DNA of 64,000 nt from Selenomonas ruminantium AC2024 (GTDB lineage: Bacteria; Bacillota; Negativicutes; Selenomonadales; Selenomonadaceae). The stretch spans positions 2,542,001 to 2,606,000 of the forward strand of contig NZ_JIAC01000001.1 in assembly GCF_000687995.1 (NCBI RefSeq). The letters run 5' to 3'. The notes under the pieces were generated by a model. The model was not told the DNA's origin and did not search any database. It saw nothing but the letters and a program-made list of their open reading frames with translations. This document shows positions 1-64,000 of this stretch, piece after piece. Position 1 is the stretch's first letter. The number at the start of each line of letters is the position of its first letter. A program made the translations under genes and the position numbers.

Positions 1-1
1 C

Positions 2-853
2 GCGCTGATTTTCTGCGATTCCCAATGCGGGCAGACTTACGCCGGTTGGGGCGAAAACTTCCGCACCGCATGGCAGCGTCATCCGGAAGCCCATTTCTTT
101 ACCATTAACGGCGATATCGTAGACAATGGCCAGCAGGAATGGCAATGGCAGAATTTCTTTGCCGCTGTCGCAGATGAGTTACCCGGCCATCTCTTTGTTC
201 CGGTGATGGGCAACCACGAATGTTACAGCCTGATTTGGAAATTCTGCCGCCCGCGCCGCTATGAACTCAGCTATAACCTGCCTGCCAACGGCACTCTGGA
301 GCTGCAGAATTATTATTACTCCTACGATTACGGCCCGGTGCATTTCATCGTGCTGAATACCCAGATGTTGGAACTTCAAGACCTTCATCCGGATATGCTC
401 GAAAAACAAAAAACCTGGCTGCGCCAAGATGTAAAAGAGCACCCGGCCCGCTGGCGGGTGGTACTCATGCACAAAGATGTACTGGCCTATGATGAATACC
501 AGCGAGGCTCCAGAAGCATGATGAGCATCAGCGATGTTGGCTACGCCTTTATGCCCCTCTTCGACAAGCTCAACATCGACTTGGTGCTGACCGGTCATAT
601 GCACACCTACCGCAACCGCGGTCATATCTACCAGCTGGAGCCAGCCGACAAGGGGCCTGTCTACATCATGAGCGGTCCCATGGGCAACCAGCAGTACAAC
701 GTCCCCGCCGACAAGAATTTTGACAAGTCAGCCATCTACCAGCCCACCCCCAACAACTACCTGCTGCTCACCGCCAGTCAGGAGAAGCTGACCGTCACCT
801 GCTACACCATAGCAGGTGAACACGTCGAAACCACTGAAATCGTTCATGCCTAA
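2..853 (+). CDS. Metallophosphoesterase, calcineurin-like (5' end cut by window)
   Basis: The reading frame is open from base 2 and ends in TAA at 851-853, so the gene enters from the left and its N-terminus is missing. The 283 visible residues carry the metallophosphoesterase motif series in order: an early Asp (CDSQC), GDIVDNG near residue 40, GNHE near 70, an Asp/His pair (LMHKD) near 157 and GHMH near 198. These residues bind a two-metal centre in phosphatases and nucleotidases of this superfamily. The substrate cannot be told. No signal peptide can be judged. A strong hairpin terminator follows directly. Confidence 0.9.
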   Translation, partial: ALIFCDSQCGQTYAGWGENFRTAWQRHPEAHFFTINGDIVDNGQQEWQWQNFFAAVADELPGHLFVPVMGNHECYSLIWKFCRPRRYELSYNLPANGTLELQNYYYSYDYGPVHFIVLNTQMLELQDLHPDMLEKQKTWLRQDVKEHPARWRVVLMHKDVLAYDEYQRGSRSMMSISDVGYAFMPLFDKLNIDLVLTGHMHTYRNRGHIYQLEPADKGPVYIMSGPMGNQQYNVPADKNFDKSAIYQPTPNNYLLLTASQEKLTVTCYTIAGEHVETTEIVHA

Positions 854-873
854 GCCATCTTAAACAAAACTAA

Positions 874-921
874 GCCCGGTAACTGATAAAGATAAGATTA
901 TCAGCCACCGGGCGTCTTTTC
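874..921 (+). terminator. Intrinsic terminator after the metallophosphoesterase
   Basis: GCCCGGT (874-880) pairs with ACCGGGC (907-913), and CTGATAA (883-889) pairs with TTATCAG (898-904). A T-rich run follows. The 3' half is nearly identical to the terminator at 59481-59530. Confidence 0.85.
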
Positions 922-936
922 TTTTTATGTAGAACG

Positions 937-1635
937 TTATCTTACCGGCTGAATCGCAGGCAGTTCCACACTATTGTTCGTGATATCATTGATTACCAAC
1001 TCGATGCTGGTAGACTCCACAATGGCATCCATAATGGTTTCCACCGGCACTGCCGACTGCCCCACCGGCGTTATCGGCGGCAGTTCTGCCGTTTCCTGTG
1101 CCTTAACCTGCGGCTTAGCCTGTTGCTGCGGTGCAGCGCTTACCGGCTGAATCGGTGGCAGTTCCAAAGCATCAGCAGGTACAGACGGAGTCGCTGGCTT
1201 TTTCGGCGCTGGCTGCTGTACCGGCGTTATCTGTGGCGGCTGAATGGGCCGTGGCGAAATCAGCGCAGGGGTATCCGTCTTTTCCCCTTTCTTCTTCGCC
1301 TTCCGTTCCTTGTCGATATCCGCTGCTGTGATAATTATGGGAATGGCCTTTTTCTGTCGCTGCGCAGCCTTTTTTTCTTCTTCAAGCTCCGCCGGAGTTT
1401 TCACCGCCGACCACCGCAGCCGGGAATTGAGCTGGGGCAGATTGCTCACTGCCTCATCCACCGCCTTAGCCGCCTGTGGTGCATTGGAGCCCTTGTTATC
1501 CGTGACCAAGCGGGAACGGAACAGTTCCTGGGAATCCACAGTAGACACCGTTCCCTCTGCCGCCTGAACAAGACTTCCTGCCATTATCATGCCAATGAAC
1601 ACGGCCATACCAGCCGCTTTGCTGCGATACATCAT
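937..1635 (-). CDS. Exported proline-rich protein with repeated ELPPI/LPAI motifs
   Basis: Function not recognised. The start at 1635 is chosen because a GGGGG Shine-Dalgarno lies 11 bases upstream. A longer start at 1704 would fall inside the terminator of the preceding gene. The protein of about 232 residues begins with a typical signal peptide ending near VQAAEG. The mature part is low-complexity and rich in Pro, Gln, Ala and Lys. It contains ELPPIQPV, ELPPITPV and a C-terminal ELPAIQPV, plus related PIQPPQITPV text. A Lys/Glu-rich stretch (EEEKKAAQRQKK) sits in the middle. A periplasmic spacer or partner-binding role is possible but is only inference. The gene has its own compartment between two terminators. 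Confidence 0.6.
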   Translation of the reverse strand: MMYRSKAAGMAVFIGMIMAGSLVQAAEGTVSTVDSQELFRSRLVTDNKGSNAPQAAKAVDEAVSNLPQLNSRLRWSAVKTPAELEEEKKAAQRQKKAIPIIITAADIDKERKAKKKGEKTDTPALISPRPIQPPQITPVQQPAPKKPATPSVPADALELPPIQPVSAAPQQQAKPQVKAQETAELPPITPVGQSAVPVETIMDAIVESTSIELVINDITNNSVELPAIQPVR

Positions 1636-1690
1636 TATAACCATATCCCCCAATGGCTTGCGCCTAAATTTTTCTCTAACACAAACTAAA

Positions 1691-1723
1691 ATTCGGCAGG
1701 ACAATCAAAAAGTCCTGCCGAAT
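1691..1723 (-). terminator. Intrinsic terminator of the 1739-2401 gene
   Basis: ATTCGGCAGGAC (1691-1702) and GTCCTGCCGAAT (1712-1723) form a perfect 12-bp stem. On the minus strand it is followed by TTTAGTTTGTG. Confidence 0.85.
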
Positions 1724-1738
1724 TTATGACAAATTATG

Positions 1739-2401
1739 TTATTTTTCCGTGAAGCTGGCAAATCCCTGCTGGAAAGAATCCACTGCCTCGCTCCGCAGTT
1801 CAGGATTATCCATCAGCCGCATGGAGTAGCAGCCGCCCTTGTTGCCGCGGAAGAAGGTAACAATCTCCTGATTGTCTGCCTTGGCTATCGAATCCGGCTT
1901 GCCATCGCCAGTGCTGTCAAAGGCAATCTCTTTAGCCGTAAAGGCATAGACAGCTCGTTCCTTGCCGGTGCGATTGACAATTACCACACTCTCATAAGGA
2001 TTGGTGGCCATCAGGTTAGCCAGATACTGCTTGGCCTCTTCCTCTTTGAGGCTGTTCAAATCCGGCACATTCTTATCATCAAAGGCATTCTTGATGATGA
2101 CCCAGGCATTTTTGATATTGTAGCCTTCATTGTCAAAAACCAGAATTTCCCCTTCCTTGCCTTCATACAAAGCGCTGGCAGGAATGACATTGGGTTTCTT
2201 CGGACATTTTAGCGTATAGCCAAATTCCTTGCTGGTGTACACATAGCTGTTCTTAACCTGGCTTGCATTCGAAGTTTTCTTCGCCTGCTGCTCCGTCTTT
2301 GCCGGTGCCTTGTCCTTGGCATCAGCCTGCTGCATACCAGTTCCCATAAACAGAACTCCCATAAGACCTAAGGCTGTAATAGTCTTTGCTTTCTTATTCA
2401 T
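1739..2401 (-). CDS. Exported protein of unknown function
   Basis: Function not recognised. The 220-residue product has a clear signal peptide (positively charged MNKKAK, hydrophobic core, AxA-type site near ADAKD), so it is exported. A Lys/Ala-rich linker follows, then a compact domain with KEFGYTLKCPKKPNVIPAS. The segment DSTGDGKPDS resembles a calcium-binding loop, but one such loop is weak evidence. AGAGGT lies 9 bases before the ATG. Upstream are a plausible promoter (2457-2486) and no co-directional neighbour within 100 bases, so it is probably transcribed alone. Confidence 0.7.
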   Translation of the reverse strand: MNKKAKTITALGLMGVLFMGTGMQQADAKDKAPAKTEQQAKKTSNASQVKNSYVYTSKEFGYTLKCPKKPNVIPASALYEGKEGEILVFDNEGYNIKNAWVIIKNAFDDKNVPDLNSLKEEEAKQYLANLMATNPYESVVIVNRTGKERAVYAFTAKEIAFDSTGDGKPDSIAKADNQEIVTFFRGNKGGCYSMRLMDNPELRSEAVDSFQQGFASFTEK

Positions 2402-2456
2402 CTTGCATTACCTCTTTCTATCGTACAGTAATGGGGATTCCTAAATTCATTCTCTA

Positions 2457-2486
2457 ATTATAACGCGATTGCTCCCATTTTGCCAA
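2457..2486 (-). promoter_or_regulatory. Sigma-A-type promoter for the 2401 gene
   Basis: On the minus strand, TTGGCA (-35, 2481-2486) and TATAAT (-10, 2457-2462) are separated by 18 bases. They lie about 55 bases upstream of the ATG. Confidence 0.6.
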
Positions 2487-2521
2487 TGACAAAATACATA
2501 TTCCCGTTATAGCTGATTCTA

Positions 2522-4099
2522 TCAACGCTTGCGGGCAGGCTCTACATTCACCTTATAGCCCTTCACCGTATTGCGGTGCATCGTGTTCATAACCCGTTCT
2601 GCCACATCTTCCGGCACTTCCACAAAGGTGAACTTGTCGTAGATGTTGATGACTCCGATGGTAGCCCCCGGAATGTCCGCTTCGTCAGCAATGGCCCGCA
2701 CGATATCTGCCGGACGGATTTTCTGGCTGCGGCCGATGTTCAGGAACAGGCGCACCATGCCCGGCGCTCCGCCGGTATCACCAAAGCCGTTATTATCGCT
2801 CTTTTCATCCTTAAAGCCTTCCAAGGAAAGTTTCAAAGCCGCAGCGGCAATGTCCACCATATCAAAGCCTTCGGCAGCCACATCCGAAATGATTTCATGG
2901 TAATCATCATAATGATTCTGCTGCAGGGTCTTAATCAGACGCTCCTGCACCAAGTCCTTCTGCCGTTCCAGCATATCCGAAGCCGTCGGCAGTTCCTTGC
3001 GCTGAATCTTCGTATGCGCTAGCTTCATGATAAGACGCAGCTGACGGTATTCCTTGGGCTCGATAAAGGTCATGGCCACACCCTTGCGGCCGGCACGGCC
3101 CGTACGGCCAATGCGATGCACATAGGATTCATGGTCCTGCGGAATATCGTAGTTGATGACATGGGTGATATCGTCAATATCAATGCCGCGGGCCGCCACA
3201 TCCGTCGCAATCAGAATGTCGATGCGCCCTTCGCGGAAACGCTTCATCACGCGGTCACGCTGAATCTGGGAAAGGTCACCATGGAGGCCGCCGGCAGAAT
3301 AGCCGCGGGCATCCAGCGATGCCGTCAAATCATCAACAGCACGCTTCGTGCGGCAGAAGATGATGAGCTTGCCGGTTTCTTCCACATCCAGCACCCGGCA
3401 GAGGCCTTCAAACTTTTCGCGGGTTTCGTAATAAAGCTGGTCAATCAGAGGAACCGTAAGGTTCTCCTTGGTGATGGTAATGCGCTGCGGATGCTGCATA
3501 TAGCGGCGGGAGAGCTTTTCAATGGGCGCCGGCATCGTTGCGGAGAACAGCAGAGTCTGCCGGCCATCCGGAATCTGACGGATGATATTTTCAATATCAT
3601 CAATAAAGCCCATATCGAGCATTTCATCGGCTTCATCCAGCACCAAAGTCTGGACATTGGTAAGGTCTAACGTGCCCCGGTTCAAATGGTCCAACAGACG
3701 CCCCGGCGTACCCACTACTGCATGAACACCGCGTTTCAGCGAACGAATCTGACGGTCAATGGCCTGCCCGCCGTAGATGGGCAGTGTACGCACGCGCTTG
3801 AACTTGCCGATTTTATTGAGTTCCTCGGCAGTCTGAATGGCCAGTTCCCGGGTCGGCGTCAGAATGAGCGCCTGCACCTTATGGAATTTCTCGGCCATCT
3901 TTTCCACCGTCGGAATGCCAAACGCCGCCGTCTTGCCCGTCCCCGTCTGCGCCTGACCAATCACATCATGGCCTTCCAGCGTAAGCGGAATGGTCTGCGC
4001 CTGAATGGGGGAAGGTTCCTCAAACCCCATCTCTCTAAGCGCCTGCAGCACCTTACGGCTAAGTTCAATCTCACCAAAGTTTTTAAGTTCCTGTTTCAA
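2522..4099 (-). CDS. DEAD-box ATP-dependent RNA helicase (CshA/DeaD type)
   Basis: Unwinds RNA duplexes using ATP, with likely roles in ribosome assembly and mRNA turnover. The 525 residues show a Q-motif (PSPIQAQTIP, about 29-38), Walker A AQTGTGKT (50-57), PTRELA, a DEAD box (LDEADEMLD), SAT, and C-terminal RecA-domain motifs including HRIGRTGRAGR. The last 75 or so residues (from GMVRLFLNIGRSQ) form a DbpA-type RNA-binding domain like those of DeaD and DbpA. The start is TTG at 4099, with GGAGGA about 6 bases upstream. It is followed by rimO in the opposite sense of listing but on the same strand upstream, about 40 bases away, so co-transcription is possible. Confidence 0.93.
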   Translation of the reverse strand: MKQELKNFGEIELSRKVLQALREMGFEEPSPIQAQTIPLTLEGHDVIGQAQTGTGKTAAFGIPTVEKMAEKFHKVQALILTPTRELAIQTAEELNKIGKFKRVRTLPIYGGQAIDRQIRSLKRGVHAVVGTPGRLLDHLNRGTLDLTNVQTLVLDEADEMLDMGFIDDIENIIRQIPDGRQTLLFSATMPAPIEKLSRRYMQHPQRITITKENLTVPLIDQLYYETREKFEGLCRVLDVEETGKLIIFCRTKRAVDDLTASLDARGYSAGGLHGDLSQIQRDRVMKRFREGRIDILIATDVAARGIDIDDITHVINYDIPQDHESYVHRIGRTGRAGRKGVAMTFIEPKEYRQLRLIMKLAHTKIQRKELPTASDMLERQKDLVQERLIKTLQQNHYDDYHEIISDVAAEGFDMVDIAAAALKLSLEGFKDEKSDNNGFGDTGGAPGMVRLFLNIGRSQKIRPADIVRAIADEADIPGATIGVINIYDKFTFVEVPEDVAERVMNTMHRNTVKGYKVNVEPARKR

Positions 4100-4139
4100 A
4101 AAGTTCCTCCAAAAATCTATAAATAATAAATGCGGGTTT

Positions 4140-5471
4140 TTACTCTTTTACCGGCTCGCCCACAACATCATAAGTAAAGCCCTGAAGGACTTTTACCTTG
4201 ATGACATCACCGGGTTTGCTGATAGTATCTCCCTCAATATAAACCTGACCGTCAACCTCCGGTGCCTCACGGTAAGAGCGTCCTACCGCAATATTGGGCT
4301 GTTCCTCATCGCGTCCTTCCACAAGGACTTCGATAACCTTTCCTTCGAAGCTCTGGTTGACTTCCTCGGAAATCTTGCTCTGCACACTCATGAGGTCATG
4401 GTATCTTTCCTGCATAACCTCTTCGGAAATCTGATTTTCCATATTGTAAGCCGGCGTATCCTCCTCACGCGAATACGTGAATACACCGACCTTGTCCAGG
4501 CGCTGCTCGATAAGGAAGTTGCGCAGAGTCTGATACTGCGCATCCGTTTCGCCGGGGAAGCCCACGATAAAGGTCGAACGGATGGTTACGCCGGGGATGC
4601 GTTCCCGCAGCTTCTTAATCAGCGTAATCATCTGTTCCTGGGTGTCCGGGCGGTGCATGGATTTGAGCACGGAGTTATGGGCGTGCTGCAAGGGCAGGTC
4701 CACATACTTGCATACCTTGGGTTCCGTCGCATACACATCAATGAGTTCATCCGTAAAGAATTTCGGATAGCAATAGAGTGTGCGCACCCATTTGAGTTTC
4801 GGCACCTTAACCACTTCCCGCAGAAGTTCTGCCAAAGCCGGACGTTTATAGATGTCCCGGCCATAGTTGGTGCTGTCCTGCGCGATAAAGACTACTTCCC
4901 GCACACCATTTTCCGTGAGTTGTTCCACTTCTGCACAGATATCTTCAATCTTGCGGCTGCGGAACTTGCCGCGAATCTGCGGGATGGCACAGAAGGCGCA
5001 ACGGTTGTCACAGCCTTCGGCAATCTTCACATAAGCGGTATAATCCGGAGTGGTGCGGATGCGGGGAGTCTTGGCATCATAGAGTGTGTCATCTTCCCCA
5101 GCCAGTACCACACGATGGCCTTTGAGCGTTTCTTCCACCGCTTCCATAATACGGCCCCAGGCACCGGTACCCAAAATGGCATCGGCTTCCGGCAGTTCGT
5201 CCAACAGTTCCTGCTTGTAGCGCTGACCTAAGCACCCTGCCACAATCAGACTGCGGCAACGGCCGGATTCCTTGTAGTCCGCCATATTCAGCACCGTGGT
5301 AATGGACTCTTCCTTGGCCGACTGAATAAAGGCGCACGTGTTGACAATCAAAATATCGGCTTCCGCCGGGTTATTGGTCAGTTCAATGCCGTGGTTCTTG
5401 AGTTCCCCCAGCATGATTTCCGTATCCACCAGATTCTTGGAACAGCCAAGACTGATAAAACCTGCTTTCAC
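4140..5471 (-). CDS. rimO: Ribosomal protein S12 methylthiotransferase RimO
   Basis: Radical-SAM enzyme that adds a methylthio group to a conserved Asp of ribosomal protein S12. At 443 residues it has the normal length. The N-terminal domain has the three cluster-binding Cys at 10, 46 and 80 (SLGCSKN, NTCAF, VAGCLGQ). The radical-SAM motif CDNRCAFC lies at 154-161 (Cys 154, 158, 161). The C-terminus is a TRAM domain (VLVEGRDEEQPNIAVGRS). The start is GTG at 5471 behind GGAGGT. The sequence GFISLGCSKNLVDTE fits RimO better than its paralogue MiaB. Confidence 0.93.
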   Translation of the reverse strand: MKAGFISLGCSKNLVDTEIMLGELKNHGIELTNNPAEADILIVNTCAFIQSAKEESITTVLNMADYKESGRCRSLIVAGCLGQRYKQELLDELPEADAILGTGAWGRIMEAVEETLKGHRVVLAGEDDTLYDAKTPRIRTTPDYTAYVKIAEGCDNRCAFCAIPQIRGKFRSRKIEDICAEVEQLTENGVREVVFIAQDSTNYGRDIYKRPALAELLREVVKVPKLKWVRTLYCYPKFFTDELIDVYATEPKVCKYVDLPLQHAHNSVLKSMHRPDTQEQMITLIKKLRERIPGVTIRSTFIVGFPGETDAQYQTLRNFLIEQRLDKVGVFTYSREEDTPAYNMENQISEEVMQERYHDLMSVQSKISEEVNQSFEGKVIEVLVEGRDEEQPNIAVGRSYREAPEVDGQVYIEGDTISKPGDVIKVKVLQGFTYDVVGEPVKE

Positions 5472-5574
5472 AAAAAGACCTCCTGTAAATACACGCTATG
5501 AATTACGAAAGAGGATACAGCCTGCATGTACAGACAGCACCCTCTGCATATCACACAACACAATCTAAAATAAA

Positions 5575-6618
5575 TTACTTAAAGCGGACTTCCTTGACCC
5601 AACGGTCCAGAAAATCATGACGCTGCTGGTCCGTGAAGTTCACCGGCTGGTCAAAGAGCAGCATATTCTTTCCCGCAAAGGACTTGTAGGCCAGTGTACC
5701 GGGATTGGTAGGTACAAAGTAGAACTCCTGCTTCTGCAGAGCCTGCTGGGCTTCATCCGACAGGAGCCAGTCTGCAAATTCCTTAGCCGTTGCAGCGTCC
5801 GCAGGAATTGCCTTGTAGGCAATTCCCGTACCGGTTATCATGGCCGCTGTGCCATCAGCAGGATAGACAATTTTCAAGGGATAGCCCCCCTGCATATAGC
5901 GGATAGCCTCGCTTTCCACGGCAATGGCCACATCCACTTCGCCCATGCCCGCCTGACGGACAGGATTGGACAGATACCGGGCATACTGCACCACCTTGGG
6001 GTGTATCTGCCTCCAGATATCATAAGTAGCTGCATCGCCGAACTGCGCCACCATGCTCATAAAGAGATTAGCTGACGCGTCAGCCGCCAAAAAGTCCGTA
6101 ATGCCAATGCGCACCTGAGGCTGAGCCGCCAGTTCCTTCCACGTATCCGGCACCAAGGGCAGGGTCAAAAGGTAATCCTTGTTCATGCAGAACACGATTG
6201 GGTCATACCAGACACCGACCCAATAACCGTCACGCTGCCGAAAATTCTCCGGCACCTGATCGCCGGCCTCCGAAAGATAAGGCGTAAAATAACCGGCCAC
6301 CGCGGCCTTATTTAGCGTATCCTTATCCGCCAGTACCATGGAAGCTGCGCCCTCATCCCCGGCTTCTGCCTGAGCCTGCAAGCGCTTTATGATTTCCCCG
6401 GATGATAACGGCACGAAGTTTACCCGCACGTTGTGGGATTGCTCATAAGCATTGGTCAGAATCGACGCATGCTCCGCAGGCAATGTGGTATAGACCACAA
6501 TCTCCCGCAAAGGCCGGTTCCTGTCATCATGCCGTGCTCCGGCAAAATATGCAGAACCTGCCACAACCAGAATAAACAACAAAAAAGCCGTCAGCAGCAG
6601 GGATGTATACCTTCTCAT
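5575..6618 (-). CDS. Extracellular solute-binding protein (ABC importer, Fe3+/polyamine-like class)
   Basis: Predicted periplasmic substrate-binding protein. The 347 residues start with RR and a hydrophobic stretch (LLLTAFLLFILVVAGSAYFAGA) that serves as a signal peptide or anchor. A class-II-type fold follows: VVYTTLPAEHASILTNAYEQ at the start of lobe 1, then GYWVGVWYDPIVFCMNK, PDTWKELA and GIAYKAIPADAATAKEFADWLLSDEAQQAL. These are typical of ferric-iron and related AfuA/FbpA-like binding proteins. No permease or ATPase gene lies next to it, so it is an orphan. Ligand unknown. ATG at 6618 is preferred over an adjoining TTG because GAGGTA sits 9 bases upstream. Confidence 0.8.
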   Translation of the reverse strand: MRRYTSLLLTAFLLFILVVAGSAYFAGARHDDRNRPLREIVVYTTLPAEHASILTNAYEQSHNVRVNFVPLSSGEIIKRLQAQAEAGDEGAASMVLADKDTLNKAAVAGYFTPYLSEAGDQVPENFRQRDGYWVGVWYDPIVFCMNKDYLLTLPLVPDTWKELAAQPQVRIGITDFLAADASANLFMSMVAQFGDAATYDIWRQIHPKVVQYARYLSNPVRQAGMGEVDVAIAVESEAIRYMQGGYPLKIVYPADGTAAMITGTGIAYKAIPADAATAKEFADWLLSDEAQQALQKQEFYFVPTNPGTLAYKSFAGKNMLLFDQPVNFTDQQRHDFLDRWVKEVRFK

Positions 6619-6716
6619 CAAACGATACCTCGCTCACAACTTCAATCATTTCCTATTCTATCATAAGAAATGAAGTGTCGCAATAGATTTCAGCTCTCTT
6701 ATTCGTAGCGAAAGAC

Positions 6717-6799
6717 GGAGGGAATGGGCGGCAATAACTTTCGTCTGCTTATGCAGGCTTGCCTAACGCGACCGAAAGCCATTGCCGCCCCTTCCCTCC
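6717..6799. repeat. Long hairpin H1 of a three-hairpin cluster
   Basis: Bases 6717-6743 pair with 6772-6799 over about 27 positions with three mismatches (GGAGGGAA...CTTTCG). The loop contains the 23-mer 6747-6769, which is the exact reverse complement of the loop of H2 at 6886-6908. No convincing coding frame. The 6622-7079 gap holds this and two further hairpins. Confidence 0.8.
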
Positions 6800-6856
6800 T
6801 CAGTTTTTACCTAGACTTGACGCCACGATATCACTGACATTCTATAACACATAAGA

Positions 6857-6937
6857 GCCGAGAGGACAGATGATGTTTTTCCGATGCGTTAGGCAAGCCT
6901 GCATAAGCAAAGGAAAAATATTATCTGTCCTCTCGGC
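6857..6937. repeat. Long hairpin H2 of the cluster
   Basis: GCCGAGAGGACAGAT...TTTTTCC (6857-6882) pairs with GGAAAAATATTATC...CTCGGC (6912-6937), 26 positions with two or so mismatches. The loop 6886-6908 is fully complementary to the H1 loop. The inner stem (GATGTTTTTCC / GGAAAAATAT) is shared with H3. Confidence 0.8.
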
Positions 6938-6970
6938 GGCTTTAGCATATCGATGTAATGTACGCAATAA

Positions 6971-7052
6971 GCCCGCGGAGCTGGTGATGTTTTTCCGTAG
7001 CTTTTGACAAACTTGTCTATGGCGAAGGAAAAATATTACCAGCCCCACGGGC
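6971..7052. repeat. Long hairpin H3 of the cluster
   Basis: GCCCGCGGAGCTGGTGATG... (6971-6996) pairs with ...TTACCAGCCCCACGGGC (7027-7052). It has the same inner stem as H2 (ATGTTTTTCC / GGAAAAATAT) but a different outer stem and a GACAA-AC-TTGTC tip. It ends CGGGCGTCTT, like the terminators at 874 and 59481. It may terminate transcription on the plus strand as well as on the minus strand after cheV. Confidence 0.75.
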
Positions 7053-7079
7053 GTCTTATAGCCTAGATGTTAACCCATC

Positions 7080-8033
7080 TTATTCTTCATCCGCATTCGG
7101 ATCCTTAATCGGCACTCCAAATACGAGATTATCCAAAAGTCCAATCAGCTGATTGATTTCCGGCTTAGCAATCTGTCCGGAAGCACCCAGCTGTTCACCT
7201 TTGATGCGCATCTCTTCACTGATTAGGGATGAGAACAGTACCAACGGCACGGCGTTGAGGTTTTCATCCTCACGCACCAGTTTCAGCAGGCGATGACCAT
7301 CCATCTTGGGCATTTCCACGTCGGAGATGATAACCCGCACATGGTCTTCGATTTTGCCAGGTTTCTGGGCAAGCGTCTGCAGATAATCCCAGGCATCCTG
7401 ACCATTGCCGAAATCACGGACATAACGGTAGCCGGATTCATGCAGCGTCGTAACCAAGAGGTCACGCAGCATCGGCGAATCTTCTGCTACAACTACATGG
7501 ACATCGGAACGTTTGCTCTTAACATCCTCGGTAGCTTCTTCGTAAGTCGTCAGCTTGGCATTGATTTCCGGATTGATTTCCGCAATGATGGTCTCAAAGT
7601 CAATCAGAAGCACAATGCGGTCTTCCATCTTGATGATACCAACCACGCGGGACTGGTCGCCAACTTCCGGAGCCGGCTCCATATCCTTCCAGGAAATACG
7701 ATGAATGCGGGAAACATTTTCCACCAGGAAACCGATATTGTAGTTATTGATTTCCGTAACAATGACATTGCGGGGTTCTGCCTTGGACTGCACATTTAAA
7801 CACCGCGGCAGATTTACCAGCGGAATTGCCTTGCCGCGCAGGGTGAACAGGCCATCGATATAGGGATGAGCCTGCGGCATTGCCGTCACCGGCGGACAGG
7901 TAATTACTTCGCGTACCTTTGCCACGTTGATGCCATAGTTAACTTGTCCAATGCTGAATTCCACAATTTCAAACTCATTCGTGCCGGTCTCCAGCAAGAT
8001 TCCTTTCTTGTCTCCAGTCGTTTCTGCTGCCAT
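7080..8033 (-). CDS. cheV: Chemotaxis coupling protein CheV (CheW-REC)
   Basis: Scaffold linking chemoreceptors to the CheA kinase, with a phosphorylatable receiver that tunes adaptation. The 317 residues contain a CheW-like domain (about 20-165; EIVEFSIGQVNYGINVAKVREV, LFTLRGKAIPLVNL, VGIIKMEDRIVLLIDFE) and a receiver (about 177-305). The receiver has an acidic pocket at E184/D185, phospho-acceptor D238 in IISDVEMPKMDG, and the conserved Lys in IAKPEI. It is the last gene of the minus-strand run, with about 110 bases separating it from cvfB, so it may have its own promoter. Two chemoreceptor genes and CheX-type genes occur elsewhere in the window. Confidence 0.92.
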   Translation of the reverse strand: MAAETTGDKKGILLETGTNEFEIVEFSIGQVNYGINVAKVREVITCPPVTAMPQAHPYIDGLFTLRGKAIPLVNLPRCLNVQSKAEPRNVIVTEINNYNIGFLVENVSRIHRISWKDMEPAPEVGDQSRVVGIIKMEDRIVLLIDFETIIAEINPEINAKLTTYEEATEDVKSKRSDVHVVVAEDSPMLRDLLVTTLHESGYRYVRDFGNGQDAWDYLQTLAQKPGKIEDHVRVIISDVEMPKMDGHRLLKLVREDENLNAVPLVLFSSLISEEMRIKGEQLGASGQIAKPEINQLIGLLDNLVFGVPIKDPNADEE

Positions 8034-8144
8034 CTACTTCGCCCCCATCTATTTTATATCCCATTCGAATTTCATCTCTAGCTTTCTTATTCGCCCTTTG
8101 GGTGCAAATTCCTTCAATCCTTGAAAAAATTTGCATGAATTTGC

Positions 8145-9023
8145 TTAATTTTCTTTGAGATAGGTCCAACCGTCTTCTTCGACAATGCGATTTTCCCGCA
8201 GGAGATGGCCCAAAGCCCGCTTGAAGGCGGCCTTGGAAATGCCGAACTTATCGCGGATGACCTCGGGCGAGGACTCGTCACTATAAGGCATTTTGCCATT
8301 GCGATTCTGCAAGAGCTCCATAATCTTTTCCGCATCGGTAATGAGTGCCTTTTCCTTGCTCTCCTTCAAGGAAGCATTGAGACGGCCATCATCGCGGATG
8401 TAGGTAACGCGGGCCGTAACCACTTCGCCAACCCTTGGACGGGCCTGCGGATTCATTTCCTTGTTGGCGATAAAGACGATATAGCGCTCCTCACTGAACA
8501 AGAACGCGCCGGCATCGGTGTAGTTATAGATGGCGCCTTTGACCATCTGTCCCTTTTTCACACCTTTGGCTGGCTGCGAAGCCCGGCGCATTTCATCCTC
8601 TACTTCCATGGTGACGGCCAAACGGCCGGATTTATCGGTGTAGAGTTTTGCCCAGACCACTTCCCCAATCTGGGGACGACCGCGCATGCCGGCATAGGGC
8701 ATGAAGATGCCACGCTCAGCTCCGACATCCACGAAAGCACCATCGCGGCTCACGTTGATGACCTTGAGGCGGGCAATCTGACCTTCGCGCATTTTGGGCA
8801 CCCGCATGCTGGCGGTCAGTTTGCGTTTGGGGTCAAGATAGAGGAACACTTCCACTTCATCACCGATATTCACCGGATGGGTCTGCTGATTCTTATGCAG
8901 GAGAATATCGTCATTGGTGTTGCCGGTTTCCGCATCGAGGAAGGCCCCCAACTCCGACTCACGCACCACCTTCAAAGTTGCTACCGTGCTGGGGCCGTAT
9001 TTTCTTTTACGCTGTTCTTCCAT
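8145..9023 (-). CDS. S1-domain RNA-binding protein of the CvfB/YitL family
   Basis: The 292 residues form tandem S1-like OB folds and a C-terminal winged helix. This is the architecture of CvfB, an RNA-binding protein first linked to virulence regulation in Staphylococcus. Visible elements are SELGAFLDAETG and DEVEVFLYLD, then an S1 core ARLKVINVSRDGAFVDVGAERGIFMP, then VVTARVTYIRDDGRLNASL. The C-terminal helix-turn-helix segment is SPEVIRDKFGISKAAFKRALGHLLRENRI. The start ATG follows GAGGCG, and the gene lies 11 bases after rsfS, so the two are co-transcribed. Confidence 0.87.
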   Translation of the reverse strand: MEEQRKRKYGPSTVATLKVVRESELGAFLDAETGNTNDDILLHKNQQTHPVNIGDEVEVFLYLDPKRKLTASMRVPKMREGQIARLKVINVSRDGAFVDVGAERGIFMPYAGMRGRPQIGEVVWAKLYTDKSGRLAVTMEVEDEMRRASQPAKGVKKGQMVKGAIYNYTDAGAFLFSEERYIVFIANKEMNPQARPRVGEVVTARVTYIRDDGRLNASLKESKEKALITDAEKIMELLQNRNGKMPYSDESSPEVIRDKFGISKAAFKRALGHLLRENRIVEEDGWTYLKEN

Positions 9024-9034
9024 AAACGCCTCAA

Positions 9035-9379
9035 TCAGTCTTCGTAAACGGACAGCTTAGCATCGCCCCAAAGCTGTTCTAATGCGTAGTACTCACGGGC
9101 TTCCTGCATGAAAACATGGGCAACTACATCACCGTAATCGAGCAATACCCATTCGCCTTCGCGGTAGCCTTCCTTATGGAAGAAGTCCACGCCAGCTTCC
9201 TGCAACTGTTCTTCAATGCTGTCGGCAATAGCCCGCACCTGAGTTGCCGTGTTGGCAGAGCAGACAACAAAGTAATCCGTGGACGGGGACAATTCCCGCA
9301 TATCCATCACCACAATATCTCTGGCTTTCTTATCGCTGGCTGCTTTGCAAACTGCCTGGCTCATTTCTTCAATGGTCAT
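9035..9379 (-). CDS. rsfS: Ribosome silencing factor RsfS
   Basis: Binds ribosomal protein L14 on the large subunit and blocks subunit joining when nutrients are scarce. The 114 residues match the family in length and in signature: ARDIVVMDMRELSPSTDYFVVCSANTATQVRAIADSIEE, then EGYREGEWVLLDYGDVVAHVF near the C-terminus. AGGAGG lies 8 bases before the ATG. The gene order nadD-yqeK-LCP-rsfS is typical of Firmicutes. Confidence 0.95.
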   Translation of the reverse strand: MTIEEMSQAVCKAASDKKARDIVVMDMRELSPSTDYFVVCSANTATQVRAIADSIEEQLQEAGVDFFHKEGYREGEWVLLDYGDVVAHVFMQEAREYYALEQLWGDAKLSVYED

Positions 9380-9411
9380 CTTGAATCCTCCTAGAATCTA
9401 TAAAAACAACA

Positions 9412-10431
9412 TTATTTTTCTTCACTTGGTCCCTCTGCCGGGAAAAGTTCCTGTATCCGCTGGGCTGCCGCGGCATCATCCAGCACCCAGATAGAGGGGT
9501 CATCCGCTGCCGGTGCACCGGGCAGGATAATACTCTCTGGTGGCACACTGCTCAAATGCCGCAGAGTATTGGCCAGATACACGGAGTCAAAAATCTCCGC
9601 GCTGGTTTCCACCCGCTGCTTGATAATCTCCGCAATGGTCGGCAGCTTCGTCAGGGTTCTGAGCTGCAAGAGATTCTGATAAAGCGCCTTACAGAACCGC
9701 TGCTGCCGCTGCATGCGGCCCAAGTCATCCAAATCATCACTGCGATACCGCAGGTACTGCTGGGCCTGCTTGCCATTCAGATGTTGATAGCCCTGGGGAA
9801 GATGGATGGAGATGTTGCCTTCTGCATCATCGTAGTTCATATCCTCTTCCACATAGATATCCACGCCATCAATGGCATCGATAAGCTCACTGAACACCGC
9901 CATATCCAGCACAATGTACTGATGAATGGAAATGCCCAAAAGATTATTGACCTGACGTGTCAGCATGGGAGCCCCCCCCATGGCATAAAGGTATTTTATT
10001 TTTGTCTGCTCCTGGCTGCCGGTGACATTCACCCAGGTATCCTGTGGGATATGAATAAAGCGCAGCCTGCCGGTATTGTTTTCAAAACTGGCCACCACGA
10101 TGCCGTCCGCTTTTTTCTCGGTACTGCCATCAATATCCACACCTTCATCCAGCCCCACAATCAGCACATTGGTATAGCCGTCAAACCGCGGGTCAATGGT
10201 GCCCCGCCGCATCTGCTGGCGCTGGGTGTAGCCTTCATACATGGTCTGATACTCCTGATTGAGTTTGGAGCCCAAAGACACCAAAGCGTAACCAGCAAAG
10301 AGTACGCCGGTGACGATTACGCCCAGGAACAAGAGGAGAATCAACAGCCTGAGCCTCGCCCGCCGCCTTCTTTGGGCCAAGAGCTTGCGTTTATGTTTTA
10401 TATTTTGCTGGGTGACATTTATCTTGTCCAT
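9412..10431 (-). CDS. LytR-CpsA-Psr (LCP) family cell-wall glycopolymer transferase
   Basis: LCP enzymes move undecaprenyl-linked polymers to peptidoglycan outside the membrane. The 339 residues start with a very basic cytoplasmic segment (KHKRKLLAQRRRRARLR) and one transmembrane helix (LLILLLFLGVIVTGVLFAGYAL). The LCP domain starts at NVLIVGLDEG. It includes KADGIVVASF (Lys in place of the usual first Arg) and RFIHIPQDTWV. Further on come INNLLG-like VNNLLGISIHQYIVLDM and the RYRSDDLDDLGRMQRQQ segment, where Arg residues bind the pyrophosphate. The Lys substitution is worth noting. The gene sits 12 bases downstream of yqeK. Confidence 0.88.
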   Translation of the reverse strand: MDKINVTQQNIKHKRKLLAQRRRRARLRLLILLLFLGVIVTGVLFAGYALVSLGSKLNQEYQTMYEGYTQRQQMRRGTIDPRFDGYTNVLIVGLDEGVDIDGSTEKKADGIVVASFENNTGRLRFIHIPQDTWVNVTGSQEQTKIKYLYAMGGAPMLTRQVNNLLGISIHQYIVLDMAVFSELIDAIDGVDIYVEEDMNYDDAEGNISIHLPQGYQHLNGKQAQQYLRYRSDDLDDLGRMQRQQRFCKALYQNLLQLRTLTKLPTIAEIIKQRVETSAEIFDSVYLANTLRHLSSVPPESIILPGAPAADDPSIWVLDDAAAAQRIQELFPAEGPSEEK

Positions 10432-10443
10432 CAGCCTGACCTT

Positions 10444-11022
10444 CTATCTATTAAGCAGTATTTCATTTCTGGCAATGACCGTATCGGGATGAATCAGTCC
10501 GCCCTTTTGGAGCACAAAGGCAATGGACTTGGTAAGGCCCGCCAGCATCATCTCATCCAGGCTGGCAGTCCGCGAAAGTTCCCGCAGTTTCTCAACGCCG
10601 GGATAATCCCGCTGTGGCTCAATCATATCCGCGAACCAGATGATTTTATCCAGCTCCGTCATCTGCGCCCCGCCCACGGTATGCCGCCAGATGGCCTGCT
10701 CCACCGCCTTGTCATTGACGCCGTATTTTTCCACCACCAGATGGGCACCTACATAGGCATGAAGCAACAGGGGCATCTGCTTTTCCACTGGCTCCACTGC
10801 AATCTGCCGCTTTTCTGCTTCCTGAATCAAATCCTCATTGGGAAATTCCCGGGCACAGTCGTGGAGAAGTCCTGCCACCTGCGCCTGCTCCCTATCGATG
10901 CCGAAACGTTCCGCCAGAAACACCGCCGTCTCCGCTACGCCCACAGAGTGCTGATAGCGGGATGGCTTCAGGCTCTTTGCCAAAAGCTCCCGCATTTCCT
11001 CGTATTTCATGGCAAAACTCAT
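10444..11022 (-). CDS. yqeK: HD-domain hydrolase YqeK (symmetrical Ap4A hydrolase family)
   Basis: Members of this family cut diadenosine tetraphosphate into two ADP. The 192 residues carry HSVGVAETAVFLAERFG with the first metal-binding His, GLLHDCARE (HD motif), LLHAYVGAHLV and AIWRHTVGG, which supply the remaining His ligands, and IIWFADMIEPQRDYPG. The start overlaps the 3' end of nadD by 4 bases (ATGA type), so translation is coupled. This nadD-yqeK pair is standard in Firmicutes. Confidence 0.92.
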   Translation of the reverse strand: MSFAMKYEEMRELLAKSLKPSRYQHSVGVAETAVFLAERFGIDREQAQVAGLLHDCAREFPNEDLIQEAEKRQIAVEPVEKQMPLLLHAYVGAHLVVEKYGVNDKAVEQAIWRHTVGGAQMTELDKIIWFADMIEPQRDYPGVEKLRELSRTASLDEMMLAGLTKSIAFVLQKGGLIHPDTVIARNEILLNR

Positions 11023-11624
11023 TTGTATAAACCTTCTTTTTCGATGTAATCAGCTACATTTTCTGGTACTAAATAGCGGATGGAACGGCCTGCTGCCACC
11101 CGCTCCCGAATCTGCGTGGAGGAAATTTCCATCAGCGGCACCTGCAGTTCATGGATATGACTTCTGAGTTCAGGGCCAAAATAGTCCAACAGCAATTTCT
11201 CATCAAAGGGAATCTCCGGCCGGGTGGTGCCAATAAACTGACAGGCTCCCACCAATTCCCGGGGATGATTCCAGGTTGGCAGGTCGTTAATGGAATCTGA
11301 ACCGGTAATAAAGTAAAGCTCAGCATCTTCCCCCAGCTTATGCTGCATCTCCTGCACCATAAGCCAGGAATAAGACGGCCCCTTGCGCTCCATCTCCAGC
11401 AAGTCCAGACAAAAACAGGGATTAGCCGCAATGGCCAGCTCCACCATTTTTATCCGCTGCTCTGCTGAAGCGATTTTCCGTCCCAGCTTGTGCGGTGGCT
11501 GCGCCGCAGGAATGAAGCGTACTTCGTCCAACTTAAAAGCCTCCCGGGATTCTTCCGCAATATGCAAATGAGCCAGATGAATGGGGTCAAATGTGCCCCC
11601 CATCAGCCCTATTCGCTTTTTCAT
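11019..11624 (-). CDS. nadD: Nicotinate-nucleotide adenylyltransferase NadD
   Basis: Makes deamido-NAD from nicotinate mononucleotide and ATP in NAD synthesis. The 201 residues show the nucleotidyltransferase motif GGTFDPIHLAHL near the N-terminus, the catalytic tail ISSTQIRERVAAG near 170, and YLVPENVADYI at the end. The ATG at 11624 is chosen because it overlaps the TGA of the upstream small gene (TGATG) and GGAGG lies just before it. An in-frame codon 18 bases upstream would lie inside that gene. Confidence 0.95.
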   Translation of the reverse strand: MKKRIGLMGGTFDPIHLAHLHIAEESREAFKLDEVRFIPAAQPPHKLGRKIASAEQRIKMVELAIAANPCFCLDLLEMERKGPSYSWLMVQEMQHKLGEDAELYFITGSDSINDLPTWNHPRELVGACQFIGTTRPEIPFDEKLLLDYFGPELRSHIHELQVPLMEISSTQIRERVAAGRSIRYLVPENVADYIEKEGLYK

Positions 11625-11782
11625 CACCGGATTCCTCCCCACATATAAAGCAACAGATAAACTGCCGCTATTGTCAGAACGATAAGCAATACTGCCCAGG
11701 CATAGTCCTTACTGTCATGTGCCCCTTTGGGGGTAGACAGATACTGACGCATAGCTCGGTAGTAACCCTGCAAATGAAACAT
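11624..11782 (-). CDS. Small single-pass membrane protein between proA and nadD
   Basis: A 52-residue frame reading MFHLQGYYRAMRQY... Its start overlaps the proA stop (TGATG at 11784-11780) and its TGA overlaps the nadD start (TGATG at 11626-11622). GAGGGG lies 11 bases before its ATG. Residues 29-47 (WAVLLIVLTIAAVYLLLYM) form one transmembrane helix. The first 28 residues are polar, with a KGAHDSKD stretch. Function not recognised. The double start-stop overlap is strong evidence that it is translated. It could be a small regulatory or scaffold peptide, but nothing in the sequence says which. Confidence 0.75.
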   Translation of the reverse strand: MFHLQGYYRAMRQYLSTPKGAHDSKDYAWAVLLIVLTIAAVYLLLYMWGGIR

Positions 11783-13035
11783 CAGCGAATCTGCCCCTCA
11801 CCCATGATGAGATACTTGGAGCTTGTGAGCTCCATAAGCCCCATGGGCCCACGAGCATGAAGTTTCTGCGTGCTGATGCCGATTTCCGCGCCAAAGCCGA
11901 ACTCAAAACCGTCCGTAAAGCGGGTCGAAGCATTGACATATACTGCCGCTGCATCCACTTCCTTCTGGAAGCGCGCCGCGTTCACGAGGTCACGCGTCAC
12001 AATCGTTTCCGAATGGCCGGTGTTGTAGCGGTTGATATGTTCTATCGCTGCCGCTGTATCATCTACTACCTTGACGGACAGAATCAAATCACCATATTCC
12101 GTGCTCCAGTCAATTTCTTCTGCCGTCTGCATTTCCGGGCAGATGGCGCGCGCCTTATCACAGCCACGCAGTTTCACCTTTTTCGCCGCCATGCCTTCAT
12201 AAAGCATCGGCAAGAATTTTTCAGCTACATTCTTATGTACGAGCAGGGTTTCCATGGCATTGCAGACCGACGGACGGCTGGTCTTGGCATTAATGGCAAT
12301 ATCGAGTGCCATCTGTAAATCCGCACTTTCGTCCACATAGGTATGGCAGACGCCGGTGCCGGTTTCAATAACAGGTACCGAGCTGTCCTCCACCACCCGC
12401 TTGATCAGCCCTGCGCCGCCGCGGGGGATGATGACGTCCAACAGACCGGTCAAATGCGTCATAACGCCCACAGCTTCCCTATCCGTAAAGTCGATAAACT
12501 GAATTGCCCCTTCGGGGATACCATGCTTATAGGCTTCTTCGGCCAAGAGTGAACTGATGGCAATATTCGAGCGAATGGCCTCACTGCCGCCGCGCAAGAG
12601 CACGGCATTGCCGGATTTCAGGCAGAGCGCCAGAGCATCTGCCGTAACATTGGGGCGGGCTTCATAGATAATGCCCACCACGCCTAACGGCACCCGCACG
12701 CGGCGGATTTCCAGCCCATTAGGCCGTACGGTTGAATAATCGCCCTGACCGATGGGGTCAGGCAGAGCCGCCGTCTGCCGCAGGCCTTCAGCCATGCCAG
12801 CAATGCGGTTTTCATCGAGCAGCAGGCGGTCCAGATAAGAACGCTTGACGCCCTTTTGCCGGGCTTCTTCCAAGTCCTGCGCATTGGCTGCCAAAATCAT
12901 GCTGCTGCGCTGTTCTAAGGCATGGGCCATCGCCAGCAAAGCTTCATTCTTCACCTTGGTCGAAAGCGTGCCCAGCTTGTAGGATGCAGCTTTTGCCGCT
13001 TCTGCCTTTTTGCGTACTTCTGCCTGAATATCCAA
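11782..13035 (-). CDS. proA: Gamma-glutamyl phosphate reductase ProA
   Basis: Second step of proline synthesis: reduces gamma-glutamyl phosphate to glutamate semialdehyde with NADPH. The 417 residues match the family. They include PLGVVGIIYEARPNVTADA, a nucleotide-binding stretch with GNAVLLRGGSEA, the catalytic Cys in SVCNAMETLLVH, and the C-terminal VNASTRFTDGFEFGFGAEIGIST and GLMELTSSKY. The start is TTG at 13035, about 7 bases after GGAGGA. proB lies 41 bases upstream on the same strand, so the two proline genes form one unit. Confidence 0.96.
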   Translation of the reverse strand: MDIQAEVRKKAEAAKAASYKLGTLSTKVKNEALLAMAHALEQRSSMILAANAQDLEEARQKGVKRSYLDRLLLDENRIAGMAEGLRQTAALPDPIGQGDYSTVRPNGLEIRRVRVPLGVVGIIYEARPNVTADALALCLKSGNAVLLRGGSEAIRSNIAISSLLAEEAYKHGIPEGAIQFIDFTDREAVGVMTHLTGLLDVIIPRGGAGLIKRVVEDSSVPVIETGTGVCHTYVDESADLQMALDIAINAKTSRPSVCNAMETLLVHKNVAEKFLPMLYEGMAAKKVKLRGCDKARAICPEMQTAEEIDWSTEYGDLILSVKVVDDTAAAIEHINRYNTGHSETIVTRDLVNAARFQKEVDAAAVYVNASTRFTDGFEFGFGAEIGISTQKLHARGPMGLMELTSSKYLIMGEGQIR

Positions 13036-13076
13036 TCCGATTCCTCCCCATCAAAAATCAGTCCATTACCAGACCA

Positions 13077-14207
13077 TCACACCATTAACACCATATTATC
13101 GCGGTGAATGACCTCTGTGGGCACATCACCGGTTAAAATCCTGGCAATCTCGTCCGTCTGCCGGCCGAGAATCTTTTGCAAATCGTCCGCTGAGAAATTG
13201 ACAATACCGCGAGCGATTTCCTGCTGGGATGCCGTGAGCACCCGCACGGTACTGCCGGCGGCAAATTCGCCATCACAGGCGGTAACACCTGCCGGCAGGA
13301 TACTGGCCCCCTGCTCGCGCATGGCTTTAGCACAGCCTGCATCCACGACGATTTCACCCGCCAGACGCTTGCCAAAGGCCAGCCATGACTTGCGCACCCT
13401 GAGATGCGATTCCCGTGCGGGGAACACGGTGCCGATATTTTGACCGGTCAAAATATCCCGCAGTACATTTTCCCGCGAGCCGGAGGCAATGACCATTGTC
13501 ACACCGGCACTCATGGCAATCTGCGCCGCCTGAATCTTGGTCATCATGCCGCCCGTGCCCAGCTTGGAACCGGCACCGCCGGCAATCGCTTCAACCTCGG
13601 GCGTAATTTCGGGAATTTCGGCGATAAGCTCGGCTTCCGGATTGGTTGCCGGATTAGCCGTGTAAAGTCCCTCAATATCCGACAGGATAATCAGGGCATC
13701 GGCATCCACCAAGGTCGCCACCATAGCCGAAAGGTTATCGTTATCGCCAATCTTGATTTCATCTACCGCTACCGCGTCATTTTCATTGATGACGGGAATA
13801 GCACCCATGGAAAGCTGGGCCAACAGGGAATTACGGGAATGGATGTACTGATGGTGCTGAACGGAATTTTCCTTGGTGAGCAGCACCTGTCCCATAACCT
13901 GTCCGTATTCGGCAAAAAGTTTCTCATAGATATGCATGAGTACGCCCTGTCCGATGGCTGCTACCGCCTGCTTCTCCGGAATGGAATCCGGCTTTTGGGC
14001 AAGGCCGAGTTTCCCCAGGCCTGCGGCAATGGCGCCCGAAGACACGAGAATCATTTCCTTGCCCTGATTTTTGAGGTCAGCGATTTCCCGCAAGAGCAGG
14101 TCAATGCGGTGCAGATTCAGTTTTCCCGTTTCATGGGTCAGGGTACTCGTGCCCACCTTGACCACAATGCGCTTGGCTTCACGCAAACGCTCTCTGGCAG
14201 TTCCCAT
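13077..14207 (-). CDS. proB: Glutamate 5-kinase ProB
   Basis: First step of proline synthesis, normally feedback-inhibited by proline. The 376 residues have an amino-acid-kinase domain (KRIVVKVGTSTL, ILVSSGAIAAG, INENDAVAVDEIKIGDNDNLSA, GTGGMMTKIQAA). A C-terminal PUA domain runs from about residue 275 to the end (GEIVVDAGCAKAMREQGAS, RGIVNFSADDLQKILG). ATG at 14207 is chosen because GGAGGG lies 7 bases upstream. A TTG 18 bases further up would put the Shine-Dalgarno inside the gene. Confidence 0.95.
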   Translation of the reverse strand: MGTARERLREAKRIVVKVGTSTLTHETGKLNLHRIDLLLREIADLKNQGKEMILVSSGAIAAGLGKLGLAQKPDSIPEKQAVAAIGQGVLMHIYEKLFAEYGQVMGQVLLTKENSVQHHQYIHSRNSLLAQLSMGAIPVINENDAVAVDEIKIGDNDNLSAMVATLVDADALIILSDIEGLYTANPATNPEAELIAEIPEITPEVEAIAGGAGSKLGTGGMMTKIQAAQIAMSAGVTMVIASGSRENVLRDILTGQNIGTVFPARESHLRVRKSWLAFGKRLAGEIVVDAGCAKAMREQGASILPAGVTACDGEFAAGSTVRVLTASQQEIARGIVNFSADDLQKILGRQTDEIARILTGDVPTEVIHRDNMVLMV

Positions 14208-14231
14208 GTTCTTCCCTCCGCTCAAGTTTGG

Positions 14232-14534
14232 TTACGGCAGTTCGATTTTCGGCTTATCGTAGTTGCGCTTAAACAGCAGACCATTGCGGCCGATAATCTG
14301 CACGAGATTTACATCCGCACGTTCAGCCAGCATGGTGATGGCATCTTCCGGTTCTTCCATGCAGTTCTGCAATACACGTACCTTGATGAGTTCGCGCTTC
14401 TTGATGGCTTCCTGCGCAGCCTGCACAACAGTCGGCGTCACACCTTCCTTACCCATCATGACCACGGGTTCCAACTTCTGCCCCATGGAACGCAAAAAGC
14501 TTTTCTGCTTGCCTGTCAATGAATTTCTTAACAA
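14232..14534 (-). CDS. yhbY: YhbY-type ribosome assembly RNA-binding protein
   Basis: CRM-domain protein that binds pre-ribosomal RNA of the large subunit. The 100 residues read LTGKQKSFLRSMGQKLEPVVMMGKEGVTPTVV at the N-terminus, with the GxxG-like loop (GKEGVT) typical of the CRM fold, then IKVRVLQNC and VQIIGRNGLLFKR. The start is TTG at 14534 behind GGAGGA. It lies 24 bases after obg, an arrangement common in Firmicutes, which fits a shared role in 50S assembly. Confidence 0.93.
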   Translation of the reverse strand: MLRNSLTGKQKSFLRSMGQKLEPVVMMGKEGVTPTVVQAAQEAIKKRELIKVRVLQNCMEEPEDAITMLAERADVNLVQIIGRNGLLFKRNYDKPKIELP

Positions 14535-14558
14535 ATTTATTCCTCCGTAAATCCTTAC

Positions 14559-15839
14559 TTAATCGCGGAATTCAAATTCCATTTCGCCGATATGGATGGT
14601 GTCGCCCTCTTTGGCGCCCTTTTCCCGCAGCTTTTCATCGAGATTCTTGATGCGCCAGATGTATTGGAAGCGGCGCACAGCTTCATCGTTGAGGAAGTTG
14701 GTCATCTTCACGAGCTTTTCGATATTCTGACCGGATACCACAAGTTCACCGCTGATGTTGCGAGAAATGGTAATCTTATCCGGATCTTCCTCGTTCTCGT
14801 CATAGACCACAACTTCGTCTTCCGTCTCCGGCTCCTCAACATAGTTGTCGAGCCACTCACCGGTATAGTCGATAAGTTCCTGCACGCCTTCGCGGGTAGC
14901 GGCGGAAATGGCAAAGAACTTCATGCCGTTTTCCTCCGCCAATTTCTGCAGGCGCGGCAGATTTTCCTGCGCTTCCGGCAGGTCGATTTTATTGGCCACG
15001 AGCACCTGCGTGCGGCGGGCAATCTTTTCGCTGTACTTCTTGAGCTCCGCATTGATTTTGTAATAATCGTCAATGGGGTCACGGCCTTCAAGGCCCGAAG
15101 CGTCCACGATATGCAGAATCAGCTTCGTGCGCTCCACATGGCGCAGGAAGTCATGACCGAGGCCCACACCGTCAGCCGCACCTTCGATAAGGCCCGGAAT
15201 ATCGGCCATGACAAAGCTCTTTTCGTAGTCTGTCTTGACCACACCAAGCACCGGCGTAATCGTTGTAAAGTGATACTCCGCAATCTCGGGGCGCGCCGCC
15301 GAGCAGCTGGCCACCAGACTCGACTTACCCACACTCGGATAACCGACCAGCCCCACATCAGCGAGCAGCTTCAATTCCAAAATCAGATTCTTGGCTTCAC
15401 CCGGTTCACCGAATTCCGCAAAGGTCGGCGTGCGGTTGGCGGAGTTCGCAAACTTCGCATTGCCGCGGCCGCCACGGCCGCCCTTGCAGACCACAGCCTC
15501 CTGACCAATTTCCGTAAGGTCAGCCAAAACTTTGCCTGTAGCCTCGTCCTTCACAATCGTTCCGGGCGGTACCTTGACATAGCAAGCCGGTGCATTGGCG
15601 CCATACTGATTCTTGATATCGCCATTCTCGCCGTTCTTCGCCGTAAACTTCCGATGAAAACGGAAATCCAGCAGGGTATTCATATTCTGGTCAACGACAA
15701 AAATCACATCGCCGCCCCGGCCACCATCGCCACCAGACGGCCCGCCTTTCGGCACAAACTTTTCCCGGCGGAAAGCAGACTTCCCATGCCCGCCATCGCC
15801 CGCTTTAACAATTACACGGGTTCTATCTATAAACTGCAT
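14559..15839 (-). CDS. obg: GTPase Obg
   Basis: Ribosome-associated GTPase needed for large-subunit assembly and stress control. The 426 residues have three parts. The Gly-rich Obg fold (1-158) contains KGGPSGGDGGRGGDVIFV. The G domain has GYPSVGKSSL (G1), DIPGLIEGA (G3) and ANKIDLP (G4). The C-terminal OCT domain has EDPDKITISR and ends in the acidic IGEMEFEFRD. Its position after rplU-prp-rpmA is classic, although about 290 bases of hairpin-rich DNA and terminators separate it from rpmA here. Confidence 0.96.
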   Translation of the reverse strand: MQFIDRTRVIVKAGDGGHGKSAFRREKFVPKGGPSGGDGGRGGDVIFVVDQNMNTLLDFRFHRKFTAKNGENGDIKNQYGANAPACYVKVPPGTIVKDEATGKVLADLTEIGQEAVVCKGGRGGRGNAKFANSANRTPTFAEFGEPGEAKNLILELKLLADVGLVGYPSVGKSSLVASCSAARPEIAEYHFTTITPVLGVVKTDYEKSFVMADIPGLIEGAADGVGLGHDFLRHVERTKLILHIVDASGLEGRDPIDDYYKINAELKKYSEKIARRTQVLVANKIDLPEAQENLPRLQKLAEENGMKFFAISAATREGVQELIDYTGEWLDNYVEEPETEDEVVVYDENEEDPDKITISRNISGELVVSGQNIEKLVKMTNFLNDEAVRRFQYIWRIKNLDEKLREKGAKEGDTIHIGEMEFEFRD

Positions 15840-15885
15840 ATTTCCTCCACATCAAAACCATAAAACCACTGTATATCGTTGCTCT

Positions 15886-15979
15886 GCGCCCAAGGATGGG
15901 CGCTGGTGGACGTAAATCACGTGATGTGATTTCAGTCCACGTTTTCTTTTGTAACTTTTCTTTGCGCCAAAGAAAAGTT
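15886..15979. repeat. Cluster of three intergenic hairpins upstream of obg
   Basis: Three back-to-back inverted repeats: GCGCCC/GGGCGC (15886-15903), GTGGAC...AATCAC with GTGATT...GTCCAC (15906-15940), and a perfect 11-bp AACTTTTCTTT/AAAGAAAAGTT (15953-15979). No credible gene lies here. It looks like a dispersed palindromic repeat, and it forms the 5' region of obg. Confidence 0.65.
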
Positions 15980-16005
15980 AGGGAACGTCGCCCCTTATAA
16001 TGAAT

Positions 16006-16049
16006 AAAGGCAAGAGCCGGCATTGCGTTCAATACCGGCTCTTGCCTTT
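16006..16049. terminator. Strong hairpin between rpmA and obg
   Basis: AAAGGCAAGAGCCGG (16006-16020) pairs with CCGGCTCTTGCCTTT (16035-16049), a perfect 15-bp stem with short T runs on both strands. It could act in either direction. It backs up the terminator at 16090. Confidence 0.65.
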
Positions 16050-16089
16050 ATGCACTACAACGCAACCTAACGCCGTTCCTTATAAACAA

Positions 16090-16115
16090 ATACCTGCGCC
16101 GAAAAGCGCAGGTAT
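16090..16115 (-). terminator. Terminator after rpmA
   Basis: ATACCTGCGC / GCGCAGGTAT form a 10-bp stem with a CGAAAA loop, followed on the minus strand by TTGTTTAT. It lies 12 bases after the rpmA stop. Confidence 0.8.
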
Positions 16116-16127
16116 CCGTTATATGTC

Positions 16128-16418
16128 TTACATAGCTTCTTCAGCCGTATAAACGCTGACCTGACGCTGGTAGCGGCCTTTGCGCTCGAAAGCAACCTTG
16201 CCGGCAACCTTTGCGAACAGGGTATCATCCTTACCGATACCAACATTGTGGCCCGGATGGAAGTGCGTGCCGCGCTGACGAACCAAAATGCTGCCAGCGG
16301 TTACAACCGTACCAGCCTGCTCCTTAACGCCGAGACGCTTGGAATGGCTGTCACGACCGTTACGCGTGGAGCTAACACCCTTTTTATGTGCGAACAACTG
16401 CAAATCAAAAGTAAACAT
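16128..16418 (-). CDS. rpmA: Ribosomal protein L27 (precursor with Prp leader)
   Basis: Large-subunit protein near the peptidyl-transferase centre. The 96 residues begin MFTFDLQLF followed by [21 protein letters not shown]. The leader ending LQLF is the Firmicute extension that the protease Prp removes. The prp gene is directly upstream. ATG at 16418 is chosen because GGAGGTGA lies 7 bases before it; that Shine-Dalgarno contains the prp stop codon. Confidence 0.97.
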
Positions 16419-16423
16419 CGAAT

Positions 16424-16744
16424 TCACCTCCGCTGTTCTTGAATTCGTACACCTTCCGGACTGAGCTTAGCAATCTCCATCAGTCCTAGAAGCATCGTTT
16501 GTAAAATCGCTTCGGTCAGTTCATCAGGAGCCCCTTTGAGCTGCATTTTGAGCTTTCCACTCGCTACGGAATAATCCATGTCGCGATGCAGATGCTCACC
16601 CAGTCCCAAAAGCGCCGTCTGCGTAAGGGACGAAACCCCGGCACAGACAATGTCCTGACCATGCGCCGCCGTGCCGCTATGGCCGGCAACTTCAAAGCCA
16701 ACAATGCGACCCGTTGACTCCTTAAAGATTCTCACCTTAATCAT
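16424..16744 (-). CDS. prp: Ribosomal-processing cysteine protease Prp
   Basis: Cleaves the N-terminal leader of L27. The 106 residues have the catalytic pair in [18 protein letters not shown] (His 22 and Cys 34), the expected spacing for the family. It lies between rplU and rpmA, the standard place, with 3 bases after rplU and its stop inside the rpmA Shine-Dalgarno. Confidence 0.94.
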
Positions 16745-16747
16745 GGA

Positions 16748-17059
16748 TTAAGCTTCGATCTTTTCGATAACAACCTTCGTGAACGGCTGACGATGACCCT
16801 GACGTTTACGGTAGTTGCTCTTAGCCTTGTACTTGAAGACCAGAATCTTCTTGTCCTTGCCCTGAGCTTCAACCTTGCCCGTTACTTTGGCACCTTCAAC
16901 AACCGGCTTGCCAACTTTGACATCACCATCGTTTACTACCGTCAGAACTTCGTCAAACACTACAGCTTCGCCTTCAGCAGCGGAGAGCTTCTCCACCATG
17001 ATTACATCACCTTCAGCGACCTTGTACTGCTTGCCACCAGTTTTGATAATTGCGTACAT
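16748..17059 (-). CDS. rplU: Ribosomal protein L21
   Basis: Large-subunit protein binding 23S rRNA. The 103 residues include [18 protein letters not shown], the loop with [10 protein letters not shown] and the L21 signature [20 protein letters not shown] near the C-terminus. It is first gene of rplU-prp-rpmA, with GGAGGT 8 bases before the ATG and a structured leader upstream. Confidence 0.97.
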
Positions 17060-17061
17060 GA

Positions 17062-17185
17062 AAACACCTCCCTATAGATTACTCGCCAACTACGGCACTG
17101 CCACAAGGCAGATTTTACAGCCTCGCTGTGCGGTTGGGGATGGGTTATAAAACCCAAATCAGACGCACTGCATGCGTCTACAGTT
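17062..17185 (-). promoter_or_regulatory. Structured 5' leader of rplU (possible L21 leader)
   Basis: The region between the promoter and rplU, read on the minus strand, can form AGACGCA...TGCGTCT (17160-17180), TGGGTT/AACCCA (near 17143-17156) and a third stem further down. Firmicute rplU operons often have an autoregulatory L21 leader. This one is in the right place, but a covariance-model search is needed to confirm it. Confidence 0.5.
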
Positions 17186-17189
17186 AGTA

Positions 17190-17218
17190 ATAGTAACATA
17201 GGCCTAAGGCCTTGTCAA
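17190..17218 (-). promoter_or_regulatory. Promoter of rplU-prp-rpmA
   Basis: On the minus strand, TTGACA (17213-17218), a 17-base spacer and TACTAT (17190-17195). It lies about 130 bases upstream of the rplU ATG, which leaves room for the leader. Confidence 0.75.
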
Positions 17219-17290
17219 GAAAAATAATTGCATTATCTTCTCCTATGTTCGTATAGGAAAATCCTATCTATTATATTGTGCAAAGTGACA

Positions 17291-17319
17291 TTGAGATTTT
17301 CCCGTTTTTTCGTTATAAT
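17291..17319 (+). promoter_or_regulatory. Promoter of the tatA operon
   Basis: TTGAGA (17291-17296), 17-base spacer, TATAAT (17314-17319), 41 bases before the tatA ATG. It diverges from the rplU promoter. Confidence 0.75.
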
Positions 17320-17360
17320 GTACAAGTGTATAGAATAAGTAACGTTTAGGAGGAATTATC

Positions 17361-17579
17361 ATGATTAGTCCATATACCGCAGGTGCGTTAGTATTGGTTG
17401 CTCTGATTGTTTTCGGCCCCAGCAAGCTGCCGGAAATTGGCAAAGCTCTGGGCAAGGGCATCAAGGAATTCAAATCCGGTGTTGTCGATGAAGCTAAGAA
17501 GCCGGAAGATACGCAGATGATGAACGTAACGGAACAGCCCAAAGAACTGCCCAAGGCTGAAGACCAGACGAAACAGTAA
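17361..17579 (+). CDS. tatA: Sec-independent translocase subunit TatA
   Basis: Forms the size-variable pore component of the twin-arginine translocase. The 72 residues have one N-terminal membrane helix ([12 protein letters not shown]), the [21 protein letters not shown] amphipathic helix and a polar charged tail. AGGAGG lies just before the ATG. tatC follows after 13 bases. With no TatB gene beside it, this is the minimal TatAC arrangement common in Firmicutes. A likely Tat substrate, the fumarate reductase flavoprotein, is encoded at 25306-27153. Confidence 0.94.
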
Positions 17580-17592
17580 GCCGGTGGCATAA

Positions 17593-18366
17593 ATGGCAGA
17601 AGAACAAAAATACGAAGAAATCGAGGCGCCCAAGCAGATTGGCGCCCCGGCAGATGCCGAAGTGGTCTTAGACGATGGCAGCATGTCCCTGATTGCCCAT
17701 CTGACCGAGCTTAGAAGCCGCCTGATTAAATGTCTGGTAGCTACGGCGCTTGGAAGCTGTGTGGGCTATTTTTTCATTCAGGATATCATGCACTATCTGA
17801 CCCTGCCGGCGGGCAAACTCTATTACATGCAGCCCGCTGAAGCATTCTTTACCTATTTAAAGGTAGCCTGCGTGGCCGGTTTCCTTCTGGCACTGCCCAT
17901 TATCTTTTGGCAGGTCTGGCGTTTTTTCCTGCCCGCCCTGACATCGAGGGAACGTATGGTGCTTGGTATTGTGGTGCCGGCATCCGTCGTTCTTTTTTTC
18001 TGTGGACTGGCCTTTTCCTTTTTCCTGGTGCTGCCAGCGGGTATCAAATTCTTCCTGGGCTTCGGCAATGCAGAGCTGGAAGCGCTGCTGTCGGTGAACA
18101 AATACTTTGACTTTGTCATCATGTTTGTCCTGCCCTTTGGCTTTATCTTTGAACTGCCGTTGGTCATGACCATTATGGGCAAGATGGGGCTTATCACCTC
18201 CGCATTCTTAAAGAAGTATCAGCGGATTATCATCTTCCTGTCCTTCGTCGTCGGCGCGCTCATTACGCCGACCCCGGATGTGTTCACCCAGTCCATGATT
18301 GCCCTGCCCATCATCGTACTTTATGAGGTAGGCTATTTCATTGTTCGTTATATTTTACGCAGATAA
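17593..18366 (+). CDS. tatC: Sec-independent translocase subunit TatC
   Basis: Receptor for twin-arginine signal peptides in the cytoplasmic membrane. The 257 residues start with an acidic cytoplasmic tail, then SLIAHLTELRSRLIKCL, the typical TatC N-terminal helix with the HLxELRxR motif. Six hydrophobic segments follow, with the family's FxxYLKVA-like TYLKVACVAGFLLALPII and the conserved Pro/Thr-Pro segment ALITPTPDVFTQ. The tail ends in basic residues. It is co-transcribed with tatA and lies 15 bases before the ubiD-family gene. Confidence 0.95.
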   Translation: MAEEQKYEEIEAPKQIGAPADAEVVLDDGSMSLIAHLTELRSRLIKCLVATALGSCVGYFFIQDIMHYLTLPAGKLYYMQPAEAFFTYLKVACVAGFLLALPIIFWQVWRFFLPALTSRERMVLGIVVPASVVLFFCGLAFSFFLVLPAGIKFFLGFGNAELEALLSVNKYFDFVIMFVLPFGFIFELPLVMTIMGKMGLITSAFLKKYQRIIIFLSFVVGALITPTPDVFTQSMIALPIIVLYEVGYFIVRYILRR

Positions 18367-18381
18367 GAGGAGGTAAAATTC

Positions 18382-19842
18382 TTGGCTTATAAGGACTTGC
18401 GGGAATTTATGGCCGACTTGGAGTCCAAGGGACTCTTAAAGCGCATAAAGACCGAGGTTGACCCGGAACTCGAGATTACGGAAATCACCGACCGGGTATC
18501 CAAAATGGAAGGGGACAAAAACGTCGCCCTGCTCTTTGAAAACGTCAAAGGCTCGAAAATGCCCGTGCTCATGAACGCCTTCGGCAGCTATGAACGCATG
18601 GCGATGGCCCTCGGTGTGGAAAAGCTCGATGATGTTGCAGACGAGCTACGGGAGATGCTCAAGCTCCCCTACGTTTCCCTGCAAAACAAAATGAACGTTG
18701 TGACCATGATTCCCATGATTAAGCGCGCAATTAACTTCCCGAAATACGTGAAGAATGCGCCCTGCCAGGAAGTTGTGGAAACGGAAAATCCGAGTCTTGA
18801 CGATATTCCCATTCTCAAATGCTGGCCCGATGACGGCGGCCCCTTCGTGACCCTGCCCTTGGTGTTCACCAAGAACCCCAAGACCGGCAAGCGCAATGTG
18901 GGCATGTACCGCCTGCAAAAATACGACAGCCGCACCACAGGCATGCACTGGCATATCCACAAGAACGGCGCAGAAAACTTCCGCGATACCAAGGCGCAGG
19001 GCGGCGATAGAATCGAAGCGGCAGTAGCCATCGGCACGGACCCGGTGCTTACCTATGCTGCGACCGCTCCTCTGCCCCGCGATATTGATGAAATGGTCTT
19101 TGCCGGTTTCCTGCGACATAAATCCGTGGAAATGGTCAAGTGCAAGACCGTGGATATCGAAGTGCCCGCCACGGCCGAAATCATCCTAGAAGGCTATGTG
19201 CTGACGGATGAAAAGCGCCGCGAAGGCCCCTTTGGCGACCATACGGGCTATTATTCTTTGGCAGACGATTATCCCGTGTTCCATATCACAGCGATTACCC
19301 ACCGCAAGGACCCGATTTACTTCTCCACGGTGGTCGGCAAGCCGCCTATGGAGGACTGTTACCTCGCCAAGGCTACGGAACGCATCTTCCTGCCGATTCT
19401 ACAGCAGATGCAGCCGGAAATCATCGACATCAATATGCCGCTTGAGGGCGTATTCCATGACTGCTGCATCGTATCCATCAAGAAGCAGTACCCCATGCAG
19501 GCCCGCAAGGTCATGCACGCACTCTGGGGCATGGGGCAGATGATGAACGTCAAGATGATTATCGTCGTCGATGCCCATGTCAACGTACAGGACCTCAAGG
19601 AAGTCTGGTGGCGCGTCTACAACAATATCGACGCCAAGCACGATTTGGAAATCGTCGAAGGCCCGCTGGACGTTCTCGACCACTCCTCCCCCATGGCCAA
19701 GTGGGGCGCCAAGCTGGGCATTGATGCCACCAAGACCTGGCCGGAAGAGGGCCACACCCGGGAATGGCCGGAGGAAATCAATATGAGCGAGGAAATCAAG
19801 GCAAAAGTTGATGCCAAGTGGAAGGAGCTTGGTCTCGATTGA
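18382..19842 (+). CDS. UbiD-family prenylated-FMN decarboxylase (menaquinone pathway type)
   Basis: UbiD enzymes decarboxylate aromatic or polyprenyl-aromatic acids using prenylated FMN. The 486 residues are of full length. They start AYKDLREFMADLESKGLLKRI and contain PFVTLPLVFTKNPKTGKRNVGMYR, the conserved GPFGDHTGYY and DCYLAKATERIFLP, and HSSPMAKWGAKLGIDAT. The start is TTG at 18382 with GAGGAGG 8 bases upstream. It overlaps a UbiA-type gene, which suggests that the pair converts the futalosine-pathway product toward menaquinone (MqnL-like). That assignment is from context, since other UbiD substrates are possible. Confidence 0.85.
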   Translation: MAYKDLREFMADLESKGLLKRIKTEVDPELEITEITDRVSKMEGDKNVALLFENVKGSKMPVLMNAFGSYERMAMALGVEKLDDVADELREMLKLPYVSLQNKMNVVTMIPMIKRAINFPKYVKNAPCQEVVETENPSLDDIPILKCWPDDGGPFVTLPLVFTKNPKTGKRNVGMYRLQKYDSRTTGMHWHIHKNGAENFRDTKAQGGDRIEAAVAIGTDPVLTYAATAPLPRDIDEMVFAGFLRHKSVEMVKCKTVDIEVPATAEIILEGYVLTDEKRREGPFGDHTGYYSLADDYPVFHITAITHRKDPIYFSTVVGKPPMEDCYLAKATERIFLPILQQMQPEIIDINMPLEGVFHDCCIVSIKKQYPMQARKVMHALWGMGQMMNVKMIIVVDAHVNVQDLKEVWWRVYNNIDAKHDLEIVEGPLDVLDHSSPMAKWGAKLGIDATKTWPEEGHTREWPEEINMSEEIKAKVDAKWKELGLD

Positions 19843-20687
19843 TTGATATAAAAGCCCATATTAACAACGTGGCTTTGCACCACACCATTTTTGATTTGCC
19901 CTTTGCCTTTATGGGTGCCGTACTGGCAGCAGGCGGCCAGCCCACTTTCCATGACCTGCTCTGGATTGCGCTGGCCATCACCACGGGCCGGGCGGCAGCC
20001 ATGGCGCTGGATAACCTGGCGGATTTGAAATACGACAGCCAGCAGCCCCGCATGAGCTACCGGGCGATGGTCAGCGGCCGCATTACCAAGCGGGAAGCCA
20101 AGATTTTTATCGTCATCTGCCTCGTGCTGATGGTGCTTTCCGTCATGCAGCTGCAGCCCATTTGCCTGTACCTTCTGCCGCTGGCTGCCCTGCCCTTTTT
20201 GATTTACCCCTTCACCAAGCGCTTCACCGGCTGGTGCCATCTCTTCTTAGGCGTAGCCATCGCCATGGCTCCGGCAGGCGGCTGGGTTGGTGTCAGCGGG
20301 GAAATCACCACCCCCATGGTGCTCCTGTGCATTGCCGTAGCTCTTTGGATTGGCGCCTTTGACGCCATGTACGGTGCTCAGGACAAGGAATTTGACAAGA
20401 GTCAGGGCCTGCATTCTCTGGCCGTAAGTTACGGGGCTGAAAATGCCTTTAAGCTGTCGGCTGCAATGCATGTCATCTGCATTGCCTGCTTCTTTGCCGT
20501 GGGCGTCATGATGTCCTTGGGACAGCTTTACTTTATCGGCGTGGGCATTGCGGCAGGTACCCTTATCTATCAGCACCGCATAGTGAGCCCCACGGATTTC
20601 AGTCAGGTGACCCAGCGGTACTTTATGCGCAACGGCATCGTGTCCGTAGCCATCTTCGTATGTACCTGGCTTAGTTTCTACTTATAA
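19839..20687 (+). CDS. UbiA-family polyprenyltransferase (MqnP/MenA-like)
   Basis: Membrane enzyme that attaches a polyprenyl chain to an aromatic acid. The product of about 282 residues has eight or so hydrophobic segments and both Asp-rich motifs: DNLADLKYD (first; usual NRxxDxxxD, here N-L-A-D-L-K-Y-D) and DAMYGAQDKEFD (second). TTG at 19839 is the probable start. It overlaps the ubiD stop and has AAGGAG 11 bases upstream. A GTG at 19818 is the alternative. Pairing with a UbiD-type decarboxylase points to menaquinone synthesis through 1,4-dihydroxy-6-naphthoate, but this is inferred. Confidence 0.85.
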   Translation: MIDIKAHINNVALHHTIFDLPFAFMGAVLAAGGQPTFHDLLWIALAITTGRAAAMALDNLADLKYDSQQPRMSYRAMVSGRITKREAKIFIVICLVLMVLSVMQLQPICLYLLPLAALPFLIYPFTKRFTGWCHLFLGVAIAMAPAGGWVGVSGEITTPMVLLCIAVALWIGAFDAMYGAQDKEFDKSQGLHSLAVSYGAENAFKLSAAMHVICIACFFAVGVMMSLGQLYFIGVGIAAGTLIYQHRIVSPTDFSQVTQRYFMRNGIVSVAIFVCTWLSFYL

Positions 20688-20709
20688 TCAACAAAATTGA
20701 GGTGACTCC

Positions 20710-21573
20710 ATGTCCGCAAAAATTCTCGAAGGCAAGTTTTTCGCACAGCAGTTAAAAGACGATGCAGGGCGCCGCGCGGCGGCTTTGCAGGAAAAATATG
20801 GCCGCGCTCCGGGGCTGGCCGTTATCCGCGTGGGTAACGACCCGGCTTCTGAAGTCTATGTCCGCAACAAGGACAAGGCCTGCGCCGCTTTGGGGCTTCA
20901 TTCCGAAGTTATCGCGATGCCCGAAGAAACCAGCAAAGACGAATTAATCGCCAAGATAGATGCCCTCAATGCCGATGAAAAAATCGACGGCATTCTCGTG
21001 CAGCTGCCCCTGCCTGCCCAGATTGCGCAGTTTGAGGCCGAAATCCTTAACCGCATTGACCCGTCAAAAGATGTTGACGGCTTCCATCCCGTCAATGTCG
21101 GCAAGATGGTGACGGGCGAACCAGCCCTGCTGCCCTGCACGCCGGCAGGCTGCATCCGCATGCTGGAAATGGCCGGCATTGAAATCGCTGGCAAACGTGC
21201 CGTGGTCATCGGCCGCAGCAACATCGTGGGCAAACCCATGTTCCATCTACTGATGGCGAAAAACGCGACTGTAACAGTGTGCCATTCCCGCACCGAGAAT
21301 TTAGCGGAAATCACCCGTCAGGCCGATATTTTGGTCGCGGCCATTGGCAAGCCCAATTTTGTGAAAAAAGATATGGTAAAAAAAGGTGCAACCGTCATTG
21401 ATGTCGGCATCAACCACATTGCCCCCAAGAAACTTGTGGGCGATGTGGACTTTGAAGCCGTCAGCGAAATTGCCGGCGCCATCACCCCCGTACCGGGCGG
21501 TGTAGGTCTCTTGACTGTCGCCATGCTCATGCAGAATGTTGTGCAGGCAGCAGAAACGCACCTACAATGTTAA
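20710..21573 (+). CDS. folD: Methylene-THF dehydrogenase/methenyl-THF cyclohydrolase FolD
   Basis: Interconverts 5,10-methylene-THF and 10-formyl-THF through two reactions. The 287 residues are of normal length. They show VGNDPASEVYVRNKDKAC with the catalytic Lys/Tyr region, GILVQLPLP, DVDGFHPVNVGKM, CTPAGCIRMLE, the Rossmann motif VVIGRSNIVGKPM and VTPVPGGVG-like ITPVPGGVGLLTVAML. GAGGTGA precedes the ATG. The fhs gene lies 160 bases downstream beyond a repeat, so the two act in the same C1 route. Confidence 0.97.
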   Translation: MSAKILEGKFFAQQLKDDAGRRAAALQEKYGRAPGLAVIRVGNDPASEVYVRNKDKACAALGLHSEVIAMPEETSKDELIAKIDALNADEKIDGILVQLPLPAQIAQFEAEILNRIDPSKDVDGFHPVNVGKMVTGEPALLPCTPAGCIRMLEMAGIEIAGKRAVVIGRSNIVGKPMFHLLMAKNATVTVCHSRTENLAEITRQADILVAAIGKPNFVKKDMVKKGATVIDVGINHIAPKKLVGDVDFEAVSEIAGAITPVPGGVGLLTVAMLMQNVVQAAETHLQC

Positions 21574-21574
21574 T

Positions 21575-21685
21575 TATAGCCTTCCCCTCGAGGGGAAGGT
21601 GGGCGCGAAGCGCTCGGATGAGGTGCAAAATTCAATACCTCATCCGCCCCTGACGGGGCACCTTCTCCAAGTGGGGAAGGCTATA
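21575..21685. repeat. Dispersed palindromic repeat B1 (cloverleaf-like)
   Basis: TATAGCCTTCCCC (21575-21587) pairs with GGGGAAGGCTATA (21673-21685). Inside are a GCGC-GAA-GCGC mini-hairpin, a central stem GGATGAGGT / ACCTCATCC and a CCCC-TGAC-GGGG arm. This gives a four-way layout. Related, shorter copies are at 27289-27337 and 41890-41973. Confidence 0.8.
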
Positions 21686-21733
21686 ACTATATAGCTTTAT
21701 GTAAAGTTTTTATGCAGAGGAGAAGAAAGCTCA

Positions 21734-23401
21734 ATGAAAACCGATGTGGAAATCGCGCAGAGCGCAGAAATGCAGGACATTCGCCGTATTGCGGAGAAAC
21801 TCAACATCTCCGAGGATGAACTCGAACTCTATGGCAAGTACAAGGCCAAAATCAGTCTGGACGCCTGGCAGCGGGTCAAAGACCAGCCCAACGGCAAGCT
21901 GGTGCTGGTGACAGCCATCAATCCGACTCCGGCTGGCGAAGGCAAGACGACCACCAGCGTAGGCCTTGCCGATACCTTCCATAAGCAGGGCAAGAAGGTT
22001 GCCGTGGCCCTGCGTGAACCCTCCCTTGGCCCCTGCTTTGGCCTCAAGGGCGGCGCTGCTGGTGGCGGTTATGCACAGGTCGTGCCCATGGAAGACATCA
22101 ACCTGCACTTTACCGGTGACTTCCATGCCATCACCACGGCCCACAATTTGCTCGCTGCCGTAATCGACAATCATATCCAGCAGGGCAACGCCCTCGATAT
22201 CGATGTGCGCCGCGTGGTCTGGAAACGCGTGCTCGACCTCAATGACCGCGCCCTGCGCCATGTCGTTATCGGTATGGGCGGCAAGGCTCACGGCGTGCCC
22301 CGCGAAACTGGCTTTGACATCACCGTGGCCTCCGAAATGATGGCCATCCTGTGCCTGGCCTCCGACCTCGAAGATATGAAAAAGCGCCTCGGCGAAATCG
22401 TTGTCGCCTACACCCGCGATGGCCGCGCCGTAAGAGCCAAGGAACTCAATGTCACAGGCGCCCTGACCCTGCTCTTTAAGGATGCCATCAAGCCGAATCT
22501 CGTACAGACCTTAGAAGGTACGCCCGCCTTTATCCACGGCGGCCCGTTTGCCAACATTGCCCATGGCTGCAATAGCGTCATGGCCACGAAATTCGCGCTC
22601 AAATTTGCTGACTATGTGGTGACTGAAGCCGGCTTCGGTGCTGACCTCGGCGCCGAAAAATTCCTCGATATCAAATGCCGCTTTGCCGGCATTCATCCGG
22701 ATGCCGTGGTTATCGTCGCTACTGTCCGCGCCCTCAAAATGCATGGCGGCATGGATAAGAAGGATTTGGGCAAAGTTGACATGTCAGCTTTGGAACGCGG
22801 TATGCAGAACCTCGAAAAGCATATTGAAAACATCCATAAATTTGGTCTGCCTGCTGTGGTGGCCATCAATGCCTTCCCCACCGATACCAAGGAAGAACTC
22901 GATTTCGTCGAAGCTGCCTGCAACAAGCGCGGCGCCGAAGTTGCCCTCTCCGAGGTCTGGGCCAAAGGCGGCGAAGGCGGCCTGAAGCTCGCCGAAAAAG
23001 TCGAAGCAGCCATGAATAAGCCCAACAACTTCCACTTCATCTATGAAACCGAACAGAGCGTAGAAGAAAAAATCACCGCCATCGCCAGGGAAATCTACGG
23101 CGCTGACGGTATCAGCTTCACCGCGGCAGCCCAAAAACAGCTCGCCGAAATCAAGGAACTGGGCTTTGACAAAATGCCCGTCTGCATGGCCAAGACCCAG
23201 TATTCCCTATCCGACGATGCCACGAAGATTGGCCGCCCCGAAGGCTTTACCGTCACCGTAAGAGAACTGCGCATCTCCGCCGGTGCCGGCTTCATCGTAG
23301 CGCTTACCGGCAACATCCTGACCATGCCCGGCCTGCCGAAGAAACCGGCTGCCGAAAACATGGATATCGATAATGAAGGAAAGATTACAGGACTTTTCTA
23401 A
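21734..23401 (+). CDS. fhs: Formate-tetrahydrofolate ligase
   Basis: Joins formate to THF using ATP to give 10-formyl-THF. The 555 residues are of full length. They carry the ATP-binding [90 protein letters not shown] and the C-terminal [30 protein letters not shown] Shine-Dalgarno precedes the ATG. It follows folD in the same direction and ends at a strong terminator. Confidence 0.97.
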
Positions 23402-23415
23402 AATAGTAAAACTGA

Positions 23416-23457
23416 AACAGCCGCTGTTGGGGATTGCCCCGACAGCGGCTGTTTTAT
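23416..23457 (+). terminator. Terminator after fhs
   Basis: AACAGCCGCTGT (23416-23427) pairs with ACAGCGGCTGTT (23442-23453), with an extra GGGG/CCCC inner stem and TTTTA. It separates fhs from the convergent fumarate reductase operon and probably works both ways. Confidence 0.9.
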
Positions 23458-23477
23458 GCATCATTATTTATTCACGT

Positions 23478-24344
23478 TCAACCGATTTTAAGTTTCGCTT
23501 GAGCCGATACATGGCGGTCAAAGCCCATATCTTCCTTGCTCATGCCGAGGGCAAAACCCACGAGCTGCTGCAAGTGCAGGATGGGAACCTCAGCCTGGGA
23601 GTGAACGGCTTCGCGGCCCTCCGGCTCGTACATGTCAAGCTGCATCTGGCAGAGCGGGCACGGCGTAGCAATGGCCATAGCACCGGCACGGCCTGCACTG
23701 TCTACAATCTGACCGGTAACAGTCAGTACATCATGTTCAGCGGCCAGCTGGGCATGGAAGCCACAGCATTTACGGCTGCCATCAAACCATACGGGTTCTG
23801 CACCGAGTTTGCGGATAAGGCGCTCCATATATTCGGGATGCTTGCCATCGCCATGGTTCATAATTTCCTGCGGGCGCAGGATATGGCAGCCATAGTAAGC
23901 GGCAATCTTGACGCCATGCAAAGGATTAACCACTTTGCCATCCAGAAGTTCCGGATGTTCGTCCAGAATCCAGAGGAAGTGGGTCACTTTACTCGTGCCT
24001 TTGTACTCATAGGGATGGCCAGATTCCTTGAGCACCTTGTTGACTTTTTCCTTGAGTTTGGCATCTTTATCGAGGCGGGCTTTGGCGGTGCGGAGCTGCA
24101 GGGTGCAGGTGTTGCACACCGTCATGATATCCAGGCCCATATTCTCGGCAATGGAGATGTTGCGGGCGTTGATAACCAGCGCCGCAAAATCATTGACCCC
24201 CTGTGCATGAGATGCGCCGCAGCAGGTCCAGTTGGGGATTTCCTCGATTTCAATGCCTAATTTATCGCAGACTTTGTTCAGCGAAGTATAGGCTTCAGCT
24301 GCTGCACCTTCCAGTACGCAGCCCGGAAATAATGCGTATTTCAT
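23478..24344 (-). CDS. Fumarate reductase/succinate dehydrogenase subunit E (HdrB-like, CCG domains)
   Basis: Likely membrane-associated quinone-reacting subunit of the type-E complex encoded with the next two genes. The 288 residues have two CCG-type cysteine motifs (NWTCCGASHAQG and SRKCCGFHAQ) with partner cysteines in FPGCVLEG, CNTCTLQL, YGCHILRP and CPLCQMQLD. This is the pattern that binds non-cubane Fe-S clusters in HdrB and SdhE. No transmembrane helix is visible, as expected for this class. The ATG at 24344 lies 2 bases after the TGA of the Fe-S subunit gene, so the two are coupled. Confidence 0.87.
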   Translation of the reverse strand: MKYALFPGCVLEGAAAEAYTSLNKVCDKLGIEIEEIPNWTCCGASHAQGVNDFAALVINARNISIAENMGLDIMTVCNTCTLQLRTAKARLDKDAKLKEKVNKVLKESGHPYEYKGTSKVTHFLWILDEHPELLDGKVVNPLHGVKIAAYYGCHILRPQEIMNHGDGKHPEYMERLIRKLGAEPVWFDGSRKCCGFHAQLAAEHDVLTVTGQIVDSAGRAGAMAIATPCPLCQMQLDMYEPEGREAVHSQAEVPILHLQQLVGFALGMSKEDMGFDRHVSAQAKLKIG

Positions 24345-24346
24345 AA

Positions 24347-25303
24347 TCATTCAGCCTCCTTCGCTGCCGCTTCGGCATTCTTCACAATCTTGCGGATGGT
24401 TTCGATTTCAGGATTCACCTTATGCTTATCCAGCGGATTCATCTTGCCTACCCGCATGAGGCGCAGAGCCATGGGCGCGCGCAGACCGGCCATCAGGAAG
24501 CCTTCGGATTTGATGTTGAGCTTGGATTCGTCCAGTGTGCCGGATTCGCTGATATCGTCATAGATGGCTTTCGCATGGCGGGCACCGACGTTGTCGTCCA
24601 GCTTCTTGGCAAAGGTTGCTTCCTTGAGTTTTTCAATCGCACCGGCCGGGTCAAGACCCTTCGGGCATTTGGCCGTACATTCCTGACAGTTGAAGCAGCG
24701 CCAGAGTCCGGCATCCACTACAGCTTTAAGGTGTTCTTCCGGGCTCTTATCACGGGAATCGGCCACGAGTTTTTCGGCTTTGACAAATACAAAGGGGTCA
24801 AGGAAGTCAGACTGATTCAGGCTGTTCTTATTGCACTCGGATACGCAGGAGCCGCAGAGAATGCAGCCGGCGTATTTCTTGTATTTGTTGAAATCCTCGG
24901 GGGACTGCTTGCAGCCTGTTTCCTTAGAGAACTCAGGCTTGGGCTGAACCACGGGTTTAATCTTCTTGATGCGGGCGTATTTGGGGTCCCAGTCCACCAC
25001 GAGGTCACGGATGACCTTGAAGTTGCCCAGCGGTTCAATGATGAGTTCGTTGGTATCGTAGCGCTTCACCAGATTTTCTACGAGCATTTCGCAGGCAAGT
25101 TCGGCATTGCCGTTGACACGGACAGCGCAGGCACCGCAGATACTCGAGCGGCAGGAGCAGGTAAAGGACAGAGTCGGGTCCTGTTTTTCCTTGATTTCAA
25201 TCAAGGCTTCGAGAACGGTCATGCCGGTTTTCAAAGTCACGGTGTAATCCTGTTCCCATTTTCTGCCTTCTACGAAGCGATGGATTCTAAGTTTCACATC
25301 CAT
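24347..25303 (-). CDS. Fumarate reductase/succinate dehydrogenase iron-sulfur subunit
   Basis: Electron-transfer subunit. The 318 residues hold a plant-type [2Fe-2S] domain (CSCRSSICGACAVRVNG, about 48-64) and two ferredoxin-type segments, CILCGSCVSECN and CFNCQECTAKCPKG. The C-terminal tail of about 100 residues is longer than in textbook SdhB and is Lys/Glu-rich. It lies 2 bases after the flavoprotein stop and 2 bases before the E subunit, forming one operon. The absence of a membrane-anchor gene with haem ligands places the complex in the SdhABE/MfrABE group. Confidence 0.9.
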   Translation of the reverse strand: MDVKLRIHRFVEGRKWEQDYTVTLKTGMTVLEALIEIKEKQDPTLSFTCSCRSSICGACAVRVNGNAELACEMLVENLVKRYDTNELIIEPLGNFKVIRDLVVDWDPKYARIKKIKPVVQPKPEFSKETGCKQSPEDFNKYKKYAGCILCGSCVSECNKNSLNQSDFLDPFVFVKAEKLVADSRDKSPEEHLKAVVDAGLWRCFNCQECTAKCPKGLDPAGAIEKLKEATFAKKLDDNVGARHAKAIYDDISESGTLDESKLNIKSEGFLMAGLRAPMALRLMRVGKMNPLDKHKVNPEIETIRKIVKNAEAAAKEAE

Positions 25304-25305
25304 AA

Positions 25306-27153
25306 TCAATACTTCCTTTCTTTCGGCTGGTATTTCGTGATTACGACATCTTTATACTCGGCACGATATTTGCCGGTTTCCTTATCCTTGAAAATCAAGG
25401 TGTGTTTGAGGAAGTTCGCATCATCACGTTTCGGGAAGTCTCTGCGGGAATGGCCGCCGCGGCTTTCCTTGCGAGCAAGTGCGCCCTGCACAATCGCATG
25501 GGAAATCTGCAGGAGGTTGCCCAGCTCTACATACTGCTCGAAAGCGGTGTTATAGACATGAGAATTATCGCCGACATAGCAATGTTCGTATTCTTTATCC
25601 AGCGCATCGAGTTCGGCGCTGGCCTGAGTAAGCTGTGCTTCGTCGCGGAATACACCAGCCTTGTACCACATAGTATTAATCATGGCATCGCGGATTTCCG
25701 GCACACTCTTGTTGCCTTCCCGGCCGCGGGTCGTAACCTTATCGAAAGTCGTTTTCCACTTGTCGCAGGCCTTGGCAAGGCTGTCCTGACTGCCTACATA
25801 GGAGTTGGCTTTGGCAAATTCAGCGGCACCATCACCGGCGGTATGACCAAATACCAGCACTTCTGACAGGGAGTTTGCGCCTAAGCGGTTGGCACCATGT
25901 ACGGATACGCAGCTGCATTCACCGGCTACATAAACGCCCTTTACGCGGCTTTCGCCTGTATGGAAGTCAGCCATTTCAAGGCCGCCCATGGAGTAATGGC
26001 AGGTCGGTGCAATGGGTACGGGTTCTTTGGTGATATCGACACCGGCAAAGCGGCGGGACAGGTCATATACCTGACCAAGGCGTTCATGGATGCGTTCGGC
26101 CGGAATCTTTGTGAAGTCCATGTAAACGCCGGCATGGATGCCTTCGCCGACGCCACGGCCCTGTTCGATTTCCGTGGCAATGGCACGCGCAACGATATCG
26201 CGGGTAGCCAGTTCCATTCTCTCCGGTGCGTATTTGCTCATGAAACGCTCGCCGTCCTTGTTGATGAGCAGCGCACCTTCAGCACGGCTGGACTCGGACA
26301 GCAGCACGCCGTTGGCCGACAGGCCCGTGGGATGGAACTGCACCATTTCCGGGTCTTTGAAGGGAATGCCCACGTTCATGCCGGCAACGATGCCGTCACC
26401 CGTGGAGCTGTACGGATTAGACGTACGCACCCAATACACGCGGCCATAACCGCCGGTGGCAATGATGATGGATTTGGCCGGTACACCAATCAGATTGCCC
26501 GTGCGCATATCCATGGCGATTACGCCGTTGAGTTTATCGCCGTCCATGCTGATTTCGAGCATCTGACATTCGGAAATAAAGTCAATGTTGTTTTCCAGGC
26601 ACTGCTCAAAGAGCGTGTGCACCATGGCATGACCGGCGCGGTCCTCGAAGTAGGAAGCACGCGGATGGCTGTGGCCGCCCATCTTGCGCTGATGGAAGGC
26701 ACCATCCTTCTGACGGTTATAGGGATAGCCCATATAGTCCATCTCATAGATGTTTTCGCCAGCGCGTTCGGCAAAATATTCCACCGCATCCTGGTCGCAG
26801 AGATAGTCGCCGCCCTTGATGGTGTCAAAGACATGGGATTCAACGGTGTCCGTGGGGTCGCTCACGCCCGTAACACCATTCATGCCGCCCTGTGCCATCG
26901 TGGAAGCAGAACGGGTCGGAACCAGCTTCGTCATCACGGCTACCTTGAGTTCCTTGCGTTCAGCTGCCGCCAGCGCCGCCCGCATGCCGGCACCACCGCT
27001 GCCGATTACCAAAACATCATAGGTCACATCACCCGTTTTTACCTTTTCCGGAATATTCTTTCCATCCCAGGCAAAATACGTGCCTGCTGCCAGCACAACA
27101 CCGGCCGCAGCCGCCCCTTTGATAAATGTGCGGCGCGAAATTTCCGTTGCCAT
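25306..27153 (-). CDS. Tat-exported fumarate reductase flavoprotein subunit
   Basis: FAD-containing catalytic subunit. ATG at 27153 is chosen because AGGAGGG precedes it and it opens with a twin-arginine signal, SRRTFIKGAAAAGVVLAAGTYFA. The 615 residues have the FAD motif VLVIGSGGAGMRAALAA, FHPTGLSANGVLLSESSRAEG, GERFM and the C-terminal ANRLGANSLSEVLVFG. At the place where SdhA and FrdA link FAD covalently (RSHTxAxxGG) this protein has RSASTMAQGG, so the His is absent. A Tat signal on the flavoprotein together with an HdrB-like third subunit matches the periplasmic methylmenaquinol:fumarate reductase MfrABE described in Wolinella. Fumarate reduction is more likely than succinate oxidation in such an anaerobe. 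Confidence 0.87.
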   Translation of the reverse strand: MATEISRRTFIKGAAAAGVVLAAGTYFAWDGKNIPEKVKTGDVTYDVLVIGSGGAGMRAALAAAERKELKVAVMTKLVPTRSASTMAQGGMNGVTGVSDPTDTVESHVFDTIKGGDYLCDQDAVEYFAERAGENIYEMDYMGYPYNRQKDGAFHQRKMGGHSHPRASYFEDRAGHAMVHTLFEQCLENNIDFISECQMLEISMDGDKLNGVIAMDMRTGNLIGVPAKSIIIATGGYGRVYWVRTSNPYSSTGDGIVAGMNVGIPFKDPEMVQFHPTGLSANGVLLSESSRAEGALLINKDGERFMSKYAPERMELATRDIVARAIATEIEQGRGVGEGIHAGVYMDFTKIPAERIHERLGQVYDLSRRFAGVDITKEPVPIAPTCHYSMGGLEMADFHTGESRVKGVYVAGECSCVSVHGANRLGANSLSEVLVFGHTAGDGAAEFAKANSYVGSQDSLAKACDKWKTTFDKVTTRGREGNKSVPEIRDAMINTMWYKAGVFRDEAQLTQASAELDALDKEYEHCYVGDNSHVYNTAFEQYVELGNLLQISHAIVQGALARKESRGGHSRRDFPKRDDANFLKHTLIFKDKETGKYRAEYKDVVITKYQPKERKY

Positions 27154-27231
27154 ATTGCTTTTCCCTCCTAATAATACACTAGGCTTCTCAATCATCCCAT
27201 TATGAGACATTAACTAAGGCTATTATATATA

Positions 27232-27275
27232 AATAGCAGCTATAAGGAAAATACATAGTCCTTATAGCTGCTATT
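27232..27275 (-). terminator. Hairpin terminator between the chemoreceptor and fumarate reductase genes
   Basis: AATAGCAGCTATAAGG (27232-27247) and CCTTATAGCTGCTATT (27260-27275) form a perfect 16-bp stem, with TTATATATAA following on the minus strand. Confidence 0.75.
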
Positions 27276-27288
27276 GAAAAATGCAATA

Positions 27289-27337
27289 CACCTCATCCGT
27301 CAGCCTTCGGCTGCCACCTTCCCCTCAAGGGGAAGGC
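27289..27337. repeat. Partial dispersed repeat B2
   Basis: CACCTCATCCG, then AGCC-TTC-GGCT, then CACCTTCCCC-TCAA-GGGGAAGG. This is the right half of the B1 element at 21575, with a different mini-arm. It abuts the chemoreceptor stop codon. Confidence 0.75.
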
Positions 27338-29047
27338 TTAGAATTTGAATTGTTTCAGCGCCTGTTGCTGTTCATGAGCCATATTCGAGAGCGTTTCGCT
27401 GGCCGAGGCGATTTCTTCGGACGAGGCTGACTGTTCCTCGGTGGCCGCCGATACGGATTCCATATGCTGGGAGATAACCTGCCCCTTGGCGGTGATATCC
27501 TCGACGGAATTGGAAATATTGCCCGCATCTTCGTTAACCACATCGATAGCCCTATCCATCAGCACGGTCTTTTCTGCACCGTTCTCCACCAAATCGCGAA
27601 TCTGGTCAAAGACACGCTGCAAATCTTCTACGGACTGAGCACCGGCCACTACGGCTTCGCAGCCCTGATTCATGGATTTTACCGCTGCTTCCGTGTCCTT
27701 CTGCATGGTCATAATGAGCTGGGAAATCTTTTCGGCCGCTTCTTCCGACTGCTCGGCAAGCTTCCGGACTTCTTCAGCCACGACAGAGAAGCCACGGCCC
27801 TGCTCACCGGCGCGGGCTGCTTCAATCGCTGCATTGAGGGCCAGAAGGTTAGTCTGGCTGGCGATATTAGAAATTGTATCGACAATCGCGCCGATTTCTT
27901 CGGAGCGGGACCCCAGCTTGCCGACGATTTCCGAGGTATCACTGACAGTCTTTTCGACACCACGAATCTGCGCTACGGATTTTTCCAGAACATCATAACC
28001 GCGCTCAGCTTCTTCAGCAGCCTGCTTGGAATTCTGGGAAACATCACCGGCATGGTCACGCATTTCCTGAATGGAACGATTGACCTTGCTCAGCAGCTCC
28101 GTATTATTGCTGAGGGCAGCTTCCTGGTCCGCCACGAGCTGGGCGGATTCGCCCACAGCCTCGGCAGACTGCACAGCCGCCTGCGCGGACTGCATGGATG
28201 CTTCTTTCAGATTGGCCGATGCTTCATTGATGCTCTGCACAGTTTTATAGATGCCCTGCATATAGGAGGCCATCTTATTCTGCATATCCATCAGCGTTCT
28301 GGCTAAATGGCCGAACTCATCCCCGCGGTCAAAGGCAAGCCCTGTAGAGCGGAAGTCGCCATCACGGAGTTTTTCACAGCCTGCCTCCATAAAGCGCAAA
28401 GCGTTCGTAATGCTTTTAGCAATAACCTGACTAATACCAGCCTGAATGACCAGCGCGGCCAGCGTTACGATTAGAATTGTTATCGCAGCGGCACCATTGG
28501 CGCTGCTGCTGGCTTCATTAGCCGCTGCTGCCGCCTGATTGATTTTGTCCTGCTGGCCATGCAATGCATCCCGCAGACCTCTTGTTGCCGGCGAACCGTC
28601 TTTTTCATAGACCGTCAGTGCTTCTTCCGTATTGCCTGCCGCCGCAAGGCTCATGACCTTATTCATCACGCCCTGATACTTCTGCCACTCGCTGTCAATT
28701 TCGGGGATATTGGCCAGTTCCGAACCCTTCATGGCTTCTTTATAGGCCGTAATCGCCGCATCAAAATCCTGCTGGGCTTTCTGCTGCTGTCCCTTCACCC
28801 GCTGCAGATGCTCCGGATTATCCTTGAGCATGACTGCCTGCAGGGTCTTAACCATCATCACGCGGCTCTGTTCTACCGCTGTGCCGAGATGCTGAACGCC
28901 CTGCATTTCCCGATTGTACAGGCTCGCCATCGCATCATCGGCATTGGTCAGTGAGCGGTAGCCCACCAGACTGATGACCACCATGGCGACAGCCGCCACG
29001 CCCACTATAAGCAGCAGCTTAAAAGTCACCTTTATGTTGTCAAACAT
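27338..29047 (-). CDS. Methyl-accepting chemotaxis protein (four-helix-bundle sensor)
   Basis: Transmembrane chemoreceptor. The 569 residues begin with a membrane helix ([20 protein letters not shown]). A helical periplasmic sensor of the 4HB type follows (about 30-185; [26 protein letters not shown]). Then come a second membrane helix ([19 protein letters not shown]), HAMP, and a long coiled-coil signalling domain. Its hairpin tip is [40 protein letters not shown] at 29047 is chosen because GGGAGGA lies 8 bases upstream. Ligand unknown. It is a single gene, with no che genes adjacent. Confidence 0.9.
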
Positions 29048-29136
29048 GTAAAAATTCCTCCCTTTTCCATACACCAAAAAGCAGTAAGCCAAAAGTCAGA
29101 CAACTTCTCACTTACTGCTTTCATTCGCCAAAAATT

Positions 29137-30042
29137 TTATTCTCCCTGCAAGAGCTCGATAAATTTTCTTGCCGCCTGGGAAAGATGCTTGTTCTTGCCA
29201 TAGGCCGCTACGAGCTGACGATCGTCCACTTCTTCCTCCAACTGGAAGAAACAGGGCGGCTGTGACCAGCGGCCATTATGCACCACCATATCGGTGACGA
29301 GCGTTGCGCCCATGCCAGCCGCGCAGAGTTCCGCAGCATCCACAATGCTGTTGGCCTCAAAGACCACCTCCGGCGTGCATTGCGTCTCCATGCACAGGTC
29401 GCTGTAAATCTGGGACATGCGGCGACTTTCCTGCAGACAGATAAAGGGCTGGCCATGCATGCGCGCAAACGACATGACCGGATAAGGCATTCCCGGCACA
29501 TGATTGTATCCCCGAGCAAAAGGATGTGTTACGGGCAGAGCCAGCAACGTCTTCTCGGATAGGAGCGGAATGCGCTCGTAATTACTCTCCAATGGTTCAT
29601 AAATCAGCGCAAAATCAACAGCGCCTTCCGCCACCGCCTGTTTTAATTCATGGACACTGCTCTCCTTCACCATCAGCCGAATCCCCGGGTAACGGCGATG
29701 AAACTCGATGATGGGCTGTGTCAGATAACAGGTGGAACGGGTGCGGGAACTGCCGATAATGAGTGTACCCGATTTCATCCCCGTAAGGTCTGCCGTCTCC
29801 TGCACCAGCTCATGATAAATCCGCTGCATTTCCTTAGCCTTGCGCACATAAATTTCGCCAGCCGCCGTGAGCTGCAAAGGCGTCTGACTGCGGTCAAAGA
29901 GCGGCATGCCGATTTCCCCTTCGATTTTCTTTATCGACTGGGATAGCGACGGCTGCGATACAAAGAGCTTTTTCGCTGCCGCAGAAAATGTGCCGTCACT
30001 GGCTGCCTGCAAAACATATTTCCATTCATGTTCGTCAATCAA
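29137..30042 (-). CDS. LysR-family transcriptional regulator
   Basis: The 301 residues have the N-terminal winged helix-turn-helix (YVLQAASDGTFSAAAKKLFVSQPSLSQSIKKIEGEIGMPLFDR) and a C-terminal effector-binding domain (GTLIIGSSRTRSTCYLTQPIIEFHRRYPG onward). The start is probably TTG at 30042 with GGGGA upstream. It is transcribed in the same direction as nifJ but lies after the nifJ terminator. No divergent partner gene is visible, so the target is unknown. Confidence 0.88.
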   Translation of the reverse strand: MIDEHEWKYVLQAASDGTFSAAAKKLFVSQPSLSQSIKKIEGEIGMPLFDRSQTPLQLTAAGEIYVRKAKEMQRIYHELVQETADLTGMKSGTLIIGSSRTRSTCYLTQPIIEFHRRYPGIRLMVKESSVHELKQAVAEGAVDFALIYEPLESNYERIPLLSEKTLLALPVTHPFARGYNHVPGMPYPVMSFARMHGQPFICLQESRRMSQIYSDLCMETQCTPEVVFEANSIVDAAELCAAGMGATLVTDMVVHNGRWSQPPCFFQLEEEVDDRQLVAAYGKNKHLSQAARKFIELLQGE

Positions 30043-30070
30043 GCTAATGTCCCCTTCCCATAAAAAAAAT

Positions 30071-30101
30071 CCCCTATCTGTTATTATACTACAGATAGGA
30101 G
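30071..30101 (-). terminator. Terminator after nifJ
   Basis: CCTATCTGT (30073-30081) pairs with ACAGATAGG (30091-30099), flanked by A and T runs on both sides, so it can work in either direction. Confidence 0.85.
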
Positions 30102-30116
30102 ATTTTTTTCATTTAA

Positions 30117-33100
30117 TTATTTGCCAGCGAGTACCTTGTAGCCTTCATAACGGCCCTTGGCATCGTTCTGGGTCTTTTCAAAGAGTGCCTCTGCAGCTTC
30201 CGGGAAGGAACGCTGGAGGTTGATGTAGCGGTTTTCGCCCATCAGGAATTCCTGGAACTTGTCGAAGTTTGGTTCCTTGGAATCGAGGCTGAACGGGTTC
30301 TTGTCCGTGCCCACGAGCTGCGGGTTGTAACGGTAGTTGACCCAGTAGCCGCATTCCACAGCCAGTTTTGCTTCGAGCTGGCTGTTGCCCATGCCCTTGC
30401 GGATACCGTGGTTGATGCACGGTGCATAGGCGATAATCAGGGACGGGCCATGATAAGCCTCAGCTTCGGTGATGGCCTTCATGAGCTGGTTGTGGTCAGC
30501 GCCCATAGCGACCTGTGCCACATAGACATAGCCGTAGGACTTGGCCATCATGCCGAGGTCCTTCTTCTTCGTCTTCTTACCAGCAGCGGCGAACTGTGCG
30601 ATAGCTGCAGCCGGCGTGGACTTGGAAGCCTGACCGCCCGTGTTGGAGTAAACTTCGGTATCAAAGACGAGCACGTTGACATCTTCGCCGGAAGCCAGTA
30701 CATGGTCAAGGCCGCCGTAACCGATATCGTAAGCCCAGCCGTCGCCGCCCAGAATCCACTGGGAACGCTTCACGAAGTAATCCTTGTTGTCGTAGAGCTT
30801 ATTCAGCAGTTCATCGCTGCCTTTTTCAGCTTCAAGGAGTGCCGTCAGCGCTTCAGCACGTTCACGGGAGCCTTCGCCCTCGTTCATGTTGTCCACCCAT
30901 TCATTGAGTGCTGCCTGCAGGTCTGCACTGCCCTTGCCGGCTGCCACAGCAGCCTTGGCATCAGCAGCCAAAGCATCACGGACGGATTTCGTGCCCAGGA
31001 ACATGCCCAGACCGAATTCAGCGTTATCCTCAAACAGGGAGTTTGCCCAAGCCGGGCCATGACCCTTATGGTTCTTGGTGTACGGCATAGCCGGAGCACT
31101 GCCGCCCCAGATGGAGGAGCAGCCCGTAGCATTGGCTACCATCATGCGGTCACCAAAGAGCTGGGTCAAAAGTTTAGCATACGGAGTTTCACCGCAGCCG
31201 GCGCAGGCACCGGAGAATTCGAGGAGCGGCTGTTCAAACTGGGAGCCCAGAACCGTCGTCTTCTTCATCGGGTTCTGCTTCGGTGCAACCTTCTTGGCAT
31301 CTACACCATAATCGAAGAACTTCTGTTCGTCTTTGAGCTTATCATCCAGCGGCTTCATATCGAGAGCCTTGACCGGGCAGACCTGTGCGCAGTTGCCGCA
31401 GCCCAGGCAGTCCATCGTGGATACAGCTACCGTGAAGTGGTAATCCTTGATGGCCTTCGTCTGCTTGGACGGGAAACCTTCCGGAGCGTTTTTAAGTTCT
31501 TCTTCCGTCGTGAGTACCGGACGGATAGCAGCATGCGGGCAGACATAGGAGCACTGGTTACAGCCAATGCACTTGTCCGTATTCCAAACCGGTACATTGA
31601 TAGCCGTACCGCGTTTTTCGAAAGCAGCACCGCCAACGGGGAAGGTACCATCTACCATGTCTTCCGTAAACTTGGAAACCGGCAGCTTGTCGCCTTCCTG
31701 ACGGTTCATGACTTCCTGAATTTCGGTGATGAATGCCGGAGCGTCTTTCTTTTCTACTGCTTCGTCTGCAGCATCAGCCCAGGCAGCCGGTACGTCTACG
31801 CGATGCAGGGCTTCGATACCTTTGTCGATGGCGCCGTTGTTCATGTTGACAACTTTTTCGCCCTTCTTGCCGTAGGACTTAACCACAGCGTCTTTGAGGT
31901 ATTCCACCGCCGTTTCGATAGGAATGATGGCAGCAATCTTGAAGAAAGCAGACTGCATAACCATGTTGAAGCGGCCGCCGAGGCCGAGTTCTTTGGCGAT
32001 ATCCACAGCGTTAACCGTGTAGAATTCGATTTCGTTCTTGGCGATATAGCGCTTCATGGCAGCCGGCAGATGCTTGTCGAGGTCTGCATCCGACCAAACC
32101 GTATTGAGCAGGAACTTGCCGCCCTTCTTGAGGCCGGCCAGCAAGTCATATTTGTAAACATAGGACTGCTGAGAGCAGGAGATGAAGTCCGCATTGTTGA
32201 TGAGGTACGGGCTCGTGATGGGCTGCTTGCCGAAACGCAGATGGCTCATCGTGATACCGCCGGACTTCTTGGAGTCATAGGCAAAATAAGCCTGTGCGTA
32301 CATGTCCGTCTTATCGCCGATAATCTTGATGGCGCTCTTGTTGGCACCAACCGTACCGTCAGAGCCGAGGCCCCAGAACTTGCAGGCCGTCGTGCCAACC
32401 GGGGTAAGGTTCACATCGCTCATAACCGGCGTCAGGCTCGTATGGGTTACATCATCATCGATACCGATGGTGAAGCCATCCTTCGGAGCATCCTTCTTGA
32501 GTTCTTCGAACACAGCGAAAATCTGGTCCGGCGTGGTGTCCTTGCCGCCCAGACCGAAACGGCCGCCCACGATGATGGGGTTGAGTTCAGAGCCATAGAA
32601 GGCAGACTTAACATCGAGGTACAGCGGTTCGCCCAGGGAACCCGGTTCCTTCGTATGGTCGAGAACTGCAACTTTCTTGACCGTCTTCGGCATAAACTGG
32701 AAGAAATGCTTGATGGAGAACGGACGATAGAGATGTACACTCATCAGGCCGACTTTTTCGCCCTGCTTGTTGAGGTAATCCACCGTTTCCTGCACAGCCT
32801 GGCAGACAGAACCCATGGCGATGATGATGCGGTCTGCATCCTTGGCACCATAGTAGTCAAACAGGTGATGTTCACGGCCCGTAATCTTGGCCAGGTCTGC
32901 CATAGCTTCTTCGACGAGTTCCGGCAGAGCTTCATAATACTTGTTGGAGGCTTCGCGTTCCTGGAAGTATACGTCCGGATTCTGTGCGGTGCCGCGGATA
33001 ACCGGATGGTCCGGATTCAGCGCACGACGGCGGAATTCTTTTACAGCTTCCCAGTCGAGAATCTTGCCCAAATCATCATAATCCACTACTTCGATTTTCT

Positions 33101-33641
33101 GAATCTCGTGGGAGGTACGGAAACCATCGAAGAAATTGATGAACGGTACACGGCCCTTGATAGCCACGAGATGGGCTACAGCGGCCAAATCCATAACTTC
33201 CTGCACGCTGGCTTCGCAGAGCATTGCACAGCCAGTCTGACGTGCAGCCATAACATCCTGATGGTCACCGAAGATGTTCAGGGAGTTCGCAGCCAAAGCA
33301 CGAGCGGAAACGTGGAACACGCCCGGCAACAATTCGCCGGCTACCTTGTAAAGATTCGGAATCATCAGCAGGAACCCCTGAGATGCCGTATATGTAGTGG
33401 TCAGGGCACCAGCCTGCAAGGAACCATGCACGGCACCAGCGGCACCAGCCTCTGACTGCAGTTCGATAACGCGGACCTTCTGACCAAAGAGGTTGGTCTT
33501 GCCTTTGGCTGCATCTTCATCCACGTGTTCTGCCATCGGCGAAGACGGCGTGATGGGATAGATTGCAGCAACGTCCGTAAAAGCATAGGAGATGTACGCG
33601 GCGGCCTGGTTGCCGTCCATGGTTTTCATCTTTTTGCTCAT
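30117..33641 (-). CDS. nifJ: Pyruvate:ferredoxin (flavodoxin) oxidoreductase
   Basis: Converts pyruvate and CoA to acetyl-CoA and CO2, reducing ferredoxin, as the central step of anaerobic sugar use. The 1174 residues are of normal length for the single-chain enzyme. The order is: N-terminal TPP-related domain (DGNQAAAYISYAFTDVAAIYPITPSSPMAEH), gamma-type domain (FGLGSDGTVGANKSAIKIIG), and two [4Fe-4S] ferredoxin motifs (CIGCNQCSYVCPHAAIRP and CLGCGNCAQVCPVKALD). The C-terminal TPP domain has further cluster cysteines (SGACAGCGETPY) and GDGWAYDIGYGGLDHV. It has its own promoter and terminator. Confidence 0.97.
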   Translation of the reverse strand: MSKKMKTMDGNQAAAYISYAFTDVAAIYPITPSSPMAEHVDEDAAKGKTNLFGQKVRVIELQSEAGAAGAVHGSLQAGALTTTYTASQGFLLMIPNLYKVAGELLPGVFHVSARALAANSLNIFGDHQDVMAARQTGCAMLCEASVQEVMDLAAVAHLVAIKGRVPFINFFDGFRTSHEIQKIEVVDYDDLGKILDWEAVKEFRRRALNPDHPVIRGTAQNPDVYFQEREASNKYYEALPELVEEAMADLAKITGREHHLFDYYGAKDADRIIIAMGSVCQAVQETVDYLNKQGEKVGLMSVHLYRPFSIKHFFQFMPKTVKKVAVLDHTKEPGSLGEPLYLDVKSAFYGSELNPIIVGGRFGLGGKDTTPDQIFAVFEELKKDAPKDGFTIGIDDDVTHTSLTPVMSDVNLTPVGTTACKFWGLGSDGTVGANKSAIKIIGDKTDMYAQAYFAYDSKKSGGITMSHLRFGKQPITSPYLINNADFISCSQQSYVYKYDLLAGLKKGGKFLLNTVWSDADLDKHLPAAMKRYIAKNEIEFYTVNAVDIAKELGLGGRFNMVMQSAFFKIAAIIPIETAVEYLKDAVVKSYGKKGEKVVNMNNGAIDKGIEALHRVDVPAAWADAADEAVEKKDAPAFITEIQEVMNRQEGDKLPVSKFTEDMVDGTFPVGGAAFEKRGTAINVPVWNTDKCIGCNQCSYVCPHAAIRPVLTTEEELKNAPEGFPSKQTKAIKDYHFTVAVSTMDCLGCGNCAQVCPVKALDMKPLDDKLKDEQKFFDYGVDAKKVAPKQNPMKKTTVLGSQFEQPLLEFSGACAGCGETPYAKLLTQLFGDRMMVANATGCSSIWGGSAPAMPYTKNHKGHGPAWANSLFEDNAEFGLGMFLGTKSVRDALAADAKAAVAAGKGSADLQAALNEWVDNMNEGEGSRERAEALTALLEAEKGSDELLNKLYDNKDYFVKRSQWILGGDGWAYDIGYGGLDHVLASGEDVNVLVFDTEVYSNTGGQASKSTPAAAIAQFAAAGKKTKKKDLGMMAKSYGYVYVAQVAMGADHNQLMKAITEAEAYHGPSLIIAYAPCINHGIRKGMGNSQLEAKLAVECGYWVNYRYNPQLVGTDKNPFSLDSKEPNFDKFQEFLMGENRYINLQRSFPEAAEALFEKTQNDAKGRYEGYKVLAGK

Positions 33642-33690
33642 GTTGTTTTTTGCTCCCCTCTAAAATAGAATACTTGAAAACATACTCCCT

Positions 33691-33719
33691 ATTATACACC
33701 GCTCACAAGGGCTTGTAAA
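33691..33719 (-). promoter_or_regulatory. Promoter of nifJ
   Basis: On the minus strand, TTTACA (33714-33719), a 17-base spacer ending TG, and TATAAT (33691-33696). This is an extended -10 promoter, about 50 bases before the ATG. Confidence 0.75.
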
Positions 33720-33887
33720 CAAATGGCCCCGCCCCTCATTATTCATATAATTTATCTTATCATAACTGAAACGATATATTTTTCTTCTGAGAAGGAAATC
33801 GCTCCCTCTTGTCGAAGTAAAACGGTAAACCTTGGGATTGTATTTTTTGCCGTAAGTCAATGGGAAAATTGGGAGTGTGATTTACAA

Positions 33888-34172
33888 ATGATTAAGAACA
33901 TGACCATCTATGTCATCCTCAAACTGGAATATGGCAAGGGCCAGGAAAATGTCTACTCCAGCATCCTCAACGTGTCCTCCAGCAAGAGCACCGCGGAAAC
34001 CTTCAAGGAACACTATGAGGAACAGTTCGCCGACGAAATCCAGAATGAGCACGATGGCCGCTTCGTCTCCATCCACATGCACAAAGCACTGGTGCAGCTG
34101 GATGATGAAATCATTGCCCCGGATATGTTCATCCGCTTTATCGGTGACAAGAAAATCAAGGAAACCTTCTAA
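33888..34172 (+). CDS. Small hypothetical protein
   Basis: Function not recognised. The 94 residues have no signal peptide and no membrane helix. The first strand MTIYVILKLEYGKGQENVYSSI and the later acidic FKEHYEEQFADEIQNEHDG, then FVSIHMHKALVQLDDEII, suggest a small alpha/beta fold. The ATG at 33888 is preceded at 12 bases by GGGAGTG. A longer frame upstream starts in AT-rich DNA with no ribosome site and is unlikely. It is isolated between the nifJ promoter and tRNA-Pro and runs opposite to its neighbours. Confidence 0.65.
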   Translation: MIKNMTIYVILKLEYGKGQENVYSSILNVSSSKSTAETFKEHYEEQFADEIQNEHDGRFVSIHMHKALVQLDDEIIAPDMFIRFIGDKKIKETF

Positions 34173-34220
34173 GAAAATTCATTAATTGCCGCAATAAATA
34201 AAATAAATATATGTAAAAAA

Positions 34221-34255
34221 AATTCCCGCTGAATCATAAAAATTCAGCGGGAATT
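34221..34255. terminator. Bidirectional terminator between the small gene and tRNA-Pro
   Basis: AATTCCCGCTGAAT (34221-34234) pairs with ATTCAGCGGGAATT (34242-34255), a perfect 14-bp stem. The A-run before it gives a good U-tract for the minus-strand tRNA transcript. Confidence 0.85.
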
Positions 34256-34270
34256 ATCATTTCATAAGAA

Positions 34271-34347
<77 letters not shown>

Positions 34348-34359
34348 GCAACGAATAAT

Positions 34360-34388
34360 AGTATAGCGTAACTCTGCAGGAAATGCAA
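34360..34388 (-). promoter_or_regulatory. Promoter of tRNA-Pro
   Basis: On the minus strand, TTGCAT (34383-34388), 17 bases and TATACT (34360-34365), 13 bases before the tRNA 5' end. Confidence 0.75.
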
Positions 34389-34423
34389 GTATTTTTTTCA
34401 TATTTTATAAAAAAAATTAAAAA

Positions 34424-34450
34424 CCATGTGAGTGGAACGAACTCACATGG
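34424..34450 (-). terminator. Terminator after ftsH
   Basis: CCATGTGAGT / ACTCACATGG form a 10-bp stem with a GGAACGA loop. Read on the minus strand, a T run follows. It lies 20 bases past the ftsH stop. Confidence 0.85.
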
Positions 34451-34469
34451 TTTTTTCACCGATAAGCAA

Positions 34470-36488
34470 TTACTTATCGTAATGGGTCACATTAAATTTG
34501 GGCTCTCTGCCGTTATCGGTTACCCCGCCAACGGGAACCGCTTCTTTTTCCTTTTCCTCTTCGGCCTCCAGCGCTTCATTCTGAGCCTGCTGTGCCAAAG
34601 TAGTCGGTGGAATCAGTGCCGGGTCACCGTCTTTCGGACCGTTGTTATCGTCCTTAGGCGGTTCCTTGGTCTCTTCCTCGGAGATTTTGCCCGTTTCGAG
34701 CAGTTCTTCGAGCTGCTTGGCCGTGAGCGTTTCACGCTCGATAAGAGCCTGAGCAATAAGTTCCAGCTTGTCGCGGTTTTCCGTAATAATCTGACGGCAT
34801 GCTTCATAAGCATCTTCCAGGTACTTGCGGACTTCCTTATCGATTTCGCTGGCCACTTCTTCGGAATAGTTGCGTTCCTGATGGAAGTCGCGGCCTAAGA
34901 ACACCTGATGGTTCTGGCTTTCGCCATATGCCACAGGGCCTAAGACATCGCTCATGCCGTACTGCATGACCATGCCGCGCACCATGCGGGTTGCCTGCTG
35001 AATATCCTGCGAAGCACCCGTGCTGATTTCCTTGAGCACGATTTCCTCTGCCACACGGCCGCCCATGGCAACCTTGAGCTTATCAAGCAGCTCGGACTTC
35101 GTGGCGTAGTTGCGGTCTTCCTTCGGCAACATCAGCGTATAACCGCCGGCACGGCCGCGGGGAATAATCGTAACCTTATGTACAGGGTCAGCATGCTTGA
35201 GCATCATGCCCACGAGGGTATGACCACCTTCGTGATAAGCCGTCAGACGCTTTTCCTCATCGTTCATGATGTGGGATTTGCGCTCTGGGCCGGCCATAAC
35301 GCGCTCAATGGCTTCTTCCAGTTCCTGCATGTAAATCTTTTTCTTATCCCGGCGGGCAGCCAAGAGAGCTGCTTCGTTCACGAGGTTGCTGAGGTCAGCA
35401 CCCGTAAAGCCCGGGGTACGGCGGGCCAGAATGTCGAGGTCTGCCCCTTCATCCACCGGCTTGCCGGAGGTATGTACTTTAAGGATAGCCAGACGGCCGC
35501 GCACATCGGGTTTATCCACCACAATCTGACGGTCGAAGCGGCCCGGACGCAAGAGCGCGGGGTCGAGGATATCCGGACGGTTGGTTGCCGCGATGATGAT
35601 GATGCCTTCGTTAGCAGCAAAACCATCCATCTCAACAAGCAACTGGTTCAGCGTCTGCTCGCGTTCATCATGGCCACCGCCTACACCAGCACCACGCTGA
35701 CGGCCCACTGCATCGATTTCATCGATGAATACGATACAGGGCGCATTCTTCTTGGCCTGGTCAAAGAGGTCACGCACACGAGAAGCACCGACACCGACGA
35801 ACATCTCCACAAAGTCCGAACCGGAAATGGAGAAGAACGGCACGCCAGCTTCACCGGCAACAGCACGGGCCAAGAGGGTCTTACCAGTACCCGGAGGGCC
35901 AAAGAGCAGCACGCCCTTCGGAATGCGGGCACCCAAGTCGTTGTACTTCTTGGGATGCTTCAGGAACTCAACTACTTCTTCCAGTTCCTGCTTGGCTTCA
36001 TCAGCACCAGCCACGTCTTTGAAGTTGACCTTAATCTTATCCGAGCCACTCATACGGGCACGGCTCTTGCCAAAGGACATCACCCGGCCGCCGCCGCCCT
36101 GGGTCTGCTGCATGATGAAGAACCATACACCGACGAGCAGGAGTATCGGCAGCAAGGACGAGAACATCGTGGACCACCAGGGTGGTTCCGGCGGATTTTC
36201 CGCATTGATCTCCACTCCCTTGGCCGAGAGTTTATCAAAGAGCTTCGGGTCGCGGTTCGGATTGTCCGGGGTAATCGTCGTAAACTCCGTACCATCGGTC
36301 AATGTACCGCGAATGGTGTTTTGAATGAGAACAACTTTAGCTACTTTGCCTTCATCCACTTGTTGCAGGAAGCTGGTGTACCCCACTTCCTGTTTAGTCG
36401 TGTTCCTTGTCGAAAAATAATCAATGATGGAGATAGCCACCAGGATAATCAACAAATAGAACCCTACGTTGCGTAGAAACTTATTCAA
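34470..36488 (-). CDS. ftsH: ATP-dependent zinc metalloprotease FtsH
   Basis: Membrane-bound AAA+ protease that degrades membrane and short-lived cytosolic proteins. The 672 residues have two N-terminal membrane helices ([15 protein letters not shown] and [20 protein letters not shown]) around an extracytoplasmic domain. The AAA module includes [26 protein letters not shown] and the SRH region, followed by the zinc site HEGGH. The tail is long and Pro/Glu/Asp-rich. The start is probably TTG at 36488 with GGAGGG 7 bases upstream. It follows the tilS-hprT gene in the standard Firmicute order. Confidence 0.96.
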
Positions 36489-36530
36489 TCCATTGCCCTC
36501 CTTCCGAGAGACCTCAGCCCCTCAGGATTT

Positions 36531-38501
36531 TTAGTTGTCGGCGTAAATCTCAGGTTTCAGCACGCCGATATACGGCAGGTTACGATAAACCTCGGCATAG
36601 TCAAGGCCATAGCCCACCAGGAATTCGTCCGGTACTTCAAAGCCGCAGTAGTCGATAGGTACTTCCACCATACGGCGGGACGGCTTGGAGAGCAGCGAGC
36701 AAAGTTTTACGGACTTCGGCTTGCGCTCCTTGAAGTACTTGTTCAGATAATTCATCGTAGTACCGGAATCTATTATATCTTCGATAACGATGAGGTGTTT
36801 TCCTTCAATGTCGTAGTCCAAATCTTTAAGAATCTTTACAGAACCCGTCGTAGACGTACCATTGCCATAGCTCGACGCAATCATGAAGTCAAAGCGCACA
36901 GGCAGTTCCAGACGGCGAACCAAGTCCGTGTAGAACATTACGGCGCCCTTCAAAATGGCTACACAGTAAATTTCTTCCTGAGCATCCTTATAGTCTTCCG
37001 TAATCTGCTTTGCCATTTCGGCGATACGGTTCTGAATCTGTTCCTCCGAAAAAACAACTTTCTCGATATCTTCGTGTAACATGCTTAATTTCCTCTCTTC
37101 TCTATACCTGAGATACAAAATTCTATGATAATCCGCAGCGCCCTGCAAGCAATTTGCACTGCGCCTGCGGCCAATCATCCAGATTACCTCACTGCCCGCT
37201 GCAAGCAGGGGCAGTGTATCCCGCTGTTCATGCGGAATCTTATCGTCAATCATGATTTTCTTGAGCTTCTTGCGCCCGCCGGGAAGGTTCATAAAATCGC
37301 CCGGCTGACGCTTTCGCAGAACCAACGGCCCTGTGAAATGTTCCGGATGCAGATAAAGCTCCTCGGGGCTGGTCTTTGCCCCCTGGTATTCTGTCCTATC
37401 CTGCCACTGCGCAATCAGCTGAAAATCCCCCCAGCAGGTTACGCCGGGAATATTGACGGTCACCTCTGACATGTCAAGATTTGACTTGTCAATTTGACCG
37501 TCAGATTTTGACTTGTCAATGGTCAAATAGCCATAGGCCACATGCGCCAGATAATGGTGAGTGAGTTCCTGCTGGCTGCTGGTTCTGCCGGTCAAAAGTA
37601 GCTGGCGCAAAAGCTCCGTCTGGGCAAAACTCAGGTCAAGGCTGCTGCCCGTAACCCTCTCCCAAAGTTTGCGGATAAGGCCCCGCTGCAGCGCCGGGTG
37701 AAGTTTAGCCACCGTTTCCTGAACAAGTGCTCCATCCTCCTGCCGCATATAGGCTTCATCCTCACAAAAGCGCGCAATCTCCCCTTGCAGGAAGTCGCTT
37801 TCTTCAGCAGCAACCTCAGCGAGCTGGCAGAGCGCCCGCCGGATTTCGGGATTGTATTCCCGTTGCAGCTGGGGCAAAAGCTCCAGCCGCAGACAGTTGC
37901 GGGTGCAGTCCGCCTCAAAGTTGGTCGCATCTTCCCGATAGGGAATCTGCTCCTGCTGGCAATAAGCCAACAGCTCCGCCTTGGTGACCTTGAGCAATGG
38001 CCGCACAAGATGGCCGTCCTCTCCGCTTTGGGGGCGCATTGCCGCAAGGCCGCTTACTCCGGTTCCCCGCAGGATGCGCATCAGCACCGTTTCCGCTTGG
38101 TCGTCGGCATGATGGGCCGTGACGATATAGTCAAAGCCCTGCTCCTGACGCACCCGCTCCAAAAAATCATAGCGCAGGCTGCGGGCTGCCTGTTCGAGCG
38201 TATGCGAACCTGCTGCCGCAAGCTCAGGCACATGACCATGCTCCACAAAGCAGGGAATCTGCCGCTCCCGACAAAAATCTTCCACAAAGCGGGCATCGGC
38301 CAAAGAATCCTCGCCACGAATGCCATGCTCGTAATGAGCCGCAGCAAGCTGCCACGCATTCTGCGTGGCGAGCTTACTAAGCATAGCGAGCAGCGCCATG
38401 GAATCAGCTCCACCGGAACAGGCTATGAGAACCTTGGCCCTTTTGGGCAGTAACGAACAAAAGCACCCTTTGCAGAGTGCTTCCAGTTTATGCCAGACCA
38501 T
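36531..38501 (-). CDS. tilS-hprT: Fused tRNA(Ile) lysidine synthetase / hypoxanthine phosphoribosyltransferase
   Basis: A single 656-residue frame. Residues 1-470 are TilS, which converts the C34 of tRNA-Ile(CAU) to lysidine: PP-loop ACSGGADSMALLA near 29, AAHYEHGIRGEDS, and a C-terminal domain with LRKRQPGDFMNLPGGRKKLKK. Residues 474-656 are HprT, which salvages hypoxanthine and guanine: VVFSEEQIQNRIAEMAKQI, EEIYCVAILKGAVMF, and the PRPP loop VIEDIIDSGTTMNYL. Bifunctional TilS/HprT proteins are known in some Firmicutes. Inside the frame, AGAGGA lies before an ATG at 37082 (residue 474), so HprT may also be made alone. The start overlaps the TGA of the S1 gene. A linker in TilS carries a short repeat. 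Confidence 0.92.
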   Translation of the reverse strand: MVWHKLEALCKGCFCSLLPKRAKVLIACSGGADSMALLAMLSKLATQNAWQLAAAHYEHGIRGEDSLADARFVEDFCRERQIPCFVEHGHVPELAAAGSHTLEQAARSLRYDFLERVRQEQGFDYIVTAHHADDQAETVLMRILRGTGVSGLAAMRPQSGEDGHLVRPLLKVTKAELLAYCQQEQIPYREDATNFEADCTRNCLRLELLPQLQREYNPEIRRALCQLAEVAAEESDFLQGEIARFCEDEAYMRQEDGALVQETVAKLHPALQRGLIRKLWERVTGSSLDLSFAQTELLRQLLLTGRTSSQQELTHHYLAHVAYGYLTIDKSKSDGQIDKSNLDMSEVTVNIPGVTCWGDFQLIAQWQDRTEYQGAKTSPEELYLHPEHFTGPLVLRKRQPGDFMNLPGGRKKLKKIMIDDKIPHEQRDTLPLLAAGSEVIWMIGRRRSANCLQGAADYHRILYLRYREERKLSMLHEDIEKVVFSEEQIQNRIAEMAKQITEDYKDAQEEIYCVAILKGAVMFYTDLVRRLELPVRFDFMIASSYGNGTSTTGSVKILKDLDYDIEGKHLIVIEDIIDSGTTMNYLNKYFKERKPKSVKLCSLLSKPSRRMVEVPIDYCGFEVPDEFLVGYGLDYAEVYRNLPYIGVLKPEIYADN

Positions 38502-38965
38502 CAGTCACGACGGGAGCCACGCCCGCCACGCTTGGAATCAGTCTTGCGGCGCAAGTCCGTCAGGCGCTCATCGCTGTCCTTGAGGAACTTGGAAAGTTTA
38601 TCCTCAAAGGAAGCCGAAGTAGCACTGTAACGATTCGGTTTTCTAAAGTCACGGCCCCCGAAATTATTTCTGGGTGCACGGAAGGAAGAACGCTCACGAG
38701 CTGGGGCTTCGGTGCTTTCCTCGGCCTTTTTCTCCTGCAGCTGCTTGATGGACAGGCCAATCTTGCCTTTCTCATCAATGGCTACTACCTTTACCTTAAC
38801 CTTGTCTTTCTCTGCCAGGAAATCATGAACATCCTTTACATACTCATCTGCTACTTCCGAAATATGTACAAGTCCTGTTTTCCCCTCTGGCAATTCAATA
38901 AATGCTCCAAAATTTGTGATGCCCGATACGACACCATCCAGCACGCTGCCAACTTCAATGGACAA
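38501..38965 (-). CDS. S1-domain RNA-binding protein (YabR-like)
   Basis: The 154 residues start with one S1 OB fold (VGSVLDGVVSGITNFGAFIELPEGKTGLVHISEVADEYVKDVHDFL, then KVKVKVVAIDEKGKIGLSIKQL). An unstructured tail rich in Arg, Ser and Gly follows, ending RGGRGSRRD, which probably adds RNA affinity. The start is TTG at 38965 with GGAGGA upstream. Its stop overlaps the tilS start (TGATG). The FtsB/DivIC-S1-tilS-hprT-ftsH order is the usual Firmicute division/translation cluster. Confidence 0.88.
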   Translation of the reverse strand: MSIEVGSVLDGVVSGITNFGAFIELPEGKTGLVHISEVADEYVKDVHDFLAEKDKVKVKVVAIDEKGKIGLSIKQLQEKKAEESTEAPARERSSFRAPRNNFGGRDFRKPNRYSATSASFEDKLSKFLKDSDERLTDLRRKTDSKRGGRGSRRD

Positions 38966-39056
38966 ATTAATTCTTCCTCCTTAGAGTATTTGAGAATACA
39001 AAATTTATTATACCCTTGACAACTCGCGGGTGTCAAGGCGTACAACGCTTAAAAGC

Positions 39057-39347
39057 TTATTTGTGACCGGTGCTGTAGGGGAGTTCCCCGGCTCTGGTCA
39101 TGCCCAGTTCTTCGCGGGCGATTTTTTCGATATAGCCCAGTTCATTGAGCTGGCGGGCTTCCTCTTTGAGGGCGGTATTTTCCTTCTCCGCCGCTTCCAG
39201 TCTTGCCTTGGCCGACGCATACTCATCCGCGGCCTGACTGAGATACACCTGCTGGGAAATCAAAATCGAAGCAAAGTAGACAATAATGGCAAGCATAATC
39301 AACGCGAACCAATTTATCTCGCGCCTTTCCCGTCTTGCTTTCATCAT
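39057..39347 (-). CDS. FtsB/DivIC-type septum formation initiator
   Basis: Cell-division protein. The 96 residues have a basic N-terminus (KARRERREI), one membrane helix (WFALIMLAIIVYFASILI), a coiled coil (AADEYASAKARLEAAEKENTALKEEARQLNEL) and the conserved YIEKIAREELGMTRAGELPY. The Shine-Dalgarno GGAGGG sits just before two adjacent ATG codons (39347 and 39344), and either could be used. It is 91 bases upstream of the S1 gene on the same strand. Confidence 0.88.
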   Translation of the reverse strand: MMKARRERREINWFALIMLAIIVYFASILISQQVYLSQAADEYASAKARLEAAEKENTALKEEARQLNELGYIEKIAREELGMTRAGELPYSTGHK

Positions 39348-39417
39348 TATCCCTCCTTGCAAAGATTTCTCAATCTATTCTATAATAACCGCAAATTTTT
39401 CCCATGGCAAGGAAAAA

Positions 39418-39888
39418 CTATGTTTCCGACCACTGAAAATAATTCGTGGTGGCAATCCGGCGAAAATAGGCCTGACAGTTAGGACAATGAAAATGGTCTT
39501 TGACATTTTCCATATCGGGCCGGCCATTGACCAAAGTCACAGCCCGGCCTTCCACATAATCCATCAGCTCACCACAGCGTGGGCAGACGCATTTGTTATT
39601 TTCATCCCGCTTGAGCTCCGTAGGTTTGAGCTCGCCTGTAGGAATCCATTTATCCCGGTTCTTAGGGCCAGCATCCTTGGGTAAATCATGCTCATCATAA
39701 AAGCCGGAACCTAAAAGTTCCTGAAAGTACACGCCACAATGGTCACACTCGTGTTTGGGCAAAATGGAGGCCATGTCCGCACGGCCGCCGACAATCTGTA
39801 CCGCCGTTCCATCCACGAAACGCAATGGACGGCCGCATTTTGGGCATATATAATTATTGGTTTCATTTTTCTGCAGCTGATATACCGC
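39418..39888 (-). CDS. Protein with duplicated zinc-ribbon module
   Basis: Function not recognised. The 156 residues are a tandem duplication. Each half has a CPxCG knuckle, a VxGxAVxxVxGRxDM stretch and a second CxxC (first: YICPKCGRPLRF... GGRADM... CDHCGVYF; second: CVCPRCGELMDY... NGRPDM... CPNCQAYF). Each half therefore offers four cysteines for one Zn. No membrane helix. A weak GGTGAT lies before the ATG. It is a lone gene between the glycosyltransferase and FtsB/DivIC genes. Confidence 0.72.
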   Translation of the reverse strand, partial: AVYQLQKNETNNYICPKCGRPLRFVDGTAVQIVGGRADMASILPKHECDHCGVYFQELLGSGFYDEHDLPKDAGPKNRDKWIPTGELKPTELKRDENNKCVCPRCGELMDYVEGRAVTLVNGRPDMENVKDHFHCPNCQAYFRRIATTNYFQWSET

Positions 39889-39943
39889 CATATTATCACC
39901 AATCTTCCCCATAAATTGCCTATTTGCGGAACCCGCATCTATA

Positions 39944-41083
39944 TTATTCCCTATGGCCTGCCCAAAAACCTGCTGACCGCAAAATTATTTTCACAATTTC
40001 CTGGCTGGCTAGTGGCTTGGCACTTTGCAGCGCCTGCTCATGCATCTTTTCCAGACAGCCGCCGTGGAAAATTTCTTCCACCGCGCCTGCCAGCTTCTCA
40101 CCGGGATGGAGCCAAACTGCCGCACCGTGTTTGGTGGCATAGACAGCGTTCTCCGTCTCGGGCCCGGGGATGGGGTCGTGGAGAAGCATGGGTGTGCCTA
40201 AGGCAAAGGCCTCGCTGATGGTCAGAGCACCTGGCTTAGTGATCAGTAGATCCGCCGCCCCCATCAACTTGCGCACTTCTTCGGTATAGCCCCAGACCCG
40301 GATGGTATGATGGGAACCTTCGGCAAAATCTTCCGCCTGCTGCTGCAGCTGGCTGTTGCGTCCGGCAATCACCAGCAGGGTCAGCGGCTGTTCGATTTTT
40401 TCGAGTTCCTGCAGAGTGCGCTCAATGCCGCCTAGTCCCAGGCCGCCTCCCATCAGCAGGATGACCTTCCGCTCCTGGCCAAAGCCCAATTCCCTGCGCA
40501 GTTCAGCTTTGTTCGGCAGGTTCAGCACTTCGCTGCTGATTGGAATGCCGGTGACATGAAGATTTTCTGCCGCAAAGCCCTGCTCCGTCATGGCCTGCCG
40601 CATGGCTTCCGTCGCCATGAAATAATTTTCCACGCCGCTGCAGAGCCACATCTGATGCAGAGAATAATCTGTCATCACCACCGACAACGGCAGATTGCTT
40701 TGGTGCTTCTCCTTCCAGAGAGACACCGTTCCGGCGGGAAAGGGATGCGTGCAGATGATGCCATCGGGCTGCAGTTCATGCTGCAGTCGTTCAAACACCG
40801 GCAGCATGAAATAGGCAAACATATTCTTGCCGCAGCTGCCCCCTGTCTCGCTGGAGGACAATTTATAAAAGACATCATAGAGATTGGGCACGAAGTTCAG
40901 CATTTCCAGATAGATTTTCTTCGTGAGCCAATGCCAGAAGGATGTGCTGCGGGCCATAAAGTCCACCGTGACGATTTCCGTTTCCGGCTGCTGGCGTTTG
41001 AGCTCCTGCGCCACCGCCTCAGCGGCTTTGATATGGCCGGAACCGATGGATGCCGTCAGTATTAAGATTTTCTTCGCAGCCAT
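39944..41083 (-). CDS. Glycosyltransferase, MurG/MGDG-synthase type (GT28)
   Basis: Probable diacylglycerol or lipid glucosyl/galactosyltransferase. The 379 residues have the N-terminal lobe KILILTASIGSGHIKAAEAVAQEL, where GSGHxxAA is the family loop. A lipid-binding segment, CTHPFPAGTVSLWKEKH, leads to VVMTDYSLHQMWLCSGVENYFMAT. The C-terminal nucleotide-sugar part has GGGLGLGGIERTL, then VWGYTEEVRKLMGAADLLITKPGALTISEAFALGTPMLLHDPIPGPE. The DAG-glycosyltransferase subgroup fits better than MurG because of the SGHIKAA start. The acceptor is inferred. Confidence 0.85.
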   Translation of the reverse strand: MAAKKILILTASIGSGHIKAAEAVAQELKRQQPETEIVTVDFMARSTSFWHWLTKKIYLEMLNFVPNLYDVFYKLSSSETGGSCGKNMFAYFMLPVFERLQHELQPDGIICTHPFPAGTVSLWKEKHQSNLPLSVVMTDYSLHQMWLCSGVENYFMATEAMRQAMTEQGFAAENLHVTGIPISSEVLNLPNKAELRRELGFGQERKVILLMGGGLGLGGIERTLQELEKIEQPLTLLVIAGRNSQLQQQAEDFAEGSHHTIRVWGYTEEVRKLMGAADLLITKPGALTISEAFALGTPMLLHDPIPGPETENAVYATKHGAAVWLHPGEKLAGAVEEIFHGGCLEKMHEQALQSAKPLASQEIVKIILRSAGFWAGHRE

Positions 41084-41135
41084 CCGCGCCGCCTCCTTGT
41101 CCGTAAGATTTCACACCTGCCTATTGTAACACAAA

Positions 41136-41882
41136 TCAAGCAGTGAGGCCACCATCCACAGTCAAAATCGTACCGGTGATGAATGCAGCCTCCGGTGATG
41201 CCAAAAATTTAATGGCCGCCGCCGCTTCCTCTGCCGTGCCGATACGCCCCAGCGGATAAACGGAAGCCATTTCCCGCAGGGCATCTTCCCTGTTTGGCGA
41301 TGCCTGCAGCTGCGCTTCTGTCAAAGGTGTCAGAATATCGCCCGGGGCTATGGCATTGACCCGCACCCCGAAGCCAGCCAGTTCCAAAGCCAAGGCCTTC
41401 GTGAACATCACCACAGCCCCCTTGCTGGCACAGTAGAGGCTGCAGTAGTAATTGCCATGAACACCGGCATCGGAAGCCACGTTGACCAGATTGCCCCGCG
41501 ACTCTTTGAGATAGGGAACCGCGGCCTGACTGAGATAGTACGTGCCCTTGACGTTGATGTCGAGCACTGTGGCAATCTCTTCCTCCGTCATATCTTCAAG
41601 GGCCCCTTCCACATAAATGCCTGCGGAATTCACGAGCACATCAAGGCCTGCCCATTTTTCGATAACCTGCTGCAGGGCCTGCCTACAGTCGGCCAGACGG
41701 CTGACATCCCCCTGGACAAAGATGGCTCTGTCGCCTGCCTCCAGTTCCTGCAACGCAGTCTTGCCCCGCTGCTCAGACCTGCCCATTAAGGCCACCTTGG
41801 CTCCTGCCTGCAAAAATAATTTAGCGGCGGCCAGGCCAATGCCGGAAGTGCCGCCGGAAATCAGAATTCGTTTGTCTCGCAT
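41136..41882 (-). CDS. Short-chain dehydrogenase/reductase
   Basis: NAD(P)-dependent oxidoreductase. The 248 residues show the Rossmann motif ISGGTSGIGLAAAKLF, NSAGIYVEG, the catalytic YCASKGAVVMF (Tyr-x-x-x-Lys) and APGDILTP. It resembles FabG but sits alone, so the substrate cannot be named. Its ribosome site GAGGTGG comes from the edge of repeat B3, which abuts the start. Confidence 0.85.
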   Translation of the reverse strand: MRDKRILISGGTSGIGLAAAKLFLQAGAKVALMGRSEQRGKTALQELEAGDRAIFVQGDVSRLADCRQALQQVIEKWAGLDVLVNSAGIYVEGALEDMTEEEIATVLDINVKGTYYLSQAAVPYLKESRGNLVNVASDAGVHGNYYCSLYCASKGAVVMFTKALALELAGFGVRVNAIAPGDILTPLTEAQLQASPNREDALREMASVYPLGRIGTAEEAAAAIKFLASPEAAFITGTILTVDGGLTA

Positions 41883-41889
41883 TTATTAC

Positions 41890-41973
41890 ACCACCTCATC
41901 CGGACGCTTCGCGCCCACTGTCCGGGGAGTCCACCGGACTCCCGCGGCTACGCCGCCCCCACACGGGGAAGGC
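41890..41973. repeat. Degenerate dispersed repeat B3
   Basis: CACCTCATCCGGACGCTTCGCG..., then GTCCGGGGAGT...ACTCCCGC, GCGGC-TAC-GCCGC and CACGGGGAAGG. It shares the ends and the mini-hairpin idea of B1 (21575) but is rearranged. Confidence 0.65.
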
Positions 41974-41984
41974 ATACACAAAAA

Positions 41985-42004
41985 CCGTGCCCCGAAGAGC
42001 ACGG
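41985..42004 (-). terminator. Terminator after the HU gene
   Basis: CCGTGC (41985-41990) pairs with GCACGG (41999-42004), with A and T runs on the two sides. Confidence 0.85.
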
Positions 42005-42022
42005 TTTTTCTTATGATTTTAA

Positions 42023-42298
42023 TCAGCCGTTGACTGCATCCTTCAATGCCTTGCCAGCTTTGAAAACCGGATTCTTTGCTGCCGGAATTTCAATTTCTTT
42101 GCCCGTCTGGGGGTTACGGCCTTTGCGGGCAGCGCGTTCTTTCACTTCGAAAGTACCGAAGCCGATGAGCTGCACACGGTCGCCCTCAATCAGAGCCTGC
42201 TGTACGCTTTCGAAGAAAGCACCCAGAGCTTTTTCAGCATCCTTTTTCGTCAGACCGGATTTTTCTGCAATATTAGCTACCAATTCAGTTTTGTTCAT
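42023..42298 (-). CDS. hup: HU-family DNA-binding protein
   Basis: Nucleoid protein that bends DNA. The 91 residues match HU along their length: [24 protein letters not shown], then [31 protein letters not shown], then [21 protein letters not shown] lies 8 bases before the ATG at 42298. It is single, with its own terminator. Confidence 0.96.
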
Positions 42299-42414
42299 GA
42301 TCGTAGCCTCCTTAAAGAAGATTATTACTGCTGACGGCCAGCCGCCAGCCCCGCGGTTCAATCCGCTATAAGAGAATTTAACAGAAACCTCCGGAAAAAT
42401 CAAGGGTTTTCGCT

Positions 42415-42432
42415 AAAAAAGCCTTGTAAGGC
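42415..42432 (-). terminator. Terminator after the YabN-type methylase gene
   Basis: GCCTTGTAAGGC (42421-42432) is a short stem. On the minus strand it is followed by TTTTTT (42415-42420). Confidence 0.75.
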
Positions 42433-42449
42433 CACATTTTTCGCCTGTT

Positions 42450-43136
42450 TCAGGCCTTTTTTGCAGAAAGCGGGCGGATGTAAAGGCTGGTCAGGTGGTC
42501 CAAATCCGGCTGGCGGTCCAGCTCGAAAAGCGGAATCTGGCGGATGCTTTCGTCCTCCATAGCCAGGTTGTGAATATAGGTAATCTCGTATTCATCGGGA
42601 TAGAGGTCCATCAGCATCAGTTTGGCATCGCTGGCAATGGGCTGGCTGTAGACCTGTGTGATAATCAGCGACTGCGCCGGTGTTTCTTTCAGCGTCTCAA
42701 TGTCCAAAGCATCCAAAATAGTAAGGCCCTCCACCGGGTCAATGCCCAAACGGGTGTACATGACCTCCACAAAGCTCATGCCAGGGCGGATGTCCACTTC
42801 CACATCCGTCTCCTTGCCCATGTCGCGGAGCAGTACTACAGTGCGTTCTGCCACCAATGGACTGCCCGGCACCACATAGACAAGCTCCCCCCATTCTCTG
42901 ACTTTTTGCAGCAGGTCAGCGGCAATGCTGCGGTACAGCGCTTCAAAATCCGCCGCTTCCTCGTAAAAGCCATCATAGGTGCTGTAGGTTATCCCCGCTT
43001 CATCCAGCGCTGCCACTGTGGGATGGATTTTCGTGCGCAAAATAAGATGCTCAGCCTGCTGCATCAGGTCCCAGCTCTCCCGGGTGATGAGTCCGGCGTG
43101 ACCTGGGCCCAATCCCACTACAATTATCTTTGCCAT
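42450..43136 (-). CDS. YabN-like tetrapyrrole methylase domain protein, MazG half absent
   Basis: The 228 residues match the SAM-dependent tetrapyrrole-methylase fold that forms the N-terminal half of YabN. They show KIIVVGLGPGHAGLITRESWDLM, VVPGSPLVAERTVVLL and RPGMSFVEVMYTRLGIDP, and end SLYIRPLSAKKA. In most Firmicutes a MazG nucleotide pyrophosphohydrolase domain follows in the same protein. Here the frame stops and a terminator follows, so that half is missing. It lies 13 bases after mfd, the usual neighbour of yabN, so the gene order is conserved. Activity unknown. Confidence 0.8.
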   Translation of the reverse strand: MAKIIVVGLGPGHAGLITRESWDLMQQAEHLILRTKIHPTVAALDEAGITYSTYDGFYEEAADFEALYRSIAADLLQKVREWGELVYVVPGSPLVAERTVVLLRDMGKETDVEVDIRPGMSFVEVMYTRLGIDPVEGLTILDALDIETLKETPAQSLIITQVYSQPIASDAKLMLMDLYPDEYEITYIHNLAMEDESIRQIPLFELDRQPDLDHLTSLYIRPLSAKKA

Positions 43137-43149
43137 ATTAGTATCTTCC

Positions 43150-46100
43150 TCATTTCTTTCCTGCTTTTTCCTTGGCGTCCTTGCTGCCTAAAGCCTTATC
43201 TTCCTCACCGCTGGCCAGGAGCAGCAGGCGCAGGACGAAGTTTGTAATCTTCTTTTTCTGGCTGTCTTGCAGGGCAAAGCGGAAACCGTTTTTCCCGGGC
43301 AGGGAGCGCATGCTGCGGCCCAGCACCTTGTCCACGGCAATCAAGCCCTTGGCAGGCAGACGATGCCCCGGCAGAATGTAAATATCCAAAGCCTTGGGCA
43401 GTTCGCTGATGGTGCGGATTTTGAGTGCCCGCGCATAATTTTTGATTTTGGCGACTTCCAAAAGGTTCATCACCGCAGGAGTGGGCTCGCCAAAGCGGTC
43501 AATGAGCTCATCGAGCAGATTTTGTATTTCCTCATTCATGCGGATGCCCGCAATGCGCTGATAAATCTCAATCTTGTGCATGGCATCGCTGACGTAATCT
43601 CCGTCAATATAAGCCTCCACCTGCAGGTCGATGATGGGGTCAGGCTGCACTTCTGCCACTTCCTTTTCCCCATGCTGCAGTTTGTCTATCGCCTCTTCCA
43701 AGAGCTTGCAGTACATCTCAAAACCGACGCTGGCAATATGACCATGCTGCTGGGAACCCAAGAGGTTGCCCGCACCGCGGATTTCCAAATCCCGCATGGC
43801 AATCTTAAAGCCCGCGCCGAGTTCCGCAAATTCCTTCATGGCCTGCAGGCGCTTTTCGGCAGTTTCCGTCAAAATCTTATCCGCCTGGTAGACAAAGTAA
43901 GCGAAGGCCATATGATGGGAGCGGCCCACGCGCCCACGCATCTGATAGAGCTGCGAGAGGCCAAAATGGTCCGCATTGTAGACAATGATGGTGTTGGCAT
44001 TGGCCACATCGAGGCCATTTTCTACGATGCTGGTTGCGAGGAGAATATCGTATTCCCCTTCGTAGAAGTCCATCATCACGCGCTCCAGAAGTTCCTCGGG
44101 CATCTGGCCATGGGCAGTCTGCACCCGGGCATCGGGCACCAGCGCCTCCAGCTTTTCCCGCATGCGGTCGATGGTATCCACGCGATTGTAGACAAAGTAG
44201 ACCTGACCTCCACGCTTCAACTCACGCTTGATGGCACCGGCAATAATGGCGTCGTTATCCTCCACCACATAAGTCTGCACGGGGAATCTGTCCGCCGGCG
44301 GCGTTTCGATAATGCTCATATCGCGGGCGCCTACCAAAGACATATGAAGCGTACGGGGAATCGGCGTTGCCGAAAGGGTAAGCACATCAATGCCTGCCGC
44401 GAGCTTGCGGATTTTATCCTTCTGCTTGACGCCGAAGCGCTGTTCCTCGTCCACAATCAACAGGCCTAAGTTCTTGAACTGCACCTTGTTCTGATTGAGG
44501 ATGGCATGGGTGCCAATGAGGATATCCACCTGACCCATCTTGACTTTTTCAATGGTCTGTTTCTGCTCTTTGGCCGTGCGGAAACGGCAGATAACATCCA
44601 CCTTGGGCACGAAATCCATAAAGCGGGCGTTAAAGGTCTGAAAATGCTGTTGGGCCAGCACCGTGGTCGGCACGAGTACCGCCACCTGCTTGCCGTCCAT
44701 GGCAGCCTTGTAAGCCGCGCGGATAGCCACTTCCGTCTTGCCAAAGCCCACGTCACCACAGAGCAATCGGTCCATGGGCTTTTCCCGTTCCATATCCTCC
44801 TTGATTTCGGAGATGGCCTTTAACTGGTCGTCCGTTTCCTGATAGGGGAACGCATCTTCAAAATCATGCTGGCTGCTGTCGTCCGGGGAGAACGCAAAGC
44901 CCTTGGCCTGCTTCCGCTTGGCATAGATTTCAATGAGCTGCTTGGCAATATCCTCGACGGATTTTTTCGCCCTTGCCTTGGCCTTGACCCATTCCGTGCC
45001 GCCCATGCGATGCAGGCGGGGGACTTCACCTTCGGCACCGATGTATTTCTGCAGCAAATTGACCTGCTCCGTAGGCACATAGAGCTTATCATCGCCGCCG
45101 TATTTGATATGCAGGTAATCCTTGTGGATGCCGCCCACGTCCAAGGTTTCAACACCGATATATTTACCGATACCATGGGCAGCGTGTACCACATAATCTC
45201 CGGGCTTAATGTCGCGGAAGTGGGAAAGTTTTTCATCCTTTCCCTGCTTGCGGATGGCCCGCCGCTTGGCATGGCCGAAGATGTCTTTCTCCGTCACCAC
45301 CACGAGGCTGGAGGCCGCCAGTTCAAAACCGTTGATGAGCCGCCCCACCTGAATGTTGACGCAGTCCGTGCGCAGCTCAGCTCCCTCTTCAATGACCAAT
45401 GAGGGGTAACGATGCCGCGCCAAAAGTTCCCGCAGGGAGTCAGCCTTGGCCTTTTCCCCCAGCAGGATGAGGATATGCTGTTTCTGCGCCAGCCAGCGGG
45501 AGATTTCGTTGACGAGCAAATCCATCTGCCGCTGGAAGCTGGCCACATTCGGAGCCGTAAAGCTGATGGTCTGGGTAGCTTCGGCGCCATGAACCTGCTG
45601 CAGCAGCATGGCCGAGTAAATCACCCGATTTTCCCGGGCCGCTTCCTGAATATTTTCCCAGCTGAACACTTTGTTCTTGATGTCGGGATTTTCCCGCACC
45701 ATGGTACGCATCTGTTCCCTCAGACGCATGGGCTCATCAAAGAGCACCGTGCCCTTCCCTTCCAGATAAGACAGGAACACTTCTGCCTGACCTGTGCTGT
45801 CCGTCTGCGCCAGAGGCATGATGGCCGCACTGCTGATGTTTTTCAGGGAGCGCTTAGTGCCCAGGTCAAATTCGCGCAGGGAATCCACTTCGTCGCCAAA
45901 GAATTCAATGCGCACAGGATTTTCCGCATTGATGGGATAAACGTCCACAATGCCGCCGCGGGCACTGAACTGGCCGATGCGCTCCACTTCGTCTGCATGT
46001 TCATAGCCCAGCTGCACGAGCCGCTGCAGGAGCTTTTCGAGGGGAATTTCCTCGCCCATGCCGATATTCAGGCTCAGCCGGGCAAAGTCCTGACGGCTCA

Positions 46101-46488
46101 TGCCCTTCTGCACCGCCGCCGTGGCCTTGGCCAGTACAATGACATTGTCCTTGCGCATCAGGCGTACCAGCACATCCATGCGGCGGGCGGAGCGCTCCAT
46201 GCTGCGAGCTTCGGCCTGCACCGTCATCATATCCAGTTCCGGCAGTTCCAGCACTTCCGTCCCCGGCAGCAGGGAGAGCAAATCCTCCCGCCAGTCGGAG
46301 ATGGCTTCGTTGCTATGAACCAGAATGACCAGCGGCTGGGGCGCCGTGCTGTAGGCGGCCGCCAGTACCACATGTTTCTGGGAACCTGTCAGACCGTAGA
46401 CCAGTGTTTCCTGGGGCTTGGCCTGCAGGCAGGCCTGCAGTTTCTTAACCCCGGCATTGCTGCTCAAGGCAGCAAATAAAGAATTCAT
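43150..46488 (-). CDS. mfd: Transcription-repair coupling factor Mfd
   Basis: Removes stalled RNA polymerase at DNA lesions and recruits UvrA. The 1112 residues are of normal length. They comprise a UvrB-like N-terminal part (VEELEDMM-like [17 protein letters not shown]), the polymerase-interacting domain with [15 protein letters not shown], the RecG-like motor ([56 protein letters not shown]) and a C-terminal regulatory domain. ATG at 46488 is preferred over the GTG six bases upstream because of spacing from GAGGT. Confidence 0.96.
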
Positions 46489-46532
46489 CGTCACACCTCA
46501 ATATTTCTTATGTGCATATATTACGCGAAAAT

Positions 46533-46560
46533 GGGACTGTCGGCCCTCGCCGATAGTCCC
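46533..46560 (-). terminator. Terminator before mfd
   Basis: GGGACTGTCGG / CCGATAGTCCC with one mismatch. On the minus strand the continuation is ATTTTC. It ends the 46594-47229 gene. Confidence 0.65.
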
Positions 46561-46593
46561 TCGCTCGTATGTCAATATTTTTATATGATAATC

Positions 46594-47229
46594 CTATTTC
46601 TCCCTTACGTCAAGCCATGGGCGCATTCTCCAAGTAAATTTTGTCCCCTGGCCGGGTTTTAGCGCCTGCAAATCCTTGGCAGTCTTTGCCGGCAGCTCGC
46701 AGTAGTTGCCGCAGAAGCAGCAATCGAGCCGCACCGAATCCCGTTGCACCGCCGCCTTGATGTCGGCACTGCCGCAGGTACATTCCAGTTCACCGCTGGC
46801 GGCCAAATCGTGGATGCGATTGAGCGCCTCCAGCAGGGTCTGCTGATGTTCAATGAAGCAATCGCCATCAGCTGGATGCAAAGCATCGTATTCTGCAACA
46901 TTGAAGTCCATGAATTCGGCGATATCCTGCCACCGGCCAATGTAGCCCAGTTCAAAATTATCGTGCTGACAGTAAAGTCTGGCAAACCTGAGTCTTCGCA
47001 GCTGTCGCCAGGAAAATGTCTGACGGTTGCTGCCTTTGCATATACCGCATTCTGTTTTCAGTTCCAGTCCTTTGCGCGGCCGCAAGGTAATTTTGCCCAT
47101 CTCGTGCCCACAGTTCCCGCACTCCATAACGAATTGCTTCTGCCCGCTAAAGAGGGGTACATCCTGTAGCTGGATTCGGCCGCAGCGCTGGCAGTAGAAC
47201 GCCAAAGAACAGGCCGTATCGATAAGCAT
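46594..47229 (-). CDS. Cysteine-rich, probable multi-zinc protein of unknown function
   Basis: Function not recognised. The 211 residues contain several CxxC knuckles: FYCQRCGRIQ, ECGNCGHEM, ECGICKG, ECTCGS and DCCFCGNYCEL. This suggests two or three zinc sites. A central helical part (RWQDIAEFMDFNVAEYDALHPADGDCFIEHQQTLLEALNRIHDL) separates the N- and C-terminal Cys pairs. It is cytoplasmic by sequence. GGAGGA lies before the ATG. It has a terminator of its own before mfd and faces the E1/E2 repeats upstream. Confidence 0.7.
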   Translation of the reverse strand: MLIDTACSLAFYCQRCGRIQLQDVPLFSGQKQFVMECGNCGHEMGKITLRPRKGLELKTECGICKGSNRQTFSWRQLRRLRFARLYCQHDNFELGYIGRWQDIAEFMDFNVAEYDALHPADGDCFIEHQQTLLEALNRIHDLAASGELECTCGSADIKAAVQRDSVRLDCCFCGNYCELPAKTAKDLQALKPGQGTKFTWRMRPWLDVREK

Positions 47230-47368
47230 GGGAAATCCTCCTTTCTTCCCTAAAATCCCAGTTTGCAGTCATTTCCTTACAATTGACTGTATCACCTTTG
47301 ATAATACAGTATTTCTACAGTATCTATTGCTTATCCTGCTTGTTGAAAAGTTTTTTCGCTAAAAAGAC

Positions 47369-47567
47369 GGCAGTGGCGGGCGGGATTATCCACACTCAGC
47401 TACGGTGATGGGCTAAACTTATTTTTTTCTCTCAATTAAGGAAGTGGGCAAAGGTTAAACTCGCTTCGCTCAAACAAAACCTTTGCCCGCTTCCTCTTGA
47501 GAAAAAAATAAGTTCTTAACGCCCATCACCTAACGCTTCGCTTAGGATAATCCCGCCCGCCCCTGCC
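47369..47567. repeat. Cloverleaf-like intergenic element E1
   Basis: The outer stem 47369-47391 / 47545-47567 spans 23 bp with one mismatch. Inside are a small left arm (TCAGC-TAC-GGTGA), a long central stem and a right arm (CCTAA-GC-TTC-GC-TTAGG). The central stem carries TGATGGGC...GCCCATCA, ATTTTTTTCTC...GAGAAAAAAAT and a GGCAAAGGTT stem. Its tip reads CTCGCTTCGCTC. No coding frame fits. The 47230-47971 gap holds E1 and E2 and no gene. Confidence 0.85.
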
Positions 47568-47749
47568 TCACTGCTTTACAGTTGTCAGTTTTATTTCGTA
47601 CCAGTTGCAAAGACAGAATTTCCATTGCAACTGGTAGCGCAACAGCACAGTCGTATTGCGTTCCACTCATACTCCCTTATACAACATCTCACCCAGCATA
47701 TTGGCACTTATCCATTCGAAGTATTTGCTAATAAGTAAGTGGGTGGCTT

Positions 47750-47951
47750 CTGGCGGCTTAGGGAGGTTTGGCAGAGCGAAGCGTATGCCGGCAGGCGTTA
47801 AGAAACGATTTTTTGCCTACCACAAAAATCCACGGGAAAAGTCTACTGTCTGAGCGCAGCGAGTTTTGACTTTTCACGCGGATATAAAAGGCAAAAAATA
47901 GTTTTAGCCTGACGGCTTAGCGGAGCGTGTCAAACCTCCCTAAGCCGCCAG
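47750..47951. repeat. Cloverleaf-like intergenic element E2 (inverted relative to E1)
   Basis: A perfect 21-bp outer stem (47750-47770 / 47931-47951). The three mini-hairpins are GC-GAA-GC (left), GC-GCA-GC (tip of the GAAAAGTC/GACTTTTC stem) and GC-GGA-GC (right). The reverse complement shares islands with E1: GGCTAAA, ATTTTTT, CTCGCTNCGCTCA and GTTTCTTAACGCC. Confidence 0.85.
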
Positions 47952-47971
47952 GCTGTTACTAACTTATCGAA

Positions 47972-49917
<1,946 letters not shown>

Positions 49918-49946
49918 AATCAAAAGTTCTCCTTCCAAATCCTAAA

Positions 49947-51602
49947 TTACATCTGTTCCGGTGCCGATACTCCAAGGATTCCCAAAGAATGGCGAATCAC
50001 ATGGGCCGTAACCGTAACCAGGGCCAAACGGGCTTCTGCCAGTTTCGGCTCTACGCCGACAATGCGGCATTTATTGTAGAAGCTATGGAAGGCACTGGCC
50101 AAATCATAGCTGTAACGGGCAATGCGCTGCGGTGCATAATCACGGGCGGCACGCTCGATTTCTTCGGGGTATTCCTCAATCTTCTTGATGAGGTCAATTT
50201 CCGACTCATCGGTCAGCAGGGAAAGTTTCGGCTTATCGCTGAGGGACAGCCCCGTTTCCTTGCACTGACGGAAGATGCTGCAAATGCGCGCATGGGCATA
50301 CTGAATGTAGTACACCGGGTTGTCGTTGGATTTTTTCTTAGCCAAATCCAAATCGAAGTCGAGCTGGCTGTCGAGCGAACGCATCAGGAAGAAATAACGC
50401 GCCGCATCGGTGCCGACTTCTTCCATCAGTTCATTCAGCGTAACGCTCTGACCGGTACGCTTGCTCATCTTCACGAGTTCACCGCCACGGTAAAGAGCAA
50501 CCATCTGCAAGAGCAGTACCGTAAGTTTCTTGGAATCATGCCCCAGAGCATCCATAGCAGCCTTTACACGGCACACATAGCCATGGTGGTCAGCGCCCCA
50601 GATGTTGATGAGTCTGTCAAAGCCGCGCTCATACTTGTTGTGATGGTAAGCGATATCGGCAGCCAGATACGTCGGCACACCGTTGTCGCGAATAACCACG
50701 CGGTCCTTATCGTCGCCATAAGCCGTGGACTTGAGCCAGAGTGCGCCGTCCTTTTCGTAGATGTTGCCGTTATCCTGCAGGATTTTCACGGCAGCCTTAA
50801 CAGCTTCCGGATGCAGCGTGCGCTCGCTGAACCACTTATCAAAGGTTACGTTAAAGGAAGCCAAATCTTCTTTGAGGGTAGCCAGTTTTTCCACATAGGC
50901 CAAATCCTTGAAGATTTCCATGCGTTCATCATCATTCATGGAGAGGTATTTGTCGCCTTCCTTGTCGATGATGCGCTGGGCCGTGTCGATGATGTCCTGA
51001 CCATGATAGCCGTCCTCGGGGAATTCAACTTCCTGTCCCAGGAGTTCCAGATAACGGGCATTTACCGAACGGGCCAGATTGTTCATCTGATTGCCGGCAT
51101 CGTTGATGTAGTATTCGCTTTCCACGGGGTAACCTGCAGCCCGCAAAAGGTTCACGAGGGCAGAACCAGCAGCAGCGCCGCGGCCATGGCCGACATGCAG
51201 CAGACCCGTCGGGTTAGCGCTGACGTATTCCACCTGAATCTTCGGTGCATCTTTTTTCGGCAACTGACCGTATTTTTCGCCTTCACTGAGGATTTTCTGG
51301 AAGGAATCGTAGAGCACATTGCCCTTCAGGTAGAAGTTCAAAAAGCCAGGGCCAGCAATCTGGGCATGGTCGAGCCAGTCGCCCTCAATGCGCTTCACCA
51401 GTTCTTCTGCAATCTGACGGGGAGCCTTATGGAACACCCGGGCCGACTGCATGGCAAAGTTGGTAGCAAAATCACCAAACTCCTTCTGGGGCGGCACTTC
51501 CAATACCACCGTGGGCAATTCCCCTTCCGGGAACACACCATCGGCAATGGCACTTTTCGCAGCCGCTACAATGGCTTCTGTCAGCGTATCTTTAATATCC
51601 AA
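49947..51602 (-). CDS. argS: Arginyl-tRNA synthetase
   Basis: Charges tRNA-Arg. The 551 residues are of normal length. They have the N-terminal tRNA-binding domain, the HIGH-like LLHVGHGRGAAAGSALV, the KMSK motif (VKMSKRTGQ) and the C-terminal anticodon-binding DALR domain (FHSFYNKCRIVG, ARLALVTVTAHVIRHSLGILGV, ending APEQM). The start is TTG at 51602, 8 bases after GGAGGA. It is co-directional with rpoE-pyrG and the DUF1934 gene. Confidence 0.96.
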   Translation of the reverse strand: MDIKDTLTEAIVAAAKSAIADGVFPEGELPTVVLEVPPQKEFGDFATNFAMQSARVFHKAPRQIAEELVKRIEGDWLDHAQIAGPGFLNFYLKGNVLYDSFQKILSEGEKYGQLPKKDAPKIQVEYVSANPTGLLHVGHGRGAAAGSALVNLLRAAGYPVESEYYINDAGNQMNNLARSVNARYLELLGQEVEFPEDGYHGQDIIDTAQRIIDKEGDKYLSMNDDERMEIFKDLAYVEKLATLKEDLASFNVTFDKWFSERTLHPEAVKAAVKILQDNGNIYEKDGALWLKSTAYGDDKDRVVIRDNGVPTYLAADIAYHHNKYERGFDRLINIWGADHHGYVCRVKAAMDALGHDSKKLTVLLLQMVALYRGGELVKMSKRTGQSVTLNELMEEVGTDAARYFFLMRSLDSQLDFDLDLAKKKSNDNPVYYIQYAHARICSIFRQCKETGLSLSDKPKLSLLTDESEIDLIKKIEEYPEEIERAARDYAPQRIARYSYDLASAFHSFYNKCRIVGVEPKLAEARLALVTVTAHVIRHSLGILGVSAPEQM

Positions 51603-51614
51603 TCCAAAATCCTC

Positions 51615-52040
51615 CTAATTTATTTTGTCGATAACTACATTTAAGGTGTTATGGCCCTGCAGAGCATCGTTCAGATACAGCTCATATTCTGCCTGAACCG
51701 TCCCCTGGCCATCCTTAAAGTAAATATCCAGCTTCTGGGTTTCTACTAGCAAATCAAAATTACCGTAGGGTGTCCGATACACACTACGGGTCCTTTCCCC
51801 CAGCCGAAATTCCAGCTGCATATCCACAGCTCCACGGCGAATCAGCGTCAGCCCTTCGCCACTGAATTTCAGCACGGTGGGCACCACCTTGTCGTGAAGC
51901 GAGGCATCCTCATAACGCACATAATGCTTGCCAGCCCGCGCTGAATACTTACCGCGCGCCGCCGATTTCAACACGGTCTTTTCTCCTGCCGTATCGACCT
52001 GCACGCCTTCCACCGTCACCGCAACCATAGCATCCGCCAT
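51615..52040 (-). CDS. DUF1934 (YwiB-like) beta-barrel protein
   Basis: The 141 residues match the length and pattern of the DUF1934 family, a small calycin-like barrel of unknown role. They begin VAVTVEGVQVDTAGEKTVLKS, continue HYVRYEDASL and VPTVLKFSGEGLTLIRRGAVDMQLEF, and end VQAEYELYLNDALQGHNTLNVVI. No signal peptide. It lies 12 bases upstream of argS, an arrangement seen in many Firmicutes. Confidence 0.8.
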   Translation of the reverse strand: MADAMVAVTVEGVQVDTAGEKTVLKSAARGKYSARAGKHYVRYEDASLHDKVVPTVLKFSGEGLTLIRRGAVDMQLEFRLGERTRSVYRTPYGNFDLLVETQKLDIYFKDGQGTVQAEYELYLNDALQGHNTLNVVIDKIN

Positions 52041-52158
52041 TTAGCCACCTCTTCAAAACATACTGTTACATATTATAAACCAAACTCACTACCTTGCCAA
52101 CAGTTTTTTGCGCTTTTTTTGCGGCTTCATCAACCTTTTTTGTTCATATCTGCAAGAC

Positions 52159-52362
52159 GGCGGAGGGGGGAGGCTTTTACGCACTTCGCTTGACCAGTCC
52201 GCTAAAAATAATTTTTGTCTTTTAATTAAGTATCCGGGAAAGTCAAAACTCGCTACGCTCAAACAGTAGACTTTCCCAGATAATATTATGGTGGACAAAA
52301 ATTATTTTCTTCACGCAGACTGGTGCAACGCTTCGCTGGCGCAAAAGCCTCCCCCCTCCGCC
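52159..52362. repeat. Cloverleaf-like intergenic element E3
   Basis: GGCGGAGGGGGGAGGCTTTT (52159-52178) pairs with 52343-52362 as a perfect 20-bp outer stem. The central stem has ATAATTTTTGTC...GACAAAAATTAT and GGGAAAGTC...GACTTTCCC, with tip CTCGCTACGCTC. Side arms contain CACTTCGC (left, imperfect) and ACGCTTCGCT (right). It has the same orientation as E1. The 52041-52692 gap holds E3 and E4 and no gene. Confidence 0.83.
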
Positions 52363-52463
52363 GCCCACGATACTGAGCTTTCGTAATGAACCACAAACTC
52401 TATATCGCCAAGAAAGAAATCTAGCTAACTTTTCATCAGGCACCTATTCCAACCTAACGAGGG

Positions 52464-52657
52464 CGGCGCGGCGATAATTTGTCAGAGCGAAGCGTTTGAC
52501 CTTGAACGTGAAGAAACAAATTTTGACCCACATAAAAATTAGCGCGAAAAGCCATTTGTCTGAACGCAGTGAGTTTATGGCTTTTCGCGCTAAATAAAAG
52601 GTCAAAATTTTTTTAGTTCAAGGTCTAAGCGTAGCGTGGCAAATTATCGCCGCGCCG
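52464..52657. repeat. Cloverleaf-like intergenic element E4 (inverted relative to E3)
   Basis: CGGCGCGGCGATAATTTG (52464-52481) pairs with 52640-52657, a perfect 18-bp stem. The left arm is GTCA..GC-GAA-GC..TGAC. The central stem includes AGCGCGAAAAGCCAT/ATGGCTTTTCGCGCT, with tip AC-GCA-GT (a paired change from GC/GC). The right arm contains GC-GTA-GC. It has the same orientation as E2. Confidence 0.85.
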
Positions 52658-52692
52658 TCAAACCTACAGTAGATTAGCAGTGAGATGTAAAT

Positions 52693-54699
52693 TTAGATTG
52701 TGAACTTCTCCACTTCATGTGCCAGCTGTTCCGCCTGCTCAGCAAGCCCGCGGGTTGCGGCTGCAATTTCTTCTGCCGAGGCGGACTGTTCTTCCGTCGT
52801 TGACGATACGGCTTCAGCGCGGCTGGCGTTAGCCGTGCTGATATTGGCAATATCCTTAACGGCCTGCTGCATGGAATCCGTACCTTCCGAAACCGACTTG
52901 ATGCTGCTGGAAACTTCCCGGATACCATCAGCAAGGGCATCAATCGCCACCTTAATGGACTTAAAGATTTCATCAGCCTCATTTACCGAATCAATGCTGC
53001 TGGCTACACTTTCCGCACTTTCCTCACTGGCAGCTACCGCCTTTTTCATATCCGTCTGAATCTTGGTCACGAGATTGGCAATCTGCTGCGTGGAGCTGGC
53101 AGACTCCTCGGCCAGCTTGCGGACTTCATCAGCCACCACAGCAAAGCCACGACCATATTCACCGGCACGGGCCGCCTCAATCGCGGCATTGAGCGCCAAC
53201 AGATTCGTCTGTTCCGCAATCCCGGAAATCAGCTCCACGATTCTGCCGATTTCATCCGAGCTCTTCGCCAGTTCCTTAATGGAGTTTTTCACCGTAGTGG
53301 TACTGTCACTGATGGCATTCATGGATTCCACCACATTCTGAATGGAATCGCGCCCCGTATTGACACTACCTACGGTTTGTTCCGTAACAATGGCAATCGC
53401 ATCGGCACTATTGGCCACCAGCGTAGTGCGCTCAGCAATTTCCACAGCCGTTCTATCTGCATCGGCTGCCGAATCCGACTGCGTGGCAATACCTGCAGCA
53501 ATATCCGTAATCTGCTGCGCAGCCTGCGTAGCTGCATCAGCGGACTGATGGGATGCTGCAGAAAGTTCTTCTGCCGAAGCCGAAACCCTCTCCGCATTCT
53601 TCTGAATATGACCGATAAGTTCCCGAATGGTGCGGCGCATCTCCTTGAAGCCCCGGGCCAAATCGCCCAGCTCATCATTGCTGTCAACAGCCAGCGGACG
53701 GGAACGCAAATCGCCGGTGTTGATGATGTTGCATTCTTCCCGCAAAGCCTCCACAGGAGCGCAGAGCTTCTTCCCCAGGAACCAGATGATGCCGCTGATA
53801 ATCAGCACCATGACAACGGCCACGGCGCTCATAATCTTCATCAGCGAATAGGCATCGGCCCGCACTTCAGAAATCGGCGCTACCGATACTGCCACCCAGG
53901 TACGATGGGCCAGATGCACCGGCGTGAACACAGCCTGTGATGCTTCTCCTCTGGAGGTGGTATATTCCGTTGAAACCTGCTTATCCTGCTGTATAGCACT
54001 GGTAAAACCATTGACTAGCGCAATATCGATTTTCTTACTGGAAACCTCCTTGGTCAAATCCATCTTGCCCACTTCCTCGGGAAGCTGCGCATAAGCGATG
54101 CAAAGACCATCCTGGTCGGCCAGATATACACGGCCGGTTTCCTTATACTTAATCTTGCCAACCAGTTCCGTCAAATCATCCAGTTCAACGGTACCATAGA
54201 CAATACCCGTAAGCTGGCCGTTTTCCAATACCGGGTAAGCCAGAATGGTGATGAGCTTGCCACTGGTGCCCGATACGGATGGTCCCGTCATAACCGGCTT
54301 CTTGGTCTCCCGCACCTGCTTGATATAATCGCGGGTAGTACGGTCCATATCCTTATTCTTGTCGCTGATAGCATGGCCTTCCGGGTCTGAATAAGCCAGC
54401 ATGGTAAAGTTCTTGCGCTTGGCCAAAGTATCAGCCAATACCTTTACCCGTTCTTCCCGCGTACCGCGCATGATAATCGGGTTACTGGCCAGATACTCCA
54501 CCGTGAGCTCTCGCTGCTGATAGAGTTTTTCCAGCTGCTCGGATGTACTCTTGCCGATTTCCTGTGCCAGCAAATCCGTATTACGGGTCAATGCCGAACT
54601 GGACATATAATAGCTGATGGCAAAGAATACCGCAAAACTTCCCACGAACAGAGGTATGAATCCTGCCAGAAACTTAAAGCGTAAACTGTTAAAGTTCAT
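52693..54699 (-). CDS. Methyl-accepting chemotaxis protein with Cache-type sensor
   Basis: The 668 residues start with a membrane helix ([22 protein letters not shown]). A large periplasmic sensor of double-Cache type follows (about 35-285; [47 protein letters not shown]). Then come a second helix ([21 protein letters not shown]), HAMP and the signalling domain with tip [40 protein letters not shown] at 54699 has GGAGGAG upstream. Cache sensors commonly bind amino or organic acids; the ligand here is unknown. It is co-directional with the CheX-type genes upstream, beyond a terminator. Confidence 0.92.
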
Positions 54700-54748
54700 G
54701 TTCTCCTCCTTGTTATATAAAATCCCATAAATCCTACATCTGAAAAAA

Positions 54749-54780
54749 GCATTGCACACATAGAGGTTGCGTACAATGCT
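54749..54780 (-). terminator. Terminator after cheX
   Basis: GCATTGCACA / TGTGCAATGC-like arms (54749-54780; one internal mismatch) followed on the minus strand by TTTTTTC. Confidence 0.75.
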
Positions 54781-54800
54781 AATTTCACTTTAGTATAACT

Positions 54801-55265
54801 TTATTGTTGTTCGACTGCGATATCTAATTCTACGACGTGACCCGCTAAATCCATTTCCACCGTGAGATAATTATCATCGCTGATCTTCACCTGGAAATTC
54901 TCACCGATGGACAGGGATGGTGTGGAAATATCCACTTCAAGCCCCATACCGGTAAGGTTGGTTGCGGCATTAGCTGTAAGCATGTTACTCATTTCCGAGA
55001 TAGCACTTTGGGCCATAGCATCAAATTCTGCTACAGGCATACCCATCATCATGGTCGATGCAATAAATTTAGCGGTGTCTTCTGACATGTTGTAAACAAC
55101 GTTGCCACGAATCTGTTTGGTGAAGCCCACGATAACCGAAACCCCCAGGCTCACCGCATTCTTTGTCTTTACTCCCATCTTCAGCCGCTTAGGCTCCGGA
55201 AAGCCCATCTGCGGCATTACGGACGTGAATGCATCGACGAACGGATTAACTAATTTTGCATCCAT
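54801..55265 (-). CDS. cheX: CheX-family chemotaxis protein
   Basis: CheX and CheC proteins dephosphorylate CheY-P. The 154 residues match CheX: NPFVDAFTSVMPQMGF at the start, GVSVIVGFTKQIRGNVVYNM, FIASTMMMGMPVAEFDAMAQSAISEMSNMLTANA (the helix with Glu/Asn that forms the phosphatase site, E-x2-N), and GENFQVKISDDNYLTVEM. ATG at 55265 is 4 bases after the stop of the REC-CheX gene, with AAGGAG in that gene's end. The two are made together. Confidence 0.9.
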   Translation of the reverse strand: MDAKLVNPFVDAFTSVMPQMGFPEPKRLKMGVKTKNAVSLGVSVIVGFTKQIRGNVVYNMSEDTAKFIASTMMMGMPVAEFDAMAQSAISEMSNMLTANAATNLTGMGLEVDISTPSLSIGENFQVKISDDNYLTVEMDLAGHVVELDIAVEQQ

Positions 55266-55269
55266 CTTA

Positions 55270-56133
55270 TCATTCTCCTTCCGCAAATCCCACACTCATA
55301 TTAATATCCCCTAACCGTGTTCTGGCGCATATACGGAAGGTCGTAAGTTTGGGGCTGGCAATGCGGATTTTGCTGCCCACAATAGTCCCCGGCGGCGTAA
55401 TGCGCATTTCCTTATCCTTGAACACATCATTAATATTGGATACCCCACGGCCCACAATGATGTTCACCGCTTCTTCTACGGATTCACTTGCTTCATCTTC
55501 CGTAATCTCGTCATTTTCCTCGGCATCCAGCATCACCGTGGCAAAATCCTTCATGGTTTTGTCATCCATGTACACGATAGCCCGGCCATTGGGAATCCCC
55601 GTCAGGCCTACAATGACAGCGATACCGCTGATGTCCAGAAAACTGCGTTCCTCTTCCTGCAGTTCCACTTCACTGTGTACACCGGTCATGCTGAAAATGC
55701 CCTGCTGCAATGCCTTCACAAACGGTTTTGCGTAGGACTCACGCAGGACAGCCACCTTCCCTGCCTTGCTCTGGCAAAGAATCATCAATGTATCGATAAG
55801 TTCATTGATGCTGACCGGTTTTTGCAAGAAGGCACTGATGCCCACTTCACGGCCCCGGGCCACAAGGCTGGCATCCTTCATGGCACTGATCATAACGATC
55901 TTGGCTTCAGGATCCACAGCACGAATCCGGCGGCTGCATTCAAGGCCATCAGCATCCGGAAGATTCATATCCATGGTAACCACAGCCGGCTTGAATTGCT
56001 CATAGAGCTCCACTGCTTCAGCAGCATTTTTGGCTTGCGCGCATACTTCGAAGTTCGTCCTTGCCAGATTCCCTTCAATCATCGCACGGCTGACCTTCGA
56101 ATCATCGACGATCATTACTTTGACTTTCTCCAC
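55270..56133 (-). CDS. Response regulator with C-terminal CheX/CheC-like domain
   Basis: The 287 residues join a receiver (1-120; VKVMIVDDSKVSRAMI, phospho-acceptor in VVTMDMNLPDADG, ISAMKDAS, conserved Lys in LQKPVS) to a CheX-like domain from about residue 125 (YAKPFVKALQQGIFSMTG, ISGIAVIVGLTGIPNGRAIVYMDDKTMKDFATVML, ASESVEEAVNIIVGRGVSNIN). This suggests a receiver whose phosphorylation can be read or erased by its own phosphatase-like domain. The start is GTG at 56133 with CAGGTGA upstream. Confidence 0.87.
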   Translation of the reverse strand: MEKVKVMIVDDSKVSRAMIEGNLARTNFEVCAQAKNAAEAVELYEQFKPAVVTMDMNLPDADGLECSRRIRAVDPEAKIVMISAMKDASLVARGREVGISAFLQKPVSINELIDTLMILCQSKAGKVAVLRESYAKPFVKALQQGIFSMTGVHSEVELQEEERSFLDISGIAVIVGLTGIPNGRAIVYMDDKTMKDFATVMLDAEENDEITEDEASESVEEAVNIIVGRGVSNINDVFKDKEMRITPPGTIVGSKIRIASPKLTTFRICARTRLGDINMSVGFAEGE

Positions 56134-56266
56134 AAATGCTCACCTGCTTCTCTACATTCCTTACATTTGCCAACACTTAAAAATAGGAACTCGTTACTGT
56201 TACAATTTTCATAACTTAACTTTTCGCTATAGTGTGAGAAAATCCCTGCCTGCCAAAAAAATAATT

Positions 56267-57745
56267 TTAGATTTCGCTTTTGCCTACGGCATCAAAAGTT
56301 TTCACGATGGAAGCTGCCGGTTCCTTATCCATTTTGCTGACCACATAAACGGCCAGCAGCGAGAGCAGGAATCCCGGCACGATTTCATAAAGCCCCAGCC
56401 AGTCAATCTGCTTCCAGACGAGCACCGTAATGCCCCCCACGATGATACCGGCCAGCACCCCATTGCGGGTGGTACGGCGCCAGAAGAGAGCACACAGCAG
56501 AGCCGGCCCGAAGGCAGCACCAAATCCCGCCCAGGCATAGGCCACCATGTCTAAAATAAAGCTGGAAGGATTCAAACCGATAAAAATCGCCAGTGAGGCG
56601 ATAATCAAAACCGAAGCCCGGCTGATCCAGATAAGTTCCGTAGTCTCCGCTTCCTTGCGCAAAAGCGTGCGGTAAAAATCCTGAGCAAAGGCAGATGCCG
56701 CTACCAGAAGCTGTGCCGAAGCCGTACTCATAATGGCTGCCAGTACAGCCGAGAGAATCAAGCCTGCCACAATCGGCGGGAAAAGTTCATTGGTCATCAC
56801 CAAAAATACCGTTTCCGACTCCGTGCCCGCCAGTTCATGGGACAGGAACACGCGGCCCACCATACCCACAGCGACTGCCGCAGCCAGAGAGAGCACCACC
56901 CAGGTCATGGCAATGCGGGTGGCCTGTTTGATTTCCTTGGAACTGGAAATCGCCATAAAACGCACGAGAATATGCGGCTGGCCGAAGTAGCCAATGCCCC
57001 AGGCCAGCAGGGAAATCAGTTCAATCGTGCCCAAGGTCGAACCATCCGGTTTGGTGAAAGGTTCCAGCATGGAATGGCTTACGTTGTCAATGGCATTTAC
57101 CGTAGCCGTATAACCTCCCATCTCCATAGCCGCCGTAATGGGCACCACCAAGATGGCGAAGAACATCATAACACCCTGAATAAAATCCGTGCGGGACACA
57201 GCCAAGAAACCGCCCACCAGCGTATAGAACACCACCGAACCGGCACCGATAAAGATGGCATACTCATAAGGCAAACCGAACACCGTTTCAAAGAGACGGC
57301 CGGAAGACACAAACCCCGAGGATGTATATATAGTAAAGAAAATCAAAATAAACACCGCCGGGATGGTGCGCAGCAAGCCGCTGTTATCCTCAAAGCGGTT
57401 CTCCAAAAATTGGGGCACCGTCAGGGAATTCTTGGCCAGCTCCGTGTACTTTCTAAGGCGGGCCGCCACAAAATGCCAGTTGGCCCAGGTACCGAGGGCA
57501 ATGCCCACCGCAATCCATCCGGCATTAAGTCCGGCCAGATACGCAAAGCCCGGCACGCCCATAAGCATCCAACCGCTCATGTCGGAAGCCTCGGCACTCA
57601 TGGAAGTAACCCAGGCTCCTAATTTACGGTTGCCCAAAAAATAATCGCTCATATTGCGGGTACGGCGGTAATAATAAACACCAATGGCCATCATCAGGCC
57701 AATGTAGAGAATAAAGGTATTGATAATCGCTAATTGACTTGTCAA
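56267..57745 (-). CDS. putP: Sodium/proline symporter PutP
   Basis: Imports proline with Na+. TTG at 57745 is chosen because GGAGGA lies 7 bases upstream; this gives 492 residues, normal for the family. About 12-13 membrane helices are visible. SSS-family features include YFLGNRKLGAWVTSMSAEASDMSGWMLMGVPGFAYLAGL (Na+ site), KYTELAKNSLTVPQFLENRF, ISSSKEIKQATRIAM and SAVLAAIMSTASAQLLVAASAFAQDFYR. It is single, with a promoter upstream that faces the divergent FAD gene. Confidence 0.92.
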   Translation of the reverse strand: MTSQLAIINTFILYIGLMMAIGVYYYRRTRNMSDYFLGNRKLGAWVTSMSAEASDMSGWMLMGVPGFAYLAGLNAGWIAVGIALGTWANWHFVAARLRKYTELAKNSLTVPQFLENRFEDNSGLLRTIPAVFILIFFTIYTSSGFVSSGRLFETVFGLPYEYAIFIGAGSVVFYTLVGGFLAVSRTDFIQGVMMFFAILVVPITAAMEMGGYTATVNAIDNVSHSMLEPFTKPDGSTLGTIELISLLAWGIGYFGQPHILVRFMAISSSKEIKQATRIAMTWVVLSLAAAVAVGMVGRVFLSHELAGTESETVFLVMTNELFPPIVAGLILSAVLAAIMSTASAQLLVAASAFAQDFYRTLLRKEAETTELIWISRASVLIIASLAIFIGLNPSSFILDMVAYAWAGFGAAFGPALLCALFWRRTTRNGVLAGIIVGGITVLVWKQIDWLGLYEIVPGFLLSLLAVYVVSKMDKEPAASIVKTFDAVGKSEI

Positions 57746-57796
57746 AAAGTTTCCTCCTCCTGCTTTCAGGTTTTCAAGTTTACAATAACAGCTTAA

Positions 57797-57826
57797 ATTA
57801 TACTTGCTTTTACCCCCATTTGGCAA
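57797..57826 (-). promoter_or_regulatory. Promoter of putP
   Basis: On the minus strand, TTGCCA (57821-57826), 18 bases, TATAAT (57797-57802). Confidence 0.65.
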
Positions 57827-57919
57827 CTTTATTTTTATAGGAGCTATAATATTATCGTTATAGTTGACAAAATGCGTCCGATTTTTTCGCGATTTTTTTC
57901 ATTTTGCAGGAAAAAACAC

Positions 57920-57948
57920 TTGCATTATCGAAAATCTTCCCGTATAAT
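57920..57948 (+). promoter_or_regulatory. Promoter of the FAD-dependent oxidoreductase gene
   Basis: TTGCAT (57920-57925), a 17-base spacer, TATAAT (57943-57948). It leaves a leader of about 110 nt, with a hairpin CGCAGATAGCCT...AGGCTGAATCTGCG (57982-58029) followed by CTCTTTT, which might attenuate transcription. Confidence 0.65.
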
Positions 57949-58065
57949 AGCTAAGGTTTTTCGGAAAACGCTAGGAATAAACGCAGATAGCCTTAGTCTA
58001 AGTATATCTTGGTACAGGCTGAATCTGCGCTCTTTTCGTGTGTGTAAAATTAGGAGGAAGTACCT

Positions 58066-59448
58066 ATGAAGAAGTATGATGTTGTGATTGTGGGCGGTGG
58101 CCCCGCCGGTATCTTTGCCGCTTATGAACTGGCAGAAAAAAGCCCCGAGCTCAAAGTATTGCTGCTCGAGAGCGGTAAGGATATCTATACCCGTGTCTGC
58201 CCCATTTCCGCAGGCAAAGTGAAAGGCTGCATTGGCTGCAAGCCCTGCAGCATCATGCGCGGCTTCGGTGGTGCCGGTGCTTTCTCCGATGGCAAATACA
58301 ACTTCACCACTCAGTTCGGCGGCTGGCTCAATGAATACCTGTCTGACGAAGAAGTCATGGACCTCATCTATTATGTAGATAAAATCAACATGAAGCACGG
58401 CGCTCCGGCTCAGGTATTCAGCACGGAAAACAGCGACATCGGCTACAAGGCCATTCAGCATGATTTGCACCTGTTGGCTGCCAGCGTCCGCCATCTGGGC
58501 ACGGAAAACAATCTGGAAATGCTCAAGGCTACCTATGAATACCTCAAGGACAAAGTGGAATTCCGCTTTGAATGTCCCGTAGCCCATATCCATTCGGACG
58601 GTCAGGGTGAAAACGAAGTGGAACTTACGGACGGCGAAAAAATTGCCGCCGAATACCTGATTGTCGCTCCCGGCCGCGCCGGTGCCGAGTGGTTCTCCAC
58701 GGAATGTGACACCCTTGGCCTCAAGCAGGAAAACAACCGCGTAGATGTCGGTGTCCGTGTGGAAGTTCCCGATGAAATTTGGAACCCCATCACGAGTCAG
58801 GTTTATGAAGCCAAGCTCGTATACCGCACCAAACGTTACGGCGACCAGGTGCGCACCTTCTGCATGAACCCGCACGGTCATGTCGTTATGGAAAACACCG
58901 ACGGCATCATCACCGTCAACGGCCACTCCTACAGCGACCCGAAACTGCAGAGCAAGAACACCAACTTCGCCCTGCTGGTCAGCAACCGCTTCACGGAGCC
59001 CTTCCACTCCCCGCATCAGTACGGCAAGCGCATTGCCTCCTTCTCCAACCTCTTAGGCGGCGGCATTATCGTGCAGCGCTTCGGCGATTTGATGAAGGGA
59101 CGCCGCTCCAACGCCCATCGCATGAGCAAGAGCTTCACCCGTCCGACCCTGCAGGCAACGCCGGGCGACCTTTCTCTGGTTCTGCCCAAGCGCCATGTGG
59201 ACAACCTCATTGAAATGATTCAGGCGCTCGACAACATCGCGCCGGGCATGACCAATGACGATACCCTGCTCTACGGTGTAGAAGTAAAATTCTACAGCTC
59301 CCGCGTAAAACTCACGAATCAGCTGGAAACGGAACTCAAAAACGTCTTCGCCATTGGCGATGGCGCTGGCGTAACCCGCGGTCTTTCTCAGGCAGGTGCC
59401 AGCGGTGTCTATGTAGCCCGCCAGATTATTGAACGCAGCAAGAAATAA
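58066..59448 (+). CDS. FAD-dependent oxidoreductase (COG2509-like)
   Basis: The 460 residues start with the FAD dinucleotide motif YDVVIVGGGPAGIFAAYELAEK and a second FAD-contact region near the end (NVFAIGDGAGVTRGLSQAGASGVYVARQI). Between them are a Cys-rich stretch KGCIGCKPCSIMRGFGGAGAFSDGKYN and LIVAPGRAGAEWF. This matches a family of uncharacterised FAD dehydrogenases. The CIGCKPC cysteines might bind metal or a cluster, or be redox active. Substrate unknown. AGGAGG precedes the ATG. Confidence 0.85.
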   Translation: MKKYDVVIVGGGPAGIFAAYELAEKSPELKVLLLESGKDIYTRVCPISAGKVKGCIGCKPCSIMRGFGGAGAFSDGKYNFTTQFGGWLNEYLSDEEVMDLIYYVDKINMKHGAPAQVFSTENSDIGYKAIQHDLHLLAASVRHLGTENNLEMLKATYEYLKDKVEFRFECPVAHIHSDGQGENEVELTDGEKIAAEYLIVAPGRAGAEWFSTECDTLGLKQENNRVDVGVRVEVPDEIWNPITSQVYEAKLVYRTKRYGDQVRTFCMNPHGHVVMENTDGIITVNGHSYSDPKLQSKNTNFALLVSNRFTEPFHSPHQYGKRIASFSNLLGGGIIVQRFGDLMKGRRSNAHRMSKSFTRPTLQATPGDLSLVLPKRHVDNLIEMIQALDNIAPGMTNDDTLLYGVEVKFYSSRVKLTNQLETELKNVFAIGDGAGVTRGLSQAGASGVYVARQIIERSKK

Positions 59449-59480
59449 ATTAGCGACAATATGTAAGACATACGAAAACA

Positions 59481-59530
59481 GCCCGGTGGCTGATGATGCT
59501 TTCCCATCTATCAGCCACCGGGCGTCTTTT
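59481..59530 (+). terminator. Bidirectional terminator between the FAD gene and recX
   Basis: GCCCGGTGGCTGAT (59481-59494) pairs with ATCAGCCACCGGGC (59510-59523), followed by GTCTTTT. Closely related to the hairpin at 874-921 and to H3. Confidence 0.9.
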
Positions 59531-59538
59531 ATTGCACG

Positions 59539-60045
59539 TTATTCATCTATCTCGTCTTCCTGTCCGGCCAGGAACGCATTCACTGCCCGATAAATCGCCG
59601 AGCTCTGATAGCCCCGCCGAAACAGGGCCGCCATGAGTTTCTGCTTATCCTGGCTGCGCTTATACTTGCTCGTAAGTACCCGAAGCGCTTTTTCGTATTC
59701 GCGCTCACCAACCGCTTCCCGATCATCGGGAATGCAGGACTTCACCAATGCGGAAGGATAGCCCTTCTGCTTGAGCTTTTCGCAAATCTGCCGCACGGAA
59801 TAGCTGCTGTCCATGTAGAGATAGTTAAAGCGCCGCGGGCAGGATTCGGCATCATTTAGGTAATGCTTTTCCTGCAGGCGGGCAATGGCTGCAGATGCCT
59901 CTTCTTCCTCATAGCCCTTGGCCATGAGTTTTTCAAAGAGACGTTTCTCGCTGTACTCCTGCCGGGCCAGCATATCCACAGCGGTCACGAGGGCAGGTTT
60001 CACAGGCTTGCGTTTGGGCTGCCCATAACCTTGGTTTCCCCACAT
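59539..60045 (-). CDS. recX: Regulatory protein RecX
   Basis: Binds and modulates RecA filaments. The 168 residues have the three-helix repeats of the family: AVDMLARQEYSEKRLFEKLMAKGYEEEEASAAIARLQEKHYLNDAE, then YMDSSYSVRQICEKLKQKGYPSALVKSCI, then FRRGYQSSAIYRAVNAFL. ATG lies 3 bases after the recA stop, with GAGGAA inside the recA end, so the two are coupled. Confidence 0.93.
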   Translation of the reverse strand: MWGNQGYGQPKRKPVKPALVTAVDMLARQEYSEKRLFEKLMAKGYEEEEASAAIARLQEKHYLNDAESCPRRFNYLYMDSSYSVRQICEKLKQKGYPSALVKSCIPDDREAVGEREYEKALRVLTSKYKRSQDKQKLMAALFRRGYQSSAIYRAVNAFLAGQEDEIDE

Positions 60046-60048
60046 GGA

Positions 60049-61128
60049 TTATTCCTCGTCCATATCGCCACTGGCCTCAGTGGGTGCTGCTTTTTCCAAT
60101 GCCTCGGCATCGCTGACCAGCTTTTCGCGAACCTTGCGCTCGATTTCTTCGACCATGGCCGGATTGGCTTCGAGTTCCACCTTGGCTTTTTCCTTGCCCT
60201 GGCCTAAGCGCGTACCTTCATAGGAATACCAGGCACCGCTCTTGTCCACGATTTCCAGTTCCACGCCCATGTCGATAAGCGTCCCCAGACGGGAAACACC
60301 TTCGCCGTACATGATGTCAAATTCTGCGGTCTTGAACGGCGGCGCAATCTTATTCTTGACGATTTTAACTTTGGTACGGTTACCTACCACATCAGCCCCC
60401 TGCGTAATCTTTTCACCCTTGCGCACTTCCATGCGTACGGAAGAATAGAACTTCAGCGCACGACCGCCGGTGGTTACTTCCGGGTTACCGTAGGTCACGC
60501 CCACTTTTTCACGAATCTGGTTGATGAAAATGGCCACGGTCTGGGACTTATTGATGACACCGGTGAGCTTTCTCATAGCCTGGCTCATGAGGCGGGCATG
60601 AAGGCCCACATGACTGTCACCCATTTCGCCGTCAATTTCCGCCTTGGGCACGAGTGCCGCTACGGAGTCCACTACGATGATGTCAATGGCGCCACTGCGC
60701 ACCAGAGCATCCACAATGTCCAGCGCCTGTTCACCAGTATCCGGCTGAGAAATCAGCAGTTCGTCAATATCGACCCCCAGCTTCTGCGCATATACCGGGT
60801 CTAATGCGTGTTCCGCATCGATGAAAGCGGCAATACCGCCATTTCTCTGCGCTTCGGCAATCATATGCAGAGTTACCGTCGTCTTACCGGAAGATTCCGG
60901 GCCATAAATCTCAATGATACGGCCGCGGGGAATGCCGCCAGTACCCAAAGCAATATCTATGGGCAAAATCCCTGTGGGGATGACGGACACATTCATCTGG
61001 GCCCGGGCATCACCCAAGCGCATGATGGAACCTTTACCAAAATCCTTCTCAATTTTTTTCATGGCGTTAGCCAATGCTAATTTTTTGTTATCATCTACAG
61101 CCTTGCGGTCAGTTTTCTCTGCTGCCAT
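60049..61128 (-). CDS. recA: Recombinase RecA
   Basis: DNA strand-exchange protein and SOS co-protease. The 359 residues have Walker [29 protein letters not shown], the L2/ATP-binding [20 protein letters not shown] and an acidic tail ending MDEE. The promoter is at 61177-61205. No obvious Firmicute LexA box (GAAC...GTTC) is seen, but a perfect TGTGAAAT/ATTTCACA palindrome lies just upstream. Confidence 0.97.
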
Positions 61129-61176
61129 TCTATCTGCATCCTTTCTTACATTTCATTACCTGTCACAACAGTTTTT

Positions 61177-61205
61177 ATTATATTAGAAATATCCTTTTTT
61201 GACAA
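61177..61205 (-). promoter_or_regulatory. Promoter of recA-recX
   Basis: On the minus strand, TTGTCA (61200-61205), 17 bases, TATAAT (61177-61182). Confidence 0.7.
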
Positions 61206-61214
61206 TACACCATG

Positions 61215-61233
61215 TGTGAAATATTATTTCACA
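61215..61233. promoter_or_regulatory. Palindromic operator candidate upstream of recA
   Basis: TGTGAAAT-ATT-ATTTCACA, a perfect 8-bp inverted repeat about 10 bases beyond the -35 box. It resembles Rex sites (TTGTGAA-N6-TTCACAA) but has a 7-base centre. Confidence 0.45.
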
Positions 61234-61257
61234 GTATTTTTTATAATGCGCGCAAAA

Positions 61258-61292
61258 CGAGGCCATCAGCTCTTGTCAGCTGACGACCTCGT
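61258..61292 (-). terminator. Terminator after folB
   Basis: ACGAGGCCATCAGCT pairs with AGCTGACGACCTCGT (61258-61292; one mismatch), 15 bases after the folB stop. Confidence 0.75.
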
Positions 61293-61306
61293 TCTTTAAC
61301 GTTCAA

Positions 61307-61669
61307 TTATTTCTGGTGACGAACCACTTCGACCTCTACATAGTCAATGGGGCCGGAGATGGGTACAGACGGTTTGCGGATTCTGGCCATAGCGGTTTTG
61401 AAATGCGGATATTTTGCCAACAGTTTATCACCAATGGCTGCGGACAGGGAGCCCAGCATGGTATAGCGTTTGTTTTCCGTAATATCCTTAACGATGTCAT
61501 AGACAGCTGCCGTATCAACGCCATCTTTGAGCTCGTCCGACTCTACCAGCTTGTCGTCCTTGGTTTCAATTTCGACATCAATGTAGAATTTCTGCCCCTG
61601 CTCACGTTCATACTCGTAAACACCATGGAACCCATAAAACATCATGTTGAGAATTCTCACTTTTGCCAT
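61307..61669 (-). CDS. folB: Dihydroneopterin aldolase FolB
   Basis: Cleaves dihydroneopterin in folate synthesis. The 120 residues match the family: KVRILNMMFYGFHGVYEYEREQGQKFYIDVEIE (with the substrate Glu), DTAAVYDIVKDITENKRYTMLGSLSAAIGDKLL, and the C-terminal KPSVPISGPIDYVEVEV. ATG at 61669 follows GGAGTG. Other folate synthesis genes are not adjacent; folD and fhs lie about 38 kb away. Confidence 0.93.
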   Translation of the reverse strand: MAKVRILNMMFYGFHGVYEYEREQGQKFYIDVEIETKDDKLVESDELKDGVDTAAVYDIVKDITENKRYTMLGSLSAAIGDKLLAKYPHFKTAMARIRKPSVPISGPIDYVEVEVVRHQK

Positions 61670-61787
61670 TGTGGTCACTCCTATCACTTGTAATTCAGCT
61701 GAACCTGTATCGTTTATTACAGGGCTTTCTACATGTGTATTTCGCTAACCTGTGGCAAAATCCTGCCGAATACGCAAAATATTCTCG

Positions 61788-61865
61788 TTAATCGTTAAAC
61801 ATTTCTTCCCACATGCCATACGCACAGACTAAAAAAATCAATAACACTACAAATAAGTCACCCAT
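61788..61865 (-). CDS. Possible 25-residue membrane peptide
   Basis: A frame MGDLFVVLLIFLVCAYGMWEE... with a hydrophobic core, ending TAA at 61788. GAGG lies 11 bases upstream of the ATG, and an in-frame ATG pair exists further up. It sits between the NlpC terminator and folB. Such a short hydrophobic frame can occur by chance. Confidence 0.3.
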   Translation of the reverse strand: MGDLFVVLLIFLVCAYGMWEEMFND

Positions 61866-61894
61866 TTGCCTATCCCTCATCATATAGAAAAAGA

Positions 61895-61913
61895 GGAGAG
61901 GCTAAGCCTCTCC
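61895..61913 (-). terminator. Terminator after the NlpC/P60 gene
   Basis: GGAGAGGC-TAA-GCCTCTCC. On the minus strand it is followed by TCTTTTTC. Confidence 0.85.
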
Positions 61914-61924
61914 CTAAAAGCTCA

Positions 61925-62587
61925 TTACATCACCCGACGGGCACCCAGGTAGCAGCCACCCCAATAGGAGCTGTCCAAAGATGCTACGCTGACCCCGATG
62001 CTGGAGGACGCATGAATAAACTGACGGTCGCCGAGGTATATGCCCACATGGGACGCTCCCGGTGCATACGTCGAAAAGAACACTAAATCTCCAGGCATGA
62101 GTTCACCAGCAGGCGAACCTACTTCATACTGAACATCTGCCGTACGCGGAAGATGTACACCAGCATGAGCAAATACATACTGTACATAGCCAGAGCAGTC
62201 AAAACCGCTAGGGCTGGTACCACCGAATACATACGGTACACCAAGGTACTGCATGGATTCCGAAATGATGGTACGGTTGATGTAGTTGCTGCCATGAGAT
62301 ACCACCGGCATGGATTTGCCGAGAAGCGCCGTATAGGTGGACGGCCCTACCTGTCCATCTGCAGCCATCCCATGGGAAGACTGGAATACCTTAACTGCCT
62401 CAGCCGTGGCCGGACCGAAATCCCCATCAGCCGATACATCGTAACCAAGACGGACCAATTGTCCCTGAATCTCGGCTACTTCCGTGCCCTGGTCCCCTAC
62501 GCGGAATGCAGACGCACTACACACAGAAAACATGGACATAAGGATCATGGACAGCGCAAATACACGCTTTGTTGCTTTTTTGAACAA
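61925..62587 (-). CDS. NlpC/P60 cell-wall hydrolase with peptidoglycan-binding domain
   Basis: Exported endopeptidase that cuts peptidoglycan stem peptides. The 220 residues have a signal peptide (KKATKRVFALSMILMSMFSVCSASA), a PG_binding_1 domain (GTEVAEIQGQLVRLGYDVSADGDFGPATAEAVKVFQSSHGMAADG) and a catalytic NlpC/P60 domain with Cys in GFDCSGYVQ, His in SHVGIYLGD and a third site in FIHAS. TTG at 62587 is preferred because GGAG lies 9 bases upstream. A TTG at 62596 sits directly on the Shine-Dalgarno. Controlled by the c-di-AMP riboswitch upstream. Confidence 0.9.
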   Translation of the reverse strand: MFKKATKRVFALSMILMSMFSVCSASAFRVGDQGTEVAEIQGQLVRLGYDVSADGDFGPATAEAVKVFQSSHGMAADGQVGPSTYTALLGKSMPVVSHGSNYINRTIISESMQYLGVPYVFGGTSPSGFDCSGYVQYVFAHAGVHLPRTADVQYEVGSPAGELMPGDLVFFSTYAPGASHVGIYLGDRQFIHASSSIGVSVASLDSSYWGGCYLGARRVM

Positions 62588-62600
62588 AAAAGCCAACTCC

Positions 62601-62741
62601 TCTCTCTGTTCGCTTACGAGGTTAGCTGCCGGGCTCGGGTAGAGAAGACCACCCGCTACAATCCTTACACTGTCAAATAATGTAATCTTGAAGTTCGCCC
62701 CGAAAAATTGGTTCCCCCGCTCCTGGGCTGGATTCAGCTTA
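62601..62741 (-). ncRNA. Cyclic di-AMP riboswitch (ydaO/yuaA type)
   Basis: On the minus strand, starting near 62741, the conserved blocks appear in order: GCTGAATCCAGCCC, GCGGGGGAACCAA, CGGGGCGAACTT, AGCGGGTGG, then CTACCCGAGCCCGGCAGCTAACCTCGTAAGCG and GAGAGAGGAG. This is the ydaO consensus. Such riboswitches turn off cell-wall hydrolase genes when c-di-AMP is high. It is directly upstream of an NlpC/P60 gene, a typical target. Confidence 0.9.
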
Positions 62742-62773
62742 ATCCTATGTATTTTTGAATACCCATTTTATAT

Positions 62774-62796
62774 AATACGACAAAAGTCGTCGTATT
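62774..62796. promoter_or_regulatory. Inverted repeat upstream of the c-di-AMP riboswitch
   Basis: AATACGAC (62774-62781) and GTCGTATT (62789-62796) with a 7-base centre, in the expected promoter region. Could be an operator. Confidence 0.4.
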
Positions 62797-62893
62797 CCTG
62801 CAAATTTTTTAATAAGATTTTAATTTTTGCACAATTCTAAATCAACTCCGATTTTTTCAGTTTCTTTTCAGAATTCATGCTGACATGAAAAGT

Positions 62894-62912
62894 GGCTGTC
62901 GTGACGACAGCC
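62894..62912 (-). terminator. Terminator after RNase P RNA
   Basis: GGCTGTCGT / ACGACAGCC, 9-bp stem. On the minus strand it is followed by ACTTTTC. Confidence 0.85.
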
Positions 62913-62936
62913 ATCTTATTTACATTTAGGTTGAAT

Positions 62937-63287
62937 AAGCAATCAATAAGCCGAGTTTTGTTCCATCCGCAAGCGGAGGCGACAATCATTTATCTAGGCA
63001 CGGCAGTTGCCTGCCGGCTCAAGCGACTCAACCCGGAAGGTTCCGCGGGCCGCATCATCCCTTCCCTATTTGGTCTTGCTCCGTGTGGGGTTTACCCAAG
63101 CCAGCCAGTCACCTGACTGCTGGTGCGCTCTTACCGCACCTTTCCACCCTTACCTGACATGTCAGGCGGTCTAAATCTCTATGGCACTATCCCTAAGGTC
63201 ACCCTCGCTGGACGTTATCCAGCACACTGCCCTATGGAGCCCGGACTTTCCTCATCTGGTGTCTAGCACCAGCCGCGATTGTCTTGA
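62937..63287 (-). ncRNA. rnpB: RNase P RNA (M1), bacterial type A-like
   Basis: Catalytic RNA that matures tRNA 5' ends. On the minus strand the conserved CR-I block is GAGGAAAGTCCGGGCTCC, followed by GGGTGACCTTAGGGATAGTGCCATAGAGA. CR-V lies near the 3' end, before CTCGGCTTATTG. AAGACAATC at the 5' end pairs with GATTGCTT at the 3' end as P1. A promoter and a terminator bracket it. Ends are approximate. Confidence 0.93.
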
Positions 63288-63308
63288 CAACTTATTTCAA
63301 CACGAAAA

Positions 63309-63337
63309 AGTATAACACTTTAAGAGGACTCTGTCAA
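63309..63337 (-). promoter_or_regulatory. Promoter of rnpB
   Basis: On the minus strand, TTGACA (63332-63337), 17 bases, TATACT (63309-63314). The -35 box lies within the end of the phosphopantetheinyl transferase gene. Confidence 0.8.
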
Positions 63338-63994
63338 ATCAGGTGCTAATTTGACATTTGTTGCTTTGTCCATGGTAAGTTCATCCCAGGAAATTTCATG
63401 CATCATAAGCAGTGGCTGCATTCCCAGCAGGGCGGCCGACAGCATATAATTGCCAAGGTTGAGACTGCAAATCCCATACGCCTTTCCCGCATATTCTATT
63501 AACTTTTTTTCAGCCACAGGCATGGTACTGATTTCCCCAGGCGATAACGAAAAACCGTGTCCCTCGCATTTTACCAGACTTTCCTTTCTTGTCCATAAGC
63601 GATAAAACCGTTCCTGTCGCTCGCTTTCATCTTTTCCCCGCAGCATCCATTCATATTCCGAGGAAGTCAGTGCCTCCCGTACCCAATCGCCATAGGAAAC
63701 CATTTTCTCGATATCCACGCCCACAGAGCTGTCTGCCTCAGCCAGCACAGCATATGCTCCACTATGCGATAGATTGAAAAACTTTCCCTCTGCCAAAGGT
63801 TTTCCTTCTTCATTATAGGAAATACTGCGACCCTGAGCTGCTTTTTGCAGCAACAGGGAAGACGCAAAGCACCTAAGCCTGTCCTCTTCCTGCCGATAAC
63901 GCATCATCTTTTCATAGCGCGCTGCCGGCAAAAGTCTTGCAGCATCCCCCAGATGGGAACGCAGACAGTCCACCGGCAAGAGCGTTATCATCAC
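63320..63994 (-). CDS. 4'-phosphopantetheinyl transferase (Sfp type); start near window edge
   Basis: Transfers phosphopantetheine from CoA to carrier proteins. The 224 residues visible have the Sfp motifs SVGVDIEKM (Mg2+ Asp/Glu) and FYRLWTRKESLVKCEGHGFSL (WxxKEAxxK-like, here W-T-R-K-E-S-L-V-K). YRQEEDRLRCFASSLLL lies near the N-terminus, as expected. The GTG at 63994 and ATG at 63991 are candidate starts, but the frame stays open to the window edge, so the true start could be outside. No carrier-protein gene is nearby. Confidence 0.82.
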   Translation of the reverse strand: MMITLLPVDCLRSHLGDAARLLPAARYEKMMRYRQEEDRLRCFASSLLLQKAAQGRSISYNEEGKPLAEGKFFNLSHSGAYAVLAEADSSVGVDIEKMVSYGDWVREALTSSEYEWMLRGKDESERQERFYRLWTRKESLVKCEGHGFSLSPGEISTMPVAEKKLIEYAGKAYGICSLNLGNYMLSAALLGMQPLLMMHEISWDELTMDKATNVKLAPDLTESS

Positions 63995-64000
63995 TTCGCG

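Follow-up and report, generated by a model that had tools for sequence, protein, structure and literature searches.

The mfrABE Operon and Its Surroundings

The window, meaning the whole stretch of DNA that was analyzed, comprises 64,000 nucleotides (C1:2542001-2606000) of the single-contig, 2.83-Mb genome of Selenomonas ruminantium AC2024. It carries an operon of three genes in the order mfrA-mfrB-mfrE, in which neighbors overlap by four bases each. The first gene, mfrA (25306..27153, (-)), encodes an SdhA/FrdA-type flavoprotein subunit and lies within an open frame at 25306-27210 (-); translation probably begins at the ATG at 27151-27153, yielding a protein of 615 aa, and a likely ribosome-binding site (GGAGGG), read from the sequence, is found at 27163..27168 (-). 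Window MfrA is 98-99% identical to MfrA of several Selenomonas ruminantium records. A twin-arginine (Tat) signal had been claimed at the N-terminus of the flavoprotein, and this is borne out by the Pfam TAT_signal model (PF10518), which scores 24.3 bits on the N-terminus, MATEISRRTFIKGAAAAGVVLAAG, against a cut-off of 22.7 (30.2 bits in a whole-genome scan). The signal region covers residues 1-32 (27058..27153, (-)), with R7-R8 of the motif SRRTFIK at 27130-27135. Processing of MfrA is uncertain, since no clear AxA cleavage site is seen past the hydrophobic stretch in its sequence.

A loose lipobox-like [GAS]C occurs just past the hydrophobic stretch in eight of the 37 distinct Negativicutes Tat-bearing MfrA N-termini (L017, L024, L029, L032, L041, L045, L090, and L098), and window MfrA has no such Cys. 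The flavoproteins bearing it might be Tat lipoproteins, which would be a way of holding an anchorless complex at the membrane.

The iron-sulfur subunit gene, mfrB (24347..25309, (-)), encodes 320 aa when read from a TTG, with an ATG two codons later. MfrB contains the [2Fe-2S] cysteine set and two four-cysteine motifs, one of which is an ordinary [4Fe-4S] motif; the third motif (CFNCQECTAKC) has an extra cysteine compared with that of E. coli FrdB (CTFVGYCSEVC), as expected for a second [4Fe-4S] cluster and not for the [3Fe-4S] type. The product of mfrE (23478..24350, (-)) is HdrB-like and has two CCG domains with five cysteines per set (C-x31-CC-x34-CxxC and C-x39-CC-x34-CxxC) and 11 cysteines in all. 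No membrane-helix-like stretch is present in MfrB or MfrE (highest 19-residue Kyte-Doolittle mean ∼1.0), and mfrA, mfrB, and mfrE have no anchor gene among them or next to them, so the CCG-domain third subunit without a heme anchor that was described earlier is indeed what the operon contains. A scan of genome contigs yielded 53 relatives. The A, B, and E genes occur together in 50 of them, the exceptions being two in which the sequence ends before the expected place of E (L007, L024) and one without detectable B (L044).

On the opposite strand, tatA (17379..17498, (+); Pfam TatA_B_E, 57.2 bits) precedes tatC (17593..18366, (+); TIGR00945, 197.1 bits, cut-off 132.7), whose 3' end is 5.1 kb from mfrE. 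These are followed by the gene for an MqnL-type menaquinone-biosynthesis decarboxylase (18382..19842, (+); TIGR03701, 632.3 bits, cut-off 495.9) and one for a UbiA-type prenyltransferase, probably MqnP (19818..20687, (+); TIGR01475 is above its cut-off and the MqnP models are below theirs). The consecutive row tatA-tatC-mqnL-mqnP-folD (17379-21573) thus brings genes for export and menaquinone synthesis together near a presumed quinol-dependent, exported enzyme. A second TatA/B-type gene occurs at another site of this genome, along with six further Tat-signal matches above the cut-off, including molybdopterin and FAD oxidoreductases; the Tat pathway is therefore probably in use. Two Tat-signal FAD_oxidored proteins of ∼500 aa are encoded at G000:C1:1414171 and 1956836 (L173, L174). 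Four of the 53 relatives (L015, L035-L037) have tatC within the fetched flank and in the same orientation, and so does L100; mqnL follows it in each of these five. By tblastn, tatC was not found in the fetched signal-less loci, a weak absence because the flanks span only 1.5 to ∼6 kb.

Sufficient flanking sequence is available for 44 relatives, and in 23 of them a lysR gene related to that of the window (29137-30042) is located upstream in the same orientation. Between lysR and mfrA, the window has a chemotaxis receptor gene (27338-29092), which immediately precedes mfrA and shares its strand; such a gene is also directly upstream in four of these 44 relatives (L003, L005, L007, L043), whose MfrA proteins are 94-99% identical to that of the window.

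The FAD Site and Catalytic Residues

In an alignment of 82 flavoproteins, Ala83 of the MfrA motif RSASTMAQGG (codon 26905..26907, (-)) occupies the position at which E. coli FrdA has its FAD-linking His (His44, E. coli FrdA numbering); the preliminary description was correct in reporting this His as missing. In the same numbering, Arg114, Glu245, and Glu250 are kept and Thr244 is replaced by Ser, four positions with functional roles in the E. coli enzyme. His232, Arg287, His355, and Arg390 are likewise kept, and their roles in E. coli FrdA are given in excerpted text of PMC10238741. Conservation thus extends to the catalytic residues His232, Glu245, Arg287, His355, and Arg390.

Every distinct relative with a Tat motif has Ala at the FAD site (62/62) and none has His (0/62), so the pairing of Tat and Ala is not a matter of chance. 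The residues next to the Ala differ among relatives (AST, ATT, ATG, ATA, ATC, ATS), and therefore no conserved substitute nucleophile is seen there. No other flavin-linking domain, including the FMN-binding domain, appears in the Pfam listing of MfrA, and the earlier suggestion that the FAD might be held differently thus finds no support in the sequence. The companion suggestion, of non-covalent binding, fares better: the sequence comparisons agree with what it predicts, and in the excerpted account of Juhnke 2009 (PMC2680327), FAD is non-covalent in the Wolinella enzyme, which likewise has Ala (Ala86) at the His position. When this residue is changed to His (A86H), the same excerpt reports that the FAD bond becomes covalent and succinate oxidation is still absent. 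Window MfrA probably binds FAD without a covalent bond.

Phylogeny of the Flavoprotein

Flavoproteins were extracted from 142 of 156 loci; of the 14 that gave none, inspection by eye shows Thr in L104 and His in L148, L054 has no intact copy, and the others are not flavoprotein loci. The 129 distinct flavoproteins comprise 62 with Tat and Ala, 33 with Ala and no Tat, 33 with His and no Tat, one with Thr and no Tat, and none with Tat and His, in a set that was gathered with the window protein and the MFR profile and is uninformative on distant families. Two of the Ala sequences counted as lacking Tat are L049, whose apparent motif came from a spurious upstream start and was corrected by hand, and L042, from a metagenome assembly, which has an N-terminus without twin arginine yet falls inside the Tat clade. 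The idea that the missing His goes with export was rejected in view of the 33 of 129 distinct flavoproteins that have Ala and no Tat signal.

All Ala rows and one Thr row form a single clade (SH-aLRT 100) in a tree of 82 rows, from which L044, L103, L049, and near-copies at ≥93% identity were left out. A more careful tree of 61 rows, comprising 53 Ala rows and eight His rows chosen as outgroup, again recovers the Ala clade (100/100). Within it are a Negativicutes Tat clade (with L042; 100/98) and a Campylobacterota-type Tat clade (100/100), the latter including L137 from a genome of L046's phylum. The Desulfovibrionaceae, without Tat, are sister to the Campylobacterota-type clade (100/100), and the two together are joined to the Negativicutes Tat clade (99/92). 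A program warning flagged meeting points of long branches at some of the joins, including that of the Campylobacterota-type group. The 14 signal-less Negativicutes rows fall outside the Tat groups and inside the Ala clade. A single clade of all Tat rows (34 rows with L042) is rejected by the AU test (p = 2.1e-6); rows were labeled as Tat ahead of all tree building, but the quick tree of 82 rows was already known when this test was made. A phylogeny with MfrA, SdhA, and FrdA had been proposed as a check on the exported type; in the trees, the rows nearest to window MfrA carry the Tat signal, but the Ala clade also holds signal-less enzymes.

Because the Ala clade includes signal-less Negativicutes rows and the Desulfovibrionaceae, the loss of the His probably came before export and was independent of it. 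The most parsimonious order begins with loss of the His, followed either by two gains of the Tat signal or by a single gain and a later loss in the Desulfovibrionaceae. Two Negativicutes sequences, L104 (G056) and L105 (G017), have Thr at the FAD-His site (RSTTGCTGGG); their B gene is present and an E gene was not found within ∼3 kb.

Co-occurrence With the Classical Enzyme in Negativicutes

An MFR-type flavoprotein is encoded in 61 of 150 Negativicutes genomes (E ≤ 1e-150), 24 of them Tat-type and 37 signal-less as called by the start of the profile match; for 41 of the 61, the N-terminal sequence itself was inspected too and bears out these calls. The classical sdhA_Bsu-type flavoprotein is present in 22 of the 24 Tat genomes (it is absent from G088 and G096) versus two of the 37 signal-less genomes. 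When G056 and G017 are left out, as their flavoproteins have Thr in place of the His and no E gene was located in the vicinity, the latter count becomes one of 35 (Fisher p = 7e-13, a value that ignores kinship). Counted by family, sdhA_Bsu occurs in five of the six families with the Tat form and in one of the six with the signal-less form (one of the three genomes of that family). Among the 89 genomes in which no MFR-type flavoprotein was matched, 37 have it too. The family to which the window belongs (f1) has sdhA_Bsu in 34 of 34 genomes and the Tat form in 16 of the 34, a pattern that would be expected of a supplement.

Most of the signal-less genomes (28/35) have no other PF02910 protein (E ≤ 1e-12). 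These are all 23 genomes of family f21, among which G128 has the signal-less MFR flavoprotein on two contigs, together with G028, G052, G084, G104, and G108. The other seven (G001, G019, G048, G068, G072, G076, and G092) have one to four more PF02910 proteins, with sdhA_Bsu among those of G068. Since no other PF02910 protein is found in the 28, describing the signal-less form as a stand-in is well founded for these genomes, and tentative for the other seven. From these distributions, the exported form looks like a supplement to the classical enzyme, and the signal-less form like a stand-in for the cytoplasmic reductase. The genome of the window itself has a second complex with the His (RSHSLCAQGG), the b558-family anchor of which scores just below the cut-off (93.5 vs. 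96 bits).

Proposed Function and Alternatives

The genes, motifs, residues, phylogeny, and genome co-occurrence described above suggest, with a probability of roughly 0.8, that the product of the operon is a quinol:fumarate reductase of the MFR type (type-E), which is exported by Tat, binds FAD non-covalently, and occurs beside a classical complex. The predicted export, flavin linkage, direction, donor, and substrate would fit together as follows. MfrA would fold with non-covalent FAD in the cytoplasm and then assemble with MfrB and MfrE, and TatAC would carry the complex across the inner membrane on the signal of MfrA alone, as suggested by the anatomy and by Wolinella. The cell is diderm, and in its periplasm a menaquinol would supply electrons that travel through the CCG-type clusters of MfrE and the three clusters of MfrB to the FAD, which would reduce fumarate or a similar enoate outside the inner membrane, where its import is not needed. 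MfrABE would work beside the signal-less classical complex with its b558-type anchor, and its direction is probably fumarate to succinate only. The donor may be plain menaquinol. The methyltransferase probe PF06969, unvalidated for 8-methylmenaquinone methyltransferase, has one match in this genome (383 aa) and one also in a Sulfurospirillaceae genome, and no such methyltransferase was identified with it in the former. In the open-license literature, methylmenaquinol was not found in connection with Sporomusa, and in connection with Selenomonas was found in a gastric microbiota study only.

Except for the change of Thr244 to Ser, MfrA matches FrdA at the substrate-binding and proton-donor residues that were checked, and this makes it unlikely that the exported enzyme, with its non-covalent FAD, acts on another enoate (mesaconate, crotonate, methacrylate, urocanate, or an aromatic acrylate) in place of fumarate. 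Some weight must be given to such a substrate, as a wide range of enoates is reduced by periplasmic flavin enzymes across the larger superfamily (C. jejuni Mfr is reported to accept mesaconate and crotonate) and the classical complex of this genome could already process fumarate; Wolinella MFR does reduce fumarate, according to the excerpted text of PMC2680327. Signal-less relatives with the same operon exist, so this type of enzyme can work inside the cell, and the tree places the Tat and signal-less forms in one clade; it could be supposed that the Tat signal of window MfrA is inefficient or unused and the complex stays cytoplasmic. This is quite improbable given that 62 distinct Ala-type sequences retain a twin-arginine motif, the first Arg of which falls within residues 3-8 in every case except L060, and that the genome has TatA, TatC, and the six other Tat-signal matches. 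Covalent attachment of FAD at another residue, for which no evidence was found, is more improbable still, considering the variable residues beside the Ala, the Pfam scan without an FMN-binding domain, and the non-covalent Wolinella enzyme (excerpt of PMC2680327).

For the exported fumarate reductase reading, a broader history can be proposed, toward which we lean with some reserve. The loss of the His would have founded a clade of type-E, probably one-way fumarate reductases of cytoplasmic origin, and the gain of Tat, in two events or in a single one that was reversed in Desulfovibrionaceae, would have switched the side of the membrane on which they work; in Negativicutes, the signal-less form would replace the classical complex, and the exported form would be added for the use of fumarate outside the membrane. 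The exported MFR with non-covalent FAD is already known from Wolinella. New here are the signal-less relatives that also lack the FAD-linking His, and the finding that in Negativicutes the Tat form accompanies the sdhA_Bsu type and the signal-less form almost never does.

The window enzyme extends the anatomy of MFR from Campylobacterota to Selenomonadaceae. Hydrogen-driven fumarate reduction has long been known in Selenomonas, and such rumen hydrogen sinks are more expressed in low-methane sheep, according to an excerpt of PMC6776011. Counts of "frdA" in rumen surveys could mix classical inner enzymes with exported ones. The Ala clade also offers natural pairs with and without export, and neighbors with and without the His, for probing the purpose of the covalent FAD bond.

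Comparison With Known Systems

MfrA shares its fold family and catalytic residues with classical FrdA/SdhA (E. coli L155 and L156, and L056 of the same genome), but those proteins have the His at the FAD site, no Tat signal, and adjacent membrane anchor genes; assignment to a classical SdhA/FrdA complex was rejected, as the FAD-linking His and the transmembrane anchor are both absent. Soluble flavocytochrome c fumarate reductases and urocanate reductases have a heme or FMN domain. This type was also rejected (TIGR01813, 164.5 vs. 285.45 bits), PF02910 being present and a heme or FMN-binding domain not, as was thiol:fumarate reductase TfrAB (NCBIfam TfrA, 473 vs. 718 bits). MfrE resembles the heterodisulfide reductase subunit HdrB over almost its full length, with two CCG domains, and its five PDB matches include 9sfi_C (7.8e-48) and 5odc_B (4.3e-44); HdrB acts on disulfides, and quinol chemistry for MfrE is a prediction. 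The signal-less Ala-type A-B-E complexes of other Negativicutes and of Desulfovibrionaceae have the same operon and the same Ala but no Tat signal, at ∼45-53% MfrA identity (L042 apart).

The Wolinella complex is a Tat-exported methylmenaquinol:fumarate reductase with no detectable succinate oxidation, as excerpted from Juhnke 2009 (PMC2680327). The same excerpt states that the FAD-linking His is conserved in all such complexes except SdhABE of C. jejuni and W. succinogenes, and is not conserved in the periplasmic enzymes of Shewanella. Searches of the open-license literature brought up no paper on this enzyme in Negativicutes, judging by the listings, and no export or flavin measurement for this lineage. 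The NCBIfam MFR equivalogs NF042982, NF042952, and NF042965 all score below their cut-offs in the window (665/1100, 336/600, and 312/500 bits), and the enzyme is therefore not classed as NCBI's 8-methylmenaquinol:fumarate reductase; the NF042982 cut-off was passed in none of the 150 Negativicutes genomes, in 14 of 101 genomes around L051, and in two of 98 around L046. Unlike the Wolinella enzyme, that of the window belongs to a separate Negativicutes branch, with 42-45% MfrA identity to the Campylobacterota-type Tat proteins. The two nevertheless share the Tat signal on A, the Ala at the FAD-His site, the gene order A-B-E, the extra [4Fe-4S] cysteine in B, a ten-cysteine E without a membrane helix, and a second, classical complex in the same genome (Wolinella features from excerpts of PMC2680327). 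This anatomy, including the cysteine motifs of B and E and the missing anchor, agrees with the periplasmic MfrABE type to which the preliminary description had assigned the operon. Judged by sequence, the window enzyme would work like MFR, as a member of the same clade; because the Tat-exported state without the His is already published for Wolinella, the observation is one of a known state in a new lineage.
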